Positions 1 through 64,000 of a stretch of 64,000 nucleotides of DNA are shown one piece after another. Every line of letters starts with the position of its first letter. Position 1 is the first letter of the stretch. The stretch is from assembly GCA_030685015.1 (NCBI GenBank), contig JAUXWS010000087.1:102292-166291 (forward strand), read 5' to 3'. Origin of the DNA: a bacterium. Lineage in GTDB: Bacteria; CAIWAD01. The translations under genes and the position numbers were made by a program. Below the pieces are notes generated by a model that was given only the letters and a program-made list of their open reading frames with translations, was not told where the DNA came from and ran no database searches.

Positions 1-246
1 GTGGAGTGTGCTGATGAGGGGGAAGGACAGGATGAAGACGGTGAAGAGCCGGTGGCGCTGGTCGCGCGCGGCGAGGAAGAAGACGTAGATCGACATGGCC
101 AGCGCGGCCATCAGCGGAAGCAGCACGTAGACCTTCTCCTGTCCGGCCAGAAGATACTCCGCCAGGCGGATCAGGCCGGGGAGTCCGAAGATGACGCCAC
201 CGAGGACGCCGGCCATGACGAGAACGCCGAGCAGAAGGGGTGCCAT
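1..246 (-). CDS. Membrane protein, N-terminal part (O-antigen polymerase/ligase-like?)
   Basis: The gene starts with ATG at 246 and runs off the left edge, so only about 81 residues are visible. They form at least two strongly hydrophobic segments (residues 1-24 and about 37-58) separated by short polar loops, with a third hydrophobic stretch beginning near residue 68. The start overlaps the stop of the Wzi-like gene (TGATG), so the two are probably translationally coupled and belong to one surface-polysaccharide operon. That context fits an O-antigen polymerase or ligase, but no diagnostic motif is visible in this fragment. Confidence 0.55.
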   Translation of the reverse strand, partial: MAPLLLGVLVMAGVLGGVIFGLPGLIRLAEYLLAGQEKVYVLLPLMAALAMSIYVFFLAARDQRHRLFTVFILSFPLISTLH

Positions 247-1607
247 CAGCGCTCCTCTCCCTGCGTCCACCGCCACGCCAGGCGGGTGACGACGGACCAG
301 CCTCGCCCGGGATTGCGGTGCTCGGCACTGGCGGCGAGGGAGAGCTGGTCGTTCACCTGGGCCATCGCCTGGCAGCGGACCAGCCACTGGGTGGTCACCG
401 GCGGCAGGGGCCAGGGGGCACCGGCCGTCGCCTCCGCGTCCCAGGCCGCGCCCGGGCGGATGGCACCCAGCTCGATCCGCCCCACTCCCAGCGAAAGGAG
501 GCGGGGCCGCCCCGTCAGCCGATAGACCTGCAACTGGGCGTGCAGTTCGCGGCAGTCCCCCCCCTCCTCGTTGCCGATCACCTGGCCTTGCTGCAAGTAG
601 CTCGTCTCCTCGCCCCGGTGGATGTAGGTCCAATGGGAGAGGGCGCTGCCTTCCCCGCGTAGCCGGATCATGTACTGGCGGGCAAGGGGGCGGCGCAGGG
701 CGAGGCCGAGGGTCAGGCCCAGCGCGTCGTCCAGGCGGGCCCGGTCCGCCGCGTCGATCTGGAACTCGTCCACCAGCACTTCTCCATACCAGGTCAGGCG
801 CGAGCCGCCGGGCAGATCGTGCCACAGGTCCCACGTCGCAAAGAGCGTGCTGTTGTCCTGGTCGTGGCCCAGGCCATGGTCGGCCTCCGAGAATCCCTCG
901 AAGTTCTCGAGGAAGTAGGGGACGAAGGGATTGAAGAAGTGCCAGTCGAAGGAGCGCTGCCTGCCACTGAAGAGGATCTGGTCGCCCAGCGAGAAACGCG
1001 CCCTGAGATGGGCCGGCTGCCAGACGAAGCGATGCCGCGCGAACCAGCGTGCCAGGTCGGGATCCTCGCTGGAACCCAGTCGCGCCCCCGCCGTCTCCAG
1101 GCTGAACACGTCATCGGGCCGGCGCAGGCGGAAGCGGAACATGTCGACGGGTGGAAGGTGGGCGGGCCAGGCCAGCTCCGACAAGTGATCCAGGCCGGCG
1201 CCCAGATTGCGTCGGCCCCATTCCGCCACCAGCCAGGGTGTCTCCCAGCCCAGGGTGGCATGCAGCACCCGCCCCGTCCACCCGCCCCGCTCCGTGTGGG
1301 TGCCAAGCAGGACCTCGCCCTCCTCCGCCGTCGTTCCGGCCAGCCAGAAGCCCGCCCACAGCGAGGGCCCAAGCCGGGCATGGCCCCCACCCTCCCCCCA
1401 CACTCCCGGAACGGTGCTGCCGGCGCGGAGCTCCAGGGAACGGGCTTCACGGGACCATGGCCGGGTGAGGACGTCCACCCCTTCCTCCGCCAGGCGCAGA
1501 CGGAGGAGTTCGCCGAAGGGATCCGCGGGCAGGAGCCAGTCCGCCGCGACCGCCGCACGCATCAGGGCGAGGATCGCCACGGCCAGTGGCAGACGGGGGC
1601 GGATCAT
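246..1607 (-). CDS. Wzi-like capsule/exopolysaccharide outer-membrane protein
   Basis: A 453-aa protein with an N-terminal signal peptide (about residues 1-21, cut after AVA) followed by alternating amphipathic segments typical of an outer-membrane beta-barrel. Length and the aromatic pattern around FNPFVPYFLENFEG and the WHDLPGGSRLTWYGE-type strand resemble the capsule-assembly Wzi family, which binds exported polysaccharide at the cell surface. It lies between a lipid-phosphate glycosyltransferase and a membrane protein with ATGA/TGATG overlaps, which supports a polysaccharide role. No clear ribosome-binding site precedes the ATG, consistent with coupling to the upstream gene. The family call rests on architecture and context, so it is moderate. 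Confidence 0.55.
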   Translation of the reverse strand: MIRPRLPLAVAILALMRAAVAADWLLPADPFGELLRLRLAEEGVDVLTRPWSREARSLELRAGSTVPGVWGEGGGHARLGPSLWAGFWLAGTTAEEGEVLLGTHTERGGWTGRVLHATLGWETPWLVAEWGRRNLGAGLDHLSELAWPAHLPPVDMFRFRLRRPDDVFSLETAGARLGSSEDPDLARWFARHRFVWQPAHLRARFSLGDQILFSGRQRSFDWHFFNPFVPYFLENFEGFSEADHGLGHDQDNSTLFATWDLWHDLPGGSRLTWYGEVLVDEFQIDAADRARLDDALGLTLGLALRRPLARQYMIRLRGEGSALSHWTYIHRGEETSYLQQGQVIGNEEGGDCRELHAQLQVYRLTGRPRLLSLGVGRIELGAIRPGAAWDAEATAGAPWPLPPVTTQWLVRCQAMAQVNDQLSLAASAEHRNPGRGWSVVTRLAWRWTQGEER

Positions 1608-3208
1608 CGCAACAAACCCGCCACCGTGACCACGGCCAGGGAGGCGACGGCCAAGGCATGGACGCGGTTCTCCTCCAGCGGCGCCAGGCTGGCCCAGACG
1701 CGGTAGACGAAGAAGAAGGCCAGCATCTCCACGCCCAGCAGGTCCGTCGAAAAGGTCGCCTTCAACTGCACAGGCAGATAGAAGAGCAGGATCGCCCCGA
1801 ACACGAGGAAGTACTCGATGGGGTTGGTGACGAGGACGATGCGCCGGAACCAGGCGATGAAACAGAGGCCGCTGTAGACAGTCAGCGCCAGCCCCAGCCC
1901 CAGCCAGGCGCGGGCCACCGGCTGGTCCAGGTCATGGATGCCGAAACCGCTCTGGTGCAGGATGAAGAAGTGGGTGGCCACGATCAGGGCCACCGTGATG
2001 GAAAGACGGGACTGCCCGGAACTGCGCAGGCGCATCCACGACCAGAAGGCGTAGCCCAAGGCCAGCGTGGCAGGCAGCACGCCGTACTTCAGGTCGACGC
2101 CCCTTACCATGAACAGCTCAAGCCCGAAGAGGAGGACGAGGGCCAGCCCCGTGACGCGCGGCAGTAGGGCGTGAGGGCCCGCTTGGACCCCGCCGGATGC
2201 CACCCGGACGGATTCGGAAGAAGGCCGACGGTGCTCCTGCCACCGCCTGATCAAAAAGATGCCGATCAGCGCCAGGATCAGGCCCAGCCCCATCCATCGA
2301 AGCTTCAAGGGACTCAGGGCCAGGATGGGAAAAAGCCCCACGAGGCTGGCCAGCATGTACTCCAGGTAGACCACGCTGTCCTGGCGCAGGCCCAGACCGA
2401 TCAGAAGGTGATGCAGGTGCTTGCGGTCGGCCAGGAAGGGGGAGCGTCCGGCACTCAGGCGCCGGATGAAGACCTGCAGCGTGTCCAGCATGGGGATGGC
2501 GAAAAAGCAGAGGGCCGTCCAGGGAGGCAGGCGGCCGCCCTCTTGATTGACAAGGAAGACGGCGGCCAGCACGAAGCCGAGCAGGTAGGAGCCGGCGTCC
2601 CCCATGAAGATCGTGGCTGGCCAGGTGTTGACGCGGAGGAAGCCCACGACGCTGGCGATCAGCGCGATGAGCACGGCCACCGTCCGCCATTCGTCCCCGT
2701 GGATCAGGTACATGCCCAGGCAGAGCCCGCCAATGACGACCAGCCCGCCAGCCAGGCCGTCCAGGCCGTCCTGCAGGTTGACGGCGTTGATGAGGAAGAC
2801 CATGAAGAGGCCGGCGACCGGCCAGCTGAGCCAGGGGTCGCCGCCGACCAGCGGCAGGTTGATGACGGGACGGGCGATGGCCAGGAAGACCGCCGCCGTG
2901 ACCCACTGCAGGCCGAACTTGGTCCAAGGGGAGAGGCCGATGAGGTCATCGGTCAGGCCCACGGCGGAGATGATGAGGGATCCGGCCAGGATGGCCCGCA
3001 CGGCGGGGGTGAAGGGAATGAAGACCAACGAGGTCAAGAGAAAGGCGAAGACGATGAGCACGCCCCCGATGCGCGGAATGGGCACGGTGTGGACCTTGCG
3101 CCCGTCCGGCTGGTCGACGGCTCCGATGTGGAGGGCGAGACGCTGCAGCAGCGGCATGAGCAGGATCATGATGCTGAGGGCGAACACGCCGACGAGGAGA
3201 TAGGTCAC
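1604..3208 (-). CDS. Polyprenyl-phosphate sugar-1-phosphate transferase (WecA/TagO/MraY family)
   Basis: A 534-aa polytopic membrane enzyme expected to move a sugar-1-phosphate (GlcNAc-1-P in WecA/TagO) from a UDP-sugar to undecaprenyl phosphate, the first step of surface polysaccharide assembly. Visible family signatures are DQPDGRKVH (residues 32-40), the Asp pair in GLTDDL (83-88), NAVNLQDGLDGLAGG (140-154), the FMGDAGSYLLG motif and the HLHHLL motif. The catalytic part ends near residue 330. About 200 extra residues with several more membrane spans follow, longer than usual for WecA. The start is GTG at 3208 with a GAGGA-like site upstream. It overlaps the Wzi-like gene by ATGA. Confidence 0.85.
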   Translation of the reverse strand: MTYLLVGVFALSIMILLMPLLQRLALHIGAVDQPDGRKVHTVPIPRIGGVLIVFAFLLTSLVFIPFTPAVRAILAGSLIISAVGLTDDLIGLSPWTKFGLQWVTAAVFLAIARPVINLPLVGGDPWLSWPVAGLFMVFLINAVNLQDGLDGLAGGLVVIGGLCLGMYLIHGDEWRTVAVLIALIASVVGFLRVNTWPATIFMGDAGSYLLGFVLAAVFLVNQEGGRLPPWTALCFFAIPMLDTLQVFIRRLSAGRSPFLADRKHLHHLLIGLGLRQDSVVYLEYMLASLVGLFPILALSPLKLRWMGLGLILALIGIFLIRRWQEHRRPSSESVRVASGGVQAGPHALLPRVTGLALVLLFGLELFMVRGVDLKYGVLPATLALGYAFWSWMRLRSSGQSRLSITVALIVATHFFILHQSGFGIHDLDQPVARAWLGLGLALTVYSGLCFIAWFRRIVLVTNPIEYFLVFGAILLFYLPVQLKATFSTDLLGVEMLAFFFVYRVWASLAPLEENRVHALAVASLAVVTVAGLLR

Positions 3209-3257
3209 CGCCGCTTCCTCGGGTTGGGCGCCGGACCAGGATGGCGGACTCCGGGCC

Positions 3258-4457
3258 TCACACGCGCTGCACGCCGGCCAGGTGCTCTCCCACCAGCCGG
3301 GCGATGGCCGGGGCGCTGGTCAGGCCCGGCGATTCGACGCCGATCAAGTTAACAAGGCCGGCCAGTCCCCGTCGACCCTCCTCGCGGATGTAGAAGTCGC
3401 CGGCCGGCTTCCGGCGCGGGCGCAGGCCCACTCCCGCCGGCCGCAGGTCGGCGGCGGCCAATCCGGGCAAAAAGCGGGACACGCCGGCGGCGAAGTCCGC
3501 GGCCAGGGCCTCGTCCTGCGCGAAGTCCTCCCGGCGGCTGTGTGGCGGGCAGGGCCAGGTGGCCGAGGGACCGAAGCGCAGGGCGCCGCCCAGATCCAGC
3601 GTGACGTGGATGCCCAGGTGGCCCTCGCCGTCGGCGGGTGGCAGCGGGTAGATCAGGTGGCGCAGCGGAGGGCAGGCGCCGCCGCGGGGCGTGAAGTACT
3701 CGCCCCGGCTCCAGTATTGGCGCAGCCCCTCCCCCTCCACATCGATGCCGGCCAGGGCCGCCACCTGGTCCGCCTCCAGGCCCGCCGCGTTGACCACGGC
3801 CCGGGCGCTGATGGTCAGGCGGGGACCCCGGCGGGGCAATGCCCGCGGCAGGACGGGCGGCGCCTCTTCCTCCCGGCACGGCGCCAACGCTCCCTCCCCC
3901 TCCTCCACCTCCAGCTCCCATCCGCCCGCCACCGGCCGCAGGGCGGCGACGCGGGAGCGGCACGCCAGCTGGGCGCCAGCCGCCCGGGCCCGTTCCCAGA
4001 GGTGGCGCATCAACCCGTGGCTGTCCAGGATGGCCGTCTCCGGACTCCACAGCGCCGCCAGGGCGCGCACGGCCGGCTCGGCCGCGGCCAACTCCTCCAC
4101 GCCGGCGCGGCGCAGGCTTGTCACGCCATTGAGTCGGCCTTGCTCCAGCAGGTCGTCCAGGCGCGAAAGTTCCTCCCGCCGGGTGGCGACGATGAACTTG
4201 CCCGTTTTCCGGTAGCCGAAATGGCCCTGGGCGGCCCATTCCTCGATGCGGCGCCGACCCTCCAGACAGAGGCGCGCCTTCAGACTGCCGGGTTCGTAGT
4301 AGATTCCGGCGTGGACCACCTCGGAGTTGCGGCTGGACACGCCCCGTCCATAGCCCTCCTCGCGTTCGAGAAGAAGCAGTTCGGCCCAGGGCGCCAATTC
4401 AGCGGCGACGGCGAGTCCGACCACGCCGGCGCCCACGATGATGACGTCAACATCCAT
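3258..4457 (-). CDS. FAD-dependent oxidoreductase, L-2-hydroxyglutarate oxidase (LhgO)-like
   Basis: An about 399-aa flavoprotein of the DAO/GlpD superfamily. The Rossmann motif GAGVVG is at residues 9-14, followed by an acidic strand end (LLLLEREEGYGRGVSSRNSE) and HAGIYYEPGSLKARLC, the pattern seen in LhgO-type oxidases of 2-hydroxy acids. The C-terminus has NLIGVESPGLTSAPAIA, the second FAD-contact motif. The open frame extends to 4664, but I chose ATG 4457 because the extension is low-complexity and overlaps the divergent glycosylase gene. In-frame ATG 4475 is an alternative. The exact substrate is inferred from motif similarity only. Confidence 0.75.
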   Translation of the reverse strand: MDVDVIIVGAGVVGLAVAAELAPWAELLLLEREEGYGRGVSSRNSEVVHAGIYYEPGSLKARLCLEGRRRIEEWAAQGHFGYRKTGKFIVATRREELSRLDDLLEQGRLNGVTSLRRAGVEELAAAEPAVRALAALWSPETAILDSHGLMRHLWERARAAGAQLACRSRVAALRPVAGGWELEVEEGEGALAPCREEEAPPVLPRALPRRGPRLTISARAVVNAAGLEADQVAALAGIDVEGEGLRQYWSRGEYFTPRGGACPPLRHLIYPLPPADGEGHLGIHVTLDLGGALRFGPSATWPCPPHSRREDFAQDEALAADFAAGVSRFLPGLAAADLRPAGVGLRPRRKPAGDFYIREEGRRGLAGLVNLIGVESPGLTSAPAIARLVGEHLAGVQRV

Positions 4458-4473
4458 GGAGTTTCCCGCTCTC

Positions 4474-5106
4474 ATGACCAGGAGGGAAGGCAGCACGCCC
4501 GCCGCGGGAGAGGGCGCCGCGCTGGAAGAGCTGTGCCGGGAGGCCGCCGCCTGCCGGCTCTGCGCGGAAGTGCCGGAGCCGCGACCGGTCTTCCAGGTCG
4601 GGATCACGGCCCGCCTGCTCATCGTGGGACAGGCCCCCGGCCGCCGCGTCCACCAGTGCGGCATCCCCTGGCACGATCCCTCCGGCGATCTCCTGCGCCA
4701 CTGGCTGGACCTGGATCGCGCCGCCTTCTACGACGCCTCCCGGGTGGCCATCGTGCCGGCCGGGCTCTGCTGGCCGGGCACGATTCCAGGGCGGGGGGAC
4801 CGACCCCCGCCGCCCCGCTGCGCCGCGCTCTGGCAGCCGCGTTTCGCCGCCGCCCTGCCGAGGCTGGAGCTGGTGCTGGCCGTGGGGGCGGCCGCCCAGC
4901 GTCACTGGTTGCCCGGCGCCACGAGGGTGGATGAGACGGTGCGGGGAGGCGAGCGTCTCGCGGAGGTCCAGGACCGGCGCCTGGCCGTGCTGCCCCTGCC
5001 CCACCCCTCGCCCCGCAACCGCCGCTGGCTGGCGCTGCGTCCCTGGTTCGAGGCGGAGGTGCTGCCCCACCTGCGCCGCCGCGTCCAGCGGCTGTTGGCG
5101 TCATGA
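4474..5106 (+). CDS. Uracil-DNA glycosylase-fold protein
   Basis: A 210-aa protein of the UDG superfamily, which removes uracil or related damaged bases from DNA. It has the nucleotide-facing motif GQAPG (residues 52-56), the follow-on HQCGIPWHDPSG and the C-terminal LPLPHPSPRN, the counterpart of the H-P-S motif. A CRLC pair near residue 27-30 recalls the Fe-S cysteines of family 4/5 enzymes, but the later cluster cysteines are not evident, so I would not claim a cluster. ATG 4474 is chosen over 4438 because the latter would overlap the divergent FAD gene. A GGAG precedes it by 13 bases. Confidence 0.7.
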   Translation: MTRREGSTPAAGEGAALEELCREAAACRLCAEVPEPRPVFQVGITARLLIVGQAPGRRVHQCGIPWHDPSGDLLRHWLDLDRAAFYDASRVAIVPAGLCWPGTIPGRGDRPPPPRCAALWQPRFAAALPRLELVLAVGAAAQRHWLPGATRVDETVRGGERLAEVQDRRLAVLPLPHPSPRNRRWLALRPWFEAEVLPHLRRRVQRLLAS

Positions 5107-5163
5107 CGCTTGATCATGCAGCCATGAATCAGAACATTGCCTGCACACAGCCCCGGAGTGTCC

Positions 5164-5742
5164 ATGCGTCAGAAGACAGGTGACAAGCACGGCGCCATCC
5201 TGAAAGCCGCCGTCCAGGTTTTTGCCGACCAGGGCTTCGCCGAGGCGAAGGTGGCCCGCATCGCCCGCGTGGCCGGAGTGGCCACGGGCAGCGTCTACAA
5301 CTACTTCGACAGCAAGGAGGACCTCCTCCACTCCATCTTCCGCGACATGTGGACCCGCATCCTGGAGGATCTGGCCGAGCTGGCCGGGCAGACGGAAGTG
5401 CCGTCCGACCAGCGGCTGGAGCGCATGGTGGACACGGTTTTCGACCGCTTCAGCGACGACGCCAACCTGGCGCGCGTCTTCGTCAACGAGCAAAGCTTCT
5501 GGATGCATCGCTGGGAGGGGGAGCTGGAGCAGCTCTACGGCCGCTTCATGGAGCTGCTGGGGCGCACCCTGCAGGATGCCGGCTTGCGGTCGCAGATGGA
5601 TCCGACCATCCAGCGCTACCTGGTCTTCGGCGCCGTGCGCCAGCTCATCCACCAGTGGGTGGACCCCAAGTGCGCCTTCACCCGGGAGCAGGCCCATGCG
5701 CAAATCCTGCTGCTCCTGCACTCCTTGACCGGCCAGGACTGA
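5164..5742 (+). CDS. TetR/AcrR-family transcriptional regulator
   Basis: A 192-aa dimeric repressor type. The N-terminal helix-turn-helix covers about residues 8-55, with the hallmark sequence ARVAGVATGSVYNYFDSKED (recognition helix and the YNYF-x-SKE end). The C-terminal helical ligand domain (NEQSFWMHRWEGELEQLY) resembles fatty-acid-responsive FadR-like members, which is only suggestive. ATG 5164 has GGAG seven bases upstream and is preferred over 5137. Its target operon is not obvious: the neighbours are the glycosylase-like gene just upstream and convergent trpS. Confidence 0.85.
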   Translation: MRQKTGDKHGAILKAAVQVFADQGFAEAKVARIARVAGVATGSVYNYFDSKEDLLHSIFRDMWTRILEDLAELAGQTEVPSDQRLERMVDTVFDRFSDDANLARVFVNEQSFWMHRWEGELEQLYGRFMELLGRTLQDAGLRSQMDPTIQRYLVFGAVRQLIHQWVDPKCAFTREQAHAQILLLLHSLTGQD

Positions 5743-5797
5743 GCAAAAGCCGGCATCGCCCTGGCCATCTCATCGCCATCTCATCGCCTCTCATCGC

Positions 5798-5829
5798 TAT
5801 CGCTATCGATCCCGATACCGATAGCGATA
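5798..5829. terminator. Perfect 11-bp inverted repeat between convergent genes
   Basis: TATCGCTATCG (5798-5808) and its exact complement CGATAGCGATA (5819-5829) flank a 10-base loop, inside a stretch of degenerate ATCGCT/ATCGAT hexamer repeats (about 5763-5840). It sits between the tetR stop and the trpS stop, where a bidirectional terminator would be expected, but there is no clear T-run on either side. Confidence 0.45.
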
Positions 5830-5866
5830 TCGATATCGATTTGGAGAAACTCGAGCCGGCCTGGGT

Positions 5867-6898
5867 TCACAACTGCACGAAGCCCACCTTGCGCTGGACC
5901 TTGCCCAACATGCGGCCGGCCCTCCGACGCGCCTTCTCGGCGCCCTGGCGCAGGATCTCCTCCAGCCCCGGCTTGTCGGCCAGCAGCTCCCGCGTCCGGG
6001 TGCGGATGGGCGTCAGCCAGGCCGCCAGCGCCTCGCCCAGCTCCTCCTTGAAAGCGCCGTAGCCCTTGCCGGCGAAGCGCTGCTCCAGGCTGGCGAAGTC
6101 CTCGCCCGTGGCGGCCCGGAAGAGGGTCATCAGGTTGCTCACCCCGGGTCGTCCCTCTGGATCATAGGCGATGCTGTCCCCCGAGTCCGTCACCGCCCGG
6201 CGGATCTTGCCCTTGATCTCCCCCGGCTCGTCCAGCAGGAAGATGGTGGCGTTGGGGTCGGAATCGGACTTGGACATCTTGGCCGCGGGGTCCTGCAGGC
6301 TCATGATGCGGGCGCCCTCGGCCCGGGGCGGAATCCAGGGCTCGGGCAGGGTGAAAGTCTCGCTGTAGAGATGGTTGAAGCGCTGGGCCAGGTCGCGCGC
6401 CAACTCCAGATGCTGCTTCTGGTCCTCCCCGACGGGAACTTTGTCCGCGTCGTAGAGCAGGATGTCGGCGGCCATCAGCACGGGGTAGGTGAGCAGGCCC
6501 GTGTTGATGTTCTTCTCGTTCTTGCGGGCCTTGTCCTTGAACTGGGTCATGCGCTGCAGCTGGCCCAGGGGTGCGATGCAGCTGAGGATCCAGGCCAGCT
6601 CGCTGTGCTGGGGAACGTGGCTCTGGATGAAGACCGTGTGGCGCGCCGGGTCGATTCCCGCCGCCAGGTAGAGGGCGAGGGCCTCCAGGCATTGCCGGCG
6701 CAGGTCGGCGGGCTTCTGCCAGACGGTGATGGCGTGCATGTCCACCAGCATGTAGAAGCACTCGTGGTCCTCCTGCAGCCGGACCCAGTTGCGCATGGCG
6801 CCAAGGTAGTTGCCGATCATCAGGCGTCCGCTGGGTTGGATGCCTGACAGGATGACCGGCAGGCGGGGCGGAGTCGGGGCGGGGGTCGATGGGTCCAT
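5867..6898 (-). CDS. trpS: Tryptophanyl-tRNA synthetase
   Basis: A 343-aa class I aminoacyl-tRNA synthetase that charges tRNA-Trp. The HIGH-equivalent PSGRLMIGN is at residues 22-30, MAADILLYD at 142-150, VGEDQKQHLELARD at 156-169 and KMSKS at 207-211, all in the usual order, and the length is normal for the family. The minus frame stays open far upstream, but ATG 6898 gives the canonical N-terminus. The gene is only 11 bases downstream of the alcohol dehydrogenase gene and may be co-transcribed with it. Confidence 0.97.
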   Translation of the reverse strand: MDPSTPAPTPPRLPVILSGIQPSGRLMIGNYLGAMRNWVRLQEDHECFYMLVDMHAITVWQKPADLRRQCLEALALYLAAGIDPARHTVFIQSHVPQHSELAWILSCIAPLGQLQRMTQFKDKARKNEKNINTGLLTYPVLMAADILLYDADKVPVGEDQKQHLELARDLAQRFNHLYSETFTLPEPWIPPRAEGARIMSLQDPAAKMSKSDSDPNATIFLLDEPGEIKGKIRRAVTDSGDSIAYDPEGRPGVSNLMTLFRAATGEDFASLEQRFAGKGYGAFKEELGEALAAWLTPIRTRTRELLADKPGLEEILRQGAEKARRRAGRMLGKVQRKVGFVQL

Positions 6899-6909
6899 GA
6901 ATCCTCGCT

Positions 6910-8091
6910 TCAACAGGAAGAGCTTAGAATCTCCTTGACGGCGGCCTCGTGGTAATCGTCCATCCCCCAGGCGCCAGCCTGGCGGGCGACGTTGGCGGCG
7001 ATCTCGTCGTGCCGCTCCGGACCCACCCCCGCCTCGCCCAGGCGGGTGGGGCTGCCGATCTCCCGGTACCAGGCCTCGATGGCGCCGATGCACGCCTGCG
7101 CCCCCGACTGGATGGTGGCGGAAGCCGGCAGGCCGAAGACCCTCTCCCCCAGGCGGGCGAGGCGGGCGGCCAGCGGGGCGGCGGCGGGCTGTTCCAGGCG
7201 CCAGCGCAGCCAGCCGGGAAAGAGGGCGGACAGACCGGCGCCATGGGCCAGGTCCGTGATGGCGCTCACCGCATGCTCGATCAGGTGGACGGGAAAGGGG
7301 GCCGGCCCCATCCCGGCGCTGGTGACGCCGTTGAGGGCCATGGTGGCCGTCCACATGAAATCGCCGCGCGCCTCCAGGTCGAGGGGGTCGCGCCGCAGGC
7401 GCGCGCCGCAGTCCACCAGGCAGCGGATGAGGGCCTCCTTCAACTCCAGCTGGACGATGGGCCGCGCCACGGGCGTGTTGGCATAGGGTTCCATCACGTG
7501 GGCGAAAGCGTCCGACAGGCCGTTGGCCGTCTGCTCCCAGGGCAGGGTGAGGGTGAGGGCGGGGTCGAGCAGGGAGACGCGCGGATGGGTGTGCAGGCTG
7601 GAGAAAAAAGTCTTCTCCCGCGTCTCCTCCCTCGTCACCACGGCGCCGCCGTTCATCTCGCTGCCGGTGGCGGCCAGGGTGAGGACGGCGACCAGGGGCA
7701 GGGCGGCCTGGACCGTGGCCGCGCCGCTGAAGAAGTCCCACACGTCGTGCTCGGCCAGGGCGCCGGCGGCGATGGCCTTGGCGCTGTCCACCACGCTGCC
7801 GCCCCCCACCGCCAGCACCAGGTCGACCTGCCGGCGCCGCGCCAGCTCGATGCCGGCCCGCACGTGGAAGAGCACGGGGTTGGGCCGCACCCCCTCGTGG
7901 AGGATGGCCTCCACTCCCGCCGCCGCCAGCTGGGCCTCCACCTGGTCCAGCAGGCCGCTGCGGCGCGCGCTGCCCTGCCCGGCCACGAGCAGGGCCCGCC
8001 GGCCCAGGGCGCGGCAGGCCTCGCCCACCCGGGACGACACGCCGGGGCCGAACTCGATCCGGGTCGGATTCTGGAAGACGAAGGGATTCAT
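6910..8091 (-). CDS. Iron-containing alcohol/aldehyde reductase (YqhD/BdhA type)
   Basis: A 393-aa NAD(P)H-dependent dehydrogenase of the group III alcohol dehydrogenase family. The nucleotide-binding motif GGGSVVDSAKA is at residues 96-106. The four metal ligands align with YqhD spacing: D194, H198, H269 and H283. The segment LVAVLTLAATGSEMNGGAVV is the family signature after the cofactor site. Likely an NADPH-dependent reductase of aldehydes to alcohols. The start overlaps the stop of the LolA-like gene by ATGA. Confidence 0.92.
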   Translation of the reverse strand: MNPFVFQNPTRIEFGPGVSSRVGEACRALGRRALLVAGQGSARRSGLLDQVEAQLAAAGVEAILHEGVRPNPVLFHVRAGIELARRRQVDLVLAVGGGSVVDSAKAIAAGALAEHDVWDFFSGAATVQAALPLVAVLTLAATGSEMNGGAVVTREETREKTFFSSLHTHPRVSLLDPALTLTLPWEQTANGLSDAFAHVMEPYANTPVARPIVQLELKEALIRCLVDCGARLRRDPLDLEARGDFMWTATMALNGVTSAGMGPAPFPVHLIEHAVSAITDLAHGAGLSALFPGWLRWRLEQPAAAPLAARLARLGERVFGLPASATIQSGAQACIGAIEAWYREIGSPTRLGEAGVGPERHDEIAANVARQAGAWGMDDYHEAAVKEILSSSC

Positions 8092-8801
8092 CGCTTGCCG
8101 CCTCCTCGTGGGCTATCCGCGACCAGGATCCGATGCCCATCCAGGACGAGCCGGATCGACCCCCGGCCCTCGCGCGGGGTCTTGCGCTGCCGCATGGCGC
8201 CGCGCAGCCGTTCATAGTGGCGCTGGAGCTCCGGGCCGAGGGCCAGCTCGACCCGCACCGCGGCGGGCAGCCAGTGGCCGCCCACGGACAACCAGTCGTT
8301 CTCCAGCCGCAGGGTCTCCAATGTATCGTGCCAGGTGCTGACCTGGGTGACCAGCCAGCGCAGGGTGTCCACGCAATAGTCCATGCGCGCCAGCAGGCCG
8401 TCCTCGCGGAAACTGCCGGCCAGGCGGACGCTGTGGGGCGGATCGCCGGCGCGGGGTGGCAACCGGCGCGGCTCGGAAAGACCGGCGAAGAGGCTGTCCG
8501 CCGTCCACATCATCGCCCGGCGCGGGAGCAGGACGAAGCCCTTGGCCTCGAATGAGAAACTGTCCGGTGGCGTGAAGCGCAATCCGGCCTGCCTGCCCTT
8601 GACGCGCATGCCGGGCAGGTCGATGTCGATGAGCAGGCGGGCGCTCCAGGCCGGCAGTTTCTCCTGGGCGGCCCTGACGCGCTGGATGAGACGCTCCGCC
8701 TCCGCGCGGCCGCTTACCGTCCCCGTGGCCGGCACGGCCGTCCAGGTGGCGGCCAGCAGGATGAGCAGGACCATGGGCAGGGCCGGGAAAAGGGTTCTCA
8801 T
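8088..8801 (-). CDS. Secreted LolA/outer-membrane-lipoprotein-sorting-like protein
   Basis: A 237-aa protein with a signal peptide (about residues 1-25) and an all-beta body. The RLIQRVRAAQEKLPAWSARL helix followed by strands with GLRFTPPDSFSFEAKGF matches the LolA/DUF4292-like lipid-binding half-barrel. It probably works in the periplasm with the ABC-2 exporter encoded just upstream. The ATG at 8801 overlaps the permease stop by ATGA, which fixes the start although the frame is open much further upstream. The cargo is unknown. Confidence 0.6.
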   Translation of the reverse strand: MRTLFPALPMVLLILLAATWTAVPATGTVSGRAEAERLIQRVRAAQEKLPAWSARLLIDIDLPGMRVKGRQAGLRFTPPDSFSFEAKGFVLLPRRAMMWTADSLFAGLSEPRRLPPRAGDPPHSVRLAGSFREDGLLARMDYCVDTLRWLVTQVSTWHDTLETLRLENDWLSVGGHWLPAAVRVELALGPELQRHYERLRGAMRQRKTPREGRGSIRLVLDGHRILVADSPRGGGKR

Positions 8802-9637
8802 GACAGGATGTCCTTCCGCAGGAAGGCGCCGGCGGCCGCCCCGGTGAAGAGGGCGGTCCAGGCCGCCAGGCATGTCAGGCTGCGCCCCAGCTCGCCCAGC
8901 GGCAGCGGATCCTCCAGGGCCAGGCTCCACACATCGAAGTGCGAGGTGGGCAGCCAGGGCCGCACGCCGTCGAAGAGCGCCAGGGGCAGGTTGGAGACGG
9001 CGAGCAGCACGATGAGGATGGCCATGCTGCCCACGATCGGTCCGATCGGGTGTTCCACCAGGGTGCCCACCCAGAAAGCCAGGGCGGCCACGCAGGCCAT
9101 CGCCGCCGCCGCGCAGAGATAGGCCAGGGCGAGACGGGGAAGCGCCTCCTCCTCGGCCAGCAGGACCAGGCCGTCGGCCCCCGCCACCAGCACGTCGCCG
9201 CTGCCCATCAGCAGCAGGCCGACGCCGACCGACACCACGGCCAGGAGGGCCACCAGGCTGAGAGCGTAGAGCTGGGCCACAAGGTATTTGGCGGCCAGCA
9301 CCTGCCAGCGCGCGGGACGCCGCGTCAGCCAGACCCGCCAGGTGCCCCGCACCGCCTCGCCGGAAAGGATGTCGCCGGCCACCAGGGTGATGAGGAAGGG
9401 AACGTGCACCCAGAGGAAGTTCATGACAATGACCGTCGCCGTGTAGCCGTTCATCACGCTGCCCACGACGAAGAACTGCTCCTCGAGGCCGCGCAGGAAC
9501 TGGGCGGCCAGTTGCTCGCCGCCGGCGGCCAGACCCCAGAGGATGAGCGGCACCACGACCAGGATGGCGGCGTAGCCGATGCCGGTGCGGGCCAGACGGC
9601 TGGTCTTGGCCACCTCGGCCAGGAAGAGGGTCAACAC
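8798..9637 (-). CDS. ABC-2 type transporter permease
   Basis: A 279-aa membrane protein with six predicted hydrophobic helices. SGEAVRGTWRVWLTRRPARWQVLAAKYLVA is the ABC-2 coupling-helix region (GT-x-x-x-x-L-T-x-P) found in permeases of the Nod/CcmA-like export group. The likely start is GTG 9637, which overlaps the TGA of the ATPase gene and has GGGGAGGA immediately upstream. A TTG at 9634 is an alternative. It would form the pore with the neighbouring ATPase and LolA-like protein. The substrate is unknown. Confidence 0.85.
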   Translation of the reverse strand: MLTLFLAEVAKTSRLARTGIGYAAILVVVPLILWGLAAGGEQLAAQFLRGLEEQFFVVGSVMNGYTATVIVMNFLWVHVPFLITLVAGDILSGEAVRGTWRVWLTRRPARWQVLAAKYLVAQLYALSLVALLAVVSVGVGLLLMGSGDVLVAGADGLVLLAEEEALPRLALAYLCAAAAMACVAALAFWVGTLVEHPIGPIVGSMAILIVLLAVSNLPLALFDGVRPWLPTSHFDVWSLALEDPLPLGELGRSLTCLAAWTALFTGAAAGAFLRKDILS

Positions 9638-10617
9638 GGCTCCTCCCCGCCCGCCAGCGAGAAGAGCAGGTCCTCCAGTGAATCCCGCGGTCGGAACTCG
9701 GCCAGCCCCAGGTCGGCGGCGGCCAATTGCGCCACCAGGGCCGGCGCGTCCAGGTCCGGCGCCTGGAAGGCCAGGCGCCCGCCCCTCTCCTCCAGTCCGC
9801 ACAGGCCGGGGACCCGGGCCAGGATCTGTCTGGCGCGGTCTCTGTCACGACAGAGGATCTCCCAGCGCCGACCGCCGTGGCGCTCGAAGAGTGTGCCCGG
9901 CTCCCCGTCGGCCACGCGGCGGCCTCGGTGCAGCACAAGCAGACGGTCGGCGAGCAGGTGAACCTCGCCCAGCAAATGGCTGGAGAAAAGGACGGCCATG
10001 CCCTCCTCGCCGGCCAGGCGGCGGATCCAGTCCCGCATGCGGCGCATGCCGGCGGGGTCCAGGCCAGTCATCGGCTCGTCCAGCAGCAGGAGGCGCGGCC
10101 GGTGGAGGATGGCCTGGGCCAGGCCCAGGCGCTGCTTCATGCCCTGGCTGTACACCTTGACGCGGTCGCCGGCGCGGGCGGCCAGGCCCACCTGGGCCAG
10201 CACCTCCTCGACGCGCCGCTCGTCGCGCACGCCCTGCAGCCGGCCCAGCCAGCGCAGGTTGTCGCGGGCGCTGAGCTGGGGATAGAGGTCAGCCCGCTCG
10301 ACCAGGGCGCCCACGCCGGCCAGGACGCGCCGATGACCGCCCGGGAAGGTCTCGCCCAGGAGGCGGAAGCTGCCGGACGTGGGGCGGACCAGGCCGAGCA
10401 GCATGCGCAGGGTCGTGCTCTTGCCGGCCCCGTTGGGTCCCAGGAAGCCGAGGATCTCACCAGGCGCCAGGCTGAAGGTCAGATCCTCGACGGCCATCCG
10501 CCGGCCAAAGCGTTTGCCCAACCCGTGGACGGCAAGAATGGGATCCGGGCTGAAGGTCGATGAGCTGGCCATGGTCGAACCTATGACATCCTTGCCCATC
10601 ATGCCATCCCTGGACAT
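9631..10617 (-). CDS. ABC transporter ATP-binding protein (CcmA/NodI type)
   Basis: A 328-aa ATPase with Walker A GPNGAGKS (residues 60-67), signature YSQGMKQR (156-163), Walker B LLLLDEP (176-182) and switch His 214, all intact. It energises the adjacent ABC-2 permease. A C-terminal extension of about 90 residues is typical of ABC-2 ATPases. The start is ambiguous: ATG 10617, 10602 (an AGGG lies upstream) and 10572 are in frame before the conserved domain. This gene is divergent from the nuclease gene, so both promoters lie in 10618-10914. Confidence 0.93.
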   Translation of the reverse strand: MSRDGMMGKDVIGSTMASSSTFSPDPILAVHGLGKRFGRRMAVEDLTFSLAPGEILGFLGPNGAGKSTTLRMLLGLVRPTSGSFRLLGETFPGGHRRVLAGVGALVERADLYPQLSARDNLRWLGRLQGVRDERRVEEVLAQVGLAARAGDRVKVYSQGMKQRLGLAQAILHRPRLLLLDEPMTGLDPAGMRRMRDWIRRLAGEEGMAVLFSSHLLGEVHLLADRLLVLHRGRRVADGEPGTLFERHGGRRWEILCRDRDRARQILARVPGLCGLEERGGRLAFQAPDLDAPALVAQLAAADLGLAEFRPRDSLEDLLFSLAGGEEPC

Positions 10618-10727
10618 GTATCACAGCTGTTTCAGGATGGGGCCGGGCGCCCACCGACGGACATGTGCCGGAGATAGATTCAGACAATTGGTGGTCAATA
10701 CATGCGCTATTCGTTATTGGCGAGAGC

Positions 10728-10870
10728 CTGGCACCGACCTGGCACCGGCCTGGCACCGGCCTGGCACCGACCTGGCACCGGCCTGGCACCGGCCTGGCAC
10801 CGGCCTGGCACCGGCCTGGCACTGACCTGGCACCGACCTGGCACCGGCCTGGCACCGGCCTGGCACCCAG
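10728..10870. repeat. 11-bp tandem repeat, 13 copies
   Basis: Thirteen head-to-tail units of CTGGCACCGGC. Units 1, 4 and 10 read CTGGCACCGAC, unit 9 reads CTGGCACTGAC, and the last is CTGGCACCCAG. The array lies between the divergent ABC ATPase gene and the secreted nuclease gene, ending 44 bases before the nuclease ATG. Because 11 is not a multiple of three, copy-number change would shift any frame read through it. Confidence 0.97.
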
Positions 10871-10914
10871 CTTGGCCGAGCGGGTTTTTCGCGAGCAAAG
10901 CGCCATGTTCCGGC

Positions 10915-12582
10915 ATGAACACATGCGTCCTCTGCCTGGTGGCCGTCTTGATGTCAGCCACCGCTTCCCGCGCCCAATGGTTGCGCACCATCCATGACGG
11001 CTTCACCGATGAGTGGACCGGCTGGCCGGTCCTGGCCGTGGACCCGGCCGGCGACCATGCCGTCGATCTGCAACTCCTGCAGGCCGCGCGGGACGAGACC
11101 AGCCTGACCTTCCGCTTGCGTCTGGGAACCGAATTCCTGCTGCAGGAGAGCAATACCCTGCGCATGTTGCTGGACACGGACTGCAACCCCGCCACGGGCA
11201 CCTCCGTCGAGGGCCTGGGCGCTGAACTGGTCTGGACCTTCGGATCCCGCAGCGGCACCTATCGCCAGGGCGCCACCACCATCACCGTGCGCCACCAGCA
11301 TCTGGGCCTGCGCACCCTGCCGACCCATTCCAGCACCGACTACGAGATCACCCTGGACCTGGCCGCCCTGCCCGATGGCACGCACCCGCTCTTCCCCCTG
11401 GATTCCCTGCGCGCCGTCTTCCAAGTGCCGAGCGGCGACCGGCTGCCCGCCGCGGGCCACGCCACGGTGCAGATCGGGTCCGGCAGCCTGCCCGCCCTCC
11501 CCAACACGCCCCTGCCGCGAACCGGCGATGGCACCCTGCGGGTGGCGGCCTGGAACGTCCTCTTCGGCAGTCTCTTCGACACCGGCCTGACCGCCTCCTA
11601 CGATCGCCTGCTCACCGCCCTGGCGCCGGACATCATCGCCTTCGAGGAGGTCTGGGACCAATCGGCGGCGCAGACCGTGACGCGACTGAACCAGCTGGTT
11701 CCCGAACTGGGCCCCTGGACCGCCGTCAAGCGGGATGTGGGCAACATCATCGCGGCGCGCTTCCCCATTCGCACTTCCTGGCTGGTCCAGAGCGGCTATC
11801 GCGAGTCGGCCGCCCTCATCGACGCCAGCGCCGTGCTGGGTGACAGCCTGCTCTTCGTCGCCTGCCACCTGCGCGCCTCCGGCGCCAACGCCGAGCGGCA
11901 GCAGGAGGCCGACGGCTTGATCAAGTTTCTCCATGACGCGCGCAACCCCGGTGGGGCCATCACCCTGCGCGCGGGCACGCCCATCGTCCTGGCCGGCGAC
12001 TTCAATCTGGTGGGGGATCGCCAACAGCTGACCACCCTGCTGACCGGGGACATCGTGGACAACGCCACCTACGGCCCGGATAGCCCACCGGACTGGGACG
12101 GCAGCGATCTGGCCGATCTCGTGCCCCGCTTCGCCAACCGGCCCGAGGTGGCCACTTGGTGGAACAACAGCTCCACTTATCTGCCGGGGCGGCTTGATTT
12201 CATCCTGACCACGGACAGCGTCCTGGAGGCGGTGCGCTCCGGCGTGGTGGCCACGCCCTTCCTCGGGGACAGCCTGCTCGCCGCCTGGAACCTGGAGGCG
12301 GGCGACAGCTGGAGCGCCAGCGACCACTTCATTGTCTGGGCCGATCTGCGCCTGCCCCAGTCCTCGGTGGAGGCGCCGCAGCTGCACATCCAGCGACAGG
12401 CCGACGCCAGCCTGCTGCTCAGTTGGGAGGCCGTGTCCGGGGCCGCCGCCTACCGGGTCGAACAGGCCTGGACCCTGGGCGCGCCGTGGATGGAAGTGGG
12501 TGTGGTGACGGGCACGGCGCTGGTCCTGCCGCCGCCCGGCCAGACGGACCAGCGCCTCTTCCGCGCCATCGCCCTGCGCTGA
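10915..12582 (+). CDS. Secreted endonuclease/exonuclease/phosphatase-family protein
   Basis: A 555-aa exported protein. Residues 1-20 are a signal peptide ending ATASRA. Residues about 21-190 form a beta-rich domain (DOMON/CBM9-like appearance). From about 205 the EEP nuclease fold begins with LRVAAWNVLFG, then DIIAFEEVWD, AGDFNLVGD (about 360), GRLDFILTTD and SASDHFIVWADL (about 467), covering the metal-binding and catalytic positions. About 65 C-terminal residues look like a fibronectin-III-type module. The frame is open back to 10702 through the tandem repeat, but the signal peptide makes ATG 10915 the better start. Likely a phosphodiesterase acting outside the cell. Confidence 0.85.
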   Translation: MNTCVLCLVAVLMSATASRAQWLRTIHDGFTDEWTGWPVLAVDPAGDHAVDLQLLQAARDETSLTFRLRLGTEFLLQESNTLRMLLDTDCNPATGTSVEGLGAELVWTFGSRSGTYRQGATTITVRHQHLGLRTLPTHSSTDYEITLDLAALPDGTHPLFPLDSLRAVFQVPSGDRLPAAGHATVQIGSGSLPALPNTPLPRTGDGTLRVAAWNVLFGSLFDTGLTASYDRLLTALAPDIIAFEEVWDQSAAQTVTRLNQLVPELGPWTAVKRDVGNIIAARFPIRTSWLVQSGYRESAALIDASAVLGDSLLFVACHLRASGANAERQQEADGLIKFLHDARNPGGAITLRAGTPIVLAGDFNLVGDRQQLTTLLTGDIVDNATYGPDSPPDWDGSDLADLVPRFANRPEVATWWNNSSTYLPGRLDFILTTDSVLEAVRSGVVATPFLGDSLLAAWNLEAGDSWSASDHFIVWADLRLPQSSVEAPQLHIQRQADASLLLSWEAVSGAAAYRVEQAWTLGAPWMEVGVVTGTALVLPPPGQTDQRLFRAIALR

Positions 12583-12584
12583 AC

Positions 12585-13823
12585 TCAGGCGGAGAAGCGC
12601 TTCAGATCCCGACCCAGGCGCCGCGCCTCGTCGCCCAGCAGGCGGCGGACCTGTTCCTCGATGGCCGCAAAGGGGTGGCCCACCAGCAGATCCGGCTTGA
12701 GCAGGGGCACGCGGTTGTGCGTCAGCTGTTGGTAATGAAGGCGCGAGGCCTGGTTGCGGAACTTCATGCCGGAAAGGAAGAGCAGCTCGAAGAGCGTGTC
12801 CGTTCGGCAGCCCAGGCTGCCCGCCATCTCCACCAGCTCCTGCTGGTGGCCGAGCAGGTACATGATGCGCACCTGGCACTCCGGCAGGCTCTGGTCCACG
12901 CCGCTGATCGCCCCTTCGCGGATGAAGCGCGCGGCCGTCTCATAGACGAAATCCGCCGGCCCGATGGGCACCTGGCTGCTCAGGATGAAGGGCTTGCCCT
13001 GCTCGCGGGCCAGCTGGAGGGCGTCCAGGGCGTTCTCGGGCAGATCGGGGTCGGCGCAGGCGTTGCCGCCGCCATAACCCGCCAGCACCACCGCCTGGCT
13101 GCGCTCCACCGCCGCGCAGTAATCGGCGGATCTGAGGAAGGGATCGCAGTAGATGAGGCGCACGCCGTCGGAGAAGCGCAGGTCCAGGCCTTCCTCGCCG
13201 GCCGCGGGTCCCTCCCCCGGCCGCCCCACGGCGCAGCGCCAGACCTGGCGGGCGATGGCCTCCATCAGCGCGCGCGTCATCTCCGCCGAATCGACCCGGC
13301 AGACGCGGTGGACGTAGATCTCGCGGAAGGCCTCGGGCATGGCCATGCGCAGGAAATCCTCCACCACGCTTTGTCCGGGTTTGAGGGGCTGGCCGTCCTC
13401 GCCGGCGGGGGAGCTGTCGATGGTGCCCCCCGTTGTGATGAGGTGCAACTCGTCCAGCACCACCGGTTCGCGCAGGCGGGCGTCCCCCGCCCGGTGCTGC
13501 ACCTCGTCCCATTCCATCGTCGCGATGGGATCGCCGATGAAGGCGCTGCCGCGCCAGCGCTCCACCTTGGCCAGACTGTCGGAAAAGGCGCTGACGCCAT
13601 TGTTGAAGACGGCGAAGAGCTTGGGCGGCTCCAGGATGGAAAGGAAGCGCACGGCGCCGTGGATGTTCTGGAAGCCGTCGCTGTGGGCGAAGGCGCGTTC
13701 CATGGGCACTTGGCTGCCCGTGAGGCAGACATTGCAATCCAGCTCCTTGAGGGCGTAGCGCAGGAAGGGCAGGGTCCAGGCCAGGGTGTCCGTGCCGTGG
13801 GTGACGAGAATGCCGCGCTCCAT
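12585..13823 (-). CDS. Asparaginase/glutaminase-family amidohydrolase with permuted N-terminal domain
   Basis: A 412-aa protein carrying every asparaginase signature but in an unusual order: HGTDTLAWT (residues 9-17), TGSQVP (35-40) and FNNG (73-76) come first, then LITTGGTID (128-136) and DSAEMT (178-183), then the C-terminal-domain motif GYGGGN (249-254). In type I and II L-asparaginases TGGTI and the D-S-x-x-M-T motif precede HGTDT. The start ATG 13823 has GGAGG five bases upstream, so the N-terminus is not simply mis-called. Hydrolysis of asparagine or a related amide is likely because all catalytic residues are present. Confidence 0.85.
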   Translation of the reverse strand: MERGILVTHGTDTLAWTLPFLRYALKELDCNVCLTGSQVPMERAFAHSDGFQNIHGAVRFLSILEPPKLFAVFNNGVSAFSDSLAKVERWRGSAFIGDPIATMEWDEVQHRAGDARLREPVVLDELHLITTGGTIDSSPAGEDGQPLKPGQSVVEDFLRMAMPEAFREIYVHRVCRVDSAEMTRALMEAIARQVWRCAVGRPGEGPAAGEEGLDLRFSDGVRLIYCDPFLRSADYCAAVERSQAVVLAGYGGGNACADPDLPENALDALQLAREQGKPFILSSQVPIGPADFVYETAARFIREGAISGVDQSLPECQVRIMYLLGHQQELVEMAGSLGCRTDTLFELLFLSGMKFRNQASRLHYQQLTHNRVPLLKPDLLVGHPFAAIEEQVRRLLGDEARRLGRDLKRFSA

Positions 13824-13960
13824 GGGTCCTCCACTTGACCGGGGCAAGGTATCATCGCGCGGGACCAGGGCCGGCCCCCGGCCAGGGCCGGGCAGCTTGG
13901 CGGAGGACCGGCGCCCTTCCTTGACTTTGCCGCCGTCGGCTGCTACTCTTGGGGCCTGAT

Positions 13961-14033
13961 TCCTGAGTAGCTCAATCGGTAGAGCGGGTGGCTGTTAACC
14001 ACTAGGTTGGGGGTTCAAGTCCCTCCTCAGGAG
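13961..14033 (+). tRNA. tRNA-Asn (anticodon GTT)
   Basis: The acceptor stem TCCTGAG (13961-13967) pairs perfectly with CTCAGGA (14026-14032), with discriminator G at 14033. D-loop AGCTCAATCGGTAGAGC, anticodon loop CTGTTAA with anticodon GTT, and T-loop GGTTCAAGTCC are all canonical. No CCA is encoded. It is the last clear host feature before the prophage and a plausible integration locus, though I found no repeat of its 3-prime end elsewhere in the window. Confidence 0.97.
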
Positions 14034-14043
14034 TTTGAAGGTC

Positions 14044-14078
14044 AAAGGGTTCCGCCACAAACGGAACCCTTTCTTTTT
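14044..14078 (+). terminator. Rho-independent terminator after tRNA-Asn
   Basis: AAAGGGTTCCG (14044-14054) pairs exactly with CGGAACCCTTT (14062-14072) around a 7-base loop and is followed by CTTTTT. It ends the tRNA transcript. Confidence 0.93.
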
Positions 14079-14178
14079 GCCCCGTCTCCTTTCCGTCTCC
14101 TTGCAAACAAAAGATGCCCCACCGCTCAAGTTCGGCAGGGCAAATTGCGCCTGAGGCACTCTGCTTTCGCGCGGGCAC

Positions 14179-14202
14179 AAAAAAGGCCCCCGGATGGGGG
14201 CC
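14179..14202 (-). terminator. Terminator of the late phage operon
   Basis: On the minus strand GGCCCCC (14202-14196) and GGGGGCC (14191-14185) form a 7-bp GC stem with a 4-base loop, followed by TTTTTT (14184-14179). It lies 120 bases downstream of the lytic transglycosylase gene and closes the late transcript. The rest of 14079-14318 contains no gene that I can support. Confidence 0.9.
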
Positions 14203-14318
14203 AGCGACCAGGTTGCCTGATCTCGTGGGCTGTCACTCGTCGCACTGCTCCCGTCCCACGTGGCCTTATGATAACGGGGCGTTGGGACACAAGCGTGGGC
14301 GCAGCCAGCAGGTGCCCC

Positions 14319-14915
14319 TTACGGCGGATGCCTGGCCAGGGTCTGAAGGATCCGACGGATGCGCGTCACGTAGCCGCGGGTCTCGTCGGCATTCTTGCCC
14401 GTTACAAGGTGCAGCCGCGCTGCCACCGAGGCCCACTCATTAGAGTACGTGCTGGCCAGAACCTGGCGCTGGGCTTTCAGGATGTTGCCGGCGCCAGCGT
14501 TGTAGCTGGCCAGCGTGAAGGCCACCCGCTCCACCAGCGGCCGGGGTGCTTTCCAGATCGCCCACATGCGGGCGTCATAGTAGATGCCGGCCTGGATGGA
14601 CTGCCGTACCTCCCAGGGGTTGGTCAGGCCGAGTTTGGGCGCCATGTCCTTCCACGTCCCTGGCATGACCTGCATGACGCCTCTGGCCCCGCACCAGCTC
14701 TGGGCCGTCGAGTCTAGGGCGCTCTCCGCGATGGCCTGGGCCTTCCACCAGCGCCAGTCGAAGTCCACCCCGAAGTAGCGCTTGGAGTACTTCTGGAAGT
14801 GGGGGTCGAAGCGGTTGGTCCACGCCCCAGCCACGGCGACCAGAACGAGCACGGCGACGAAGGCGACCAAGGCCCGGTGTGTGGGCCACAGTCGGCCCGT
14901 GTGCCTCGTTCCCAT
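14319..14915 (-). CDS. Phage endolysin: membrane-anchored lytic transglycosylase
   Basis: A 198-aa protein with one N-terminal membrane segment (about residues 15-31) acting as signal-anchor, then an SLT/lysozyme-like domain. WWKAQAIAESALDSTAQSW contains the catalytic Glu (E-S pattern), GARGVMQVMPGTW is the G-x-M-Q-x-M-P motif, and VAFTLASYNAGAGN is the A-Y-N-A-G motif. It cleaves peptidoglycan for host lysis. As the last late gene it is next to the holin candidate, and the anchor suggests a SAR-type release mechanism. Confidence 0.88.
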   Translation of the reverse strand: MGTRHTGRLWPTHRALVAFVAVLVLVAVAGAWTNRFDPHFQKYSKRYFGVDFDWRWWKAQAIAESALDSTAQSWCGARGVMQVMPGTWKDMAPKLGLTNPWEVRQSIQAGIYYDARMWAIWKAPRPLVERVAFTLASYNAGAGNILKAQRQVLASTYSNEWASVAARLHLVTGKNADETRGYVTRIRRILQTLARHPP

Positions 14916-15130
14916 CAGTTCAGGCCCGCTGATACCAGATGGGCGCAGAAGAGCAGCAGCACGCCCGCCAGGATGGCCGCGGCCACGTTGCCCTTCTTGA
15001 TCTCGGGGATGAAGTCGATGCCCGGGAAGAGCCAGCGGTCAGTGGCCTTCCAGAGGCTGACGGCCAAGAGCACAGTCAAGGCCGTGTAGGCCAGGTTGAC
15101 CGCGGCCGCGCGGATGAGCTGGTCGAACAT
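14915..15130 (-). CDS. Small membrane protein, DUF350-like, holin candidate
   Basis: A 71-aa protein with two hydrophobic helices (about residues 8-27 and 45-65) separated by a loop containing GIDFIPEIKKGNVAAAI, which resembles DUF350 proteins (I-x-x-GN-x-A-A-A-I). Position immediately before the endolysin gene and size suggest a holin. The start ATG 15130 has a GGGGG site upstream and is preferred over the longer frame to 15166. Confidence 0.6.
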   Translation of the reverse strand: MFDQLIRAAAVNLAYTALTVLLAVSLWKATDRWLFPGIDFIPEIKKGNVAAAILAGVLLLFCAHLVSAGLN

Positions 15131-15140
15131 GGGTCCCCCC

Positions 15141-15887
15141 TTAGAATGCCTTGAAAACGAAAACACCCACCGCCCCGGCGCTTACGGATACGACCGCGCC
15201 CCAGGGGTCGAGCCTGGCGCCGGCCAGCACCTCCGGGTGGCCATCCCGAACGCCCAGGCCAGCCAAAGGGTGGAAGCGGTCCCTCCATGTGGGCTTGCGT
15301 GGCTGCGCGGCCAGGGTGATGCCTGCGGACAGGGCCGGGCTGGACGTCCGAGTGATCGCCCGCCAACCGTCCGGGCCCTCCATCAGGTCGATGGCCACGC
15401 CGGCGCGGACCTGCAGCCGGTCCAGGCGCACGGTTAGGCTGGGCAGCCAGTCCGACCCAGGCTGGTCCAGGCTCACCGTCCCAGAGGCGCAGATCCCGTC
15501 CATGCTGTCCTCGTCCACCAGCACGAAGGGCACCTCGAAGTGCGTGAGCCCGCCGGCTGCCGGCGCCTGACGCACGCTGTCCACGAGGATCTGGACGTTC
15601 GGGAGGTCCTCGCCGGCCAGGTCCAGCCGCAGGCGCAGGTCCACCTGGGCCCGGGTGGCAGCCTTCAAGGCCCGGGTCAGGCGCTGGATGGACGCGTCCC
15701 TTTCCAGCAACACGCCCTCCAGGCCCCGCGTCACGGTCGTGGAGTCGTCCACCTGGATAGGCTGCTCAGCCGCGGCCGCGGCGCGTAGGGCGTCCACCGC
15801 ACTCGCCTGGGCCTGGCGCACGCGCCACTCCTGCCAGCACAGGATCGCCAGCAGGGCCAAAGCCAGGGTGAGCCAGGCCTGCTTCAC
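15141..15887 (-). CDS. Phage membrane-anchored protein, unknown (possible spanin-like)
   Basis: A 248-aa protein with a single N-terminal hydrophobic segment (residues 3-18), then a helical stretch (about 28-90), a beta-rich middle and a short C-terminal hydrophobic end (WGAVVSVSAGAVGVFVFKAF). I do not recognise the family. Its place in the lysis module between the holin candidate and a coiled-coil membrane protein suggests an envelope-spanning accessory. It overlaps the next upstream gene by ATGA. Confidence 0.6.
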   Translation of the reverse strand: MKQAWLTLALALLAILCWQEWRVRQAQASAVDALRAAAAAEQPIQVDDSTTVTRGLEGVLLERDASIQRLTRALKAATRAQVDLRLRLDLAGEDLPNVQILVDSVRQAPAAGGLTHFEVPFVLVDEDSMDGICASGTVSLDQPGSDWLPSLTVRLDRLQVRAGVAIDLMEGPDGWRAITRTSSPALSAGITLAAQPRKPTWRDRFHPLAGLGVRDGHPEVLAGARLDPWGAVVSVSAGAVGVFVFKAF

Positions 15888-16324
15888 GCGCGCGCCCCGT
15901 TCATGTGCAGGCGCCGAATCTCGCCGACTTCGCTCTCCAGCCGTGCCAGGGATCCCGCCTGGGCGGCCTGAGTGCCTGCCACCTGGGCCAGGCTTCCCTC
16001 GATGCGGCCCAGGCTCTGCTGGATCTTGGCCTGGGTTTCCACGTAAATGCGCAGGGTCGTCTCGGTCTCCACCTGCTTCATGCGTAGGTCGTCCAGGCGC
16101 TGCTGCTGGTCATCCCGCAGCATCTCTATGCGCCCCTCCTGCTCTTTGCGAAGCTCGCCCAGGCGGTGGGTGTGGTCCTCGCGCAGGGCGGTCAGCTCGC
16201 GCTCGTTGCGGATCCCGCGGTCGCTGATGGGCTTGATGATGTAGGCCAGGATGATGGTTACGATGAGGGTGACAGCCCCGAACAGCCAGCCACCCCAGGT
16301 CGCCAGTCCGCTTTCGCCTAGCAT
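15884..16324 (-). CDS. Membrane-anchored coiled-coil phage protein
   Basis: A 146-aa protein with one transmembrane segment (about residues 10-32) followed by a long charged heptad-like coiled coil to about residue 140 (REDHTHRLGELRKEQEGRIE). Such proteins in lysis modules are often holin accessories or spanin-like. No catalytic motif is seen. It ends with ATGA overlap into the 15141-15887 gene. Confidence 0.6.
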   Translation of the reverse strand: MLGESGLATWGGWLFGAVTLIVTIILAYIIKPISDRGIRNERELTALREDHTHRLGELRKEQEGRIEMLRDDQQQRLDDLRMKQVETETTLRIYVETQAKIQQSLGRIEGSLAQVAGTQAAQAGSLARLESEVGEIRRLHMNGARA

Positions 16325-16348
16325 GCGCGACTCCTTTCACCAAACCCG

Positions 16349-17335
16349 TCAAGCGAGGGTCACTTCCGTTCCCGCCCCATTCATTGCCACGGCACCGTTG
16401 CGCACGTAGATGCCCTTGTTCGCGCCCGCCGTCACCGCGAACCACTCCCCGTCGTCTACCTGCAGTTGGGTCGGCATGGACGTGAAGGACCGCAGCCGGA
16501 CTTTGCCGGCCGTGGCGTTGAGGATCTTGCCGGCTGGAAGTGTGGCCGTGGAGCCCGAACCCGTCAGGATGCCGCCCGAGACCTTGGTCAGGCTGGCGGC
16601 GCTACTTGCGAGCTTCACGTCGGTGACCGCGCTGGTGGCAAGCTGGGTGGCACCGACCGCGCTTGAGGCGATCTTGGTGGACGACACGGATCCATCTGCG
16701 AGGCCGTTGTTCGTGACGGCGTTCTTGGCGATTTCCTTGTCCGTGACGGCATCGAGGATGGCCAGCGCGCCCCGGTTCTTGATGGAGGCCGACGCCAGGT
16801 TGATGTCGCCGCTCAGCAGGTTCCCGACCTTCACGCGCCCGTAAACGGTCCCGTCCGAGACGTTGTCCAGCGTGCTGAGTTCAGTCAGGATGCTGGGCGT
16901 CCAGGCAGGCACCCACTCGCCCGGGACGGCCTGCACGGCATCCACGTAGCCAATGCCAACTCCCGTCCCCGTGCCATCCGCAATGCCAAAGCGGAGCTTC
17001 ACATGGGTCGTGCCTGCCGGAAGATCCGCGCGCTTCACCTGGGCGATGTATTGTGTGAAGGCTGTGGCCGTGTCGACGTGATCGGCCCAGACCACCGCCG
17101 ATCCCAGGTCCGTGCCTGCGGCGTTTAAGAAATGCACCTCGGCCTTCAGGCTGGAGGCCCCGGCGAAGATTTCGCCGGAGATCCAGCAGGACAGCATCAG
17201 CGAGCCCGTGAAGCGCTGGAAGTCGATGGCATTGGACCAGCCGCTCCACAGGTCGACGCCCACCGCCTCGATGCGCATAGTGTAGCCGCCCAAGAACACG
17301 CGCTCCGTGGACCGGGTGATGGTTCCGGTTGGCAT
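16349..17335 (-). CDS. Tail-fibre protein (short), carbohydrate-binding-like head plus 10-aa repeats
   Basis: A 328-aa fibre subunit. Residues 1-150 look like a jelly-roll carbohydrate-binding module that begins abruptly at TITRSTERVFLGGYTMRIEA, lacking the usual first strand, which instead ends the preceding gene (see findings). Residues about 165-245 carry six 10-residue repeats of the A-V-x-x-x-K-I-A-x-x type, which form trimeric shaft segments in many phage fibres. Its ATG overlaps the upstream stop (TAATG). Paralogous to the N-terminus of the 875-aa fibre. Probable receptor-binding role. Confidence 0.75.
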   Translation of the reverse strand: MPTGTITRSTERVFLGGYTMRIEAVGVDLWSGWSNAIDFQRFTGSLMLSCWISGEIFAGASSLKAEVHFLNAAGTDLGSAVVWADHVDTATAFTQYIAQVKRADLPAGTTHVKLRFGIADGTGTGVGIGYVDAVQAVPGEWVPAWTPSILTELSTLDNVSDGTVYGRVKVGNLLSGDINLASASIKNRGALAILDAVTDKEIAKNAVTNNGLADGSVSSTKIASSAVGATQLATSAVTDVKLASSAASLTKVSGGILTGSGSTATLPAGKILNATAGKVRLRSFTSMPTQLQVDDGEWFAVTAGANKGIYVRNGAVAMNGAGTEVTLA

Positions 17336-19962
17336 TAGATCCAGGCCGCCGTTTCGAAGCTGCCGTTGATGATGAGGTTGACGGTGGAGAGCTCCGAGAA
17401 GACGCCCGCATCCACTTTCTCGCGGGTGACGGATCCGGCCGCCAGTTTGTCTGCGGTAACCGCGTTCGTCGCCAACTGCGTGGCGCCGATGGCCGACGCG
17501 CTCACGTGGGTGGAGCCGACCGCATTGGCAGCGAGCTTCGTTCCGCTGACCGCCCCATCCGCCAGGCGATCCGTGGCCACGGCCCCGGCCGCAATCTTGG
17601 CTGTGGAAACCGCCCCGTCGATCAGCTGCGCGCTGCCCACCGCCGCGCTGCCCATCTTGGCCTGGGTGACCACCGCGTCGGCGAGCTTGGTGGTGCCCAC
17701 CGCCGCGTCGGCCAGGTTGCTGGAGCCCACGGCCGCCGCGCCGAGCTTGGCCGTCGTCACCGCCCCATCCGCCAGCTTGGTGTTCGTGACGGCGCTGGCG
17801 CCCAGTTCCGTGGAGCCCACGACGCCCGCCGCGATCTTGCCGCTGGTGACGGCGCCCGTGGCGATCTTGGAAGACCCCACTGACCCGTCGACGATCTTGG
17901 CTGCGGAGACGGACCCATCGGCGAGTTTAGTGCCCGTCACGGCGCCGGCCGCCACCTTGTTCCCCGTCACCGCCGCATCTTGTAGGGCGCCCTCGGCCAC
18001 CTTGGCCGCGCCGATGAGGCCCGCGCTCGTCACGACGGTGGAGCCGTCGGCCAAATGGATGAGCGGCGTGCCGCTGCCCAGGGCGATGGAGCCATCCGCC
18101 TGGCGCTGCAGGGCGTTGGAAGTCACTTTCCCCAGCGAGGCCGTATCGGCCGCCAGGCGCGTGCTATCCACGGCGTTCGTGGCGAGCTTGGCCGTGGCAA
18201 TGGCCGCGTCGGCCACCTTCGCCGTGGTGACGGCCGCCGCCCCCAGCTTGTTCGTGGTGACTGCCCCGTCGGCGAGCTTCGTTTCGGTGACCGCACCCGC
18301 CGTGATCTTCGTGTCGATGACGGCGTTCGTGCCGAGCTGATTGCTGCCCACGGCGCCAGCGGCCAGTTGCGCAGCGCCCACGGCCCCCGCAGCGATCTTG
18401 GCCGCGCCCACCGCCCCATCGGCGATCGAGGCCTGCACGACCTTTGCCGGGGCAATGTTGGCGCTGGCGTCGGTCAGGTCGATGAGCTTCCGGCCCGGCG
18501 CCACGGGCGTGTTCCAGTCACCCGTGCCCTTCAGGTCGAGGATCGTGGCCGTCAGGTTGGGATCCGCCTCGCCCGAGACGACGGCCTTCTTCACGAGGGC
18601 GTTCCGGCCCAGGGCACCCACGGTGTTGCGCCGGCTGTAGAGGGCATCGAAGTGCGTGACCGTCCCCACCGGCAGGGCCGAGAGCTTGATGAAGACCGTG
18701 GAGAGCGGCACGGCGCCGCCATCATTCAGCCACCAGCCCGCCCCCAGGCCCGAGCCCGTCTGCGCGTCGCCCGGCGTGACGACCGAGGTGCCGTTCTGGT
18801 TCAGGCAGATGCCCGTCACCGTGACGGGTGCACCGCCCGAGTCGAGCAGGTCGCCGCCCGCCGAATTCAGCAAGTCGAAGAGGCCGGCCAGCGAATCGCC
18901 CGTCTCGCCGATGTTGATGGCCGCGCCCGCCGCCTGGAAGGCCAGGCGATAGGTGAAGACGCCGCCACCGGCAGCGTGGATGCTGCCCACCGGGACGCTA
19001 TTGTCCTCGTAGGGCTCGGCGATGGCCCGGGCGTGCAGGGCGGCGGCGTTGCGCACGGCCGTGTCCAGGACCGCGCCGTCCGAGGTCTTCAGTTCGGTCG
19101 TGACCTGGCCATGGCTCGTGTCGATCAGCGTGCGGATGCCGCCCGGCGCGCCCGCGTCCTCCTGCACCACGGCGCCACGCACGTACCCATCCGACCGCAG
19201 CGCCGAGAGCTTGCCCTGGGCGCTGGAGTCCAGTTTGGTCTCGGGCAGGATGCCGTCGGCGATCTTGGACGGCAGATCGATGCGCGCTAGGTTGGCATTG
19301 GGCAGCTCGCCCACCACCTTCGTGCCCAGATTGACCGATCCGTCGGCAATCTTAGTCGATCCCACCGCCCCATCAGCGAGCTTCGGCTGCAGCACGGCCC
19401 CGTCCTGGATGGAGCCGGGCGTGATCTCGCCCGAGGGGTTCACCTCCTTCACGCGCCGGTAAGTCTCGCCATCCGAGACCAAGTCCAGCGAGTCCTGCTC
19501 CTTTAGGCCATAGGGCGTCCAGTGGGTGGGAAAGGAGCCCTGCTCGACCTTGACCGCATCCACGTAGGCCGTGCCCGACGCCAGTGCCCCGTCCCAGCCG
19601 AAGGAGAGCTTGATGAAGACCGTGCCCAGGGGCAGCTCGCCCGCGTCGCCGAGCTTCGACATGTCGAAAGAGCGCCAATAGCGCGTGAACTGGGTCTCGC
19701 CCGACTGGGTCAGCACCGTCCAGTCGATGGGCGTCATGGGCATGTGGTCTTCGTAGTAGGGCGTGATTCGGGCGTAGAAGGTGCCGGCGTTCCGCAGGTG
19801 CATGCGGATGTAAGCCGAGACACAAACCTTCGACAGTCCGCGCAGATCGATGAAGTTGACCTTGGCCAGACTGGTGGCGGACGGGCCGCCCTCGGCCTGG
19901 ATCTTCATCGAATAGCCGCCGAAGACCGAGCAGTCCGTTGACCGCGTGATGAGCACGGACAT
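17335..19962 (-). CDS. Tail-fibre protein (long) with about 28 ten-residue repeats
   Basis: An 875-aa fibre. It starts within a carbohydrate-binding-like module (ITRSTDCSVFGGYSMKIQAE onward), has an intermediate globular region to about residue 500, and then two blocks of ten-residue repeats such as GAVTETKLAD. It ends with NLIINGSFETAAWI, the canonical first strand of a CBM-like domain whose remainder is encoded by the next gene. SD GGAGGA lies at the stop of the upstream gene. Fibre role is clear. Receptor unknown. Confidence 0.85.
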   Translation of the reverse strand: MSVLITRSTDCSVFGGYSMKIQAEGGPSATSLAKVNFIDLRGLSKVCVSAYIRMHLRNAGTFYARITPYYEDHMPMTPIDWTVLTQSGETQFTRYWRSFDMSKLGDAGELPLGTVFIKLSFGWDGALASGTAYVDAVKVEQGSFPTHWTPYGLKEQDSLDLVSDGETYRRVKEVNPSGEITPGSIQDGAVLQPKLADGAVGSTKIADGSVNLGTKVVGELPNANLARIDLPSKIADGILPETKLDSSAQGKLSALRSDGYVRGAVVQEDAGAPGGIRTLIDTSHGQVTTELKTSDGAVLDTAVRNAAALHARAIAEPYEDNSVPVGSIHAAGGGVFTYRLAFQAAGAAINIGETGDSLAGLFDLLNSAGGDLLDSGGAPVTVTGICLNQNGTSVVTPGDAQTGSGLGAGWWLNDGGAVPLSTVFIKLSALPVGTVTHFDALYSRRNTVGALGRNALVKKAVVSGEADPNLTATILDLKGTGDWNTPVAPGRKLIDLTDASANIAPAKVVQASIADGAVGAAKIAAGAVGAAQLAAGAVGSNQLGTNAVIDTKITAGAVTETKLADGAVTTNKLGAAAVTTAKVADAAIATAKLATNAVDSTRLAADTASLGKVTSNALQRQADGSIALGSGTPLIHLADGSTVVTSAGLIGAAKVAEGALQDAAVTGNKVAAGAVTGTKLADGSVSAAKIVDGSVGSSKIATGAVTSGKIAAGVVGSTELGASAVTNTKLADGAVTTAKLGAAAVGSSNLADAAVGTTKLADAVVTQAKMGSAAVGSAQLIDGAVSTAKIAAGAVATDRLADGAVSGTKLAANAVGSTHVSASAIGATQLATNAVTADKLAAGSVTREKVDAGVFSELSTVNLIINGSFETAAWI
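17400..18450 (-). repeat. 30-bp coding repeat region in the long fibre gene
   Basis: About 28 degenerate 30-bp units encoding decapeptides of the form A-V-[GT]-x-x-K-[IL]-A-x-G, interrupted near 18020-18110 by a non-repeat spacer (about the LIHLADGSTVV segment). DNA identity between units is high enough to allow recombination between fibres. The same unit type recurs six times in the shorter fibre at 16560-16830. Confidence 0.8.
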
Positions 19963-19970
19963 GATTCCTC

Positions 19971-20588
19971 CTACCAGGCTTCCTGTTCGAATGACCCGCC
20001 CCGCTGCAGGTTGGTCGACCCATCCTGCTCGGGGCCATCTCCTGTCGTTGTGCTGAGGCTGCGGCTATAACCGCGCGTGCGCCCTTCCACCGTCTCCTGA
20101 CGGACTCGAAACGCATAGGTCGTGCTGGACAAGAGGTCCATCACGACCAGCGTGCGCGCCTGCCGTTCGCGCGTCTCGGCCACGTCCGTCCAGGCCGGGC
20201 TTCCCGCCGCCTGGGCCTGTGCCACCACGCGCTCGCCCTGGAACCCGTCCGCCGGATGTGTCCAGGCGAGTTTCACGGACAGGTCCGTGGCCACGGCGGA
20301 AAGCAGAATCACCGGCGGCGGCACGACGTGCTCCAGCCGGCGCCGGAAGTCTGCCCGGTCCCCCACGTCGATGGAGAGACGCGACTGCGCCACCAACGCC
20401 AATGGACGGAACAGCAGGGCGTAGTTGGAGTCGCGCAGCTCGGTCAGCGATAGCACGCCGGACTTGGGAATGACGCCCGTGCGCACCAACAGGCCATGCC
20501 GCTGCCCGCCCCGCTCCACCTCGCACAGGTTGTCCTGCAGGACATAGACGGCGCCCGCCGGCAGCCCGCTTTGCGTCAGCGTGGCCAT
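19971..20588 (-). CDS. Phage tail protein with fibronectin-III-like domain
   Basis: A 205-aa protein. Residues about 85-185 look like a fibronectin type III domain (PPPVILLSAVATDLSVKLAW and LSSTTYAFRVRQET strands). The C-terminus ends in STNLQRGGSFEQEAW, the first strand of a CBM-like module continued by the next gene. It probably connects baseplate and fibres. The ATG overlaps the stop of the 711-aa gene. Confidence 0.65.
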   Translation of the reverse strand: MATLTQSGLPAGAVYVLQDNLCEVERGGQRHGLLVRTGVIPKSGVLSLTELRDSNYALLFRPLALVAQSRLSIDVGDRADFRRRLEHVVPPPVILLSAVATDLSVKLAWTHPADGFQGERVVAQAQAAGSPAWTDVAETRERQARTLVVMDLLSSTTYAFRVRQETVEGRTRGYSRSLSTTTGDGPEQDGSTNLQRGGSFEQEAW

Positions 20589-22723
20589 CAGACACCCGCC
20601 TGCAGCTCTTCAAGGGTCCGGACCACCGTGGTGAACTGCTCCTGCGTGGGCGCCTCGGCCAGGGCGCGCTGCAGCTGGAAGACCTGCTCCTCCAGGTCCG
20701 TGGCCATGCGGTCCCGCTCGACCTCGAAGCGGGTCCTTTCCTGGCTGCGCCGGAGGGCCAGGATCTCGGCTAGGGTCTGTCCATCGGCGTTCTCCAGTGC
20801 GTCCGTCAACACCTCCAGCCCCGCCGACCAGTCCCCGCCCACGTCATACTCGGTGACGGCCTGGGCGTAGATGACCAGATGCTGCCCGCCGCGGATGGGC
20901 CACTGCAGGCGCTCGGTCCAGACGTCGCCCTCCCAGGCGAGCTGGTAGCCCGTCAGGGCCTGGCCCATGGCCGGCGGCGCTGGCAGGGGCGTCAGCAGCT
21001 CGATGGTGCGGTTGCTGGAGTCGAAAGCCTTGACGATGCGCGAAACGCCGCCCACCTCCACGCGCGTGCTCGGCTGGAAGACCGCCGTGCCGGCGACCTT
21101 CACGAGGCTGGTGGTGGACCCGCTACCGACCAGGTCGCTGGCCTGAACAGCCTCGCGCTTCTGGCGGGGTATGGTCGAGGACTCGTGCGTGCGATGAATC
21201 AGGTCGACGTGGGCGCTCTCCAGCACCGCCTTGGAGACACCAACCGGCAGGCGCGTGCGCGTGTGCTTCAGCTCATAGACCCGCACCCGGTAGCCGCGAA
21301 TCTCCTCCTGGTCCACCAGGGCCGGCTTGTCCCAGGAGAGGCGCAGGGCGTAGGACTCGCTCTCGGCGGAGCTGCCCTGCTCATCCTTGAAGAGTTCCAA
21401 AACGGTGTTGGCATGGGCGGCCTTGGCCTGCAGGACCTCGGTCCGCGTGGCGCTTCGCGCGGCCTTGGTCGCATCCACGGCCGCCAGCATCTCGGAGGCC
21501 GTGCCGACATCGCTTCCGTAGCCCAGGGCGCTCGACTTGGCCAGGTGGAAGTATGCTGCGCCCTCGGACACGCTGGCCGGGGCTGTCAGCACCAGGGTCT
21601 GCAGGGCTGCGTTCACGCTTAGGACCGTCACCTCGCTAAGGAGGCCTTCCGCGTGCAGGAGCAGAGTCTGGCCTTCCAGGCTGGAGCCCAAATCCGTGCC
21701 CGCGCCCGTGACGGTCGCGGAGCCTGTGACGATGGACAGCGTGCCCTGCTCGCGGCTGACGCCTGCCGCGCCCGAGACGATCGCTTGCTGCTTGGCGTGC
21801 AGGACGTCCAGGTCGGCGCTGCCGCCCACCAGCTCCGTGCCCCGAACCTGGCCCAGCGTGTAGCCGGCCAGGCGCTTGGCGTTGATCAAGGCCCGGTAGC
21901 CATCCAGCTCGCCCACGTGGGCCGACAGGGCCTCCACGCTGACGCGCGCGGCCGTGTAGGTATCCAGCGCGCTCTTCAAGGCCGCCGTGCGGTCCGGGGC
22001 GTCCGCGTGGATCTGCAGGGCCAGATTCACTTCCAGCAGTACGGGCGTGCCGGGCTGGGACGGAATCTTGCGCGTCTCGATGACGCGGTCCCCGTGCCCG
22101 TCCTGCAGGTTGAGGATGCCGCTGCGAAAGAGCAGGGCCAGCTCCGGGTGCAAGGCCAGGGCATTCAAGACGGTCAGGACCGCGCTGCCCGGATTCTGCT
22201 CGTCCTGGTAGCCAACCTGAAATCCCGCCGCCGTCGTGTGCGTATCCGTGTTTGGCAGGTGGAGGCGCGGGTCGCTGACGACCTGGGCGAAAGCGCGCAG
22301 GTCCTCCACCGTCCCATCCGCGTGGACCCGGGCCACCACGACCTCCTGCGCGCCCTTGACCGGAAAGGCCGAGAGACGCAGTGCGAAACCGTGGAGCTGG
22401 CGCGTCTGGTGGGTCTGCCCGGTCACGAAGTGGGTCTTGGGTGCCACCGCCGTCAGCGTGTAACCGGCGAAGACGTAGGACGTCGCGGAAGGCCAGGGCT
22501 CAAAGAGACCGATCAGGCTGACAATGCGCTCGCCGCCCGCGTAAGCCACGCCGGGCGCCAGCACCAGGTCGCTGCCATTCTGGCTGACGTCGAAGCCATG
22601 GATGACGCCTTCCGTGAAGAGGTCGTCCGTCCGGTCCAGGATGGCCTGCAGGAGCGCATCCCGACTGAAGTTCTCGTCCTCAAGCGTGGGCTTGTCGCCC
22701 GAGAAGAACAGGTAGCGGTCCAT
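20588..22723 (-). CDS. Large baseplate/tail protein, unknown family
   Basis: A 711-aa protein following gpI-like. The N-terminus (DRYLFFSGDKPTLEDENFSRDALLQAILDR) is followed by a beta-rich region about 40-130, a long central segment with helical linkers, two fibronectin-like stretches (near LSWDKPALVDQEEIRGYRVR) and a C-terminal coiled coil (about 640-705). Position and composition fit a baseplate-to-fibre adaptor. No enzymatic motif is visible. Confidence 0.7.
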   Translation of the reverse strand: MDRYLFFSGDKPTLEDENFSRDALLQAILDRTDDLFTEGVIHGFDVSQNGSDLVLAPGVAYAGGERIVSLIGLFEPWPSATSYVFAGYTLTAVAPKTHFVTGQTHQTRQLHGFALRLSAFPVKGAQEVVVARVHADGTVEDLRAFAQVVSDPRLHLPNTDTHTTAAGFQVGYQDEQNPGSAVLTVLNALALHPELALLFRSGILNLQDGHGDRVIETRKIPSQPGTPVLLEVNLALQIHADAPDRTAALKSALDTYTAARVSVEALSAHVGELDGYRALINAKRLAGYTLGQVRGTELVGGSADLDVLHAKQQAIVSGAAGVSREQGTLSIVTGSATVTGAGTDLGSSLEGQTLLLHAEGLLSEVTVLSVNAALQTLVLTAPASVSEGAAYFHLAKSSALGYGSDVGTASEMLAAVDATKAARSATRTEVLQAKAAHANTVLELFKDEQGSSAESESYALRLSWDKPALVDQEEIRGYRVRVYELKHTRTRLPVGVSKAVLESAHVDLIHRTHESSTIPRQKREAVQASDLVGSGSTTSLVKVAGTAVFQPSTRVEVGGVSRIVKAFDSSNRTIELLTPLPAPPAMGQALTGYQLAWEGDVWTERLQWPIRGGQHLVIYAQAVTEYDVGGDWSAGLEVLTDALENADGQTLAEILALRRSQERTRFEVERDRMATDLEEQVFQLQRALAEAPTQEQFTTVVRTLEELQAGV

Positions 22724-22727
22724 GTGC

Positions 22728-23408
22728 TCACGCCTCCACGTAGGTCAGCACGCACGCGGTGTGCGCGGGTTTCTCGGCCATCACGAGCTCGGACACGCGC
22801 GTCCGCTCCTCGGCGTCCTGGGCGCCGGCCGGCAGGATGGACAGCCAGAAGGTGAAGCGCATGTCCAGGTCGGCCTGGCTGAAGAGGCGCGTCTGGCGCA
22901 GGCCGTCCATCTCCGGATCCGCTTGGTCCGCCGCGCTGAAGAGATGGCTACGCTCGGCTTCCACCTGCGCGGCCTGGTCCGCTTCGCTCCGCACGATGCG
23001 CGCCTCCGGGTCATCCGCGTAGACAGTCAGGGCGCTCAGTGTGTGGCCCAGAACCTCCTCGACCAGATACTTCATCCCCATCGCGCTGCCGGCGTACTGC
23101 CTCGTCGCCGGCATGATGGCCAGGCGCGCCTCCAGCTCGGCATTCGTTTCACCCAAGAGCCGCCTCGTGCCACGATCCAACGCATGTCGATCCAGGTCGG
23201 CCGTGCGCAGGTCCGTCGCGTAGTAGGGATTCGTTCCGCTTCCCAGGGTCCAAAGGAAGCCGCGCCGGCGGAGCTCGTAGATGGCGTCCTTGGCCGCGTC
23301 GTAGGAGAGCCCGAAAGCGTCCAGCAGGCGCCCTAGCACGCTGTCGTCCACCAGCTTGCGCACCTTCGGCAGCAGCGCCAGTAGGTAGCTCCCCAGGCGA
23401 CTCTCCAT
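22728..23408 (-). CDS. Baseplate/tail protein, gpI-type
   Basis: A 226-aa protein beginning MESRLGSYLLALLPKVRKLVDDS, helical at the N-terminus as in P2 gpI-type wedge proteins, and located directly downstream of gpJ-like with an ATGA-type overlap at 23408. The family assignment is positional (W-J-I order). The sequence similarity I can see is limited to the N-terminal helices. Confidence 0.65.
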   Translation of the reverse strand: MESRLGSYLLALLPKVRKLVDDSVLGRLLDAFGLSYDAAKDAIYELRRRGFLWTLGSGTNPYYATDLRTADLDRHALDRGTRRLLGETNAELEARLAIMPATRQYAGSAMGMKYLVEEVLGHTLSALTVYADDPEARIVRSEADQAAQVEAERSHLFSAADQADPEMDGLRQTRLFSQADLDMRFTFWLSILPAGAQDAEERTRVSELVMAEKPAHTACVLTYVEA

Positions 23409-24601
23409 CACAGGCTCCACTCGATCTTGTCGATGGGGTCGATGCCCGTGATGTCCTCGCCCGCCGGCAGGAGCGTCCGATCCTGGTAGGTGCGGCCCTT
23501 CACGCGATGCACCAGCGTGGCGGCCTGGGCGTCCACGTCCAGGTACTCGGCCGGCGTGGCCGGCACGTCCGCCAGGGGCGCATCCACGGTTACGTTGTAG
23601 ACGCCGTCCACGGCCATGACGGCCGCCATCAGACGCGCGCGGATGAGGCCCTCGCCCAGCTGCAGGGCGTCCGAGTAGCCCTGCAGGGCCAGGCGCACGG
23701 CCGTGTCCACCGTGGCCTGGTCGGCCGTGGCGAAACGCCAGACGGTCAGGGAGAGGGCGACGGGCGTGATGGCCGCCCTGGAGACGACGAGCTGGGCGGT
23801 CAGGGGCTGGCGCGGCCGGATGTAGTCCCGCACGTCCGCCAGGAGTTGGGGCGTGGGCGCGCCATCCGTGCCCAGCACCACCACGCCCACCGTGCCGGGT
23901 CCGTAGGGCGCGTCGTCCAGCACCATGGCTGCCTGCACGCCCGGCACGCTCATTGCCCAGGCGTGATAGGCGCCGCGCGTGCCGCCGACACCCAGCGTGT
24001 CCCATTTGCCGATGGCGCGCTCACGGAAAGCCCGGTCGCTCTCGGCGTCCGCGCCCTCCTGCACCAGGGTGGAGAGCTCGCCCACGTCCACATTGGTGAC
24101 GGTCTCGATGCCGGAGATGGGCGTGACGATCAGCGTGATGAGACCCGCGGCCACGTTGCCGGAAAACCCCGCCTGCTCGGCCGTGGCCAGGACGACCACC
24201 GAGCTCGCGCCCGTGGGCAGCGTGGCGTCCGCGTCGGTCAGAAACCGGACGCTGGCCCCCGCCGCGTCGCGCCGGCTGCGCACGATGGTGCCCGCCGGGA
24301 TGAGCGTGTCCTGGGTGGCTGGCGTGGCCCGGCTGAAGGTCAGGCGCACCTGCGCCTGCTTGGCCACCAGGCGCCGCACGCCCACCTCGCGGGCCTTCAA
24401 GTCCAACCAAGATCCCGTGGCGGTTTGGATGAAGAGGGCGCCGCTGACCGTCCGCACCAGCTGGTAGAGGCCCGCCAGGCCGCTGGAGAGGGCCTCCAGG
24501 ATGCCACGCAAGGCGGCGCCCACGTTGACGTTGGTGAAGGGCGTCTTGGCCAGGACGGCCGCCAGGAGGTCGGCCAGGATCTCGTCGAAGGACTTGGTCA
24601 T
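23408..24601 (-). CDS. Baseplate wedge protein, gpJ type
   Basis: A 397-aa protein with the baseplate_J pattern: SWLDLKAREVGVRRLVAKQA near residue 60-80, GTIVRS, TAEQAGFSGNVAAGLIT and the GADAESDRAFRERAIGKWDT motif. In P2/Mu-type phages it joins the wedge around the tail hub. ATG 24601 overlaps the gpW-like stop by ATGA and replaces the longer open frame to 24859. Confidence 0.9.
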   Translation of the reverse strand: MTKSFDEILADLLAAVLAKTPFTNVNVGAALRGILEALSSGLAGLYQLVRTVSGALFIQTATGSWLDLKAREVGVRRLVAKQAQVRLTFSRATPATQDTLIPAGTIVRSRRDAAGASVRFLTDADATLPTGASSVVVLATAEQAGFSGNVAAGLITLIVTPISGIETVTNVDVGELSTLVQEGADAESDRAFRERAIGKWDTLGVGGTRGAYHAWAMSVPGVQAAMVLDDAPYGPGTVGVVVLGTDGAPTPQLLADVRDYIRPRQPLTAQLVVSRAAITPVALSLTVWRFATADQATVDTAVRLALQGYSDALQLGEGLIRARLMAAVMAVDGVYNVTVDAPLADVPATPAEYLDVDAQAATLVHRVKGRTYQDRTLLPAGEDITGIDPIDKIEWSL

Positions 24602-25026
24602 GGGACGATCTCCCCCTGGTGGACCGTGAAGGGCCCGGACAAGCCCAGGCCCCACACCAGCTCCTGCAGCTTGTCCTGCCCGGCCAGGGCGAAGCGGATC
24701 TGAAAGACCTTTTCCTCGGGCGTGAAGCCGATCTGCTGCACGCGGATGCTGGCGTCCTCCACGCGGGACTCGTCCTCCAGCGCCTCGCGCAGGTAGCGCA
24801 GGGCCAGCATGCGCGTGCGCGGCGTGTCCGGCGCGCCCAGCAGGGTCTTGATGCGGCAACCCCAGGCGGGGTGAGCCGGCAGCTCGCCGGGCAGGCTGGC
24901 CAGCCGGTCGAGGATGTCCTGGCGCATCACGTCCTCATCGTGGGCCACCTGCAGGTCGCCCGTTGGTGCCACCAAGAGGTCGCCATCGGCCGCAAAGGCA
25001 ATGTCGCGGGCCAGGAACGTGCTCAC
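24598..25026 (-). CDS. Baseplate protein, gpW/gp25 type
   Basis: A 142-aa protein of the gp25-like/GPW family: DIAFAADGDLLVAPTGDLQV, then MRQDILDRLASLPGELPAHPAWGC and the helical LRYLREALEDESRVEDASIR region. It nucleates wedge assembly of contractile-tail baseplates. ATGA overlaps on both sides tie it to its neighbours. Confidence 0.88.
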   Translation of the reverse strand: MSTFLARDIAFAADGDLLVAPTGDLQVAHDEDVMRQDILDRLASLPGELPAHPAWGCRIKTLLGAPDTPRTRMLALRYLREALEDESRVEDASIRVQQIGFTPEEKVFQIRFALAGQDKLQELVWGLGLSGPFTVHQGEIVP

Positions 25027-25268
25027 TGGATCATCCCCGGGCCGGTCGTGGCCCCCGTCTGCGCGCTCGGACTGCCGGCAGTTGCCACCGGGATGCCGGG
25101 CAGCACGATGGCAGAGGAGACGATGTGCTCCACGATAGCCTCGGCGATGGCCAGCGCATCGGCCTGCTGGACCGCACTGGCGGATCCCGGCGCGGCACGG
25201 TTGATGCCAGCCATGTGCTGGGTCCGCTTCGAGAGGATGAGGTCGGCCAGGGCCTGTGGATTGAGCAT
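25023..25268 (-). CDS. Small phage protein, unknown
   Basis: An 81-aa protein with a helical centre (QADALAIAEAIVEHIVSSAI) and a Gly/Thr/Pro-rich tail. It lies between the spike and gpW genes and overlaps the latter by ATGA. The PAAR spike-tip fold was considered, but its H-x-C/H pattern is not evident. Confidence 0.6.
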   Translation of the reverse strand: MLNPQALADLILSKRTQHMAGINRAAPGSASAVQQADALAIAEAIVEHIVSSAIVLPGIPVATAGSPSAQTGATTGPGMIQ

Positions 25269-25276
25269 GCCTTACG

Positions 25277-25843
25277 CTACTCCGTCCGAGAGGTGTTTGA
25301 AAGCTCTTGCCCGGTCAAAGGGGCGATCGGTGTCGACGTGGGGACGCCCACGTTGCCGATGTGCTGATGGGCGTTGAAGAGGGACTGGAACGTGTTGCCC
25401 AGGATGAGCTGCTCGGCCGCGGCCGCGCCCAGCTCCACGGCTGGGGCCTTCACGTGCACCTTCACCGCGGATTCGATCTCCACCAGGCCATCCGCGCTCA
25501 TCACCACACGGGCCTGGCCCTGCTCCAGCACCAGGTGCTTGTCTTGTGGGCCGGCGCCCGTGAGGAAACCGGAGACGAAGGGCTTGTCCGGCTGGCCGCC
25601 CTCGAAGGAGACCATCACGTGGTCGCCGGCCGTGGGCAGCACCACCAGGCGCGCGGCTGCAGTTGCCCAGACGGCCAGGATCTCGCAGCGGGGCAGAATG
25701 GCCAGGGCAGGGTCGTCGGGCTGGACGCTGACCGTGTAGGCCGCGGCGTCCACCTCGGTGACCACGCCGCGTACGGGGAAGCGCATGTAGCTGGAAAAGT
25801 CCGGGCGGACCTGCTCGATGAGGGTCTTCAGCTCCGCGCGCAT
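25277..25843 (-). CDS. Baseplate spike protein, gpV type
   Basis: A 188-aa protein with an OB-fold-like N-terminus (FPVRGVVTEVDAAAYTVSVQ; PTAGDHVMVSFEGGQPDKPFVSGFL) followed by beta-helix-like repeats and a histidine-containing end (FNAHQHIGNVGVPTSTP), the pattern of P2 gpV-type membrane-piercing spikes. The start overlaps the hub gene by 16 bases. It is the tail tip that punctures the outer membrane. Confidence 0.85.
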   Translation of the reverse strand: MRAELKTLIEQVRPDFSSYMRFPVRGVVTEVDAAAYTVSVQPDDPALAILPRCEILAVWATAAARLVVLPTAGDHVMVSFEGGQPDKPFVSGFLTGAGPQDKHLVLEQGQARVVMSADGLVEIESAVKVHVKAPAVELGAAAAEQLILGNTFQSLFNAHQHIGNVGVPTSTPIAPLTGQELSNTSRTE

Positions 25844-26589
25844 GGCGCCACCTGCAGCACGAGGCGTCCGCCCGCTTGCCAGCGGTACTCGGCCTCTTCG
25901 ACGAACCAGCGCGTCCCGTCAATCGTCACCACCTGGCTGTGCAGGACGGGCGCCACCAGGGTTTCCACCTCCAGCAGGCCCAGCCGGCCCGGGCGCTGGT
26001 CGATCAGGTTGACGCCGGTCTCGATGGCGTGCACGGCCGCCTGGGCGTGGTCGGGTTCCGCCAGGACCAGCACGCCGTCCCGCACATGGAAACGCAGCTC
26101 AGTCCCTGTCTCGCGCCGGACCCACTGCACGAGCTGCAGTAGGGCCTCCTTGGGTGTCAGGCCGTGGACGGGGAAGCGGTCGATGGTGAGAGCGGGAGCG
26201 TGGGCGGCCAGCGTGAGGCCCGTGCCGGCGATCAGGTCACCCGCGATCTCTGCCGGCGTCGACTGGTCCCAGGTGCGGGTGATGGCCCGGCCGCGCGCCT
26301 GCAGCAGGGTCTGCCAGTCGATCAGGTGAACGACGGTCTGAAGGCCCCGGGCCTGCACGTCCCGCGCGACGCCGTGGAAGATCGACGTGAGTTCCGCATC
26401 CTCCTGGTAGCCCCAGCGGATGCGGATGGCGTCGCCGGCCTTGACCTGGGGAGCGATCAGGCCTTCGGGGTCCTGCAGGAGTAGGTGGCCTGAGTCGGCC
26501 GTGTTCGTAGCCTGGCTGAACACGTGGAAGGCCGCCACAACGACCTCGATCGGCTGGCCCTTCCAGGTGACGTCGAAGAGTGGGGTCAC
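25828..26589 (-). CDS. Baseplate hub protein, gpD (late control D) type
   Basis: A 253-aa protein. FDVTWKGQPIEVVVAAFHV, the DAIRIRWGYQE strand and SIFHGVARDVQARGLQTVVH match the gpD/gp27 hub family that threads the tape measure to the spike. Immediately followed by the gpV-type spike, as in P2. Confidence 0.8.
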   Translation of the reverse strand: MTPLFDVTWKGQPIEVVVAAFHVFSQATNTADSGHLLLQDPEGLIAPQVKAGDAIRIRWGYQEDAELTSIFHGVARDVQARGLQTVVHLIDWQTLLQARGRAITRTWDQSTPAEIAGDLIAGTGLTLAAHAPALTIDRFPVHGLTPKEALLQLVQWVRRETGTELRFHVRDGVLVLAEPDHAQAAVHAIETGVNLIDQRPGRLGLLEVETLVAPVLHSQVVTIDGTRWFVEEAEYRWQAGGRLVLQVAPCARS

Positions 26590-26598
26590 GCTTGGCTC

Positions 26599-27291
26599 CT
26601 ACTCATCGGGGTCGTCCAGGTCCTCGGAAGGCGTCTCCGTTCCCGAGCCAGCGTCCACGCCGGCGCTAAACTGGTCCCGCACGTAGCCCAGCTCATGGTC
26701 CAGCTCGGCATTGCCCTCGATGGCCTCGGCGCCTGCAGCCGCGGCATCATCCGACGCGCCGGCGCCGGCCGCTTGATGTTCGAGCTGGGTCTTGATGGAT
26801 TCGTACTCGGTGAGCACCAGGTGGACGGGAATCCAGTCGAAGGTTCCGTCCTCGTCCGCCGTCAGCTCCTGGATGAAGACCTGGCGGATCCCGATCAGGT
26901 CGGTCAGGGGCGAGACGATCTCCACGGCCTTGGGCAGGCTGGCACGCCCGTCGCGGAACAGGCGCTGCAGGACGCGCAGACGCTCCAGGGCCGGCTGGAT
27001 CAGCGTGCCGTCCAGGCCCTCCTCGTCACAGACCTCCAGCTCCACGGTGATCTCGGCGGGCTCGTAACCTGTCACGTGGCGGACCTTGCCGCTTTTCTTG
27101 GGGATGGAGATCTCGTCGACCTTGATGGCCTGCTTGACGGTCATGGCCTTGGGCGGCACGATGAAGGTCAGGCCGCCCAGCATGAAGGGGATTTCCGCGA
27201 GGTTGCGCAGCGACGAGCCTGCTGCCGTGGCCTCTTGTAGCAGCTGTTCTTCCGCTGTGGGCGGGCCCGCCTGATTCGGATCAGTTGGCAT
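26599..27291 (-). CDS. Tail protein between tape measure and hub, unknown
   Basis: A 230-aa protein. The N-terminal 170 residues are mixed alpha/beta (FMLGGLTFIVPPKAMTVKQA; DWIPVHLVLTEYESIKTQLE), and the tail from about 170 is acidic and Ala-rich. Location suggests the gpU/gpX or LysM-adaptor position that links the tape measure to the baseplate, but no motif confirms this. It overlaps the tape-measure gene by 11 bases. Confidence 0.65.
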   Translation of the reverse strand: MPTDPNQAGPPTAEEQLLQEATAAGSSLRNLAEIPFMLGGLTFIVPPKAMTVKQAIKVDEISIPKKSGKVRHVTGYEPAEITVELEVCDEEGLDGTLIQPALERLRVLQRLFRDGRASLPKAVEIVSPLTDLIGIRQVFIQELTADEDGTFDWIPVHLVLTEYESIKTQLEHQAAGAGASDDAAAAGAEAIEGNAELDHELGYVRDQFSAGVDAGSGTETPSEDLDDPDE

Positions 27292-30046
27292 ACTGCAGGC
27301 CCTCCAATCCGTCCTCCTGTCCCGCCGCGCTGCGCAAGGCCTCCATCACCTGGTCCCGGATGGAGGTGGCCGGCGTGTTCGGGCCCGCCGTCACCTCGAT
27401 CTTCGAGACCGTGATGCTGCGGTCGACGTTGGCGGTTTGGCTGCGATGGGTGATGGCCTTGGCCGGTTGCGAGCCGACACCCGCCCGGGCGGGTCTGAGC
27501 GGGCCTTGGCCTGCCGTCAATCCAGCGCCCGCTGCCGCCGCCAGGCGCCCGCCCCGGGGCGCGACGGCCATGGCCGCCTCAAGCCCCGAAGGCGCCGCCA
27601 TGGAGGTCATGGTGGACGTGGCCGCCTTCGGATCCCGTTTGAAGACGCCCTTGACAGCGGATGCCGCGCCCGTGAGATCCTCGCCCATGCCGGTTCCCGT
27701 CTTGAGCTTGGGGATGAGGGGAATCTCGACGCCCGGGATCAGGTTGATGGTTTCGATGAGGCCATTGATCAGGCCAATGACGCCGTTGATCCCCGACTTG
27801 AAGCCGTCCCACATGCCGTCGAGGAAGTTTCGGACCGGCTCGAAGCGCTGGTACAAGACCTTGATCAGGGTGATCGGCCAAAACATGGCCTTGACCGCCA
27901 TCTTCACGCCCCAGAGGAATCCGTCCCAGAGCGTGTTCAGCAGATTCCGGAAGCCCTCGCTGTGCTGGTAGGCGTAGACGATGCCCGCCGTCAAGAGGGC
28001 CAAGAGGCCAACCACGATGCCGATGGGGTTGGCGGAGAGGGCCGCGTTGAGCAGCCACTGGATTCCCGCCCAGATCTTGGACACGACCGCCACGGCCACG
28101 ATCTGGGCGTTCAGCAGGATGGCGCTGCGCGCATTCCACAGGTAGGCCGCGCCCGCCCGCATCGCCGCCACGCGCGCCACCAGGAAGCCCGCCGCTGCCC
28201 GCACGCCGCCGATCGCGGCGCGCGCGCCCGCCAGCATCGTCTGGGTGGCGAAGGTCCACACGGCAGCAATGGCGGGGGCGATGAGCGGCCACGCGAAGGC
28301 GCCCAGGGCGACGAACAAGAGGCCGCTGACGATCGGGTTGGCCTGGATCCAGTTCCAGGCGCGTAGGATGGTCCCGACCATGAAGCCCAATCCCCAGGCC
28401 ACCATGCCGGCGAAGAACAGGATGGGCGAGATGCCGCTCATGGCGCCCTGGTACCAGCCGGTCAGAAAGCGCCAGAACGCGCCCAGGGTGGCGTCGAAAA
28501 CCGTGGCGATGCCCTGGCCCATGGCCTTCACGCCGCCCCAGATGGCGAAGACCACGGGTTTGATGGCAAACCAGACCTCTTCGACCGTGTCGCGGAAGCC
28601 CAGGAAATTGGTGTCCCAGGCCTTCACGATGGCGTAGAGGGCCAGGCCCACCAGTGCGAAGGGCGCGATCATATTCAGCGCGCCCAGGCCCAGGGCCTTC
28701 AGGCTGGCGGTCAGCGGCACGGCCGCCGAGTTCGTCACGCCCAACGAGAAGGCGATCTGCCCAAGCTTGGCGGGGAGCTGCAGGGCCAAGGCGCCCAGGT
28801 GCAGGAAGCCGCCGCCCACCAGTAGCAGGGCCCCGCCCAGGATCAGTCCCACGGCCGCCACGAAGGCGATGCCCGCCGCCACCTTGGTCAGGACCGGGTG
28901 CGCACGCAGCCAGCCGAAGATGGCGTCGGCCACGCCCTTGATCGCGCCCATGAGCTGCAGGGTCATGGGCATCAGCGCCCCACCAATCGTCATGCTGACG
29001 CCGCTCATGGCCGCCTTCATGAGCTTCCACTGGCCCGTCGGCGTGTCCATGATGCGCTTCTCGAACTTGGCCGTGGCGCTGGAGGCCTTCGTGATGTCGC
29101 CGCGCATGCCCATCAGCTCATCGCGCGAGCTGGACAAGAGGATGTTGAAGACCTTGATGCCCTCGGCGCCGAAGATGTCCGTCAGGGTGGTGTTCTTCTT
29201 CTCCTCGGACAGGGTGCCGAGCTTGGCCTTCAGCTCGCCAAAGACCTCGATGAAGTCCCGCGTCTTGCCCGTGACCTTGTCGTAGACGTTGACGCCCAGC
29301 GCCTTGCGCACCTTGCCCGCCTGGGTGTAGAGCTTGGTCATGGTCATGGAAAGCCGCGTGCCGGCGCGCGCGCCCACCTCGTTCCGGTTGGCCAAGACGC
29401 CCAGCACGGCCAGGTTGGTCCCAATGGACTGCCCAAACGTGGCCGAGGTCGAGGCCGTGTTGAGCATCGACTCCTGCAGGTCGCCGAACTTCAGGTTGGA
29501 ACGGTTCATGGCCACGGTCATCATGTCGCTCAGGGTCGTGGCTTGGGACAAGGGCTTCTTGTAGGCGTTGAGCGTGCCGACGAGGAGCGCGCCGGCGTCG
29601 GCCATGGCCACCTGCTGGCCCGTGGCGAAGGAGATCGTGTCGGCCATAATGCCGGTCTTGTTGGCCACGTCCACGGCAGTGAGACCCATGGACGCCAGCT
29701 CGCCCTGGCCCTCCGCCACCTGCTGGGCCGTGAAGGCCGTCTTGGCGCCCAGATACATGGCCGTGTCACCGATGGCCTGGACCTGTTTGTCCGAGGCCTC
29801 CGCGATGCCGCCGACCCGCGCGATCTCCGTCTGGAATTTTCCCATCTGCAGAATGGGCATGGCTAGGCTGGCCGCGATGCCGGCGCCCACCAGCATGGTC
29901 TTCAGGCCGGCCTTCTTCACGCGCTCGCTGGCCTGCTCGAAGTTGCCCGCGAACTTATCCAGGCGCTTGGACGCCGCCGTGAAGGCCGAGAGGTTGCTCG
30001 TCCCGAAGACGCTGATCGTGATGGCGCTGGTGAAGCCGGTCATCAT
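27281..30046 (-). CDS. Tail tape measure protein
   Basis: A 921-aa protein. The N-terminus is coiled coil, the middle carries a TP901-type core (VGGIAEASDKQVQAIGDTAM; ASMGLTAVDVANKTGIMADT; NRNEVGARAGTRLSMTMTKL), and residues about 385-720 contain many hydrophobic helices. It sets tail length and is ejected into the cell envelope. The start ATG ATG at 30046 follows the GT ORF stop by 12 bases, and the gene lies next to the chaperone genes as in most tailed phages. Confidence 0.93.
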   Translation of the reverse strand: MMTGFTSAITISVFGTSNLSAFTAASKRLDKFAGNFEQASERVKKAGLKTMLVGAGIAASLAMPILQMGKFQTEIARVGGIAEASDKQVQAIGDTAMYLGAKTAFTAQQVAEGQGELASMGLTAVDVANKTGIMADTISFATGQQVAMADAGALLVGTLNAYKKPLSQATTLSDMMTVAMNRSNLKFGDLQESMLNTASTSATFGQSIGTNLAVLGVLANRNEVGARAGTRLSMTMTKLYTQAGKVRKALGVNVYDKVTGKTRDFIEVFGELKAKLGTLSEEKKNTTLTDIFGAEGIKVFNILLSSSRDELMGMRGDITKASSATAKFEKRIMDTPTGQWKLMKAAMSGVSMTIGGALMPMTLQLMGAIKGVADAIFGWLRAHPVLTKVAAGIAFVAAVGLILGGALLLVGGGFLHLGALALQLPAKLGQIAFSLGVTNSAAVPLTASLKALGLGALNMIAPFALVGLALYAIVKAWDTNFLGFRDTVEEVWFAIKPVVFAIWGGVKAMGQGIATVFDATLGAFWRFLTGWYQGAMSGISPILFFAGMVAWGLGFMVGTILRAWNWIQANPIVSGLLFVALGAFAWPLIAPAIAAVWTFATQTMLAGARAAIGGVRAAAGFLVARVAAMRAGAAYLWNARSAILLNAQIVAVAVVSKIWAGIQWLLNAALSANPIGIVVGLLALLTAGIVYAYQHSEGFRNLLNTLWDGFLWGVKMAVKAMFWPITLIKVLYQRFEPVRNFLDGMWDGFKSGINGVIGLINGLIETINLIPGVEIPLIPKLKTGTGMGEDLTGAASAVKGVFKRDPKAATSTMTSMAAPSGLEAAMAVAPRGGRLAAAAGAGLTAGQGPLRPARAGVGSQPAKAITHRSQTANVDRSITVSKIEVTAGPNTPATSIRDQVMEALRSAAGQEDGLEGLQYAN

Positions 30047-30058
30047 CGAGGCGGGTTC

Positions 30059-30603
30059 CTATCGTTTGCGCCGGCTGGGCCGGCTGGTGGCCCGGTTCGC
30101 CTTCGCTTCCTGTTCGCCCAACCATTCCGCCGCGACCTGCAGTTCGACGACTTCCTCGAAGGGCGTGGCGTCCAGGACCTCGAAGGTGTAGGCGTGAAAG
30201 CGGTGGGCGATCACCGCACGCGCCTGGAGGTACCAGGCCCCCTCCAGGTCTGCGCGCGCCGCCCTTAGAGCTTTTTTACCGTGATCTCCTTCGAGTAGCC
30301 CAGCACCTCCTGGATCTTCTCGGAGAGGGCCGCGATCAAGCCCGGCTCCCAGGCACCACCCTGATTGTATTCCAGCTCCTGGGCGTCGATGGCCGGCGCG
30401 ACCACGAAGGTTCGGACGATGTCCAGGGCCAGGCGCTGCTCGTTTCCCTTGGCGCTCTTGGCCAGGCGACTGAACTCGTCCCAACTGGAACCGCGCACGA
30501 CGAAGCCGCGACCATCGGGCAATTCCAACTGGTAGAGGCTGGCCTTGGGGTACTTGGTTTTGAGGTCTTTGACGACCTCGGGAGTGACGACAAACGGGTC
30601 CAT
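30059..30603 (-). CDS. Tail assembly chaperone GT (programmed -1 frameshift product)
   Basis: Frame-shifted extension of the G-type chaperone. Ribosomes slipping back one base on A AAA AAG (30277-30271) read GCT CTA AGG instead of CTC TAA and continue for about 70 residues (KALRAARADLEGAWYLQARA to SRPSRRKR) to a TAG at 30059. The two-product arrangement just before the tape measure matches lambda G/GT and its equivalents. The T part lies in the minus frame that overlaps the end of the G part. Frameshift use is inferred from the site and from the lack of a start codon with a ribosome site for the T part. Confidence 0.8.
30265..30603 (-). CDS. Tail assembly chaperone, G-type
   Basis: A 112-aa protein starting MDPFVVTPEVVKDLKTKYPK at ATG 30603, with GGAGG ten bases upstream. 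It ends ITVKKL at the TAA (30267-30265) that lies just after the slippery heptamer. Its position between tail tube and tape measure, size and frameshift signal identify it as the short chaperone that coats the tape measure during tail assembly. The longer open frame to 30726 has no good start. Confidence 0.85.
   Translation of the reverse strand: MDPFVVTPEVVKDLKTKYPKASLYQLELPDGRGFVVRGSSWDEFSRLAKSAKGNEQRLALDIVRTFVVAPAIDAQELEYNQGGAWEPGLIAALSEKIQEVLGYSKEITVKKL
30271..30277 (-). promoter_or_regulatory. -1 ribosomal frameshift heptamer A AAA AAG
   Basis: In the zero frame the codons are GTA AAA AAG CTC TAA. The heptamer A AAA AAG is the classic X XXY YYZ slippery site, and the stop follows two codons later. 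An SD-like GAAGGAG lies about 12 bases upstream of the heptamer (within TCGAAGGAGATCACGG), which is a known stimulator of -1 shifting. Confidence 0.85.
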
Positions 30604-30689
30604 GAATCCTCCAGAGGGGAGTTGAGAGAGTCCGGGGCAGTGGCGCGGGCCCTGGAAGGCTGACGCGCCGCTGCCCCGTGCTGTGTGTG

Positions 30690-31151
30690 TTAGAAGCCAA
30701 GCATGCCCGTGGCGAAGCCCGAGCACTTGATGCTGATCGCCTCGGCGTCCTCGCTGTCGGAAATGCCGCCGTCGGTGTTCGTGATCTCCACGCCCGTGAA
30801 GGTCTTCGACAGCGCGCTGTTCAGACCCGGGTAGAAGAGCACGATGACCGCGTTCCTGCAGTCGCAGGGGTTGAGGTAGAGCTCGCCTGCCGCCAGGCTG
30901 CCGGCCGCCATGACGGTCTTCAGCTCAGCCAGGGAGATGAGGAGCTCGGTGATCTCGAAGTCGATCTCGTAGGTCGTGTGATTGCTCCGGACGACGCCAT
31001 GGGCGTCCGCGAAGCCCGCGCCGAAGACGGGCTTCTTGTCCCTGGAGATCTTCCAGTTGAAGTTGACGAGCCCGAAGACGGGCATGCCATTCAAGAGCAT
31101 CTTGACACTGTTGCCCGCGATGCCGTCGGCGAATCCCGGCGTGGGAGGCAT
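30690..31151 (-). CDS. Tail tube protein
   Basis: A 153-aa beta-rich protein immediately downstream of the sheath, the standard place for the inner tube of a contractile tail. Sequence features include a strand-rich centre (FNWKISRDKKPVFGAGFAD; TTYEIDFEITELLISLAELK) and no catalytic motif. The call is mainly positional. Confidence 0.8.
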   Translation of the reverse strand: MPPTPGFADGIAGNSVKMLLNGMPVFGLVNFNWKISRDKKPVFGAGFADAHGVVRSNHTTYEIDFEITELLISLAELKTVMAAGSLAAGELYLNPCDCRNAVIVLFYPGLNSALSKTFTGVEITNTDGGISDSEDAEAISIKCSGFATGMLGF

Positions 31152-31183
31152 GGTGGTTCTCCTTGTTAGCTACGGCTCTGGGC

Positions 31184-32578
31184 CTAGTCCAGGTAGACCT
31201 TCTCCAGGATGATCTCGAAGGCCTTCATGCTGTTGATGCTGATGTGCGCCTCGACCTCGCCCAGCGCCCGCATCTCGTCCGTCGAGGTGAGCTGCAGGTC
31301 GTAGTGGTCGATCTCGCCCTTTTGCGCCATCAGGGAAAGCGGCTGGCGCATGTCGGTCTCCATCAGGAGCAGGCCCTCGCCCGCCGAGTCGTTGGGCTTG
31401 CCCAGGTGCGGCAGGGCCGCCAGGCGGCAGGCCTTGCCCGCGGCGTAGGTGGCGCGCACCTTCTCGACACGGTTGTAGGCGCTCCCCTCCGGGCAGCGGT
31501 TGTCGCTGAGGCCGAAGATCAGCCCCAGGCCGGGCTCGTTGCGCATGTGAATCAGGTGCTCGGTCACGAGCAGGGTCTGCTGGCCGACGTTCCACTCGGG
31601 GCAGAGCTTGGAGACATTGGGCGCCGACTTGGCCAAGAGGCTCTCCTGGACCTTCAGCGCCGCCACCCGGCCCGCCACCGCACTGGTGATGCGGTTCCAG
31701 TAGACGGTCCCGGCCATGTCCGTGTAGCGCGCCTCGCCCACGGGGATGACGGCGTTCTGATCCGCCACCGTGGCGATCAGAGTCTGGATCGTCGTCACGT
31801 AGGTGCTGGTCTCGGCCGCCGTCGGCTTCAGCGGGTCGGCCACGACCATGCGCGGCACGTCCAGGAAGGCAAAGCGCTCGCCCAGGTTCGACGTCACCAT
31901 CGTGTTGCAGCTGGTGAGGATGGCCGCCCAGAGGGTCAGGGTGTCCGCGCCCACGAAATGCACCCAGTTGACGTCCGTGAAGTCCTCGCTGGCCGTGATG
32001 CCCGCCGTGTAGTCGCCGTTGGCCAGGGTCAGGCCATCGTTGCCGCCCGCCATGTTGGCCGCGGCCTTGGCCGCCACAAGCCCGCCGGCGCCGATGGTCG
32101 CCTTCACCAGGGACTGACCGGCGTTGATGGCCGCCACAAGGGCCGCGTTGGATGTCGCCGTGAAGGAATAGACCACGTCGGTGTCGGGGTCCACGATCTC
32201 GATCGTGCGATCAGCGCCGTTGGCCGTGATGGAGATGCTCACGCCGTTCCACCAGGTGCCCGGGTAGTAGCCATCCAGCGTGAAGGCCGTGCCGGTCGCG
32301 CCGGGAATGGACATGGTTGCCTTGGCCATGGCGCTGCCCGCCAGGCGCAAGGCGTAGATGACCGTGGAGCCCGCGTCCAGGCGCTCCAGGAGGGCCTGCA
32401 GCAAGGGCCCGCTCTTGAACAGGTCCAATGCGCTGCGCTTGTCCGAAATGATGTAGCGGGTCAGCTTGTCGCCGCCACCTGCCGCGCCGGCCACACACTC
32501 GATGGCCGTCGGCTTCTGGCTCATGCCCGCCTTGCCCGAGAAGTACTCGGTGTAGACGTCCTTGATGATCTTGCCCAC
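31184..32578 (-). CDS. Contractile tail sheath protein
   Basis: A 464-aa protein with GTG start at 32578 and GGGAGG upstream. The C-terminal segments (LAALPHLGKPNDSAGEGLLL; DHYDLQLTSTDEMRALGEVE; SINSMKAFEIILEKVYLD) form the conserved sheath core handshake strands, and a variable insertion lies at about 85-190. It places the phage among contractile-tailed viruses. Confidence 0.85.
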   Translation of the reverse strand: MGKIIKDVYTEYFSGKAGMSQKPTAIECVAGAAGGGDKLTRYIISDKRSALDLFKSGPLLQALLERLDAGSTVIYALRLAGSAMAKATMSIPGATGTAFTLDGYYPGTWWNGVSISITANGADRTIEIVDPDTDVVYSFTATSNAALVAAINAGQSLVKATIGAGGLVAAKAAANMAGGNDGLTLANGDYTAGITASEDFTDVNWVHFVGADTLTLWAAILTSCNTMVTSNLGERFAFLDVPRMVVADPLKPTAAETSTYVTTIQTLIATVADQNAVIPVGEARYTDMAGTVYWNRITSAVAGRVAALKVQESLLAKSAPNVSKLCPEWNVGQQTLLVTEHLIHMRNEPGLGLIFGLSDNRCPEGSAYNRVEKVRATYAAGKACRLAALPHLGKPNDSAGEGLLLMETDMRQPLSLMAQKGEIDHYDLQLTSTDEMRALGEVEAHISINSMKAFEIILEKVYLD

Positions 32579-32587
32579 GTTGCCTCC

Positions 32588-32824
32588 CTACTGCTTCTGC
32601 GCCGGAGCCGCGAGCCACGCGGTCACCAGGGCCTCGAACTCCACCGGATCCACCAGGGCCGTCCGGGTCAGCCCGTGCTCGGCCAGGACTCCGGCCGCCA
32701 CGGTTGCCGGGACCTTCAGCCGCTTGATCACCGTGGCCGCGCGCTGCTGCGTGAACTGGGCCGGAGCTCCTTGCCCGCCTCCGCTCACTTCCGTCCCTTC
32801 CTGGGGCTTGTCGCCTGCCTTCAT
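32588..32824 (-). CDS. Small phage protein with helix-hairpin region, unknown
   Basis: A 78-aa protein. The second half (VAAGVLAEHGLTRTALVDPV and EFEALVTAWLAAP) resembles the small HeH/LEM-type or head-tail helper proteins often found before the sheath gene. No firm family. Confidence 0.6.
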   Translation of the reverse strand: MKAGDKPQEGTEVSGGGQGAPAQFTQQRAATVIKRLKVPATVAAGVLAEHGLTRTALVDPVEFEALVTAWLAAPAQKQ

Positions 32825-32833
32825 GCTGGGCTC

Positions 32834-33385
32834 CTAGTTCAGTTCGATGCTCTGGGAATTCGTCTCGATCAGCGGCGCGCGCTGGACCTCGTCCACCACC
32901 ACTGCCCAGACCTCCACATCCAGCGTCCGCTGGGCCTCAAAGGGCACGCGTGTCAAGAGCGGGCCTTGGTCGCTTTCACCTAGGAAGCGAAGGCGCTCCA
33001 GGTGGACGGGCGTGCCGGTTACTTCATCCACCAGGTCCAAGGGCTGCCCGTTGGCGTGCCGGCGCAGGAACGCCTGCACGGTCTCGGACACCTTGTCCAG
33101 CACCGTCGTGCCGCTCTTGCCACTCATGGCCGCGCTGCGCAGCGTGAGGCGCAGGGTCAACCGGCGCGCCCAGGCCTTGTGATAGACCCACTCTTGGGCC
33201 CCTTCATCCCACTCCTTCACGTCGTAGCGTCCCGTCCCCTTGCCCTGCAGCCGCTCCGCCGTCTTGGTGACCATCAGGTAGGGCCAGGGCTCGCCCGCCT
33301 GCGTCCAGGCCAGCTCGTCCTTGAAGACGTGCAGGACAGGATTCAGCACCACCAGGTGCTCGGCGAAGGCGCGCTCCACGATCAT
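32834..33385 (-). CDS. Tail terminator/completion-like protein
   Basis: A 183-aa protein starting MIVERAFAEHLVVLNPVLHV. Its place after an HK97-gp10-like gene and before the sheath fits the tail terminator or neck protein. The longer frame to 33556 is rejected because ATG 33385 overlaps the preceding stop by ATGA. The role is inferred from order. Confidence 0.65.
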   Translation of the reverse strand: MIVERAFAEHLVVLNPVLHVFKDELAWTQAGEPWPYLMVTKTAERLQGKGTGRYDVKEWDEGAQEWVYHKAWARRLTLRLTLRSAAMSGKSGTTVLDKVSETVQAFLRRHANGQPLDLVDEVTGTPVHLERLRFLGESDQGPLLTRVPFEAQRTLDVEVWAVVVDEVQRAPLIETNSQSIELN

Positions 33386-33876
33386 GCCAGGTGCTTCTCC
33401 ACCGCTGCGAACGCCAAGTCCACCGCGTGCTGGACGGTCACCGGCGCCATGGCCACGCCCATCAGCCAGGCCGGCTGCATGAAGGGCTTGGGCTTGGGAT
33501 GCACGTAGAAATAGGTCCGGGATTCGCCCTGCGGGATCTTGTGGCGCACGAGCCATTCCCGCAGGCCCGGCACGTTCTCGACCTTGACGAAGTGCCCCAC
33601 CGTGCCGAACTCCACCGGCGCCGCGTACTCGCTGGGCGTGCCGACGAGAACGGTGAGCGGTCCCATCACCAGGATGTGGAGGGAGGCCCGCAGGGCGCCC
33701 AGGTCGATGGCGCCCTCATCCGTCAGGCTGCGCTTGGCCTGGGTCTGCACGACCTTGGCGATCTCCAGAATGGCCAGGGCCAAGCTGCGTGCCAGGACGG
33801 TGGGAAAGGCTGCCAGCAGCTTCTGCGTCTTGCCCAGCGCCTTCTTGTCCAGCAGCATGGTCACGCCGTCCAGCAT
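33382..33876 (-). CDS. Head-tail connector, HK97 gp10-like
   Basis: A 164-aa protein with the gp10-like layout: N-terminal helices (AILEIAKVVQTQAKRSL), then VGTPSEYAAPVEFGTVGHFV with the Y-A-x-x-x-E-F-G-T motif, then PFMQPAWLMG near the C-terminus. These proteins sit at the neck or tail completion ring. Confidence 0.8.
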   Translation of the reverse strand: MLDGVTMLLDKKALGKTQKLLAAFPTVLARSLALAILEIAKVVQTQAKRSLTDEGAIDLGALRASLHILVMGPLTVLVGTPSEYAAPVEFGTVGHFVKVENVPGLREWLVRHKIPQGESRTYFYVHPKPKPFMQPAWLMGVAMAPVTVQHAVDLAFAAVEKHLA

Positions 33877-34250
33877 CAGGCGCTCCCATGGAGCTGCTTG
33901 GTGGACAGCTCCAGATGCGTGACCGTGCCGAAGAGGTTCCGCGGCACGACGTCCTCCACCTGGTACTGGTGCCCACCGTGCGTGAACTCATCGCCCTCCA
34001 CCACCACCGTGGAAGGGCCCACCAGCACGAGCAGCTCGTGGCCCACTTGCAGCAAGTCTTCCGGTGCCTTGGCGGTCAGGACGGCCGGGACGGCCACGGG
34101 GGATCCAAACTCGGGAGCTGGATCCCCCGCGAAGCCGGAAGCGGGAGGTGTTTGGCGCTGGCAGAGCTGGATGACGTCGCCCGTCGATGCGAGCAGAAAC
34201 GCCACGTCCGTCAGGGCGAAGGCCGCCTCGGATGCTGTCAAATAGCTCAT
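33876..34250 (-). CDS. Head-closure/neck protein candidate
   Basis: A 124-aa, beta-rich protein (STVVVEGDEFTHGGHQYQVE; RNLFGTVTHLELS) in the position of head-closure proteins of the SPP1 gp16 or HK97 gp9 kind. It overlaps its neighbours by ATGA on one side and one base on the other. Only weak sequence support. Confidence 0.65.
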   Translation of the reverse strand: MSYLTASEAAFALTDVAFLLASTGDVIQLCQRQTPPASGFAGDPAPEFGSPVAVPAVLTAKAPEDLLQVGHELLVLVGPSTVVVEGDEFTHGGHQYQVEDVVPRNLFGTVTHLELSTKQLHGSA

Positions 34251-34702
34251 GCGGAAGCCGCGTCAGTGGAAACCACGGATCCGCGTTCAAAGAGCAAGGA
34301 TTTCAGCGCCGCCTGGCGGTCGCCCTCGCTGAGCTCCACCAGGCGCTGGTACTCGCCCTGCGCATGGGATAGAAGCTCGCGCCAGGCGCCGGCTGCCCGC
34401 GTCGTGTCGATCTCGATGGCGCCTGCCTTGAAGCTCGGGCGCCGGGCGGCCTTGGCGATCTCGATCCGGCAGCAGGTGGGCGTGGCGGCCAGGAGCAGGA
34501 GCTCCAGGTCCAGATCCGTGAGCGTTGGCGTGATCGTCTCCTGGTCCGCTTCGACCACGTAGGCCAGCTCGAAGTCCCGATTCATCAGGACCACGCCGCG
34601 CCGAAGGGCGTTCCGCAGCTGCTCGGTCGTCAGGTCGGCCTCCGCCGCCGCGACCAGCTCGCCGCGCAGCACCTGGATCAGCTGGGAGACCGTGGTCGCC
34701 AT
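34247..34702 (-). CDS. Head-tail connector (gp6-like) candidate
   Basis: A 151-aa mainly helical protein (VSQLIQVLRGELVAAAEADL; DLDLELLLLAATPTCCRIEI) downstream of capsid-region genes, as are adaptor proteins that bind the portal. The call is positional. Confidence 0.65.
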   Translation of the reverse strand: MATTVSQLIQVLRGELVAAAEADLTTEQLRNALRRGVVLMNRDFELAYVVEADQETITPTLTDLDLELLLLAATPTCCRIEIAKAARRPSFKAGAIEIDTTRAAGAWRELLSHAQGEYQRLVELSEGDRQAALKSLLFERGSVVSTDAASA

Positions 34703-34709
34703 GCGTCAC

Positions 34710-35198
34710 TTATCTCCGGCCGCCCGAGGACGTGCGAGTCCGCGTGCCAATCTTGGCCGCTGCCTTGGCGCCCATGGCCGGCGCCGGCGAAGCGGGAGGC
34801 GTGGCGTCATCCGCAAACGGATCGACCCCAGGTCCGGCATCGCCGCCTTCGCCCTCGCCTTCGCCGTCATCGTCGACATGCAGGATGGTCACGCCGCCCA
34901 GGCCGTCGTCGCCGGCGCCCGGGTTCGTGTCATCACCGTTCCCAGCGCCGCCAGTGGGATTGTCATCCCCGACAGCACCTTCACCGTCGCCATCCACGGC
35001 GCCCGTCTTGTCCACGCCATCCGCCGTCATGCCGAAGACGGACGTGAGCTCCGGGGCGTCGCCATCGACGATCTCCACCAGGTCCGTGCGCTCGGCCACG
35101 TCCGCCGGAACACCGTCCGGGAAGTGCGTGAAGCGATCGGGATGCAGCACATGCTCGCCGATCACTACGATCGAGCCGATGGCCTTCACCTTTTGCAT
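34710..35198 (-). CDS. Acidic, Gly/Asp-rich phage head-region protein
   Basis: A 162-aa protein. The first 45 residues (MQKVKAIGSIVVIGEHVLHP) look like a small domain, then a long low-complexity acidic linker (DGDGEGAVGDDNPTGGAG and similar) and a basic tail ending RTRTSSGGRR. ATG 35198 has AGGAGG upstream. Possibly a minor head or decoration protein. The function is not recognisable. Confidence 0.7.
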   Translation of the reverse strand: MQKVKAIGSIVVIGEHVLHPDRFTHFPDGVPADVAERTDLVEIVDGDAPELTSVFGMTADGVDKTGAVDGDGEGAVGDDNPTGGAGNGDDTNPGAGDDGLGGVTILHVDDDGEGEGEGGDAGPGVDPFADDATPPASPAPAMGAKAAAKIGTRTRTSSGGRR

Positions 35199-35272
35199 GA
35201 GTCCTCCTGTCCAGGGAAGAGAGAGAGCCGGCCAGGAAAACCCCGGCCGGCCACTGACCACGTCGATTCAGA

Positions 35273-36136
35273 CTAGGCCGTGATGACGACCTTGAAGACC
35301 AGGTCGGGACGCGTGATGCCCATGGCGCACTCCTGCCAGGACAGGAAGCTCACCTTGAAGCCCTTGCGCTCGGGGTCGACCTTCAGGGGCGTCCGGATGG
35401 CATACTTGCCCACCTCGGCGTCCGGGATGAGGATCACCTCGTCCGTCTTCATGGACGCGCTGTTGATCAGCCCCGCGCCCTGCAGGCGGTTGAGGATGCC
35501 CTTCTCGACGAACTCGCGCCGGGACTCGGGATCCAGGTTGAAGTCCTTCAGGTCGATGACCCGACTGCCACGGATGAGCAGGTAGCGGGGCGTCAGCTCC
35601 ATGTCGTTGATGCGGCTGATGGCCGTGAAGAGCGCCGTGTCGGTCAGCTTGCCGCCCGACACCGTGACCACGTTGGTCGTGGGCAGCGTGGCCGCCGCGG
35701 CGGACAAGAGGTCCACGATCTTCGAGTTCAGCTTGTTGCGGATGGCGCTGGCGGCGTCGGTCTGCATGTCGGTGATGGCGCCGATGTTGCCGTTGGCCAG
35801 GTCGCTGATGTCGACCTCGGGGTTGGCGTGGATGCGGAAAATGGGGAAGATCACCTCCGTGTCCGCGTTCACCTCCTGGCGGTGCGGCTGGCCGCCCACG
35901 CCGATGTAGAAGGCACGCAGGGCCGCGCGCTTCTGGTACTTGGCCTCCTGCCCGGCCTTGAGCGTGTGCTCGGTCAGGACCAGGGGCACGATGTTCTTGC
36001 GCTCGATGTCCATCTTGATCACCGGCGCCACGGCCTCGGCCAGGGCGTAGAGGCCGCTCTCCTTGCTCAAGGACTCGGCCATCAGCCCGGCCATGGCAGC
36101 CATGAACTGCGGGTCCTTCGTGCTGTTCGTCTTCAC
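35273..36136 (-). CDS. Major capsid protein
   Basis: A 287-aa protein with GTG start at 36136 preceded by AAGGAG nine bases upstream. It follows the protease/scaffold fusion and the putative decoration protein and precedes connectors, the normal place for the capsid. Sequence features such as ADTEVIFPIFRIHANPEVDI, RYLLIRGSRVIDLKDFNLDP and the C-terminal ECAMGITRPDLVFKVVITA fit an HK97-fold capsid with A- and P-domains. The open frame to 36694 is not used. Confidence 0.85.
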   Translation of the reverse strand: MKTNSTKDPQFMAAMAGLMAESLSKESGLYALAEAVAPVIKMDIERKNIVPLVLTEHTLKAGQEAKYQKRAALRAFYIGVGGQPHRQEVNADTEVIFPIFRIHANPEVDISDLANGNIGAITDMQTDAASAIRNKLNSKIVDLLSAAAATLPTTNVVTVSGGKLTDTALFTAISRINDMELTPRYLLIRGSRVIDLKDFNLDPESRREFVEKGILNRLQGAGLINSASMKTDEVILIPDAEVGKYAIRTPLKVDPERKGFKVSFLSWQECAMGITRPDLVFKVVITA

Positions 36137-36183
36137 TGTGGAGTTCTCCTTGCTTGGAGCCGGGTGGCTTGCGCCCCAGGCGA

Positions 36184-36579
36184 TTAGGCCACCAGGCCGT
36201 GATTGGTCCACAGGACGGAGATTTCGGTCCCGTCCACGGCCAGCACGCGGCCCACGATCTTGTTCGTCGCCACCGCCACCTTGAGCTTGGCCGTGGTGGC
36301 ATCGAAAGTGAGGTTGTTCCCGACGGCCGGCGTGCCCGAGAACTGGTCCGTCTGGAAGACGAAGGCGCCCGTGTCCACGACGCATGGGGTCGTCTCCGTC
36401 GCGCCCTGCGTCGCGCAGTTCTTGTCCGCGCGCTTCAGGATGCCGACCGGGATGTCGGCGACATTCGACACCACCGTGAACTCGTTGTTGCCCGTGCTCT
36501 TCAGCACCTGACCCGGCGTGCCCGGCCCTTTCAGGACGCCGTCGCCAAGCTCGATGCCGGGGTGGGAGTTGTTGTACAT
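36184..36579 (-). CDS. Capsid decoration/stabilisation protein candidate
   Basis: A 131-aa beta-rich protein (DGVLKGPGTPGQVLKSTGNN; NKIVGRVLAVDGTEISVLW) resembling small head decoration proteins (DUF2190-like appearance). AAGGAG precedes ATG 36579. It lies directly before the capsid gene. Confidence 0.7.
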   Translation of the reverse strand: MYNNSHPGIELGDGVLKGPGTPGQVLKSTGNNEFTVVSNVADIPVGILKRADKNCATQGATETTPCVVDTGAFVFQTDQFSGTPAVGNNLTFDATTAKLKVAVATNKIVGRVLAVDGTEISVLWTNHGLVA

Positions 36580-36632
36580 GATCTGCTCCTTCTAGTTGAG
36601 TCCGCCCCGGCATCCCCGGGTCGGGGGTGATG

Positions 36633-37169
36633 CTACTCGCTGATCTCGCCGCGCTCGCTGGCCAGCCGCTCGGCGTAGATGGCCTGGAAGCCATCCGTGA
36701 GCTTGTCCTTCAGGCCCTTGGGTGCGGGGTCGCCCTCCGTGGCCGGCGTGGTGCTGGCATTGGCGCGCAGCTGCCCCTGGGCGGCGGCGGCGGCACTCCC
36801 CCCGGCGGCGGCCGCGGCCTCCTCCTCGGTGGGCGCTGCCTTGTCGGGCGCGCCTGACTTGTCAGGCAGCGCGCTCCAGGTGTCCTCGATGGCCTTGCGC
36901 GCCTCGTCGGACAGGCCGGCCAGGCGCTCGACCTCGGCCTTCCGCGCGGCATCGTCGGCAAAGGCGCGGCCCTTCTTCTCCATCAGGACGACCAGGGCCT
37001 CGGCCGCCTTGGTGGCCGCACTCTTGGCCTTCTCGTCCTCGGCTGCCTGGACCTTGACCGTCAGGTCCGTGTTCACGCCTGCCAGCTCCTCGGCGTGCTT
37101 GAGGAGTTCCTCGTGAGTCATGTCCTTCAGGGCCTTCTGGGAGGCCTGCTGGTCCTTGTTCGGGTCCAT
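36633..37169 (-). CDS. Nested capsid scaffold protein (internal start)
   Basis: In-frame internal start inside the 3-prime end of the methylase/protease fusion gene: ATG 37169 (MDPNKDQQASQKALKD) is preceded by AAGGAG at 37184-37179 with a nine-base spacing. The 178-aa product is coiled coil with a conserved-looking C-terminal helix (LKDKLTDGFQAIYAERLASE) as in scaffold proteins. The arrangement equals lambda C/Nu3, where the scaffold is also made separately from within the protease gene. Separate synthesis is inferred. Confidence 0.65.
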   Translation of the reverse strand: MDPNKDQQASQKALKDMTHEELLKHAEELAGVNTDLTVKVQAAEDEKAKSAATKAAEALVVLMEKKGRAFADDAARKAEVERLAGLSDEARKAIEDTWSALPDKSGAPDKAAPTEEEAAAAAGGSAAAAAQGQLRANASTTPATEGDPAPKGLKDKLTDGFQAIYAERLASERGEISE

Positions 37170-39200
37170 GTTGCCCGTCTCCTTGCTGATGGTGGTCAGG
37201 ATCTGGATCACGCGATCCGCCGTGTCGCTGGCGGCCTGGCGGATCTTCGTGCTGGTGTCCTCCAGCGTGACAGCTTCCGCCGCGAACTGGTCGACCAGCG
37301 TGTTGGTGACGATGTGGAAGGCATCCCAGGCGCGCCAGAGATCGTCCCGGATCTCCTGCTGGATCAGCACCTGACGCACGGTCTCGGGCTTGGAGCTGCC
37401 GACGTCGCCACCGTAGGACACGGCGCGCATCAGGCCGTCCGGCTCATGGGCCATCGACGTGATGTCGGCCTTGGGGTCGGCGGGCTCGTAGCCCTCCAGT
37501 AGACCGGCGCCCGTGAAGGTCACGCCATGGAGGATCTCGTAGACGTCCTTGCCGTCCAGCTGCTGGCCCTTGGACTTTTTCAGGTGCTCGCAGCGGTCCG
37601 CCACGGCCACGTGCGTGTGGCCGCAGATGGAGCATTCGCCCTTGGCGTACGAGCACTCCATCGAGACCTTGGTGATCAGGTCCTCGTGGATGAGCTTCCG
37701 GGCCTTGGCCGCCAGCTCGTCGGAGCCCGTGAAGAGTTTTCCCGCGCAGAGGACGCGCCCGCCCTCGGCGTCGTCGAAGGCCGCCGTCTCCGTCTTGCCC
37801 ACGATGTCCTGGGCCTTCTGGCCGTGCTTCAAGTTGATCTTGACGCCGGCTGCACTGGGTGCAGCCGCCTTCAGCTCGTCCACCGTGAAGTGATCGCCAT
37901 TCCGGTTCGTGCCGGCGTGGCAAAGCACGAAGGCGATCTCATGGTCCTCGCCGCCCTCGGACTTTGCCTCCGCCACGGCCACCACCCGGCCGGCGACCAG
38001 GCGCGCCGTCATGCGCGTCCTGTCAGCAGCAGCGGCCGCCATCGCGGCAATGGCCGCGGCGTCCACGGGCTCTTTGTCCTTCACGTCGTCCTCCTTGGGC
38101 TGATCCGGCTTACTCGGCTTGGCCGCTTCGTCCTTCTTCGCCGTCCCCACGAACAGGTACTCCTTGGCCTTGGCCGGATCCTTGTCCCGGTTCTTGCCGG
38201 CCAGACTGCCGTAGGAGAAATCCTTCGTCTCCAGGCGGAACTCGCGCCCGGCCTTCTCGAAGACTTCCTGCAGCTCGGCTTCGCTGGGGTAGCTGTGGTC
38301 GCGGTAGGAGAGGATCCAGTCCGGGATGTGCTCGGCCGCGGCAAAGACCTCCTGGAAGAAAGCCGCGATGTTGGCCTTGGTGAGGTCCCCTTGGGTCTTT
38401 TCCATCCGCGTGACGCTGTCGGCGTTGGGCGTACGACCCTCGCCCTTCACCATCACGGCATCGACGACGTGGTAGTTGGCGCTGTAGTTGGCGGCGCTGA
38501 ACTCGGTCACGTAGGGCGGGTCGAAGTAGGCCAGGTCGGCCTTGACCTTGGGCAGGAACTCGCGCACGTCCAGGCGCTGCGCCGTGCAGGCCGGCCCGTC
38601 CAGCACCATCGAGTTCAGGCGCCGGATGACCTCGCCCAGGCGCTTGTGGAACTGCTCGGGGCTGTAGCCGTCCTCGCTGACCTTGCTGGTGGTGAACTGG
38701 GGAAACCAGCCGCGGGCCGAGAGCATCGTGGCCCCCAGGGCCGCCAGGGCCAGGTCCTTCTTGAAACCCTTCAGGGCATCGACGTTTTCCCGTACCTCGT
38801 CGATGACGCCATGGATCTCGGGCTTCCAGAACTTGTCCTTGTAGTGGTCCCGAACGAAGGTGCCGGCCTTCGGGTTGGGCTGGCAGAGGGCGTCGATCTC
38901 CTCGTCCGTCACTTGCTCGGTCTGGTTGACGAGGATGGCCCGGGCGATGTGGTGGGGCCAGTGCAGGCTGTCGTTGGAGTGGACCTGGAAGCCTTCGCGC
39001 TTCAACATGTAGCTCACGCTGCCACCGCCGGCGAAGGCGTCCACCACGGTCTTCACGCCCTCGGGAATCTGCTCGCGGATCCAATCGAGCAGCTTGCGCT
39101 TGTTCCCGATGTACTGGACCCCATGCGTCGGCGCCCCGGCGGCCTGGGAGGTCAGGCTTAACTCGGGGAAGAGGGCGGCTTCGACAGTCAGGAAGTGCAT
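36633..39200 (-). CDS. DNA adenine methylase / prohead protease / scaffold fusion
   Basis: An 855-aa three-part protein. Part 1 (about 1-360) is a D12/Dam-type N6-adenine methyltransferase: YIGNKRKLLDWI, DAFAGGGSVSYML (SAM site) and LAYFDPPYV (catalytic DPPY). After a charged Lys/Asp/Ala-rich linker, part 2 (about 400-600) looks like a capsid maturation protease, with His in INLKHGQKAQ and Ser in KVSMECS as candidate catalytic residues and a CSICGH zinc-like knuckle. Part 3 (about 675-855) is coiled-coil scaffold. The start is ATG 39200 or 39224 (the latter lies within a hairpin). Methylases are common phage genes, but fusion to the head protease is unusual. Confidence 0.75.
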   Translation of the reverse strand: MHFLTVEAALFPELSLTSQAAGAPTHGVQYIGNKRKLLDWIREQIPEGVKTVVDAFAGGGSVSYMLKREGFQVHSNDSLHWPHHIARAILVNQTEQVTDEEIDALCQPNPKAGTFVRDHYKDKFWKPEIHGVIDEVRENVDALKGFKKDLALAALGATMLSARGWFPQFTTSKVSEDGYSPEQFHKRLGEVIRRLNSMVLDGPACTAQRLDVREFLPKVKADLAYFDPPYVTEFSAANYSANYHVVDAVMVKGEGRTPNADSVTRMEKTQGDLTKANIAAFFQEVFAAAEHIPDWILSYRDHSYPSEAELQEVFEKAGREFRLETKDFSYGSLAGKNRDKDPAKAKEYLFVGTAKKDEAAKPSKPDQPKEDDVKDKEPVDAAAIAAMAAAAADRTRMTARLVAGRVVAVAEAKSEGGEDHEIAFVLCHAGTNRNGDHFTVDELKAAAPSAAGVKINLKHGQKAQDIVGKTETAAFDDAEGGRVLCAGKLFTGSDELAAKARKLIHEDLITKVSMECSYAKGECSICGHTHVAVADRCEHLKKSKGQQLDGKDVYEILHGVTFTGAGLLEGYEPADPKADITSMAHEPDGLMRAVSYGGDVGSSKPETVRQVLIQQEIRDDLWRAWDAFHIVTNTLVDQFAAEAVTLEDTSTKIRQAASDTADRVIQILTTISKETGNMDPNKDQQASQKALKDMTHEELLKHAEELAGVNTDLTVKVQAAEDEKAKSAATKAAEALVVLMEKKGRAFADDAARKAEVERLAGLSDEARKAIEDTWSALPDKSGAPDKAAPTEEEAAAAAGGSAAAAAQGQLRANASTTPATEGDPAPKGLKDKLTDGFQAIYAERLASERGEISE

Positions 39201-39204
39201 GGAA

Positions 39205-39232
39205 ATCCCGCGACTTAGGTTCATCGCGGGAT
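39205..39232 (-). promoter_or_regulatory. Start-codon hairpin upstream of the methylase fusion
   Basis: ATCCCGCGA (39232-39224 on the minus strand) and TCGCGGGAT (39213-39205) form a perfect 9-bp stem with a 10-base loop. The first in-frame ATG (39224-39222) begins at the loop edge, and the second ATG (39200) follows just below the stem. It may be an operator or a translational control element. Confidence 0.6.
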
Positions 39233-39236
39233 ACGA

Positions 39237-39261
39237 TCCCCTGTCCGAGAGGGTCTGTCAA
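39237..39261 (-). promoter_or_regulatory. Candidate sigma-70 promoter for the head-gene operon
   Basis: A consensus -35 TTGACA occupies 39261-39256 on the minus strand. About 17-19 bases further is GATCGTAT, a poor but possible -10. It lies in the gap between the 104-aa gene and the methylase fusion, just upstream of the start-codon hairpin. Confidence 0.4.
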
Positions 39262-39292
39262 GTAAGGAGAGAAGGAATATTCGTGGGGCTGG

Positions 39293-39607
39293 CTACTTTT
39301 TTGTCACAAGGGCTTCCAGGCGCCTGAAGAAGGCCGCGTAATCAGTGACCTCTTCTTCCTGGATCTCGCTCGCGCTGCGATAGTAGCCCACGTGATGACG
39401 CCAGTAATCCAGCATCTCGCGGGGGACGAAGCGCTGATCTTGCTCCAGCATGGCATTGATCAGGTCGGAGGGAATCTCCTCATCCTCTGGGAAGGCCGGG
39501 TCGAACACGTAGTCCAGCCTGTCGTCCTGGGTGATCCAAGCGCCGATGGGCTGCTTGCGTGTGGAGTCCGGATCGAACTCGAACACATAGAACCAGAGCA
39601 CTTTCAC
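39293..39607 (-). CDS. Small phage protein, unknown (second gene after MuF)
   Basis: A 104-aa protein, probable GTG start 39607 (VKVLWFYVFEFDPDSTRKQP) overlapping the previous stop, with AGGAGAG about nine bases upstream. Acidic, with aromatic residues. No family recognised. It follows the MuF fusion gene and its first companion in one tight cluster, so an immunity or chaperone role for the MuF C-terminal domain is possible but unproven. Confidence 0.65.
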   Translation of the reverse strand: MKVLWFYVFEFDPDSTRKQPIGAWITQDDRLDYVFDPAFPEDEEIPSDLINAMLEQDQRFVPREMLDYWRHHVGYYRSASEIQEEEVTDYAAFFRRLEALVTKK

Positions 39608-40104
39608 CGGCTCATCTCTCCTGTCGATTGGAGGTTGACCGTCCATTCCGTCGCCTGCTGGTCCAGCAAGGCCTGGAGGGCCTCATCCCCACCGAAGTCC
39701 TTCACGGCATCCTCCCAGGCCTGGTAGGTGGCTTCCTGCCGCTTGTCCAAGTCGTGCGGATCATTCGTGCAGATGAGAAAGCGCTTTCCGCCATCCACCT
39801 CCTTCAGCCAGCAGAAATGCCCCTTGCGCTCCGTCACCACGCCACGAAAGGCATGCACGGGATGGCCTGCGTTCAGCATATCCAGGACGCTCATCTCTGC
39901 GAAAAGAACGAAGTAGCGCCACGCCTGGATCGCGCCTGTGTGGCGGTCGAAGACAGGCGAGGCCTCCAGCACGCGGATGCCTGCAGCGTGGATGTCAATG
40001 GCATCTCCATCCTGGAAGAGAACCGTAATCGTGGCCCCGAAGCCCGTCATCAGGGATTCGCAGTAGGCCTGGAAGGCCAGGCGCTCCGGTTCTTGCATGC
40101 TCAT
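39604..40104 (-). CDS. Phage protein, unknown (first gene after MuF)
   Basis: A 166-aa protein starting ATG 40104 (MSMQEPERLAFQ), with GAGG five bases upstream and lying right after the MuF stop (TAGCATG). Mixed alpha/beta (ATITVLFQDGDAIDIHAAGI; KGHFCWLKEVDGGKRFLICT). No family recognised. Its tight link with a polymorphic-toxin-like gene suggests a companion or immunity function. Confidence 0.65.
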   Translation of the reverse strand: MSMQEPERLAFQAYCESLMTGFGATITVLFQDGDAIDIHAAGIRVLEASPVFDRHTGAIQAWRYFVLFAEMSVLDMLNAGHPVHAFRGVVTERKGHFCWLKEVDGGKRFLICTNDPHDLDKRQEATYQAWEDAVKDFGGDEALQALLDQQATEWTVNLQSTGEMSR

Positions 40105-40105
40105 G

Positions 40106-43100
40106 CTACCTCGCAAACACGACATCCTCGATCCGCCGGCCGTCCGGCAGAACCGTGATGCCGTGCTTCTTGAAAAGGGCGATGACCTTGACCCTGCGAC
40201 CGGCATCGCCGACGACGATGGAATCCATGTTCTCCAAGAGGGGAACCGCTCCCTTGATGATGGTCTCGTTCCCGCAGTAGTGGGGCATCTTCTTCAGCGT
40301 CTCCAGGTCCGAGATCCGGTTCTCGCGGACGAAGTTCCCCACCACCTTGCCGTAGTGGTCACTGTTGTAACTAATCGCGTCGGCACGACGTAGCAGATCG
40401 GGCTTGAAGCGGATGGTGTTGGCCTGCGTGTTCGTGGATCGCATGATGCGCGTGAAGAAGTAGCTCGCCCCGCCCGAATTCATGTCCTGGGACGGGCTCA
40501 TGCCGCCGATGGGCACCCCCGTGCTGAAGCGCTCGGCCGTCGGGATGAAGGACTGGTTGGTCGGCAGCACGGCCTCCAGGAAGTCCTCCACGGAGCCCTT
40601 CGTCATGCCGTGCATGAGCACGTAGCCCTCCATCTCCCTCTCCAGCGTCTCGCGTGACACGTCGAAGCGGACCTGCACGCGCATGCCTGCCGTGCCACCC
40701 TTGCCCGTGGCGACCGCCGCCTGGTGCGTGCCCATCGGGTTGTAGTCGGGCAGCTTGGTCACGTCCTTCACGCCCAGATGGCGACTCCAGACCTCACGCC
40801 AGATGCGCACGGCGGACTCGGTGGAGGCCTTCTTTGCTTCCTCGGCCGCGGCCAGGAAGGCAGGGCTGTCGTCGATCTTGGCGACGAAAGCGACCTTCTG
40901 CAGATACATGAGCTCCTCGTCCCAGGGTGTCGAGGGCGCCGTGTCCAAGCCCAGAACCTTCAACCGCTCCATAGCCCGGGCGACGACGCTCTCGGAGACG
41001 CCCTCGCGCACCTTGACGGTCATGCGCCCGTGCATGGCGTAGCTCTTGCCCACCGACTTGCCCGTCCCCTGGAAGGGCTTGTAGACGGCCTCCACCCCGT
41101 CCCCCAGGTCCACATGATATTCGACCAGGTTGTCCATGATGGACGAGTGAAAGCGTGAGAGCGGCACGTGCTCGGCCTCGACCACCAGCTCGTGCCCCTT
41201 GGAGACCACACGATCCTCCGTCCAGCGCGGGCTGGCGGTCACGCGCAGGCCCTTGCCCTTCGCGGGAGCGCCGACGCCCTTTTGCAGGGCCTTCAGCTCG
41301 GCGGCGGAGGGCGCGTACTGCTTCACCAAGGGGAGTTTCGTTGGCGTGCCGGCAGTCGAGGCCTCCACGGCATGCGCGATGTCGTCCAGGGTCTTCAGAT
41401 ACTGCTGGGCCATGGATTGCTCGACCGCACTGCCAGCCTTTGCCAGCTTCTGCAAGGCTGGCCGCAGATCCTCCGCCGCGCGCAGTTTCGTCGTGTTGTA
41501 GTTCAGGTCACCCACGTGCGTGTTGACGGTCTTGGCGGCCGCCAGGATCGTGTCCCAGAAGCCATCCTCCACCGCCAGCTCCTTCGGGACCTCGCCCACG
41601 ACATTCGCCTTCAGGAGTTTGACCAGGCGCTTGTCCGCCTCCTGGCGCAGCCGCAGCTGCAGGATGGTTTGCTTCTCACCGTCCATCCCGAAGACTTGGC
41701 GGACGAGGATGTTCTGGTCCTCGATGTCGCCCTTGTCCACGGCCAGGGAGCGCCCCTGCCAGCCGGACTCGCGGATCGTCTCCACCTCCGCCTTCAGGTT
41801 GATGCGGCTACCCCGCGCCCAGGCCTCGCCCGTCTCTTTGGCTGCGGGCGTTGCCGCCGCCGGCGCCGGCGCGGCGTCCCCGAACCGGAAGACCACGGGC
41901 TTCCCGGTCCGTGCCGACTCTATCTCGCTGTAGAATCGCTCGAAGTCCGCCTGCAGCGTGTTTTTGCGCAGGGTGGCGGCTTTGAGGAAATCCTCCAGAG
42001 CGCCGGGCTGGCTGGCGAAGCGCCGGCCGGCGTAGGGCATCAGCATCTCGCGGTAGGCCGCATCCGAGATTCCCTGCACGCGGCGCACCCACACGCCCGT
42101 CGCCTGCAGGTCCAGTTTCAGTTTCCCATCGCGGTGGGCGCGCAGCAGCTTGTTGTAGATGGGCTCGTCGAAGCGCCCGCCGGCGTTGGGCGCGTAGTCA
42201 ACCGAGAGCTTGTCCTTGCCGAAATACTTGTAGAGCTGGCCCTTGTCGATGCCATAGACGCGACCGTCCTGGGCACGCAGGAACTGCTCCGCGTGACCGT
42301 CGTGGTTGGAAATGAGCCAATCGGCCACATGCTCGCGCTGGAGCTGAACCAGGTCCTGCGGATCAATCGTCGTGACGTCGATGCCCTTGTAGTTGGCCGG
42401 CTTCTTCAGCCCCTGCTTCATCTGCTGGATCGATCCCATCCGCATCCGGCCATGCATGTCCTTCAGCTCGATGAAGCGGACCTCGATGGCGTCCGGATCG
42501 ATCTCGCGCTGGATCAGGTAGGCCACCTCGTCACCCCAAGCGCGGAAGTCCTCGCTGATGGGCTTGAACAGCCACTTGTCGCCGGCCTGGTCCGTGTAGA
42601 AATACTTGGTGTGCACGCCGCCCAGCTCGCTGGCGTCGCTGTGGAAGGTGAACGGGTTCTTGGCTTTGAGCGCCTCCCAGGCCTCGTCTGCCTGGCGTGC
42701 CTGAACGGCCGGGCTGGCCGCTGGCGTGGGCACAGGCGCCGCGGTTGGCATAGGCGCAGCCTTTGGCGCGGGGGCGGACTTGGGCGCCACTGGAGCCGGC
42801 TTGGGCACAGCGGGCGCTGGTGGGGCCGGCACCGGCACGGCTTTTTTGAGCTTGGCCGCATCCTTGGCAGCGGCTACTTTGGCCGCCACCTGCTCGGCGA
42901 TCTTGGGCTGCAGGGGCTTCTGGGTCAGGTAGGCGACGGACTCGGGTTTCGTGAACCACTGGAAGTTCTTGACCTTCGCCGCCTTCAAGACCTCGCGTAG
43001 CACCGACTGACTATTGAGTTCCACCTTGAACGCGAAGACGTCTTGAGCCTTCGACAGGTAACCACCCAGGTCTGCCGCCTGCTGCGGTCCCAAGAGCTCC

Positions 43101-44623
43101 AAGTTTCCGTGGACCTGAGCCAGAAGCTTGTCCATCTGGGCGTGGAAGGCTTCGAACTGAGCCGGGTCCGATTCCAGTGCCTTCAACTGCGCCAGCCCCG
43201 AATGGAAATCCGCCACGGCCTGGTTGGCTTTCGCCAGTTTCGCCGCGGCATCCTCGGCCGCCTGCTTGGCCGCCTTCCCAGCATCCTCGGCCTGCTTCAG
43301 CGCCGCCAGCTTGGCCGCATCCGTGGCGTGGTCGGTCTTGTAAAGGGCCGCCAGCAGCTCGTCCTTGGACTTCAGCGCGCCGATCTTGTACTGCTTGAAC
43401 CAGGCGTCCAGCTCATTCATCGTGTGGCCGGAGAGCCACTCCTCGCTCTGCCCGGAGGCCTTCGACAGGAGCGAGATGCGCTCGGCCTTGGTGCGGCCGA
43501 TGGACACGCCCTTCTCCTTGGCCACCTCGCGCAGCTGGGCGCTCGTGAGCTTCCCGTAGTCGCCGCTCTGGAGCGCCTCCTTCACCACGACCTGGCCCAG
43601 CGTGTCGCTAACGATCTTGGCCTCCAGGGTCGCCAGGTCGGTGATCTGGGAGAGATCGCCGGCGCCGGGCGTGTGCGTGCAGCGGCAGGCCGGGTGCAGG
43701 GGCTGGCTGGGCAGGCTGGTGAGCGGGTATTCCTTCCCGTCCAGGGGCTCGCACTCCGGGCACATGCGCTCGTCGCCTGCCGTCAGCCAGAACACGGACT
43801 TGACGCCGAGCTTGGCTTCAAACTTCAGCGCGCCCTGGTTGTAGGCCCGCATCGTCTCGGATCTCGCGATCAGCTCGGCGCGCTGCTGCACGGTCTTGAA
43901 GACCGTCTTGCCCGCCTGGCGGAACTCGTCCGGGTTCTTCACGATCCCGCCGATGCGCCTCGCGATCTTCGCCGGGCCCTCACCCTGGGCGATGCCCACT
44001 TGCACGGCACCCTTGATACCGGCGACGAGGTCGTCCGAGAGCTTGCCCAGGAGCTGCAGCTGGTAGCCGGAGAGGAAGTCGAAGGCGTCGGCCGGGAAAA
44101 GGGAGAAGGCCCCCTCCGCCAGCGCCTCGCGGCCGGCCTGGTCCAAGGCCTTGTATCCACCGGCCTTCAGGACGCCGAGCTTGGCAAGGGTGCCGCCGAC
44201 TCCTGCCTTGGCCATCTCCTTGGTCATGCCCTGGTAGGCCATGGTCAGCTCCTGCTTCAGCTTGGCGCCCGTCGCTGCCAGATTCTTGTCCAGCGCTTTC
44301 AGCCGAGTGAGCTGGACGAGCTTCCCGCCCTGGCGGTCGGGCGCGAACTGGGTGAGGTCGCCCAGACCCAGGATCTCGGCCTTGACGGACTTGGCCGCCT
44401 GGTCCAGGTGCTTCAGGCTGGTGGTGAGGAGGTCGTCCGAGTAGGCGCCGGCCTTGGCCAGGCTTTCCGCCGTGGCCTTTTCGATGGCTTGCCGCTGGGT
44501 GGTGGCGTAGGCGTTCAGGGCCCGGCTGCCGCGCACCAGGAGGAGCGCTTCCGCCTGCAGGTGGAGCGCTCCCACCGGCAGCGGGGCATGCGGCCGGCCA
44601 CACGTACAGGTGGCGCTGGGCAT
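40106..44623 (-). CDS. MuF-type minor head protein fused to kinase-like and unknown C-terminal domains
   Basis: A 1505-aa giant. Residues about 150-315 are a phage Mu gpF/SPP1 gp7-like head domain (IARSETMRAYNQGALKFEAK; DERMCPECEPLDGKEYPL; HPACRC). A SAP-like helix pair is near 360, then coiled coil, and a Pro/Ala-rich linker near 600-650. About 655-910 resembles the HipA/PI-kinase-like fold: KWLFKP (beta-3 Lys), DWLISNHDGHAEQFL (catalytic loop) and GIDKGQ (metal-binding Asp). A final domain about 1150-1505 contains GGMSPSQDMNSGGASYFFTR and NETIIKG and is unidentified. MuF proteins with C-terminal effector domains are known as phage-borne polymorphic toxins. The start overlaps the portal stop. 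Confidence 0.8.
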   Translation of the reverse strand: MPSATCTCGRPHAPLPVGALHLQAEALLLVRGSRALNAYATTQRQAIEKATAESLAKAGAYSDDLLTTSLKHLDQAAKSVKAEILGLGDLTQFAPDRQGGKLVQLTRLKALDKNLAATGAKLKQELTMAYQGMTKEMAKAGVGGTLAKLGVLKAGGYKALDQAGREALAEGAFSLFPADAFDFLSGYQLQLLGKLSDDLVAGIKGAVQVGIAQGEGPAKIARRIGGIVKNPDEFRQAGKTVFKTVQQRAELIARSETMRAYNQGALKFEAKLGVKSVFWLTAGDERMCPECEPLDGKEYPLTSLPSQPLHPACRCTHTPGAGDLSQITDLATLEAKIVSDTLGQVVVKEALQSGDYGKLTSAQLREVAKEKGVSIGRTKAERISLLSKASGQSEEWLSGHTMNELDAWFKQYKIGALKSKDELLAALYKTDHATDAAKLAALKQAEDAGKAAKQAAEDAAAKLAKANQAVADFHSGLAQLKALESDPAQFEAFHAQMDKLLAQVHGNLELLGPQQAADLGGYLSKAQDVFAFKVELNSQSVLREVLKAAKVKNFQWFTKPESVAYLTQKPLQPKIAEQVAAKVAAAKDAAKLKKAVPVPAPPAPAVPKPAPVAPKSAPAPKAAPMPTAAPVPTPAASPAVQARQADEAWEALKAKNPFTFHSDASELGGVHTKYFYTDQAGDKWLFKPISEDFRAWGDEVAYLIQREIDPDAIEVRFIELKDMHGRMRMGSIQQMKQGLKKPANYKGIDVTTIDPQDLVQLQREHVADWLISNHDGHAEQFLRAQDGRVYGIDKGQLYKYFGKDKLSVDYAPNAGGRFDEPIYNKLLRAHRDGKLKLDLQATGVWVRRVQGISDAAYREMLMPYAGRRFASQPGALEDFLKAATLRKNTLQADFERFYSEIESARTGKPVVFRFGDAAPAPAAATPAAKETGEAWARGSRINLKAEVETIRESGWQGRSLAVDKGDIEDQNILVRQVFGMDGEKQTILQLRLRQEADKRLVKLLKANVVGEVPKELAVEDGFWDTILAAAKTVNTHVGDLNYNTTKLRAAEDLRPALQKLAKAGSAVEQSMAQQYLKTLDDIAHAVEASTAGTPTKLPLVKQYAPSAAELKALQKGVGAPAKGKGLRVTASPRWTEDRVVSKGHELVVEAEHVPLSRFHSSIMDNLVEYHVDLGDGVEAVYKPFQGTGKSVGKSYAMHGRMTVKVREGVSESVVARAMERLKVLGLDTAPSTPWDEELMYLQKVAFVAKIDDSPAFLAAAEEAKKASTESAVRIWREVWSRHLGVKDVTKLPDYNPMGTHQAAVATGKGGTAGMRVQVRFDVSRETLEREMEGYVLMHGMTKGSVEDFLEAVLPTNQSFIPTAERFSTGVPIGGMSPSQDMNSGGASYFFTRIMRSTNTQANTIRFKPDLLRRADAISYNSDHYGKVVGNFVRENRISDLETLKKMPHYCGNETIIKGAVPLLENMDSIVVGDAGRRVKVIALFKKHGITVLPDGRRIEDVVFAR

Positions 44624-46137
44624 CAGGCGGCCTGGGCGGCTTCAGCCTTGGCGAGGCTCTCCTGCACCAGGATCTGGGCGCGCTGCAGGAGCAGCTGGTC
44701 CACCTGGTCGTAGAGGGCCGCCACGTCGCCCGTCTGGCCGTCCGGCGCGCCCTCCGTGGGCTTGGCGTCCGGCGCGCCCTTCAGCCGCTCGGCCAGGTTG
44801 AGCAGGTAGAAGACCTGGTCGTTCTGCAGCATGCCTTGCTGGGCCAGGCCCACGATGTCGCCAGGGGACAGTGGCGCGATCACCTGCTTCGTCTCGCGCT
44901 TGGTCTGGGCCTGCTCGATGTCGGGCGAGAGGCCCATCATCGCCTGCAGGCTGCGCACGCTGATCAGGCCGCGGTCGTAGAGGTCCACCAGCACCTTGCG
45001 CTGGTCGGCGCCGGCCGAGAGGTCGATCTCGGGGAAGGCGATGTGCAGGGTCTCGCCCTCTTTCCCGCGCATGGCCAGCCAGTCATCCAGCACCCACTGC
45101 AGCATCTCGCGCGCCGTGTCGCGCAGGTCCGCCAGCATGAGCTGGATCTTGGCGAAGCCCAGGCTGGCGGTTGAAAAGTTCGCTCCATCCCCGGAGACTA
45201 GGGCGCGCGTGAACCCCATGGCGACGATGACGTCGCTCTTGGCCTCCTTCACCTTTTCCTCGGTCTTGAGCGTCTCGCCCTCGGCGCCGTAGGTGTCGAT
45301 GGTCACGTAGAAGGGCACGACCGCGCCCTGGCGGGCCGTCATGGCGTCGAAGATCTTCTTGATGTCCTTCAGCATGGAAGGCTTGGGCATGACGACGGTC
45401 TTGCCGAACTGGCCGCCCACCTTGATCAGCCGCACAGGCATGGCCCATCGCTTGGCGATGGCGCGCTCGGCACGCCGGTAGTCGCGCAGGAGCTCGATGG
45501 ACTCGAAGGCCGGCAGCACCATGCTGGTGCCGTGGTCGGCGAAGTCCGGCGCGTCCCACATCCAGCGCCGGAACTGGGGCAGGGCCACGTCCTGATGGCC
45601 TGTGGGGTTGCCCGAGGTGTCCAGCGTGAAGGAGCGCACCTTCACCACGGTGCCGTCCTGGACCGTCGTCTCCAGGAGGAGCGGGTTCAGGGCCTTCACC
45701 TTCCTAAAGTCCTGGTAGAGCGGCGCGCCGTCCTGGGTCGTGTCCTTCTTCTCGCCGCCGTAGACCTTGAACGCCGCCGCTTCACCCTTGGTCAAGAGCT
45801 GCAAGAGCTGGTCCTTCAACCAGCGCTTCAGGCAGAGGCGCTTCTTCAGCTCGTCGACCGCCTTCTGCAGCTCGTCACTGGACGCCAGGACGGTGAAGTC
45901 CTCACCCACCGCCAGCGTGCGCCAGGCATTGATGCAGTTGTTGACGATGGGTTCCTGCTGGTAGTACTCCCAGGCCTTGGCGCCCCGGTCCGCCCAGGCC
46001 TGGGCGATGCCGTCGTTCTCCGTCTCGCTGGCGAAGGGGTCCAGCGTGGCGGCCTGGGCCTGCATCTCATCGCCCACCAGCAGCACGCCGCCCGCGCGCG
46101 GCGCGCGGTTGAAGATCCCGGATCCAAGCAGGTTCAT
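44623..46137 (-). CDS. Portal protein
   Basis: A 504-aa protein between the large terminase and MuF genes. Residues about 210-300 (AERAIAKRWAMPVRLIKVGG; KKIFDAMTARQGAVVPFYVT) and the helical region DLRDTAREMLQWVLDDWLAM match portal stem and wing segments, and LYDRGLISVRSLQAMMGL is the usual C-terminal helix. It forms the dodecameric DNA gate. Confidence 0.88.
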   Translation of the reverse strand: MNLLGSGIFNRAPRAGGVLLVGDEMQAQAATLDPFASETENDGIAQAWADRGAKAWEYYQQEPIVNNCINAWRTLAVGEDFTVLASSDELQKAVDELKKRLCLKRWLKDQLLQLLTKGEAAAFKVYGGEKKDTTQDGAPLYQDFRKVKALNPLLLETTVQDGTVVKVRSFTLDTSGNPTGHQDVALPQFRRWMWDAPDFADHGTSMVLPAFESIELLRDYRRAERAIAKRWAMPVRLIKVGGQFGKTVVMPKPSMLKDIKKIFDAMTARQGAVVPFYVTIDTYGAEGETLKTEEKVKEAKSDVIVAMGFTRALVSGDGANFSTASLGFAKIQLMLADLRDTAREMLQWVLDDWLAMRGKEGETLHIAFPEIDLSAGADQRKVLVDLYDRGLISVRSLQAMMGLSPDIEQAQTKRETKQVIAPLSPGDIVGLAQQGMLQNDQVFYLLNLAERLKGAPDAKPTEGAPDGQTGDVAALYDQVDQLLLQRAQILVQESLAKAEAAQAA

Positions 46138-46149
46138 GGTTCCCCCTCG

Positions 46150-47736
46150 CTACTCGAACACGCTGTCCGTCAGCAGGGGCATGACGAACTCCGCGTCCAG
46201 GCTACCCCCCTCGTCCGTGAGCTGCTTCAGGTGCTCGCGCTCCTTGCGCAAGACGGCCGTGCGCGTGGAGTCGATGATGTGGTCGTTGCCCTTGGAGTAG
46301 ATCAGGCGGCCCATCTGCGTCTGGCTGTAGGTGTGCGTGCAGAACTGGTCCTCCCAGTCGAGGTCCACGTCGCCGGCGGGAAAGAGCAGGGTGCGCGCCG
46401 CCAGGCGGCCGTTGATCAGGCTGGTCATGTATTCCTTGATGCGCTGGACCTTGGGCCGGCCCTGCGGATCGTAGGACGTGGTCAGGCTGCCGCCGAAGTC
46501 GTAGGTCTCCAGCCGGAAGGCGAACTGGTGGCCCTCGTAGCGGTCCTCGGTGGTGAGGATGTGCTCGACGGCCAGGCCATTGGACCCGGCGTCGAAGCCC
46601 AGGCCGGCGAAGTCGAAGTGGTCGTCAAGGATGGCGATGATCGCCGCCTGGAAGGTGTAGGGCATATGCTCGTTGTGGACGCGCAAGACAGGCACCAGGC
46701 GCCCGCGTTCGTCCTCCAGCCAGACCGTCAGCTCGCTGGGGTCGTTGGTGTAGCCCAGGTCGCCGCCCATCCAATACGTGCCACGCGCCTCGTCCTGCAA
46801 ATCAAGCAGAGATTCCAGCCGGCTGAAGGCCTCGTCCACCGAGTGGATGGCGCTGAATTCCTCACCGTCGATCCGCACCACGCGGTAGACCTTTTCCAGC
46901 TTCCGCTGGCAATCCCGGAACTGACGCACGTTGAAGGCCGAATATGACGGCGCGCCATGCTCGCCGGCCACCTCGTGCTGGAAGCCCGCCGTGTCCTTCC
47001 CGCCGTAGAACTTGGCCTCGCCCTCGGTGTCGGCCTGGCACCAACCCGGCACGATCCAGCTCGGCCACTTGTAGATCCTCCAGCCGCTGGCCGGCTGGGT
47101 GATGCGGTAGTAGGTCGTGTTCCTCAGGCCGTTGGGGTTGGAGTAGCAGCGCATCTGGCCGCCGCGGTTGAGCACTCTTCGGAGTGCGCGCCAAGCGGGC
47201 TCGGGGTACCAGGCGGCCTCGTCCACCAGCACGCGGTCGCAGTGCAGGGAGCGCACGCTCTTGCCCGTCGGGCCCGCCGGCCGGAAATAGATGATCGTGC
47301 CGTTCTTCCACGTGATCTGGTAGTAGGGCTTGCGCGTGATGCGGTGCCGGCCGTTCGCATCGACGGCCACCATCTCCAGCAGGAACTCGCTGTTCTGCAG
47401 GTGGGCCTCGACCTCCTCGATGATCTTGTTCACATGGCCGTCGTTGGGCGCTGTCACCAGCATGCGCCCGTTCCGGGCGGTCACGCCGTAGTGCAGGACC
47501 TGCACGACGATGTCCACGGTCTTGCCCACCGCACGCCCATCCTGGTGGGCGATCTGCAGGGCGGAATCCCGCACGTCCTCCACCTGGTGCGGCCAGAGGG
47601 CCATGGGCCGCCCCGACTCCGGGCCGTCGAGCTGGGAGAGGAAGCCGGCGGAAAAGGCGACCGGGTCCAGCAGCACCTGAACGAAGGAGATCTCGTCCTG
47701 GGAGAGCTTGGCCGGATGAGGTTTACGAATCGTCAT
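46150..47736 (-). CDS. Terminase large subunit
   Basis: A 528-aa packaging motor. Walker A variant DGRAVGKT at residues 66-73, Walker B VLVDEA at 169-174, and a coupling C-motif-like YSNPNG. The RNase-H-type nuclease domain has GGDLGYTNDPSEL, GFDAGSNG and GNDHIIDSTR as metal-ligand candidates. No separate small terminase is recognisable beside it. It is divergent from the recombinase gene, with 117 bases between starts. Confidence 0.92.
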   Translation of the reverse strand: MTIRKPHPAKLSQDEISFVQVLLDPVAFSAGFLSQLDGPESGRPMALWPHQVEDVRDSALQIAHQDGRAVGKTVDIVVQVLHYGVTARNGRMLVTAPNDGHVNKIIEEVEAHLQNSEFLLEMVAVDANGRHRITRKPYYQITWKNGTIIYFRPAGPTGKSVRSLHCDRVLVDEAAWYPEPAWRALRRVLNRGGQMRCYSNPNGLRNTTYYRITQPASGWRIYKWPSWIVPGWCQADTEGEAKFYGGKDTAGFQHEVAGEHGAPSYSAFNVRQFRDCQRKLEKVYRVVRIDGEEFSAIHSVDEAFSRLESLLDLQDEARGTYWMGGDLGYTNDPSELTVWLEDERGRLVPVLRVHNEHMPYTFQAAIIAILDDHFDFAGLGFDAGSNGLAVEHILTTEDRYEGHQFAFRLETYDFGGSLTTSYDPQGRPKVQRIKEYMTSLINGRLAARTLLFPAGDVDLDWEDQFCTHTYSQTQMGRLIYSKGNDHIIDSTRTAVLRKEREHLKQLTDEGGSLDAEFVMPLLTDSVFE

Positions 47737-47853
47737 CTATCTGATTCTCAAGGTGTTCCGACTTGACTTCCGGGAGGGCCTTGTGCAGACTGATGTCCGA
47801 GAATGAACGGGCGAGCTTATCCCCGCCAGTCACACCCCAGCGCGAGAGGACCC

Positions 47854-48696
47854 ATGCGGTCACAGATCCCAGCCTTTGCCGAACACCTGGCGGCCCGGCA
47901 GCTTGCCCTTGGCACTATCACGCCCTACCTGTCCGAGCTGCGCCGCTTTGCCGCCTTCCTGGAAGCGGAGGGCGTTGCCTTCGATGGACTTTCCATCACG
48001 CAGGCCACACGCTACTTCGTCCGAGAGGGAAGGTCAAGTCTGACCACGCGCCGGGCCCTGACCATCCTGAACCAGTTCCTGACCTGGGCCAAGCACCCAC
48101 TGGCGCCTGAGCTCGGCGCCATCCGCCTGCCCCGCGCGCACCAAGCTGCCCCCGACTACCTGAGCGAGGTCGAGGAGAAGGCGCTGCGCAAGGCCCTGAA
48201 GGCGCGCACGGACGTCCGAGACCAGCCCCGGGACCGGGCGCTCTTCTGCCTGCTGCTGGACACGGGGATTCGCATCTCCGAAGCCGCTGGGCTGACCGTG
48301 GGCGACGTGGAGCTGGATGAGAAGACGATCCGGCTGGTCACCAAGGGCGACAAGCGCCGCGTGCGCTTCCTACCCGTGGAGACGCGAGACCTGCTACGGC
48401 CGCTGATGGCCGGCCAGCCGGCGGAGAGCGCCGTGTTTCGCACCCGGACCGGGCGCGCCGTCAGCGATCGGCACATCCGCCGCCTGCTCGACTCCTGGGC
48501 CAAGGCCGCCGGGATCGAGCGGTTCATCCATCCGCACGCCCTCCGGCACACCTTCGCCACCAGCCTGCTGAAGAAGACCGGCAACCTGCGCCTGGTCCAG
48601 CTCGCCCTGGACCACGAGAGCCCCAAGACGACGGCCATCTACGCCCACGTGGCCGACGAGGAACTTCGGGCCGCCATCGAAGGTCGATGCAAGTGA
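47854..48696 (+). CDS. Tyrosine recombinase/integrase, XerC-like
   Basis: A 280-aa recombinase. An N-terminal SAM-like DNA-binding domain (about 1-90) precedes a catalytic domain with Arg in DTGIRISEA, Lys in TKGDKRR, HALRHTFAT, the His in LDHESPKTT and nucleophile Tyr in IYAHV, so the full R-K-H-R-H-Y set is present. ATG 47854 has GAGAGG four bases upstream and is preferred over 47803. It lies between late and early genes rather than at a prophage end, which is unusual for an integrase and leaves open a resolvase role. Confidence 0.88.
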   Translation: MRSQIPAFAEHLAARQLALGTITPYLSELRRFAAFLEAEGVAFDGLSITQATRYFVREGRSSLTTRRALTILNQFLTWAKHPLAPELGAIRLPRAHQAAPDYLSEVEEKALRKALKARTDVRDQPRDRALFCLLLDTGIRISEAAGLTVGDVELDEKTIRLVTKGDKRRVRFLPVETRDLLRPLMAGQPAESAVFRTRTGRAVSDRHIRRLLDSWAKAAGIERFIHPHALRHTFATSLLKKTGNLRLVQLALDHESPKTTAIYAHVADEELRAAIEGRCK

Positions 48697-48834
48697 GGCT
48701 TCGTGGTGCGGATTGGATGGAGGCAAGCACCTGCCAAAATCCCAACAATACAGGGTTTAATGATGGCAGTTGGTGTTCGGTGTGTGTATGCGTTTTAGGA
48801 GCAAATCATAGTCAATTCAATCCCGGTCACTGGA

Positions 48835-48880
48835 TTGTGATGCTAACCAAATTTCGCCACCTTATACCCAACAAACAGAA
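48835..48880 (+). promoter_or_regulatory. Weak fifth copy of the early-gene promoter core
   Basis: CTTATACCCAACAAAC (48861-48876) matches the TTATGCCCAACAAA core of the four stronger promoters, 13 bases before the ATG at 48890. A -35-like TTGTGA lies at 48836-48841, slightly too far away. The rest of 48697-48834 holds no gene that I can support. Confidence 0.4.
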
Positions 48881-48889
48881 AGAAGGTCG

Positions 48890-49285
48890 ATGGCAACGGA
48901 AACTCAAACAGCAGCATGGACCGAACTCAGTCCGACACCAGCGGCCGCTGCGATGCGCCGGCTTAGGGCCCAGCGCCGACAGGCCCGCATCGGTTCTGGC
49001 CAAAGCTTGCAGCAGGTTCGCATCGAAACCAGCCACTACCTTCACCACACCACGCGCATCGAAGAGCGGGGCTCCGGCAAGGTCTGGGTCCGCCACTCCT
49101 GGGAAGGGCGCGTGCAGGTGAAAGGTCACAACCACGTCATCACGCGCAGCGTGGCCAAGTACGGCGCCCGCAAGGCCTACCTGCAGTGCCTCAATCAAGT
49201 AGGCGAGTGGCTCCTCCTACTCTACCCTGCTGATTGGGTGGAGGTCAAGCTGCAGACGCTTGTGGACAAAGCGCCCGAAGCGTAG
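48890..49285 (+). CDS. Phage early protein, unknown
   Basis: A 131-aa basic protein with GAAGG just upstream of ATG 48890. Residues about 22-40 are Arg-rich (MRRLRAQRRQARIGS), possibly nucleic-acid binding, and the rest is mixed alpha/beta. No family recognised. It is the first small gene after the recombinase and ends before a terminator. Confidence 0.7.
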   Translation: MATETQTAAWTELSPTPAAAAMRRLRAQRRQARIGSGQSLQQVRIETSHYLHHTTRIEERGSGKVWVRHSWEGRVQVKGHNHVITRSVAKYGARKAYLQCLNQVGEWLLLLYPADWVEVKLQTLVDKAPEA

Positions 49286-49312
49286 ACCCCTAAACAACTC
49301 AGATTTCCAATT

Positions 49313-49338
49313 ATCGCCCCGAAAGGGGCGATTTCTCT
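49313..49338 (+). terminator. Terminator, GAAA tetraloop
   Basis: ATCGCCCC and GGGGCGAT make a perfect 8-bp stem capped by GAAA, then TTTCTCTC. It separates the 131-aa gene from the next promoter module. Confidence 0.85.
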
Positions 49339-49391
49339 CACTGTCCAATCAATCAGCACCAAGACAATGTTTCAGCAATAAAACCTGATTA

Positions 49392-49456
49392 ATATTTCTC
49401 TATTCAACTTGACTTATAAAAGTGTCTCTGCGTAGTTATGCCCACCAAACGAGGAG
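49392..49456 (+). promoter_or_regulatory. Early promoter module A
   Basis: TTGACT (49409-49414), an 18-base spacer, then TAGTTA (49433-49438) followed by TGCCCACCAAACGAGGAGA. The spacer end CTCTGCG and the downstream leader are shared with modules B-D. Upstream ATATTTCTC is a partial match to the box AGATTTCTCA. Confidence 0.8.
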
Positions 49457-49464
49457 ACGGACCG

Positions 49465-49869
49465 ATGACGAAGATGACGCGCAAAGGCCTGATTAACATG
49501 CTGGGCGAAGACGAAGCCGCTTTCATGCAACTCTTGAAGACCAAGCTGATCCAGCTTATGGCAACCGACAACTTGGACACGGTCCAGCTTGCCCGCGACG
49601 AGATGGCCAACCGAGGCTTGGGCACGAACGGAGAGTGGATTGGCTTTCCGGCAGCCAAAAAGCTCTGGCAAGCGCCGGCTGCTGCCGCCCAGCCGGGCGC
49701 CGACGATGCGACGATCGACGCTGGCCTTGCCGCCCTGGCCAACATCCACTGCGGGTTCGAGACCCTGGAAGCCCGCAACATGGACGCTCTGGACTTCCAC
49801 GAGGTCTGCGTCCTAAGCCTGAAGGACGCCCTGCGCGCCGCCTTTGAGCTGGGCCGGGCAAGCAAGTAA
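49465..49869 (+). CDS. Phage early protein, unknown
   Basis: A 134-aa helical, slightly acidic protein. ATG 49465 is preceded by GAGGAG. Residues about 45-70 (DTVQLARDEMANRGLGTNGE) and the C-terminal CVLSLKDALRAAFELGRASK are helical. No known family. First gene of promoter module A. Confidence 0.7.
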   Translation: MTKMTRKGLINMLGEDEAAFMQLLKTKLIQLMATDNLDTVQLARDEMANRGLGTNGEWIGFPAAKKLWQAPAAAAQPGADDATIDAGLAALANIHCGFETLEARNMDALDFHEVCVLSLKDALRAAFELGRASK

Positions 49870-49892
49870 CCCACACGAGAGGAGACACGGAC

Positions 49893-50207
49893 ATGCTGCT
49901 CAACGACCTGATTGCCAAGCTGGAAGAGCTGGCCCAGGACCACCCGGACGCAGAGGTCAGACTCCTGACTCAATCTCAATGGCCTTTTCAGAATTGCCTG
50001 CTTGGCATCACCACCCAAAGCGCCATTGCCGACGAAGTGGATCAGCAAGAGGCCGAACGGCTTCTGGAGCGGGGTGTCGAACTGGAAGACGAGGACGAGG
50101 TCGGCCCGCGCAAGGACGCCAACCCTGGACCCGAGATCATCTACCTGGTCGAGGGCAGCCAGCTCGGCTACGGCAGCAAGGCCGCCTGGGATGTCTGCGA
50201 ACGCTGA
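49893..50207 (+). CDS. Phage early protein, unknown
   Basis: A 104-aa acidic protein (LLNDLIAKLEELAQDHPDAE; ELEDEDEV). AGGAGA precedes ATG 49893. Its layout of a helix, then V-R-L-L-T-Q and a late IIYLVEG strand resembles small phage and plasmid proteins of unknown function. No confident family. Confidence 0.7.
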   Translation: MLLNDLIAKLEELAQDHPDAEVRLLTQSQWPFQNCLLGITTQSAIADEVDQQEAERLLERGVELEDEDEVGPRKDANPGPEIIYLVEGSQLGYGSKAAWDVCER

Positions 50208-50289
50208 AACGTGCCGATGGAAAACTGATACACCGATCACACGCCCGGGCCGGCAGGATTCTGCCCAGGCAACACCAAGGAGACGACCA

Positions 50290-50565
50290 ATGGCAAAGCA
50301 GAACTGGGACGTGAAGGCCTTCGTGGCCGGGCAAGTGGCGCTGGGACGCGAGACCCTGGGTGGCGCCCGCAAGCGGCTGGGCCGCGTGGATGTCCAGCTC
50401 CAGCAGGCCTTCCTGCAGCTGGGGCAGGATGCGCAGCTTCAGGCGGAGATGGCCACGGTGATGGGCCGCATGCAGGCCCTAAAGGAAAGCGTCGAGCAGG
50501 TGGCGGAGCGGCTGGACGCGCTTGCACCGAAGGAGACCCTGGCTGCCCAGGAGGCCCAGGTCTGA
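50290..50565 (+). CDS. Phage early coiled-coil protein, unknown
   Basis: A 91-aa, mostly helical protein with heptad-like pattern (RVDVQLQQAFLQLGQDAQLQ; MQALKESVEQVAERLDAL). AAGGAGA lies upstream of ATG 50290. Likely a small oligomeric or DNA-associated protein. Last gene of the module A unit, followed by a terminator. Confidence 0.65.
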   Translation: MAKQNWDVKAFVAGQVALGRETLGGARKRLGRVDVQLQQAFLQLGQDAQLQAEMATVMGRMQALKESVEQVAERLDALAPKETLAAQEAQV

Positions 50566-50589
50566 CGGCCCACTGGCATTCCCACTCTT

Positions 50590-50613
50590 ACGGGCCATTC
50601 GTGGCCCGTTTTA
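50590..50613 (+). terminator. Terminator after module A genes
   Basis: ACGGGCCA and TGGCCCGT pair perfectly around a TTCG loop and run into TTTT. Confidence 0.88.
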
Positions 50614-50644
50614 TGTTCAACCATTATTAGTAGTCCAGAACTAA

Positions 50645-50716
50645 AGTCCGAAGATTTCTCACGATTATGTTGACTTAGTTAAGTGGCGATGCGTAGTTAC
50701 GCCCAACAAAAAAGGA
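50645..50716 (+). promoter_or_regulatory. Early promoter module B
   Basis: Box AGTCCGAAGATTTCTCA (50645-50661), TTGACT (50670-50675), 18-base spacer with AAGTGGCGATGCG, TAGTTA (50694-50699) and leader CGCCCAACAAAAAAGGAGAG. Starts the transcript of the 158-aa gene. Confidence 0.85.
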
Positions 50717-50724
50717 GAGACACC

Positions 50725-51201
50725 ATGTCAAGCATCGAATCGGCAGTCACCAAACGCATCGCACGGACTTGGATGGTGGGTTACGACACTACGGAGCGCG
50801 CGGACTTGGCTGCCCTGGGTGACGGGCAGCTTTCTAACGCCTACCGCCGCTTCCATGGCGCACTGAACAATAGGACGGAGCAGGAGAAGACCGAAATCGC
50901 CGCCCTCTACGCCGAGCTCATGCGTCGGCACTACCGGCGCCAAGCCGCCGTGGAGGAGCAGGCCCGGCAGGCCTGGGCCATGGTCGAAGCCGCTGGAGTC
51001 TGGCCGAACAGCACCAAGCGCGTGCCGCAGGTCGGGGCCAGGGTTTGGAAGGTGTTCCCCGCCCTGTTCGGCATGGCCCTACGGGTCAATGGCCGGGTCT
51101 TTCGGGCCAAAGTTGGGCTCCGGGTCCGGCTGGACGCCGGGCAGCCCATCGCCGGCGCCAAAACGGTCGACCTGGACAGCGGATGGCGGATCGCAGAATA
51201 G
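50725..51201 (+). CDS. Phage early protein, unknown
   Basis: A 158-aa basic protein. ATG 50725 follows GGAGAGACACC. N-terminal two-thirds helical, with MRRHYRRQAAVEEQARQAWA, and a beta-rich C-terminus (RVNGRVFRAKVGLRVRLDAG). Not recognised. The start at 50683 is rejected because it lies within the promoter leader. Confidence 0.7.
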   Translation: MSSIESAVTKRIARTWMVGYDTTERADLAALGDGQLSNAYRRFHGALNNRTEQEKTEIAALYAELMRRHYRRQAAVEEQARQAWAMVEAAGVWPNSTKRVPQVGARVWKVFPALFGMALRVNGRVFRAKVGLRVRLDAGQPIAGAKTVDLDSGWRIAE

Positions 51202-51220
51202 CCTTAACGCCAGCCTCAGC

Positions 51221-51245
51221 AAAGCGCCCCGAAAGGAGCGTTTTC
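51221..51245 (+). terminator. Terminator, GAAA tetraloop
   Basis: AAAGCGCCCC and GGAGCGTTTT pair with one mismatch and one G-T pair around GAAA, and the stem ends in TTTT. It closes the module B unit. Confidence 0.8.
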
Positions 51246-51293
51246 TGCTTTACTGGACTAGCGATCCATTTGACTGCTTGTGGCATGTAAAAT

Positions 51294-51368
51294 AGTCCGA
51301 AGATTTCTCATATATAACTTGCTTTCGCAAAGTGTCACTGCGTAGTTATGACCAACACAAAGGGAGAC
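51294..51368 (+). promoter_or_regulatory. Early promoter module C
   Basis: Box AGTCCGAAGATTTCTCA (51294-51310, identical to module B), TTGCTT (51319-51324), 18-base spacer with AAAGTGTCACTGCG, TAGTTA (51343-51348) and leader TGACCAACACAAAGGGAGA. The preceding stretch TTTGACTGCTTGTGGCAT recurs nearly unchanged before module D. Confidence 0.85.
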
Positions 51369-51375
51369 GGACACT

Positions 51376-51552
51376 ATGACGATCAAGACTAACACCAAGC
51401 AAACCGCCGCCAACAACACCTTCCTGAAGAGCGTAAAGCGGGACTGGAACACGAAGATCTACAAGCACGTCCTGGCCCTGGTCAACACCCAAGGCGAGGA
51501 CGCCGCCCGCGCCAACCTGCAAACCTTCACCACCGCCACGCTGAACTACTAA
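51376..51552 (+). CDS. Phage early small protein, unknown
   Basis: A 58-aa basic protein beginning MTIKTNTKQTAANNTFLKSV and ending TATLNY. ATG 51376 follows GGGAGACGGACACT. Mostly helical, with Ala- and Lys-rich composition. First gene of module C and followed 13 bases later by the next gene. No family recognised. Confidence 0.65.
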   Translation: MTIKTNTKQTAANNTFLKSVKRDWNTKIYKHVLALVNTQGEDAARANLQTFTTATLNY

Positions 51553-51565
51553 GAGGGCTGGACTC

Positions 51566-51805
51566 ATGACGACCAACACCAACCTCGCGCCCATGAAAAC
51601 CGGCCTCTACCTGCTTGGGAAGGCCAGTGCCCAGGCAAATACCCTGCAGGCCACACTGCAGCGGGCCGCCGCACAGTTTGCCGCCGACAAGCGCTTCCGG
51701 AACGACCTCGGCGACGCCCTGGCCCAGATCCACAAGCTGGCCGAAGCCATCCAAGACCTCGCGGTCCACGCCGAGATGGCCATCGACGAAACTCCAACCG
51801 CTTGA
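51566..51805 (+). CDS. Phage early small protein, unknown
   Basis: A 79-aa helical protein (LLGKASAQANTLQATLQRAA; GDALAQIHKLAEAIQDLAVH). GAGGGCTGG-type site upstream of ATG 51566. Probably a small oligomeric helical bundle. Unknown function. Confidence 0.6.
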   Translation: MTTNTNLAPMKTGLYLLGKASAQANTLQATLQRAAAQFAADKRFRNDLGDALAQIHKLAEAIQDLAVHAEMAIDETPTA

Positions 51806-51834
51806 CAGCCAGCAGCAATAAGCTGGAGCACTTC

Positions 51835-52101
51835 ATGAACACGACCGCCACCGCCCAGACCACCACGGTCGGCCGCTTCACCTTCAACCACGAGACCGGC
51901 AAAGTCGTCGGCCCCGCCGGCTACCTGCAAAGCGGCCGGTTAGAAGCCATCATGGACAAGATCCACAGCGGGCAGAGCACGGTTTACAACACCGGGCGCC
52001 AGCTGGGCCATGGCGGGATCAACCTGATCCTTGTCTGTATCCAGACCGACTACGCCGCCTGGGCCGGCGAACAGGAATTCCTGGCCCTTTCCCGCCGGTA
52101 G
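51835..52101 (+). CDS. Phage early small protein, unknown
   Basis: An 88-aa mixed alpha/beta protein (VGRFTFNHETGKVVGPAGYL; GGINLILVCIQTDYAAWAGE). TGGAG lies upstream of ATG 51835. The last residues form a helix. No family recognised. Confidence 0.6.
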   Translation: MNTTATAQTTTVGRFTFNHETGKVVGPAGYLQSGRLEAIMDKIHSGQSTVYNTGRQLGHGGINLILVCIQTDYAAWAGEQEFLALSRR

Positions 52102-52123
52102 CGGCAACCCCAACAAGGAGCCC

Positions 52124-52324
52124 ATGACCATGCGACTGCTCTCAAGCGCCCCTGCCCGCATCTTCGCCACCTTGGCCGAAGCCGACAATGCTGCCGCCGA
52201 GCTGGCCACCGGCGAGACCGAGGGCTGGACCTACACGGTCATCCCGGACCCCAAGGGCTCCGGCCGCTGCACTATCGAGATCCGCGACGAGGACGGCCGC
52301 TTCGTTTCCAAGCTGACCAGCTGA
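52124..52324 (+). CDS. Phage early small protein, unknown
   Basis: A 66-aa protein with AAGGAG three bases before ATG 52124 (second ATG at 52130). Pattern of a helix (FATLAEADNAAAELATGE) followed by strands (WTYTVIPDPKGSGRCTIEIR) and a terminal hairpin suggests a tiny alpha/beta fold. Unknown function. Confidence 0.6.
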   Translation: MTMRLLSSAPARIFATLAEADNAAAELATGETEGWTYTVIPDPKGSGRCTIEIRDEDGRFVSKLTS

Positions 52325-52337
52325 AAGGACCACCCCC

Positions 52338-52607
52338 ATGAACCGCTTCACCGTCACGCGCACAGGAACCGGTGCCCCATTCGGAACCATCACCCTTGAC
52401 CCTCTCAATCCGGATCCCGACACAAAGGCCAGCTTTACACCGGCCAATGCCCGGTCCAAGCGAGAGTCCTTTAACGTGGAAGCCCAGCTCATCGACGCCG
52501 CCCGCTGGCTGGCCGAAACTGAAGACAACGTCGTGAGCATTTGCCTCGACTGCGGCTTGACCGTCGGCAAGGAGCCTGAGGCGACACTGGGCGCGCCTGG
52601 CGCCTGA
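52338..52607 (+). CDS. Phage early small protein, unknown
   Basis: An 89-aa protein with two cysteines in SICLDCGLTVGK, a C-x-x-C that could bind zinc, though only one pair is present. Last gene of the module C unit. Unknown function. Confidence 0.6.
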   Translation: MNRFTVTRTGTGAPFGTITLDPLNPDPDTKASFTPANARSKRESFNVEAQLIDAARWLAETEDNVVSICLDCGLTVGKEPEATLGAPGA

Positions 52608-52630
52608 AGCTTCCACCAAAAGCCCCATCA

Positions 52631-52655
52631 AAGGCGCTCCGAAAGGGGCGCTTAT
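52631..52655 (+). terminator. Terminator, GAAA tetraloop
   Basis: AAGGCGCTCC and GGGGCGCTT pair (two wobbles) around GAAA, followed by an AT-rich tract. It closes the module C unit. Confidence 0.75.
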
Positions 52656-52703
52656 TGTATAACTGGGCTATTCATCTCTTTGACTGTTTTAGACATCTAA
52701 AAT

Positions 52704-52775
52704 AGTCCGTAGATTTATTAAATCTAACTTGCTATCCGAAAGTAACGATGCGTAATTATGCCCAACAAAACGGGA
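52704..52775 (+). promoter_or_regulatory. Early promoter module D
   Basis: Box AGTCCGTAGATTTATTA (52704-52720), TTGCTA (52729-52734), 18-base spacer with AAAGTAACGATGCG, TAATTA (52753-52758) and leader TGCCCAACAAAACGGGAGAG. Confidence 0.82.
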
Positions 52776-52783
52776 GAGACACC

Positions 52784-52990
52784 ATGACGCGCAAGACCAA
52801 CACCCAGAACGCCACGGGCAACAACCCCCACATCCTGGGCCGTTTTTCCAGCCCGGCCCTGGCGGCCTCCTTCTCGGCCAGGACCCTGAAGGCCTCGCGC
52901 CAATTCATGGGCGACGACGAGAAGATCTGGGTGGTCACCATGGCCGAGGGCGAGCGCCTGCTGGCCGACGGATACGAAGAACTGCGCTAA
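52784..52990 (+). CDS. Phage early small protein, unknown
   Basis: A 68-aa protein. ATG 52784 follows GGGAGAGACACC. Helix about 20-40 (PALAASFSARTLKASRQFMG) then strand KIWVVTMAEGERL. Unknown function. First gene of module D. Confidence 0.65.
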   Translation: MTRKTNTQNATGNNPHILGRFSSPALAASFSARTLKASRQFMGDDEKIWVVTMAEGERLLADGYEELR

Positions 52991-53016
52991 GCGAAACAGC
53001 AAAAGGAGACGGACCC

Positions 53017-53511
53017 ATGACAACCGAAGCCACCACCACGCTACAAGACCTGCTGACCCAGCTCGCGCATGCCAAGGCGGTGTTGCGCGAGGCGCGGCAT
53101 GACGACGACATGACGCACCGGGACGACGCAGCAAAGGCGGAGGTCCAGGAGCGACTTATCTACGCCAGACTGGCTCTTCGGGACGTCGAGATGGCAATCG
53201 GTGAGGCCATGGCCCCAGGCGGCAAGGCCGTGGTCATCCTCACCCTTGGCAGGGAAACCTGCCTCGTCTCCATCACCACCATGGCCAACATTGGTCAGCC
53301 GGAGCGCGCCTACAGCGACGACTTCTGTGGAGCCTACCAGAAGTGCGAAGGATGCAAGGTCTGGAAGCAGACGATCCAGTTCTGGGCCAAAGACGGTCGC
53401 TGGGTGCCCAGCATGGTCGAGACCATCCTCAACCGCCACGGATACCGCCTGATCGGCTGGGCAGACAACATGCCGGCTGCCGCGCGCAGCAAGCACAACA
53501 GCGCCATCTGA
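53017..53511 (+). CDS. Phage early protein with C-x-x-C motif, unknown
   Basis: A 164-aa protein, helical N-terminus (QLAHAKAVLREARHDDDMTH) and a beta-rich end with CGAYQKCEGCKVW, a possible zinc-binding site. AAGGAGACGG precedes ATG 53017. No confident family. Confidence 0.65.
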   Translation: MTTEATTTLQDLLTQLAHAKAVLREARHDDDMTHRDDAAKAEVQERLIYARLALRDVEMAIGEAMAPGGKAVVILTLGRETCLVSITTMANIGQPERAYSDDFCGAYQKCEGCKVWKQTIQFWAKDGRWVPSMVETILNRHGYRLIGWADNMPAAARSKHNSAI

Positions 53512-53572
53512 CGGACAGCCCCAACGCCCGGCGCTGGCCCAAGGGCGGCCCGGGCCTGCTAAGGTGGACGCC

Positions 53573-53821
53573 ATGCATCAGCAGATGATTCGGGAAGAAC
53601 TCACGCGGCAGGGCCGGAATGGCATCAACCCCCGCTGGATCGAAGGCTGGATGCGCCTGGAGCTGGGCTGCCTCGACTGGCTGGACAAGCCTCGCTTTCG
53701 CCGCGAGGTGACCATCGCCGCCCAATGCGTGGACGCCTCTACCACCCACGAAAACGAGACCCTGGCCATGAGCCTGCTCGGCCCGCCGCGCAGCCAGCGC
53801 AAGGAGAACACACATGCCTGA
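53573..53821 (+). CDS. Phage early small protein, unknown
   Basis: An 82-aa protein (MIREELTRQGRNGINPRWIE) with AAGGTGG upstream of ATG 53573. It may be the last complete phage gene. An in-frame GTG at 53564 would add three residues. Confidence 0.55.
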   Translation: MHQQMIREELTRQGRNGINPRWIEGWMRLELGCLDWLDKPRFRREVTIAAQCVDASTTHENETLAMSLLGPPRSQRKENTHA

Positions 53822-53966
53822 CTTCACCCAGATACCCGCCCACCTCGCCCCGGCTCTCTTCGCGCCCGCGGGCCACCCTGGGCCTGCCCGCTCATCGCCA
53901 TACGTCGCCCAAAACTCACTCCGGCGAAGTTCGTTCTTGTCACGGTTGCGGAAATCCTCACCATGA
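53814..53966 (+). CDS. Short ORF at the prophage/island junction, possibly truncated gene
   Basis: ATG 53814 has a good ribosome site (AAGGAG, eight bases upstream) and overlaps the preceding stop, but the frame closes after 50 codons. The start reads like a phage gene (MPDFTQIPAHLAPALFAPAG), the end is Arg/Ser-rich and overlaps the end of the arginase-like gene on the other strand. It may be the remnant left by the insertion that brought in the peptide cluster. Confidence 0.3.
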   Translation: MPDFTQIPAHLAPALFAPAGHPGPARSSPYVAQNSLRRSSFLSRLRKSSP

Positions 53967-54893
53967 CTTCCACCTGCAGTGCGCACCCATGTCAAGGGAA
54001 TGCAGCACTTCCGCACAGATCACTTCGACACTGGTACGTGGACAAAATCCAGGGGAATGACTCAGACTGATCAACTTAAGATGTTTGCGAGGTACGACCA
54101 TCTGCACTTGCTGCATGAAGCCAGCTACATCCATCGTGCAAGCGTCGTGAGGCAATCCACCAACCTCGTCTGCGTCATCAAAATAGTCGCAGTCGATATC
54201 CAAAATGATCGGAGTTTCGCGCGGTATAATGCTGCCTAGCTCCGCGAGATTGCAGTGACCATCGCAGCGAAGTATTGGAATGCCATTACTGCCATCTCTT
54301 GATGGTCGACAACGCAGACGTCGGACGCCTCGGTTTAACAGGTCGTCCTCGGCCCAGCCAACCGTGATGGACGAGGGATTTCTTACGCCGGCGATGTTCG
54401 CAGTTGAATGATCGGGAAACACGAAAGCTATTCCAATGACCGGCAGCAAGTGAAGGGCGAGCGTTAGGTATGATCCAATTTCGATGGCACTGCTGTCGAC
54501 GGCCGATCTCACCGTGAACGGTTCCTGCGGCGAGACTGTCTTACCGGTCCAGCGGTCGATTAAACGACCTGTTGCATCCGGAACGACGTTTGGACTGCCC
54601 AAGTCGTCGTGACTATCGGCGTGGATGATGTAAACTGGCGGTCCGTTCAAGAACATCGAGAGAAAATGCGGCAGGATCGCTGCGTGATGGATGACTTCTA
54701 CCGCAATAACGGATCCCGATGTGTGTGTTGCCAGGACCGTCGAAAGCGGCGGCACACATGCAGACGTCTCGCAAATGACCCGCCCCGGGAGAAACTCGAT
54801 GCGAATTACATCCAGTATCTGCAATTCCTTGCGAGCTACGGCCTCGATGTCGATACCGAAAATGGGATCAAGAGGGATCTCAATCGACGGCAT
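53958..54893 (-). CDS. UPF0489/arginase-fold protein, candidate peptide arginase
   Basis: A 311-aa protein of the arginase-like UPF0489 type. The metal site is visible as IIHADSHDDL (H91, D93, H95, D96) and LDIDCDYFDD (D232, D234, D236), and SLSHSPGFCP near 280 is the family active-site segment. Members in RiPP clusters such as OspR (landornamide pathway) hydrolyse peptide arginine to ornithine. Here it is the last gene of a radical-SAM operon and overlaps the third radical-SAM gene by 14 bases. Substrate inference: the single core Arg (R52) of the 54-aa precursor. Confidence 0.72.
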   Translation of the reverse strand: MPSIEIPLDPIFGIDIEAVARKELQILDVIRIEFLPGRVICETSACVPPLSTVLATHTSGSVIAVEVIHHAAILPHFLSMFLNGPPVYIIHADSHDDLGSPNVVPDATGRLIDRWTGKTVSPQEPFTVRSAVDSSAIEIGSYLTLALHLLPVIGIAFVFPDHSTANIAGVRNPSSITVGWAEDDLLNRGVRRLRCRPSRDGSNGIPILRCDGHCNLAELGSIIPRETPIILDIDCDYFDDADEVGGLPHDACTMDVAGFMQQVQMVVPRKHLKLISLSHSPGFCPRTSVEVICAEVLHSLDMGAHCRWKSW

Positions 54894-55929
54894 AAGTGCG
54901 CGTAGCGTCTTTTGGAATGGCGCGTCGACACCAAGTATTTAGGGCTTCGAAGTCTAGGGGCAATTCCGCCGGCAGTGATCGACTCAGTGTTTCGAGCCGA
55001 GCAACGGCATCGCAATCACTGAACTGTTTCATCATCATCTGACAACTGGCGCAGGTACCCGACGGTGCATCTTCCAATGAATTGCCGAACACCGGCCATG
55101 CCCGGTGTGGACCGAACACGGCGTTGATGCGCGCCAATGGGTGAGCCGCAAGACGATTGAGGCAACAGGCTAAACTGTCCTTACCAATCTTTCCGAGTTT
55201 CATCCCAGGGGTATCTTGCTTCGCGTTGCAGCACACGACGACTTCACCACTAGGTGTGACGGTGGGGCTTGTGAGTGAGAAAGCACAGCGCGCACCGCAA
55301 GCATCGATTGATTCCTTCAGTCCGCTTGCGGCGGCGCGTCCGATGCTTGAGATCTGAGCGGGAAGCCAGTCGACTGATTCCGCGCCTTGAAACAACCCCG
55401 CGCACGCGTGCAGCAAGGTATCACAGGTCCAAGTCGACCCGCTCTGTTCGACAACGTTTACCGCGACATCTAGACCTAGTGTAAGACCGCAATCCAGAAA
55501 GGCAGCAAGCTCCCTCAGAGACACGACTCGAGCATGCCAGTCGTCGTACGACACCATTACCCTTTCCAAGCCAGCATGGGCAAGTCTACGCAACCGAACC
55601 GGTGGGGCAAGTTGACCTGGTGAAAAGATCGAGGTGACCATTTCAACCATCAAGCCCGCGCTGCGGGCAGTACCGACAATCTCCTCGAGTTCGGCGTGCA
55701 ACAGCGGTTCGCCACCCGTCACATGGATCGTGCGGATGGAAAGCTCACTTGCCTGACGCACCACCGCACGCACAAGTCCCAACCCCATTTCTTCACCCTG
55801 AGGACCTGCACCAAGGTAACAGTGCCCACATCCAGTGTGACAGCGCTCAGTAACGCGGAGTGCAAGGACGTATGGCACAGCGATTGGCACTGCTGATGAA
55901 GGGCCATCGTACTCATATGATTCGAACAT
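54880..55929 (-). CDS. Radical SAM enzyme 3 of the peptide cluster
   Basis: A 349-aa protein. The cluster motif CHTGCGHC supplies C30, C34, C37. GGEPLL at 72-77 is the SAM-binding motif. The C-terminal half has extra cysteines (CGARCAFSL, VVVCCNAKQD, CASCQMMMK) suggesting an auxiliary Fe-S region. It is preceded by AAGGAG four bases before the ATG. Likely modifies the precursor. Reaction unknown. Confidence 0.85.
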   Translation of the reverse strand: MFESYEYDGPSSAVPIAVPYVLALRVTERCHTGCGHCYLGAGPQGEEMGLGLVRAVVRQASELSIRTIHVTGGEPLLHAELEEIVGTARSAGLMVEMVTSIFSPGQLAPPVRLRRLAHAGLERVMVSYDDWHARVVSLRELAAFLDCGLTLGLDVAVNVVEQSGSTWTCDTLLHACAGLFQGAESVDWLPAQISSIGRAAASGLKESIDACGARCAFSLTSPTVTPSGEVVVCCNAKQDTPGMKLGKIGKDSLACCLNRLAAHPLARINAVFGPHRAWPVFGNSLEDAPSGTCASCQMMMKQFSDCDAVARLETLSRSLPAELPLDFEALNTWCRRAIPKDATRTYAVD

Positions 55930-55952
55930 TCGGTCTCCTTCCTGTTCGCAAC

Positions 55953-56834
55953 TCAGCTCACCGCAATGAGTTCCTTCGCCAGCATAGCCGGGCCGAGCAG
56001 GAGACCCAGTCGTTGTCCCCGTTCTTGACAGTCAGTTAGGCGCATTCTCGCCGCATCTTCCAGGGAACTCAATTCTCGGGTGAAATGATGGCCCTTCAAT
56101 TTCAGGCGGCCCTCATCGTCCTTCATGCCATGGACCAGAACAAAAGCAGGCTCAGTCGGTACATTCCGCAGGATATCGTTGAGAGCGTCGTCAACATCAT
56201 AATTGTAGAACAGAGCTGACACGTATTCCATCGCCCATTGTAGTCTAATTTCGTCCGTCGACACCTCGCGTAATGCCCAAAAGAAGTACTTAACGCGTTT
56301 CCAGTAGTCTATGTAGGGCCACGCGCATTTTGCTCGCGGTCGCATATCATACCTATCCGGCGAAGCATCGTACAATCGCCCATCGTCGAGCAGGTTGAAG
56401 CGGAGCGCAGCCAACCAACGCCTCTCGGCGCCTTCACCAAGGCCTAGCCGAGGCCGTACGCGGTCACAGCGCATCTGAAAGTGTGAAAAGAAGTAAAGAG
56501 CCTGCTTCTCATTCCAAAATCCCGAGTCTTTGTCGATTAGATCATCAACAAAGCGGCCCATGAGACAGGCGAGCAACTGATGACGAACGATGTCGGGCCG
56601 TTCAGCAGTCGCTTCACGGCCAAGTACGGCTTCCAGAGTGGGGAGCACGAAGCGGGCGGTGTACATGTAGTGCAGGTAAACAACGATGTGTTCTAGTTCA
56701 GATAGGGATGCATCCCGAAGCTCGTCCAGAGTCTCGGCGATCTCGAGTTCAATGTATGGAGCGATAGAAGATAGCCATCGATGAAGCTCGACAGGACCCT
56801 CGAATTCAAAGTTGAAATGACTAGTCGCCATCAT
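55953..56834 (-). CDS. All-helical protein with two Asp-rich motifs, unknown
   Basis: A 293-aa protein, almost wholly helical with many aromatic residues. It contains FVDDLIDKD (D97, D98, D101) and, about 118 residues later, FYNYDVDDALNDI (D215, D216, D220), recalling the first and second Asp-rich motifs of class I isoprenoid synthases. Overall similarity to a known family cannot be judged by eye. It overlaps no neighbour but is 11-23 bases from each, so it is part of the operon. It could be a partner or carrier protein for the radical SAM enzymes, or an enzyme in its own right. Confidence 0.7.
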   Translation of the reverse strand: MMATSHFNFEFEGPVELHRWLSSIAPYIELEIAETLDELRDASLSELEHIVVYLHYMYTARFVLPTLEAVLGREATAERPDIVRHQLLACLMGRFVDDLIDKDSGFWNEKQALYFFSHFQMRCDRVRPRLGLGEGAERRWLAALRFNLLDDGRLYDASPDRYDMRPRAKCAWPYIDYWKRVKYFFWALREVSTDEIRLQWAMEYVSALFYNYDVDDALNDILRNVPTEPAFVLVHGMKDDEGRLKLKGHHFTRELSSLEDAARMRLTDCQERGQRLGLLLGPAMLAKELIAVS

Positions 56835-56845
56835 GCTTGCGCCCT

Positions 56846-58075
56846 TCAGGCTTCGAGCGACGGAGTAGACTGCGGCGCTGGGACTTCAGCCAAGAGCTTT
56901 TGCACTCGCGCTTTGAGTTCCGCGTCTTCCGTTGTGTCAAGCGCACGGGCAGCGTATCGAAAGGCGGCGTCGAAATCCCGAAGGACTATGGCGGCACCTG
57001 CAGCAAGGTAGCCCGCCAAGGGTGAGCGCAGAACAGGAGGAGCTGTCCTGTAGGCTAAAAGGGCCTCTGCGTGGCCGTGCTTTGCGATCAAGCCGAACAT
57101 TCGCTCAGGCAGATCGATCGTTGAAGCAATGCATCCATTACGCGCCAGGCATCCACCCCGACATCGGCCCGAATGCGCATGAGTGCAATCGGTGCACCAT
57201 TTGAACAGAGTTGGCATCCACCTGTTTCGGTCAACGGATCTCTGGAAGTGCCGCTTCAAATCCTCCGGTGAAGAAAAATCTTCGAGAAGGACCCTGTCAC
57301 AACCGGACAGCGCAAAGCAACGCATTACTTCTAAGTCTGGACTGATATCTAATGGGACATCACACGTACCTAGGCGGCTGGCAGTCTCAGGGAGATACTT
57401 AGCCAGCCATCCAAGATCTTCGTCGCTGAAGAAGCAAACAGGTATCGGGCAATCTAAGTGAGCCCGCAGGCCTAGCTGGACTGCCTTTCGCAGCATTAGC
57501 ATGCATCGGGTTGCAAGGGGCTCGAAGTCGACCGCTCCTACCACGCGGCAAGCTGCATCGAGCTCGGGATGGGCGACAGTCCACCGAAAGGTTTGTCGTC
57601 CAAGGTTGTAGGCCAAATTGGGCATGAATTCGGGGGAGAAGCCAAGTTCCCACACGTTAAATCCTAGGGTGGTGCGGAATCCCCGGCGAATGGCATTAAC
57701 AGCGTTGCAAATGACGCTATCGAAGCGGCCCGGGGATGCGTAGGTCATTGGCTCGTTGACATTAATGAGCAAGCTGACATCTGCAGCATCAAGATTATTG
57801 AGCAGGGCCGTATCGAAATAACCGCCAGTAAATACAGTCAACGACACTTTGGGGCAGATCTTGCGGAACACTCTTACTATCGCCTGGAGTTCTGGATGCA
57901 AAAATGGCTCGCCACCCAGTAGTGAGAGCGCATCAAGGCCGTTCAGCGCCACCCAGCGGGCGACACGCTCGGCGTTGGCGATGCTAATCTGACTACTGCC
58001 ACTCCGCGTGCTTTCGCCAACCTCAAAGCAATACGGGCAACGGTTAGAACACTTTCTCGTGATGATGAGGTTCAT
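56846..58075 (-). CDS. Radical SAM/SPASM-like enzyme 2 of the peptide cluster
   Basis: A 409-aa protein. CSNRCPYC gives C9, C13, C16 at the very N-terminus. GGEPFL is at 54-59. A C-terminal cysteine group (CTDCTHAHSGRCRGGC) resembles a SPASM binding site, and the last about 90 residues are helical repeats (TPR-like). Start overlaps the stop of enzyme 1 by ATGA. Expected to carry out a radical modification on the precursor. Confidence 0.85.
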   Translation of the reverse strand: MNLIITRKCSNRCPYCFEVGESTRSGSSQISIANAERVARWVALNGLDALSLLGGEPFLHPELQAIVRVFRKICPKVSLTVFTGGYFDTALLNNLDAADVSLLINVNEPMTYASPGRFDSVICNAVNAIRRGFRTTLGFNVWELGFSPEFMPNLAYNLGRQTFRWTVAHPELDAACRVVGAVDFEPLATRCMLMLRKAVQLGLRAHLDCPIPVCFFSDEDLGWLAKYLPETASRLGTCDVPLDISPDLEVMRCFALSGCDRVLLEDFSSPEDLKRHFQRSVDRNRWMPTLFKWCTDCTHAHSGRCRGGCLARNGCIASTIDLPERMFGLIAKHGHAEALLAYRTAPPVLRSPLAGYLAAGAAIVLRDFDAAFRYAARALDTTEDAELKARVQKLLAEVPAPQSTPSLEA

Positions 58076-59262
58076 ATACCTCCCCCGACGGCGAGAAACT
58101 TCCGCCAGGAATCAAGAACCTCCATGTGATTGATGAAATGATCGTGCAGTCTCAGATTGGCTTTACAGACGTTTGCGGAGAAGGCGGAGTCCTGAAGATC
58201 GAAGGCCGGGCATCCGTGCTCACAGAGAAAACGGGCTCTACAATTTTGGCACACCGTTTCGTATTTTGCATTTTTCGCGTGAAAGGCCACCAAGGCATCA
58301 AGTTCGAATGGTGCCGTCAGCCGTGCAACATTTCCCATGCTGTAGCGGGCAAACTTCTCACCTGTACCTGCACAACCGCAAGGATAGATTTCTCCAGCAA
58401 GGTCGATCGCGACCATGGTCAGTCCGGCATGACAAAAGGGCGTATCGCATGTCAACTGGCCAGGTTCTTTTGAAAAGCAGCGCTTAAGGAAGCGATCAAT
58501 TTTTTGCGCCAACCGCTTCTCGACAATCGTAAAATCTGATTCCTGGGTTGCCGTGCACACGTCACGAAATGCTGTGAAAATCGCTTCGGCAGGCAGCGGG
58601 CTCATAGACGAACCTTTACCGACGGAAGCACCAACGTTGGCCAAGAATGAAGTTACTCCAATTTCGCGCAGAAACTCCATGACTTCCGCCATACGGTCGT
58701 AATTATGCAAACCTATAACGCAAATTGGACCGCTAAATAGGCCAGCCGCTCGCGCCTTCTCGATGCCCCTCATGGTTGCGGCATGATCTCCGCGCATCTG
58801 GTTGTGTATGTGGGCCGGACCGTCCAAAGATGTGCCTAGGCTGACACCGAATTCGCGGAAAATGGAAAGATGCTCATCCGATATCAGCGTTAGATTACTC
58901 TGCAGTCCGAAAGACACTTTCCCACCGCGAGCAGTTGCTCGTGCAGTAGTGTATTCGCAAGCTTCGGCATAGAAACTGGGATCCAGCAGCAGTGGCTCGC
59001 CTCCGTGGAAAATCACGGAAATCGCCGCAGAACTCGACGAAGAAAAGATGGTATCAACGCCCTGGCGCAGGACCGAAATATCCATTAATTGTTCAGCACC
59101 AGGCTTTGATTGGACGGCTTTTGCATAGCAATAACGGCAGGAGAGATTGCAGGCTGATGTCACCTGAAAATGGAGTTCGTTTACGCGCCGCAGCGCTCGG
59201 GCTAGTGACCGCTGACAGAAATCGTCTGAGGATGTGAAATTCTTTGGGCGTAGTCCGGCCAT
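58072..59262 (-). CDS. Radical SAM/SPASM enzyme 1 (cyclophane-maturase-like) of the peptide cluster
   Basis: A 396-aa enzyme. C38, C42, C45 in SACNLSCRYCYA bind the SAM cluster, HGGEPL is at 86-91. The SPASM domain is complete: CHAGLTMVAIDLAGEIYPC, then CQNCRARFLCEHGC (C-x2-C-x5-C-x3-C) and a later Cys. Overall pattern resembles FxsB/3-CyFE maturases, which make three-residue cyclophanes at aromatic-X-X sites. ATG 59262 is preferred. GTG 59286 is an alternative. First enzyme gene after the precursor. Confidence 0.85.
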   Translation of the reverse strand: MAGLRPKNFTSSDDFCQRSLARALRRVNELHFQVTSACNLSCRYCYAKAVQSKPGAEQLMDISVLRQGVDTIFSSSSSAAISVIFHGGEPLLLDPSFYAEACEYTTARATARGGKVSFGLQSNLTLISDEHLSIFREFGVSLGTSLDGPAHIHNQMRGDHAATMRGIEKARAAGLFSGPICVIGLHNYDRMAEVMEFLREIGVTSFLANVGASVGKGSSMSPLPAEAIFTAFRDVCTATQESDFTIVEKRLAQKIDRFLKRCFSKEPGQLTCDTPFCHAGLTMVAIDLAGEIYPCGCAGTGEKFARYSMGNVARLTAPFELDALVAFHAKNAKYETVCQNCRARFLCEHGCPAFDLQDSAFSANVCKANLRLHDHFINHMEVLDSWRKFLAVGGGI

Positions 59263-59397
59263 AATAGAACCCCGCTGCTGCGGCACGACGGGGCCGCCCA
59301 GCTACGTAACAACTATAATCTCTAACCTCAGAAAGGGTTTGTGTTCCCGCTTGGACCGCTTGCCATAAAGCGTGTAAAAACACTTTCCGGCGAGTGG

Positions 59398-59562
59398 TCA
59401 GGTTCCCCGACTATACTTATGGTAAACGGAATAATTTGCGACTGTCTGCCCGGATTCCAAATCCTGATCACGCTTCAATAGCTGCATGAATTCCTGTTCA
59501 GTCGGCAGATGCTCATGGTCCGGGTGATTCCCGCTCTTGACGGCTGGCTTCTCGTCGTTCAT
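59398..59562 (-). CDS. RiPP precursor peptide (54 aa)
   Basis: ATG 59562 with AAGGAG seven bases upstream and TGA at 59400-59398. The 54-residue peptide has a charged, helical leader-like part (residues 18-36, HLPTEQEFMQLLKRDQDLE) and a C-terminal tail GQTVANYSVYHKYSRGT (38-54) with Tyr at 44, 47 and 50. This gives three consecutive Tyr-X-X triplets (YSV, YHK, YSR). It is the first gene of the operon and directly precedes three radical-SAM genes. It has no other explanation that I can see. Longer reading to 59673 lacks a good start. Confidence 0.75.
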   Translation of the reverse strand: MNDEKPAVKSGNHPDHEHLPTEQEFMQLLKRDQDLESGQTVANYSVYHKYSRGT

Positions 59563-59673
59563 GGAGTCGCTCCTTAGCTCGCTGTTGGAAGTTTCTAAAG
59601 CGGATCGCGTTCCCTTTTGTATTAGGCCATACGGGACAGAAAAACACCGAAACGATGCATGACCTAAATACAT

Positions 59674-60094
59674 CTTGAATGAACTAAAGTCGATCGGAAT
59701 AACTCATCAACCATTAAATGGTCAATTTGTTCAGATCGCTGTGCATTTTATCGACCAGCTCGTTGAACGTGACTGCAAGATAGTATTCCGACTTCTGTCT
59801 GGTCATGCTATCGAGCCCCAGCCTGAGAATGAGGAAAACTTCGCGCATCAGAACAGGAGAGTCAAGGGCACATGTGGATTCCTTGTGACCTCATCCCCAA
59901 CCTAGGATCAGCAAACATTAGGGGCAATCAGGCAACTGGAGTGAGCCGTCCAGGCCGACTGACACATCTACCAACCAGACACGAATAGGGCCCGCAAGCA
60001 CTTGCAGCTGGCCTTGCCCATTGCCACTCTCATATCCTGAAGTTCCGGGCCTGGCGGCCGGCCGTCTGCTCCTGGGCGACTGGCTGCGGTTCAT
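59674..60094. other. Gap upstream of the peptide operon
   Basis: No convincing gene. The stretch should hold the precursor promoter (minus strand, 59563-59680), for which I can name no clear hexamers, and the right end of the peptide island. A 76-codon plus-strand frame (59675-59905) is present but has no ribosome site. The DNA is patchy and may contain insertion remnants. Confidence 0.5.
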
Positions 60095-60115
60095 TTGTTG
60101 TCAAGAAAGGGGGAT

Positions 60116-60556
60116 ATTTTGGAAATATTCTATTGCTTCAACTGCGCAAGGAAAAACGGACACGTGGATCCTGTTGACCCAACAGGAATTACACTAACAT
60201 CCTATCAATTGGGAAAATACATTAAACACACATGTCCATCAAGTATTTATGACATTAATTCCGTACTTGTTGATGGCAGTTTATCTGCTTACGAAAACTA
60301 CCTGATCACTGCTTCTGCATCTGGTTGTCTTCAGTTGGATGATCGTGGAAGAAAGAACTTGATCTATTATGCAGGAGAAGAAACGGGCCTTCAATACAAT
60401 AATGGAATATATACGATGCCGTGTAGTGGTATTAAAGTTGCCTTCTGTGAAGATGTTGGAAAAATTCATCTGTTTCCAAAAGTTTTTCACCCGAACTCCA
60501 GAACATGCACAGACTGTGGCTGCCCTGTTCCATTCAACCCCTATTTTACATTCTAA
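60116..60556 (+). CDS. Low-GC orphan gene with cysteine pairs
   Basis: A 146-aa protein with TTG start 60116 and AGGGGG upstream (TTG 60095 is an alternative). It is visibly far richer in A and T than its neighbours. Sequence features: CFNCARK near the N-terminus and CTDCGCPVPF near the end, two cysteine pairs that could form a zinc ribbon. No known family. It sits alone between two islands and converges on the restriction gene. Confidence 0.6.
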   Translation: MLEIFYCFNCARKNGHVDPVDPTGITLTSYQLGKYIKHTCPSSIYDINSVLVDGSLSAYENYLITASASGCLQLDDRGRKNLIYYAGEETGLQYNNGIYTMPCSGIKVAFCEDVGKIHLFPKVFHPNSRTCTDCGCPVPFNPYFTF

Positions 60557-60583
60557 CTAATACTGATGATTATCTATTAGATC

Positions 60584-61603
60584 CTATCTAACACGATACT
60601 CTCGGATTCGTGTGTGATCAATCAGTAATTCCATCGTCGTCAATGTAAACACTTTGCCGTCCGTCGCTTGCAGCATGCGCCGCATGTCCTCCCGCCGGAC
60701 TTTAAACCCTCTGCCGGCGATGCAGGCAATCACATCATAATCTCTGCCCTGTTCATCCCGCAACGTCCTGAGTCGCTGCACGCGAGTCACTTTGTCCCGA
60801 GCTGTCCCATCATCTTCGGTCAGCTTGGCTTCTATCACTGCAACCGGCGTGAACTCGTCCGGAATGAAGAAATCCGGGTTTTGGTCGAAGCCCGCGATCC
60901 GTTCAGCGCGCTTTGTATCACGGAAACTGATCTTAGCTTCCGTCAGCACGTTCTTGACCGCAACCTCTACTACCTCACCCACAAGTTCGCTGACTGAATC
61001 GCGATGGGTTGCAAATGGGCGACCAAGAAATCTCTCATAAAGCAGAACCGGATAGGGCGCTCCGAGATCGGCGATCGACCGCAGACTCTGGAACCCATGG
61101 GCCGTGTCCGCCTTCTCCAGGCGATGAATTATTCCTGGAGGCATGGTCCTTGTTGCCTCCTCGATGGTCCGCACACCTGCTTCGACCATTGCTCGCACCC
61201 TTTGGCCTGTGAGGCCATTGCCTAAGCTAATCGGGTCCAGAGGGTGAAGACGAATCCTACGATCAATGGCGCGCGCCGCTCCCTGATCAATGGTGACGTC
61301 CATGCGTTCCGTTGTCACAAAGGCCCACTCTGGTGGCGTAAAACCCAAAATGCAGCGGAAGACTATTAAGGAGATTGGAACTCGCTGAACGGCAGCGAGT
61401 ATAGTGTCAGTCGTTACAGTGCCAAATGCATCTGTGTGAAAGCGAAGCGCTTGGTAGCCACGTTCAAAAGTTGGATAGTCTATGAACCCTTCACCCTTTG
61501 GCATCTCCAGGAAACTTGACGAGAGTTCGCCGAACACCTCGTCAACTAACGGCTCCCAGGCAATTTCTGGATCGCGGTAATCGATCTCAAAACGCAATGG
61601 CAT
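60584..61603 (-). CDS. Type II-like restriction endonuclease, PD-(D/E)XK fold
   Basis: A 339-aa protein. C-terminal region has the nuclease signature with D244 in NPDFF, then the E258-A-K260 tripeptide in VAVIEAKL. N-terminal 200 residues are a likely target-recognition part. The gene overlaps the upstream methylase by 17 bases, a typical R-M pairing. Cleavage specificity unknown. Confidence 0.75.
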   Translation of the reverse strand: MPLRFEIDYRDPEIAWEPLVDEVFGELSSSFLEMPKGEGFIDYPTFERGYQALRFHTDAFGTVTTDTILAAVQRVPISLIVFRCILGFTPPEWAFVTTERMDVTIDQGAARAIDRRIRLHPLDPISLGNGLTGQRVRAMVEAGVRTIEEATRTMPPGIIHRLEKADTAHGFQSLRSIADLGAPYPVLLYERFLGRPFATHRDSVSELVGEVVEVAVKNVLTEAKISFRDTKRAERIAGFDQNPDFFIPDEFTPVAVIEAKLTEDDGTARDKVTRVQRLRTLRDEQGRDYDVIACIAGRGFKVRREDMRRMLQATDGKVFTLTTMELLIDHTRIREYRVR

Positions 61604-63785
61604 CCTGGTTCCTCTCGTTCATTTCGGCCAGGGCGAACAAAGGACCCATGGCGCTAGACGTCTGCACTTCAGTCACCTGGAGCTGCACCACCACGGCCTC
61701 TGGATCTGCTATCTGGTGCAGAACCTGTCCAAACAACTTGAGCTTGTCGCCAGTAGGTAGGGTACTATCCCATGAGGATCTAAGGCGCCAAATAGACATA
61801 CGCGTTAGGTGACCAAACACAATGCACCGCGTGTCACCGCGCGTCGGCTTACGCCCGCCAACCGTTAGCAACTCCAGATCATGATTCACTACAGCCGCAA
61901 GTTCCGCCGAGGTCTCGAATTGCCACTGCCGTGGCGCCCAGCCAGAACTCCTGCAAACAAATACAGTGTCGACGATTGACGAGGCGGTTCCGTGGATATG
62001 TATCGATCCACCCATTTCAGCCGGACAGGGAAGCGAAGCAGAGCATGTAAGGCCAGAGTCCAAAATGGCGACACCAACAGCAAAATACGCTTCGATCTTG
62101 TTGTGGTGATACGTGAACGCAAGGGGCGCCCCTGGCTTAAGCGACTCGGCCATCCGCGAGTAGACCCTGGAAAGACCATCCGTGAAATGCTCGATGCCGC
62201 GCCCACGGGTCACATTGCCGGTTAGCTCTGCTTCAGCTCTAGTGGACAGGCGGTCGAACCCTTCCGCGTCCTTGCCTACAATCCGGCGAAGCCAGACGTA
62301 ACAGAAGTCCATCAACTCGCCGTACTGGACGTTTCCGAAGTAAGGTGGATCTGTGAAGACTGCGTCGATGCTCTGTGGAGGTAGCTCAGCAATTGTCGAA
62401 TCCTGACAGTGGATCCCAACCACACGCTGTCGAGCGCCATTTCGCTTCTCCCCAATCCACTCACCTGTAATAGGCACCTGCACGTTCTGCGTGCCCACAC
62501 GATGCATCTCAAATGGCTCAACGCAGTAACGTTTCGCCTTTGTATACTTCTCGACAATGTTCGTCCAACCACCTGACCCGACATTCGTACCACCACCGTT
62601 TACGATCCCCAGCAAATTCGACTCGCACTGCACCAGCCCAATAGGGAACCCGTGCACCGAGAAGATGTCGAGCGATTTCAGAGCCCAAGTGTCGTACCGG
62701 CAAAGAAGATTCTGATAGCGAAGTAAATCGGATAGGTTTGTCGCAAGTGCGTGGCGCACCCGCGTGTCTTTCACACTGTGGATCGAGCGCGCACTGAGTT
62801 CCAGGTCGAGCAACTGGCGGTGATTGAACATTTGACGGTAATAGCTGTAGCCCCACTTGCGCAACCGGTCTGTCTCATCGCCTGGCAGAATTTCCTGATC
62901 AGGGACGAATCGTGGTTGGGTCTTGGCCCAACGCTCGTCCACCAAATTGAGTCGGGCTAAATCCTTCGAGTCCGGCTTCTTGAAGAAACGCCCCTTATGA
63001 CCGGCCTTTCGGAGAGGATTGAAATACTCGATCGCAAATAGCCGGTGCCTAAGTGGCCCCGCCTCTGGACGCGGATACTGGTTGACGTGTCCGCATCGGC
63101 CGCACGAACAGCGACCTCGGCCAGCTGGTCCGTCCAAAACTAGCGTAGTGTCGCATTCAGCGCATGCCCCTGGGGCGCTTCTATCGGCCGCCTCGTTCAA
63201 CTCTCCGCAACAAGGACAGATCAGCACGTTCAACGGATGCCGGGAATCCTCAGACACCAAATACCCAGGAAACAGGTCGACTGGACTGCCGCATTCTTGA
63301 CAGTCAATAATCTTAACCCACAGGAAGTACTTCACCGGCACATCAATATCGCCGTAGATCGGACAATCAGTCGTGTAGAATTGGCCAATATCACTAGCCA
63401 AGTTCCCCAACAAATGATCAGCCGCTTCCTGATAGTCTTTGAGATCCAGGTGCTCAATTTCCTCGCGAACGATCCAAGAGGCCATCGGGTTGATGTCAAA
63501 TCCGGCAACGTCACATCCCACACGATTGGCCTCCAACAATGGAGTACCACCTCCCATGAACGGATCGGCGACCATTCGACCTGGGAAGTCATTTGCGACG
63601 AAGTACAAGTCTTGAAGTGATCCCTCACCGAACTCCGCAAGAGTCAACGCCCGAAACAAGGCTCCTGGCCGACGCGCGAACCACTTATGTACTGCGATTA
63701 TAGGGCGATAGTTTTGCTGGATTTGCTTTTCACGAAGGGCGAGGCCCGCTACAAAAGAAATGTCAAACCGGGATTCAATGGACAT
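61587..63785 (-). CDS. Adenine-specific DNA methylase with inserted zinc ribbons
   Basis: A 732-aa methyltransferase. SAM motif DPFMGGGTPLLEANRVG is at 74-90 and the catalytic VFTDPPYFGNVQYGELMDFC near 475-495. Between them are four Cys clusters (CQEC 162-165, CPCC 190-193, CAEC 208-211, CSCGRC 226-231), i.e. two zinc ribbons, as in DUF1156-type methylases. AAGGAG precedes the ATG. Cognate endonuclease downstream. A third, short ORF ends just before the start (TAATG). Confidence 0.85.
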   Translation of the reverse strand: MSIESRFDISFVAGLALREKQIQQNYRPIIAVHKWFARRPGALFRALTLAEFGEGSLQDLYFVANDFPGRMVADPFMGGGTPLLEANRVGCDVAGFDINPMASWIVREEIEHLDLKDYQEAADHLLGNLASDIGQFYTTDCPIYGDIDVPVKYFLWVKIIDCQECGSPVDLFPGYLVSEDSRHPLNVLICPCCGELNEAADRSAPGACAECDTTLVLDGPAGRGRCSCGRCGHVNQYPRPEAGPLRHRLFAIEYFNPLRKAGHKGRFFKKPDSKDLARLNLVDERWAKTQPRFVPDQEILPGDETDRLRKWGYSYYRQMFNHRQLLDLELSARSIHSVKDTRVRHALATNLSDLLRYQNLLCRYDTWALKSLDIFSVHGFPIGLVQCESNLLGIVNGGGTNVGSGGWTNIVEKYTKAKRYCVEPFEMHRVGTQNVQVPITGEWIGEKRNGARQRVVGIHCQDSTIAELPPQSIDAVFTDPPYFGNVQYGELMDFCYVWLRRIVGKDAEGFDRLSTRAEAELTGNVTRGRGIEHFTDGLSRVYSRMAESLKPGAPLAFTYHHNKIEAYFAVGVAILDSGLTCSASLPCPAEMGGSIHIHGTASSIVDTVFVCRSSGWAPRQWQFETSAELAAVVNHDLELLTVGGRKPTRGDTRCIVFGHLTRMSIWRLRSSWDSTLPTGDKLKLFGQVLHQIADPEAVVVQLQVTEVQTSSAMGPLFALAEMNERNQDAIAF

Positions 63786-64000
63786 TAACTGAGCTCCTTA
63801 TCTGACAACAAATCAGTATTGTAATCGCCTCGGTAGAGCTCGCCGATCTTGGTATTGAGAATGGGCTTCATATCACGCATTACAAGATGGTCGCCATCGG
63901 TTCAACATGATGGAAAAGTAGCAAGGGGATGCGACCCAGCCGAATGTAGCGGTAGAAACAAAAGTCGCAGCCGAAATGCTATTTTACAATTCATCAATTT
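63786..64000. other. Region upstream of the methylase
   Basis: On the minus strand a frame ending KIGELYRGDYNTDLLSDKEL stops at TAA overlapping the methylase ATG. It opens only after a TGA, with ATG codons 31 and 28 residues from its end (the first near 63878), and has no good ribosome site. It may be a very small gene or the remnant of a larger upstream R-M gene. Nothing else is supported to the window edge. Confidence 0.35.

What the first reader, a model, noticed from the sequence alone, without database searches (positions are those of the whole stretch)
53958..59562. Candidate new RiPP pathway: precursor, three radical SAM enzymes, helical protein and peptide-arginase-like protein
Six minus-strand genes are tightly packed, with overlaps or gaps below 30 bases among the last five: a 54-aa precursor-like peptide, radical SAM enzymes with intact CxxxCxxC motifs (58072, 56846, 54880), an all-helical protein, and a UPF0489/arginase-like protein. 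Three different radical SAM enzymes together with an arginase homologue in one operon is not a combination I can name. Landornamide-type clusters pair a radical SAM epimerase with an OspR arginase, but use a lanthipeptide synthetase and a proteusin precursor. No protease or transporter is present, so leader removal may be done elsewhere.
Basis: partly seen in the sequence, partly recalled or inferred. Interest (0 to 1): 0.92.

Follow-up and report, generated by a model that had tools for sequence, protein, structure and literature searches.

The report
Orphan radical-SAM peptide-modification gene cluster
A bacterium from a barely sampled phylum carries six packed genes that probably make a chemically cross-linked peptide: a short peptide with three Tyr-X-X units, three radical enzymes, an unknown helical protein and an enzyme shaped like one that turns arginine into ornithine; the exact set was found nowhere else.

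Summary
Six minus-strand genes at 53958-59562 are packed as described. All three radical SAM (rSAM) proteins have CxxxCxxC, GGEP and C-terminal SPASM-like cysteines; the 54-aa peptide has a strong Shine-Dalgarno. The last gene has no Pfam hit, yet its family profile and its model both have the peptide arginase OspR (8BRP) as clear best match, and six Mn ligands can be placed (one by spacing and secondary structure).

The closest relatives of that gene, 33 loci in four phyla, all lie directly behind a YhhB/FxsB-type cyclophane-forming rSAM; in 31 the precursor holds Tyr-X-Arg. YhhB is known to join Tyr to Arg and His to Arg. The window precursor ends YSV-YHK-YSR-GT.

I read it as an orphan RiPP cluster: rSAM cyclophanes on Tyr-X-X units plus Arg-to-Orn at Arg52, related in logic to yhh triceptide clusters but not one of them. 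The helical protein and two rSAMs have no assigned role; no relative of the helical protein was found in 386 sampled genomes or in plasmids. The operon lies in low-GC DNA beside a prophage, probably in a tRNA-Asn-integrated island. Product chemistry is inferred, not shown.

The parts
59398..59562 (-). P1, 54-aa candidate precursor MNDEKPAVKSGNHPDHEHLPTEQEFMQLLKRDQDLESGQTVANYSVYHKYSRGT
   Evidence: ATG 7 nt behind TAAGGAG; no family hit; no plasmid relative
59401..59442 (-). presumed core, residues 41-54: V-A-N-[Y44 S V]-[Y47 H K]-[Y50 S R52]-G-T; three Tyr-X-X units in tandem
   Evidence: sequence; in 100,000 shuffles of these 14 residues both the Tyr period of 3 and two Tyr-X-Lys/Arg units occur with p=0.001, post hoc
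59287..59397 (-). 111-nt gap between precursor and first enzyme; the stretch folds weakly better than shuffles (z -1.86)
   Evidence: no terminator called above chance
58072..59286 (-). P2, radical SAM/SPASM peptide maturase (404 aa from GTG; an internal ATG is also possible). Best family matches PapB, sulfatase maturase, DynA, AmcB; most likely the cyclophane-forming enzyme
56846..58075 (-). P3, radical SAM protein with variant SPASM cysteines (CxxC-x7-C-x3-C) and a C-terminal extension; rare family
55953..56834 (-). P4, 293-aa orphan protein, predicted mainly helical; two Asp-rich stretches, DDLID (from 97) and DVDDALND (from 213)
   Evidence: no family or relative; model pLDDT 42
54880..55929 (-). 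P5, radical SAM protein with partial SPASM/twitch; weak matches to MoaA, PqqE, BlsE and YydG epimerase profiles
53958..54893 (-). P6, peptide-arginase-like protein (ureohydrolase fold). Putative Mn ligands H70, D93, H95, D97, D232, D234
   Evidence: ligand scheme by comparison with OspR H12/D39/H41/D43/D165/D167

Best explanation
An orphan RiPP biosynthetic operon. P1 is the precursor: about 40 residues of leader, then a C-terminal core YSV-YHK-YSR-GT. At least one rSAM enzyme, most likely P2, installs three-residue side-chain cyclophanes on the Tyr-X-X units (Tyr ring carbon to the beta-carbon two residues on), as YhhB does on Tyr-X-Arg. P6 hydrolyses the guanidine of Arg52 to ornithine plus urea with a di-Mn centre. 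P3 and P5 install further radical modifications, for example on the other Tyr-X-X units or an epimerisation. P4 is an accessory or additional modifying protein. Leader removal and export are supplied from elsewhere, or the product stays inside the cell. Shown here: gene layout, rSAM and SPASM motifs, OspR-like fold, placement of the ligands, and association of P6 relatives with Tyr-X-Arg precursors. Inferred: every chemical step, the substrate identity of P1, and the roles of P3, P4 and P5.
For: Operon packing and Shine-Dalgarno. P2 scores best with peptide-modifying rSAM profiles (PapB E=1.6e-37, DynA 5.6e-34, AmcB 1.4e-31). The P6 family profile hits one solved structure, peptide arginase 8BRP, at E=2.7e-10, next hits E>0.5; the model aligns to OspR with Z=16.3 over 217 residues, next ureohydrolases Z=11.6. 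P6 keeps DxHxD and LDIDxDYF, and H70 follows a predicted strand at the place of OspR His12. All 33 relatives of P6 found in genomes follow a YhhB/FxsB-type rSAM, with one open rSAM-HExxH-UPF0489-like fusion ORF (L010). Precursors there end in Tyr-X-Arg motifs: SYDRMHH(R/K)H(N/S)RS in 28 loci, SYSRMHNRHNRS (L066), AYDRMYHRHNRS (L036), LLYIRF twice (L041). YhhB links C3(Tyr) and C2(His) to C-beta(Arg) (PMC11002830).
Against: No family model recognises P1, P4 or P6 above cut-off. P2 is not a YhhB/FxsB family member (95 bits against a cut-off of 445). P6 lacks the EEH(N/H)EAF motif apart from its His, and OspR Glu11 is His69 here. No transporter, protease or HExxH hydroxylase lies nearby. No second operon exists to show conservation of P1. 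The Tyr-X-Arg match in P1 is one motif in a short peptide.
Confidence: 0.5

Rival explanations
1. It is a RiPP cluster, but P6 is not a working arginase: it is a substrate-binding or differently acting ureohydrolase-fold protein, as may be true of its yhh relatives.
For: The yhh relatives have Trp near the place of the metal-binding His and His in place of the first Asp of DIDxD (LHIDMDYF), so the subfamily around P6 is altered at the metal site; P6 shares its closest sequence similarity with them and has His69 for the guanidine-binding Glu11.
Against: P6 itself keeps all six ligand types, including LDIDCDYF and H70.
Confidence: 0.22
2. The rSAM enzymes build a small peptide-derived redox cofactor (PQQ- or mycofactocin-like), and P1 is either its Tyr donor or an unrelated small ORF.
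For: P5 scores against PqqE (50 bits) and P3/P5 against MoaA profiles; P4 is probably helical and of PqqC-like size; no exporter.
Against: No PqqB, PqqC, PqqD or mycofactocin family hits in the operon; P2 is closest to peptide cross-linking enzymes; a peptide-arginase-like gene is not part of known cofactor pathways (own knowledge).
Confidence: 0.13
3. Protein maturation system: the set modifies an enzyme or surface protein encoded elsewhere, in the manner of sulfatase or amine-dehydrogenase maturases, rather than making a natural product.
For: P2 scores with anaerobic sulfatase maturase (122.8 bits) and quinohemoprotein maturase (102.6 bits).
Against: No target gene in the operon; a short ORF with a strong ribosome site stands at the operon head; Tyr-X-X core.
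Confidence: 0.07

Closest known systems
yhh triceptide clusters (YhhA/YhhB, FxsB-type three-residue cyclophane-forming rSAM; NF041705, NF041707)
   Same: UPF0489-like gene of the P6 kind directly behind the cyclophane-forming rSAM; short precursor with C-terminal Tyr-X-Arg; no dedicated protease or exporter seen beside it; mobile setting (plasmids in Novosphingobium and Rhizobium)
   Different: P1 is no YhhA; P2 is outside YhhB/FxsB; no HExxH hydroxylase, GNAT or glycosyltransferase; two extra rSAMs and orphan P4; P6 keeps metal ligands that the yhh relatives have lost
Peptide arginases OspR, FlmR/OhkR, BipC/PbsE (Pfam12640)
   Same: fold, DxHxD and LDIDxDYF, RiPP-like context with Arg in the core; BipC shows arginase plus rSAM in one pathway
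   Different: no Pfam hit, EEH(N/H)EAF reduced to its His, about 18% identity over 217 aligned residues to OspR
Landornamide cluster (proteusin, LanM, rSAM epimerase, OspR)
   Same: rSAM plus peptide arginase
   Different: no lanthionine synthetase, no NHLP leader; P5 is only a weak match to an epimerase profile
Multi-rSAM peptide systems (HxsB/HxsC, ScmE/ScmF, rad_SAM_trio TIGR03913)
   Same: several rSAM enzymes in one peptide-modifying cluster
   Different: none of these families is met by P2, P3 or P5; no arginase-like gene is part of their named families

Membership tests
Peptide arginase, Pfam12640 / NF052474 | profile match above cut-off | tested here: not met
   Pfam none; NF052474 10 bits against 350. 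A yhh relative (L007) gets 22.9 bits of 27 for Pfam12640
Peptide arginase, Pfam12640 / NF052474 | DxHxD motif | tested here: met
   D93-S-H95-D-D97
Peptide arginase, Pfam12640 / NF052474 | LDIDLDYF motif | tested here: met
   L231-D-I-D234-C-D-Y-F238, one conservative-position difference
Peptide arginase, Pfam12640 / NF052474 | EEH(N/H)EAF motif | tested here: not met
   I68-H69-H70-A-A-I-L; only the metal-binding His can be placed, by spacing and predicted strand 64-68
Peptide arginase, Pfam12640 / NF052474 | OspR-like ureohydrolase fold | tested here: met
   Foldseek E=5e-9; VIA Z=16.3, 3.5 A, 217 residues
Peptide arginase, Pfam12640 / NF052474 | Arg-to-Orn activity on a precursor | not testable with these tools
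   needs assay
yhh triceptide (YhhA/YhhB) | YhhA precursor profile | tested here: not met
   P1 hits nothing
yhh triceptide (YhhA/YhhB) | YhhB/FxsB rSAM above cut-off | tested here: not met
   P2 95 bits against 445 (YhhB), 63 against 370 (FxsB)
yhh triceptide (YhhA/YhhB) | Tyr-X-Arg at precursor C-terminus | tested here: met
   Y50-S-R52
yhh triceptide (YhhA/YhhB) | aKG-HExxH hydroxylase domain | tested here: not met
   TIGR04267 not listed for P4, P6 (which have no or one hit) and not among the hits shown for P2, P3, P5; no HExxH-type ORF in the operon
RiPP (general) | short precursor beside peptide-modifying enzymes, core modified | tested here: inconclusive
   layout and motifs fit; modification not shown
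PQQ biosynthesis | PqqA/B/C/D/E family matches | tested here: not met
   only PqqE core similarity, 50 bits against 381
Isoprenoid synthase fold (for P4) | sequence match to SQS/PSY or polyprenyl synthetase | tested here: inconclusive
   no Pfam hit; hhalign of the single P4 sequence against the genome's own SQS and polyprenyl synthetases not significant; no usable model

The most novel reading that the evidence does not exclude
Three unrelated rSAM enzymes each act on one of three tandem Tyr-X-X units (YSV, YHK, YSR), an arginase with an intact metal site converts a cyclophane-bound Arg to Orn, and P4 is a new class of RiPP enzyme; the result would be a tri-cyclophane with a Tyr-Ser-Orn ring, a scaffold I do not know of.
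Probability: 0.15. Interest if true: 0.8.

Novelty: new variant of a known kind. Interest (0 to 1): 0.55.

Why it matters
It links two RiPP activities that have been studied apart, three-residue cyclophane formation on Tyr/His-X-Arg and peptide arginase chemistry, and gives the unannotated third gene of yhh clusters (33 loci here, in Pseudomonadota, Cyanobacteria, Bacteroidota and Clostridia) a testable role: a ureohydrolase-fold partner acting on, or reading, the cross-linked Arg. The window copy keeps the metal ligands and so is the better test enzyme. It also offers an orphan protein (P4) and three highly divergent rSAM enzymes from a sparsely sampled phylum.

Tried and rejected
Homologous operon search: P4 in class, phylum-level and 386 domain-wide genomes, in plasmids and viral contigs: nothing significant. 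P6 profile in the same 386 genomes: only itself. P2 and P5: best domain-wide hits only about 24-42% identity, mostly over part of the protein; viral contigs none. P3: relatives at 22-28% in G152, G337, G094 and Candidatus Chlorohelix, lone or in a different rSAM cluster, no arginase-like or P4-like neighbour. P4 as isoprenoid synthase because of DDLID and DVDDALND: order and spacing are near (119 residues against 127-137), but no sequence or profile support (one search used wrong frames; repeated); the P4 model is too poor for fold search. P1 in plasmids: none. Empty-site test for the island in three related genomes was inconclusive. The weak ERMP1-TM Pfam hit on P4 was dismissed (below cut-off, eukaryotic membrane domain). 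The fused YhhB-UPF0489-like ORF in L010 may be a lost stop or a sequencing error; used only as minor support.
Full report
OBSERVATION. Gaps in transcription order are +111, -4, +11, +23 and -14 nt, so the last five genes are almost certainly co-transcribed. P1 (59398-59562) starts at an ATG 7 nt behind TAAGGAG; in this window 8 of 423 ATG starts of 40-100-aa ORFs have a six-base match of that quality. P2, P3 and P5 each match Pfam Radical_SAM above cut-off and have CxxxCxxC and GGEP. P2 has the canonical SPASM pattern (C285...G-x4-C303, C346-x2-C-x5-C-x3-C359, C374); P3 has CxxC-x7-C-x3-C and P5 CxxC-x9-C, i.e. variants.

IDENTITY OF THE ENZYMES. P2 is closest to peptide-modifying rSAM/SPASM families: PapB, DynA, AmcB, plus sulfatase maturase, all far below equivalog cut-offs; solved relatives include 5WGG, ChlB and anaerobic sulfatase maturases. 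P3 is a rare rSAM with few relatives. P5 is a MoaA/PqqE/BlsE/YydG-like rSAM at low score. P4 matches nothing. P6 has no Pfam hit, but tblastn against plasmids found a gene behind yhhB in Novosphingobium pLA4, and that relative led to Rhizobium plasmids.

P6 AS AN ARGINASE-LIKE PROTEIN. A 20-sequence profile finds one significant solved structure, the peptide arginase OspR (8BRP, E=2.7e-10), with N-omega-hydroxyarginine hydrolase next at E>0.5. A model built from that alignment (pLDDT 74, weak in residues 1-62 and the tail) has OspR as best match by Foldseek (E=5e-9) and by VIA-align (Z=16.3, 217 residues, 3.5 A; agmatinases and arginases follow at 11.6 and below). OspR binds Mn through His12, Asp39, His41, Asp43, Asp165, Asp167 (PMC10028609). 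In P6 the DxHxD is D93/H95/D97 and the DIDxD is D232/D234. The remaining ligand is H70: predicted strand 64-68, then HH, then helix 73-81, with model residue 62 as first aligned residue against OspR residue 3, puts H70 at OspR His12. That last placement is inference from spacing and secondary structure, in a part of the model with pLDDT about 51-66. The neighbouring guanidine-binding Glu11 of OspR is His69 here. The yhh relatives instead show Trp near this place and LHIDMDYF, i.e. two altered ligand positions, so P6 is the better preserved of the group. Because the profile cut-off and the EEH motif are not met, I do not file P6 in Pfam12640; I say that it works like a peptide arginase.

CONTEXT OF P6 RELATIVES. 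The one genome-wide scan gave 33 loci. In all 33 the P6 relative follows a YhhB/FxsB-type rSAM, usually with a fused aKG-HExxH hydroxylase, then GNAT and often a glycosyltransferase. Variants: L041 (Xanthomonadaceae MAG) has a separate HExxH hydroxylase, a YhhB-like rSAM of 314 bits and two tandem peptides ending LLYIRF; L066 (Clostridia) has an HxsC-like second rSAM and a precursor ending SYSRMHNRHNRS; L036 (Hymenobacter) has AYDRMYHRHNRS. In all, 31 of 33 loci hold a precursor with Tyr-X-Arg near the C-terminus. [quoted passage not shown] The precursors of the yhh loci are homologous to each other, so these are not 31 independent events; L041, the window and the yhh group are three precursor types.

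THE PRECURSOR. P1 ends V-A-N-YSV-YHK-YSR-G-T: three Tyr at spacing three, two of them with a basic residue at +2. Shuffling these 14 residues gives both features with p=0.001, but the features were chosen after seeing the sequence. A second Arg (R31) lies in the presumed leader.

MECHANISM. See Best explanation. Which rSAM acts on which unit, whether P3 or P5 epimerises, and what P4 does are open.

NOVELTY. Literature searches found arginase plus rSAM in landornamide, biphenomycin and related pathways and nothing on a UPF0489-like partner of YhhB or on a three-rSAM RiPP cluster with an arginase; the library holds open-licence papers only, so the 2022 triceptide paper itself was not read and may already mention the gene. 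I rate the finding a new variant of a known kind.

SETTING. The contig's GC is 65-70% but falls to 47-57% from 53958 to its end at 64000. Window 15-53.5 kb is a prophage. A 65-bp identical copy of the 3' part of tRNA-Asn with its downstream bases (window 13992-14056) occurs on another contig of the same genome, without the 5' half of the tRNA, next to a 396-aa integrase-like gene (by eye, not scanned) and lower-GC DNA on one side and high-GC DNA on the other. This looks like attL and attR of one integrated island that would include the operon; it is inference, since the contigs are not joined and the empty-site test was inconclusive. The phylum has only five species genomes held, and none of the other four has P4 or P6.

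Noticed in passing
window 15000-53500: Prophage: tail fibre, tape measure, head morphogenesis, portal and terminase genes, and an integrase at 47803-48696.
   Followed up: partly
window 49384-52777: Four copies of a 74-nt leader (TTGACT...GCGTAGTTATGCCCAACAAA...GGAGA) before small plus-strand ORFs, with terminator-like repeats CGCCCCGAAAGGGGCG in front: looks like a serially promoted array of small early genes, one with DUF6900.
   Followed up: partly
window 13992-14056 and L108 7826-7890: 65-bp identical tRNA-Asn 3' end on two contigs, only one with a whole tRNA: likely attachment sites of a large island that holds prophage and operon.
   Followed up: partly
window 60584-63785: DUF1156-type DNA methylase overlapping a 339-aa protein with a weak TPD match, beside the operon at the contig end; possible defence pair.
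   Followed up: partly
L007-L010, L036-L068: The gene behind yhhB, annotated 'hypothetical protein', is a UPF0489-like ureohydrolase-fold family with altered metal ligands; it is a constant but apparently unnamed part of these clusters.
   Followed up: yes
L041 4924-5267: Two tandem 47-48-aa peptides ending LLYIRF before a separate HExxH hydroxylase, YhhB-like rSAM and UPF0489-like gene in a Xanthomonadaceae MAG: a further uncharacterised triceptide-like variant.
   Followed up: partly
L010 2829-5969: rSAM, HExxH hydroxylase and UPF0489-like protein in one open 1046-aa frame in Rhizobium leguminosarum Vaf10; real fusion or sequencing error not checked.
   Followed up: no
L004 4333-11382: Candidatus Chlorohelix plasmid cluster with three rSAM genes, a 98-aa PqqD-sized protein and a 422-aa protein with a Cys-rich C-terminus; shares the P3-type rSAM.
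   Followed up: no
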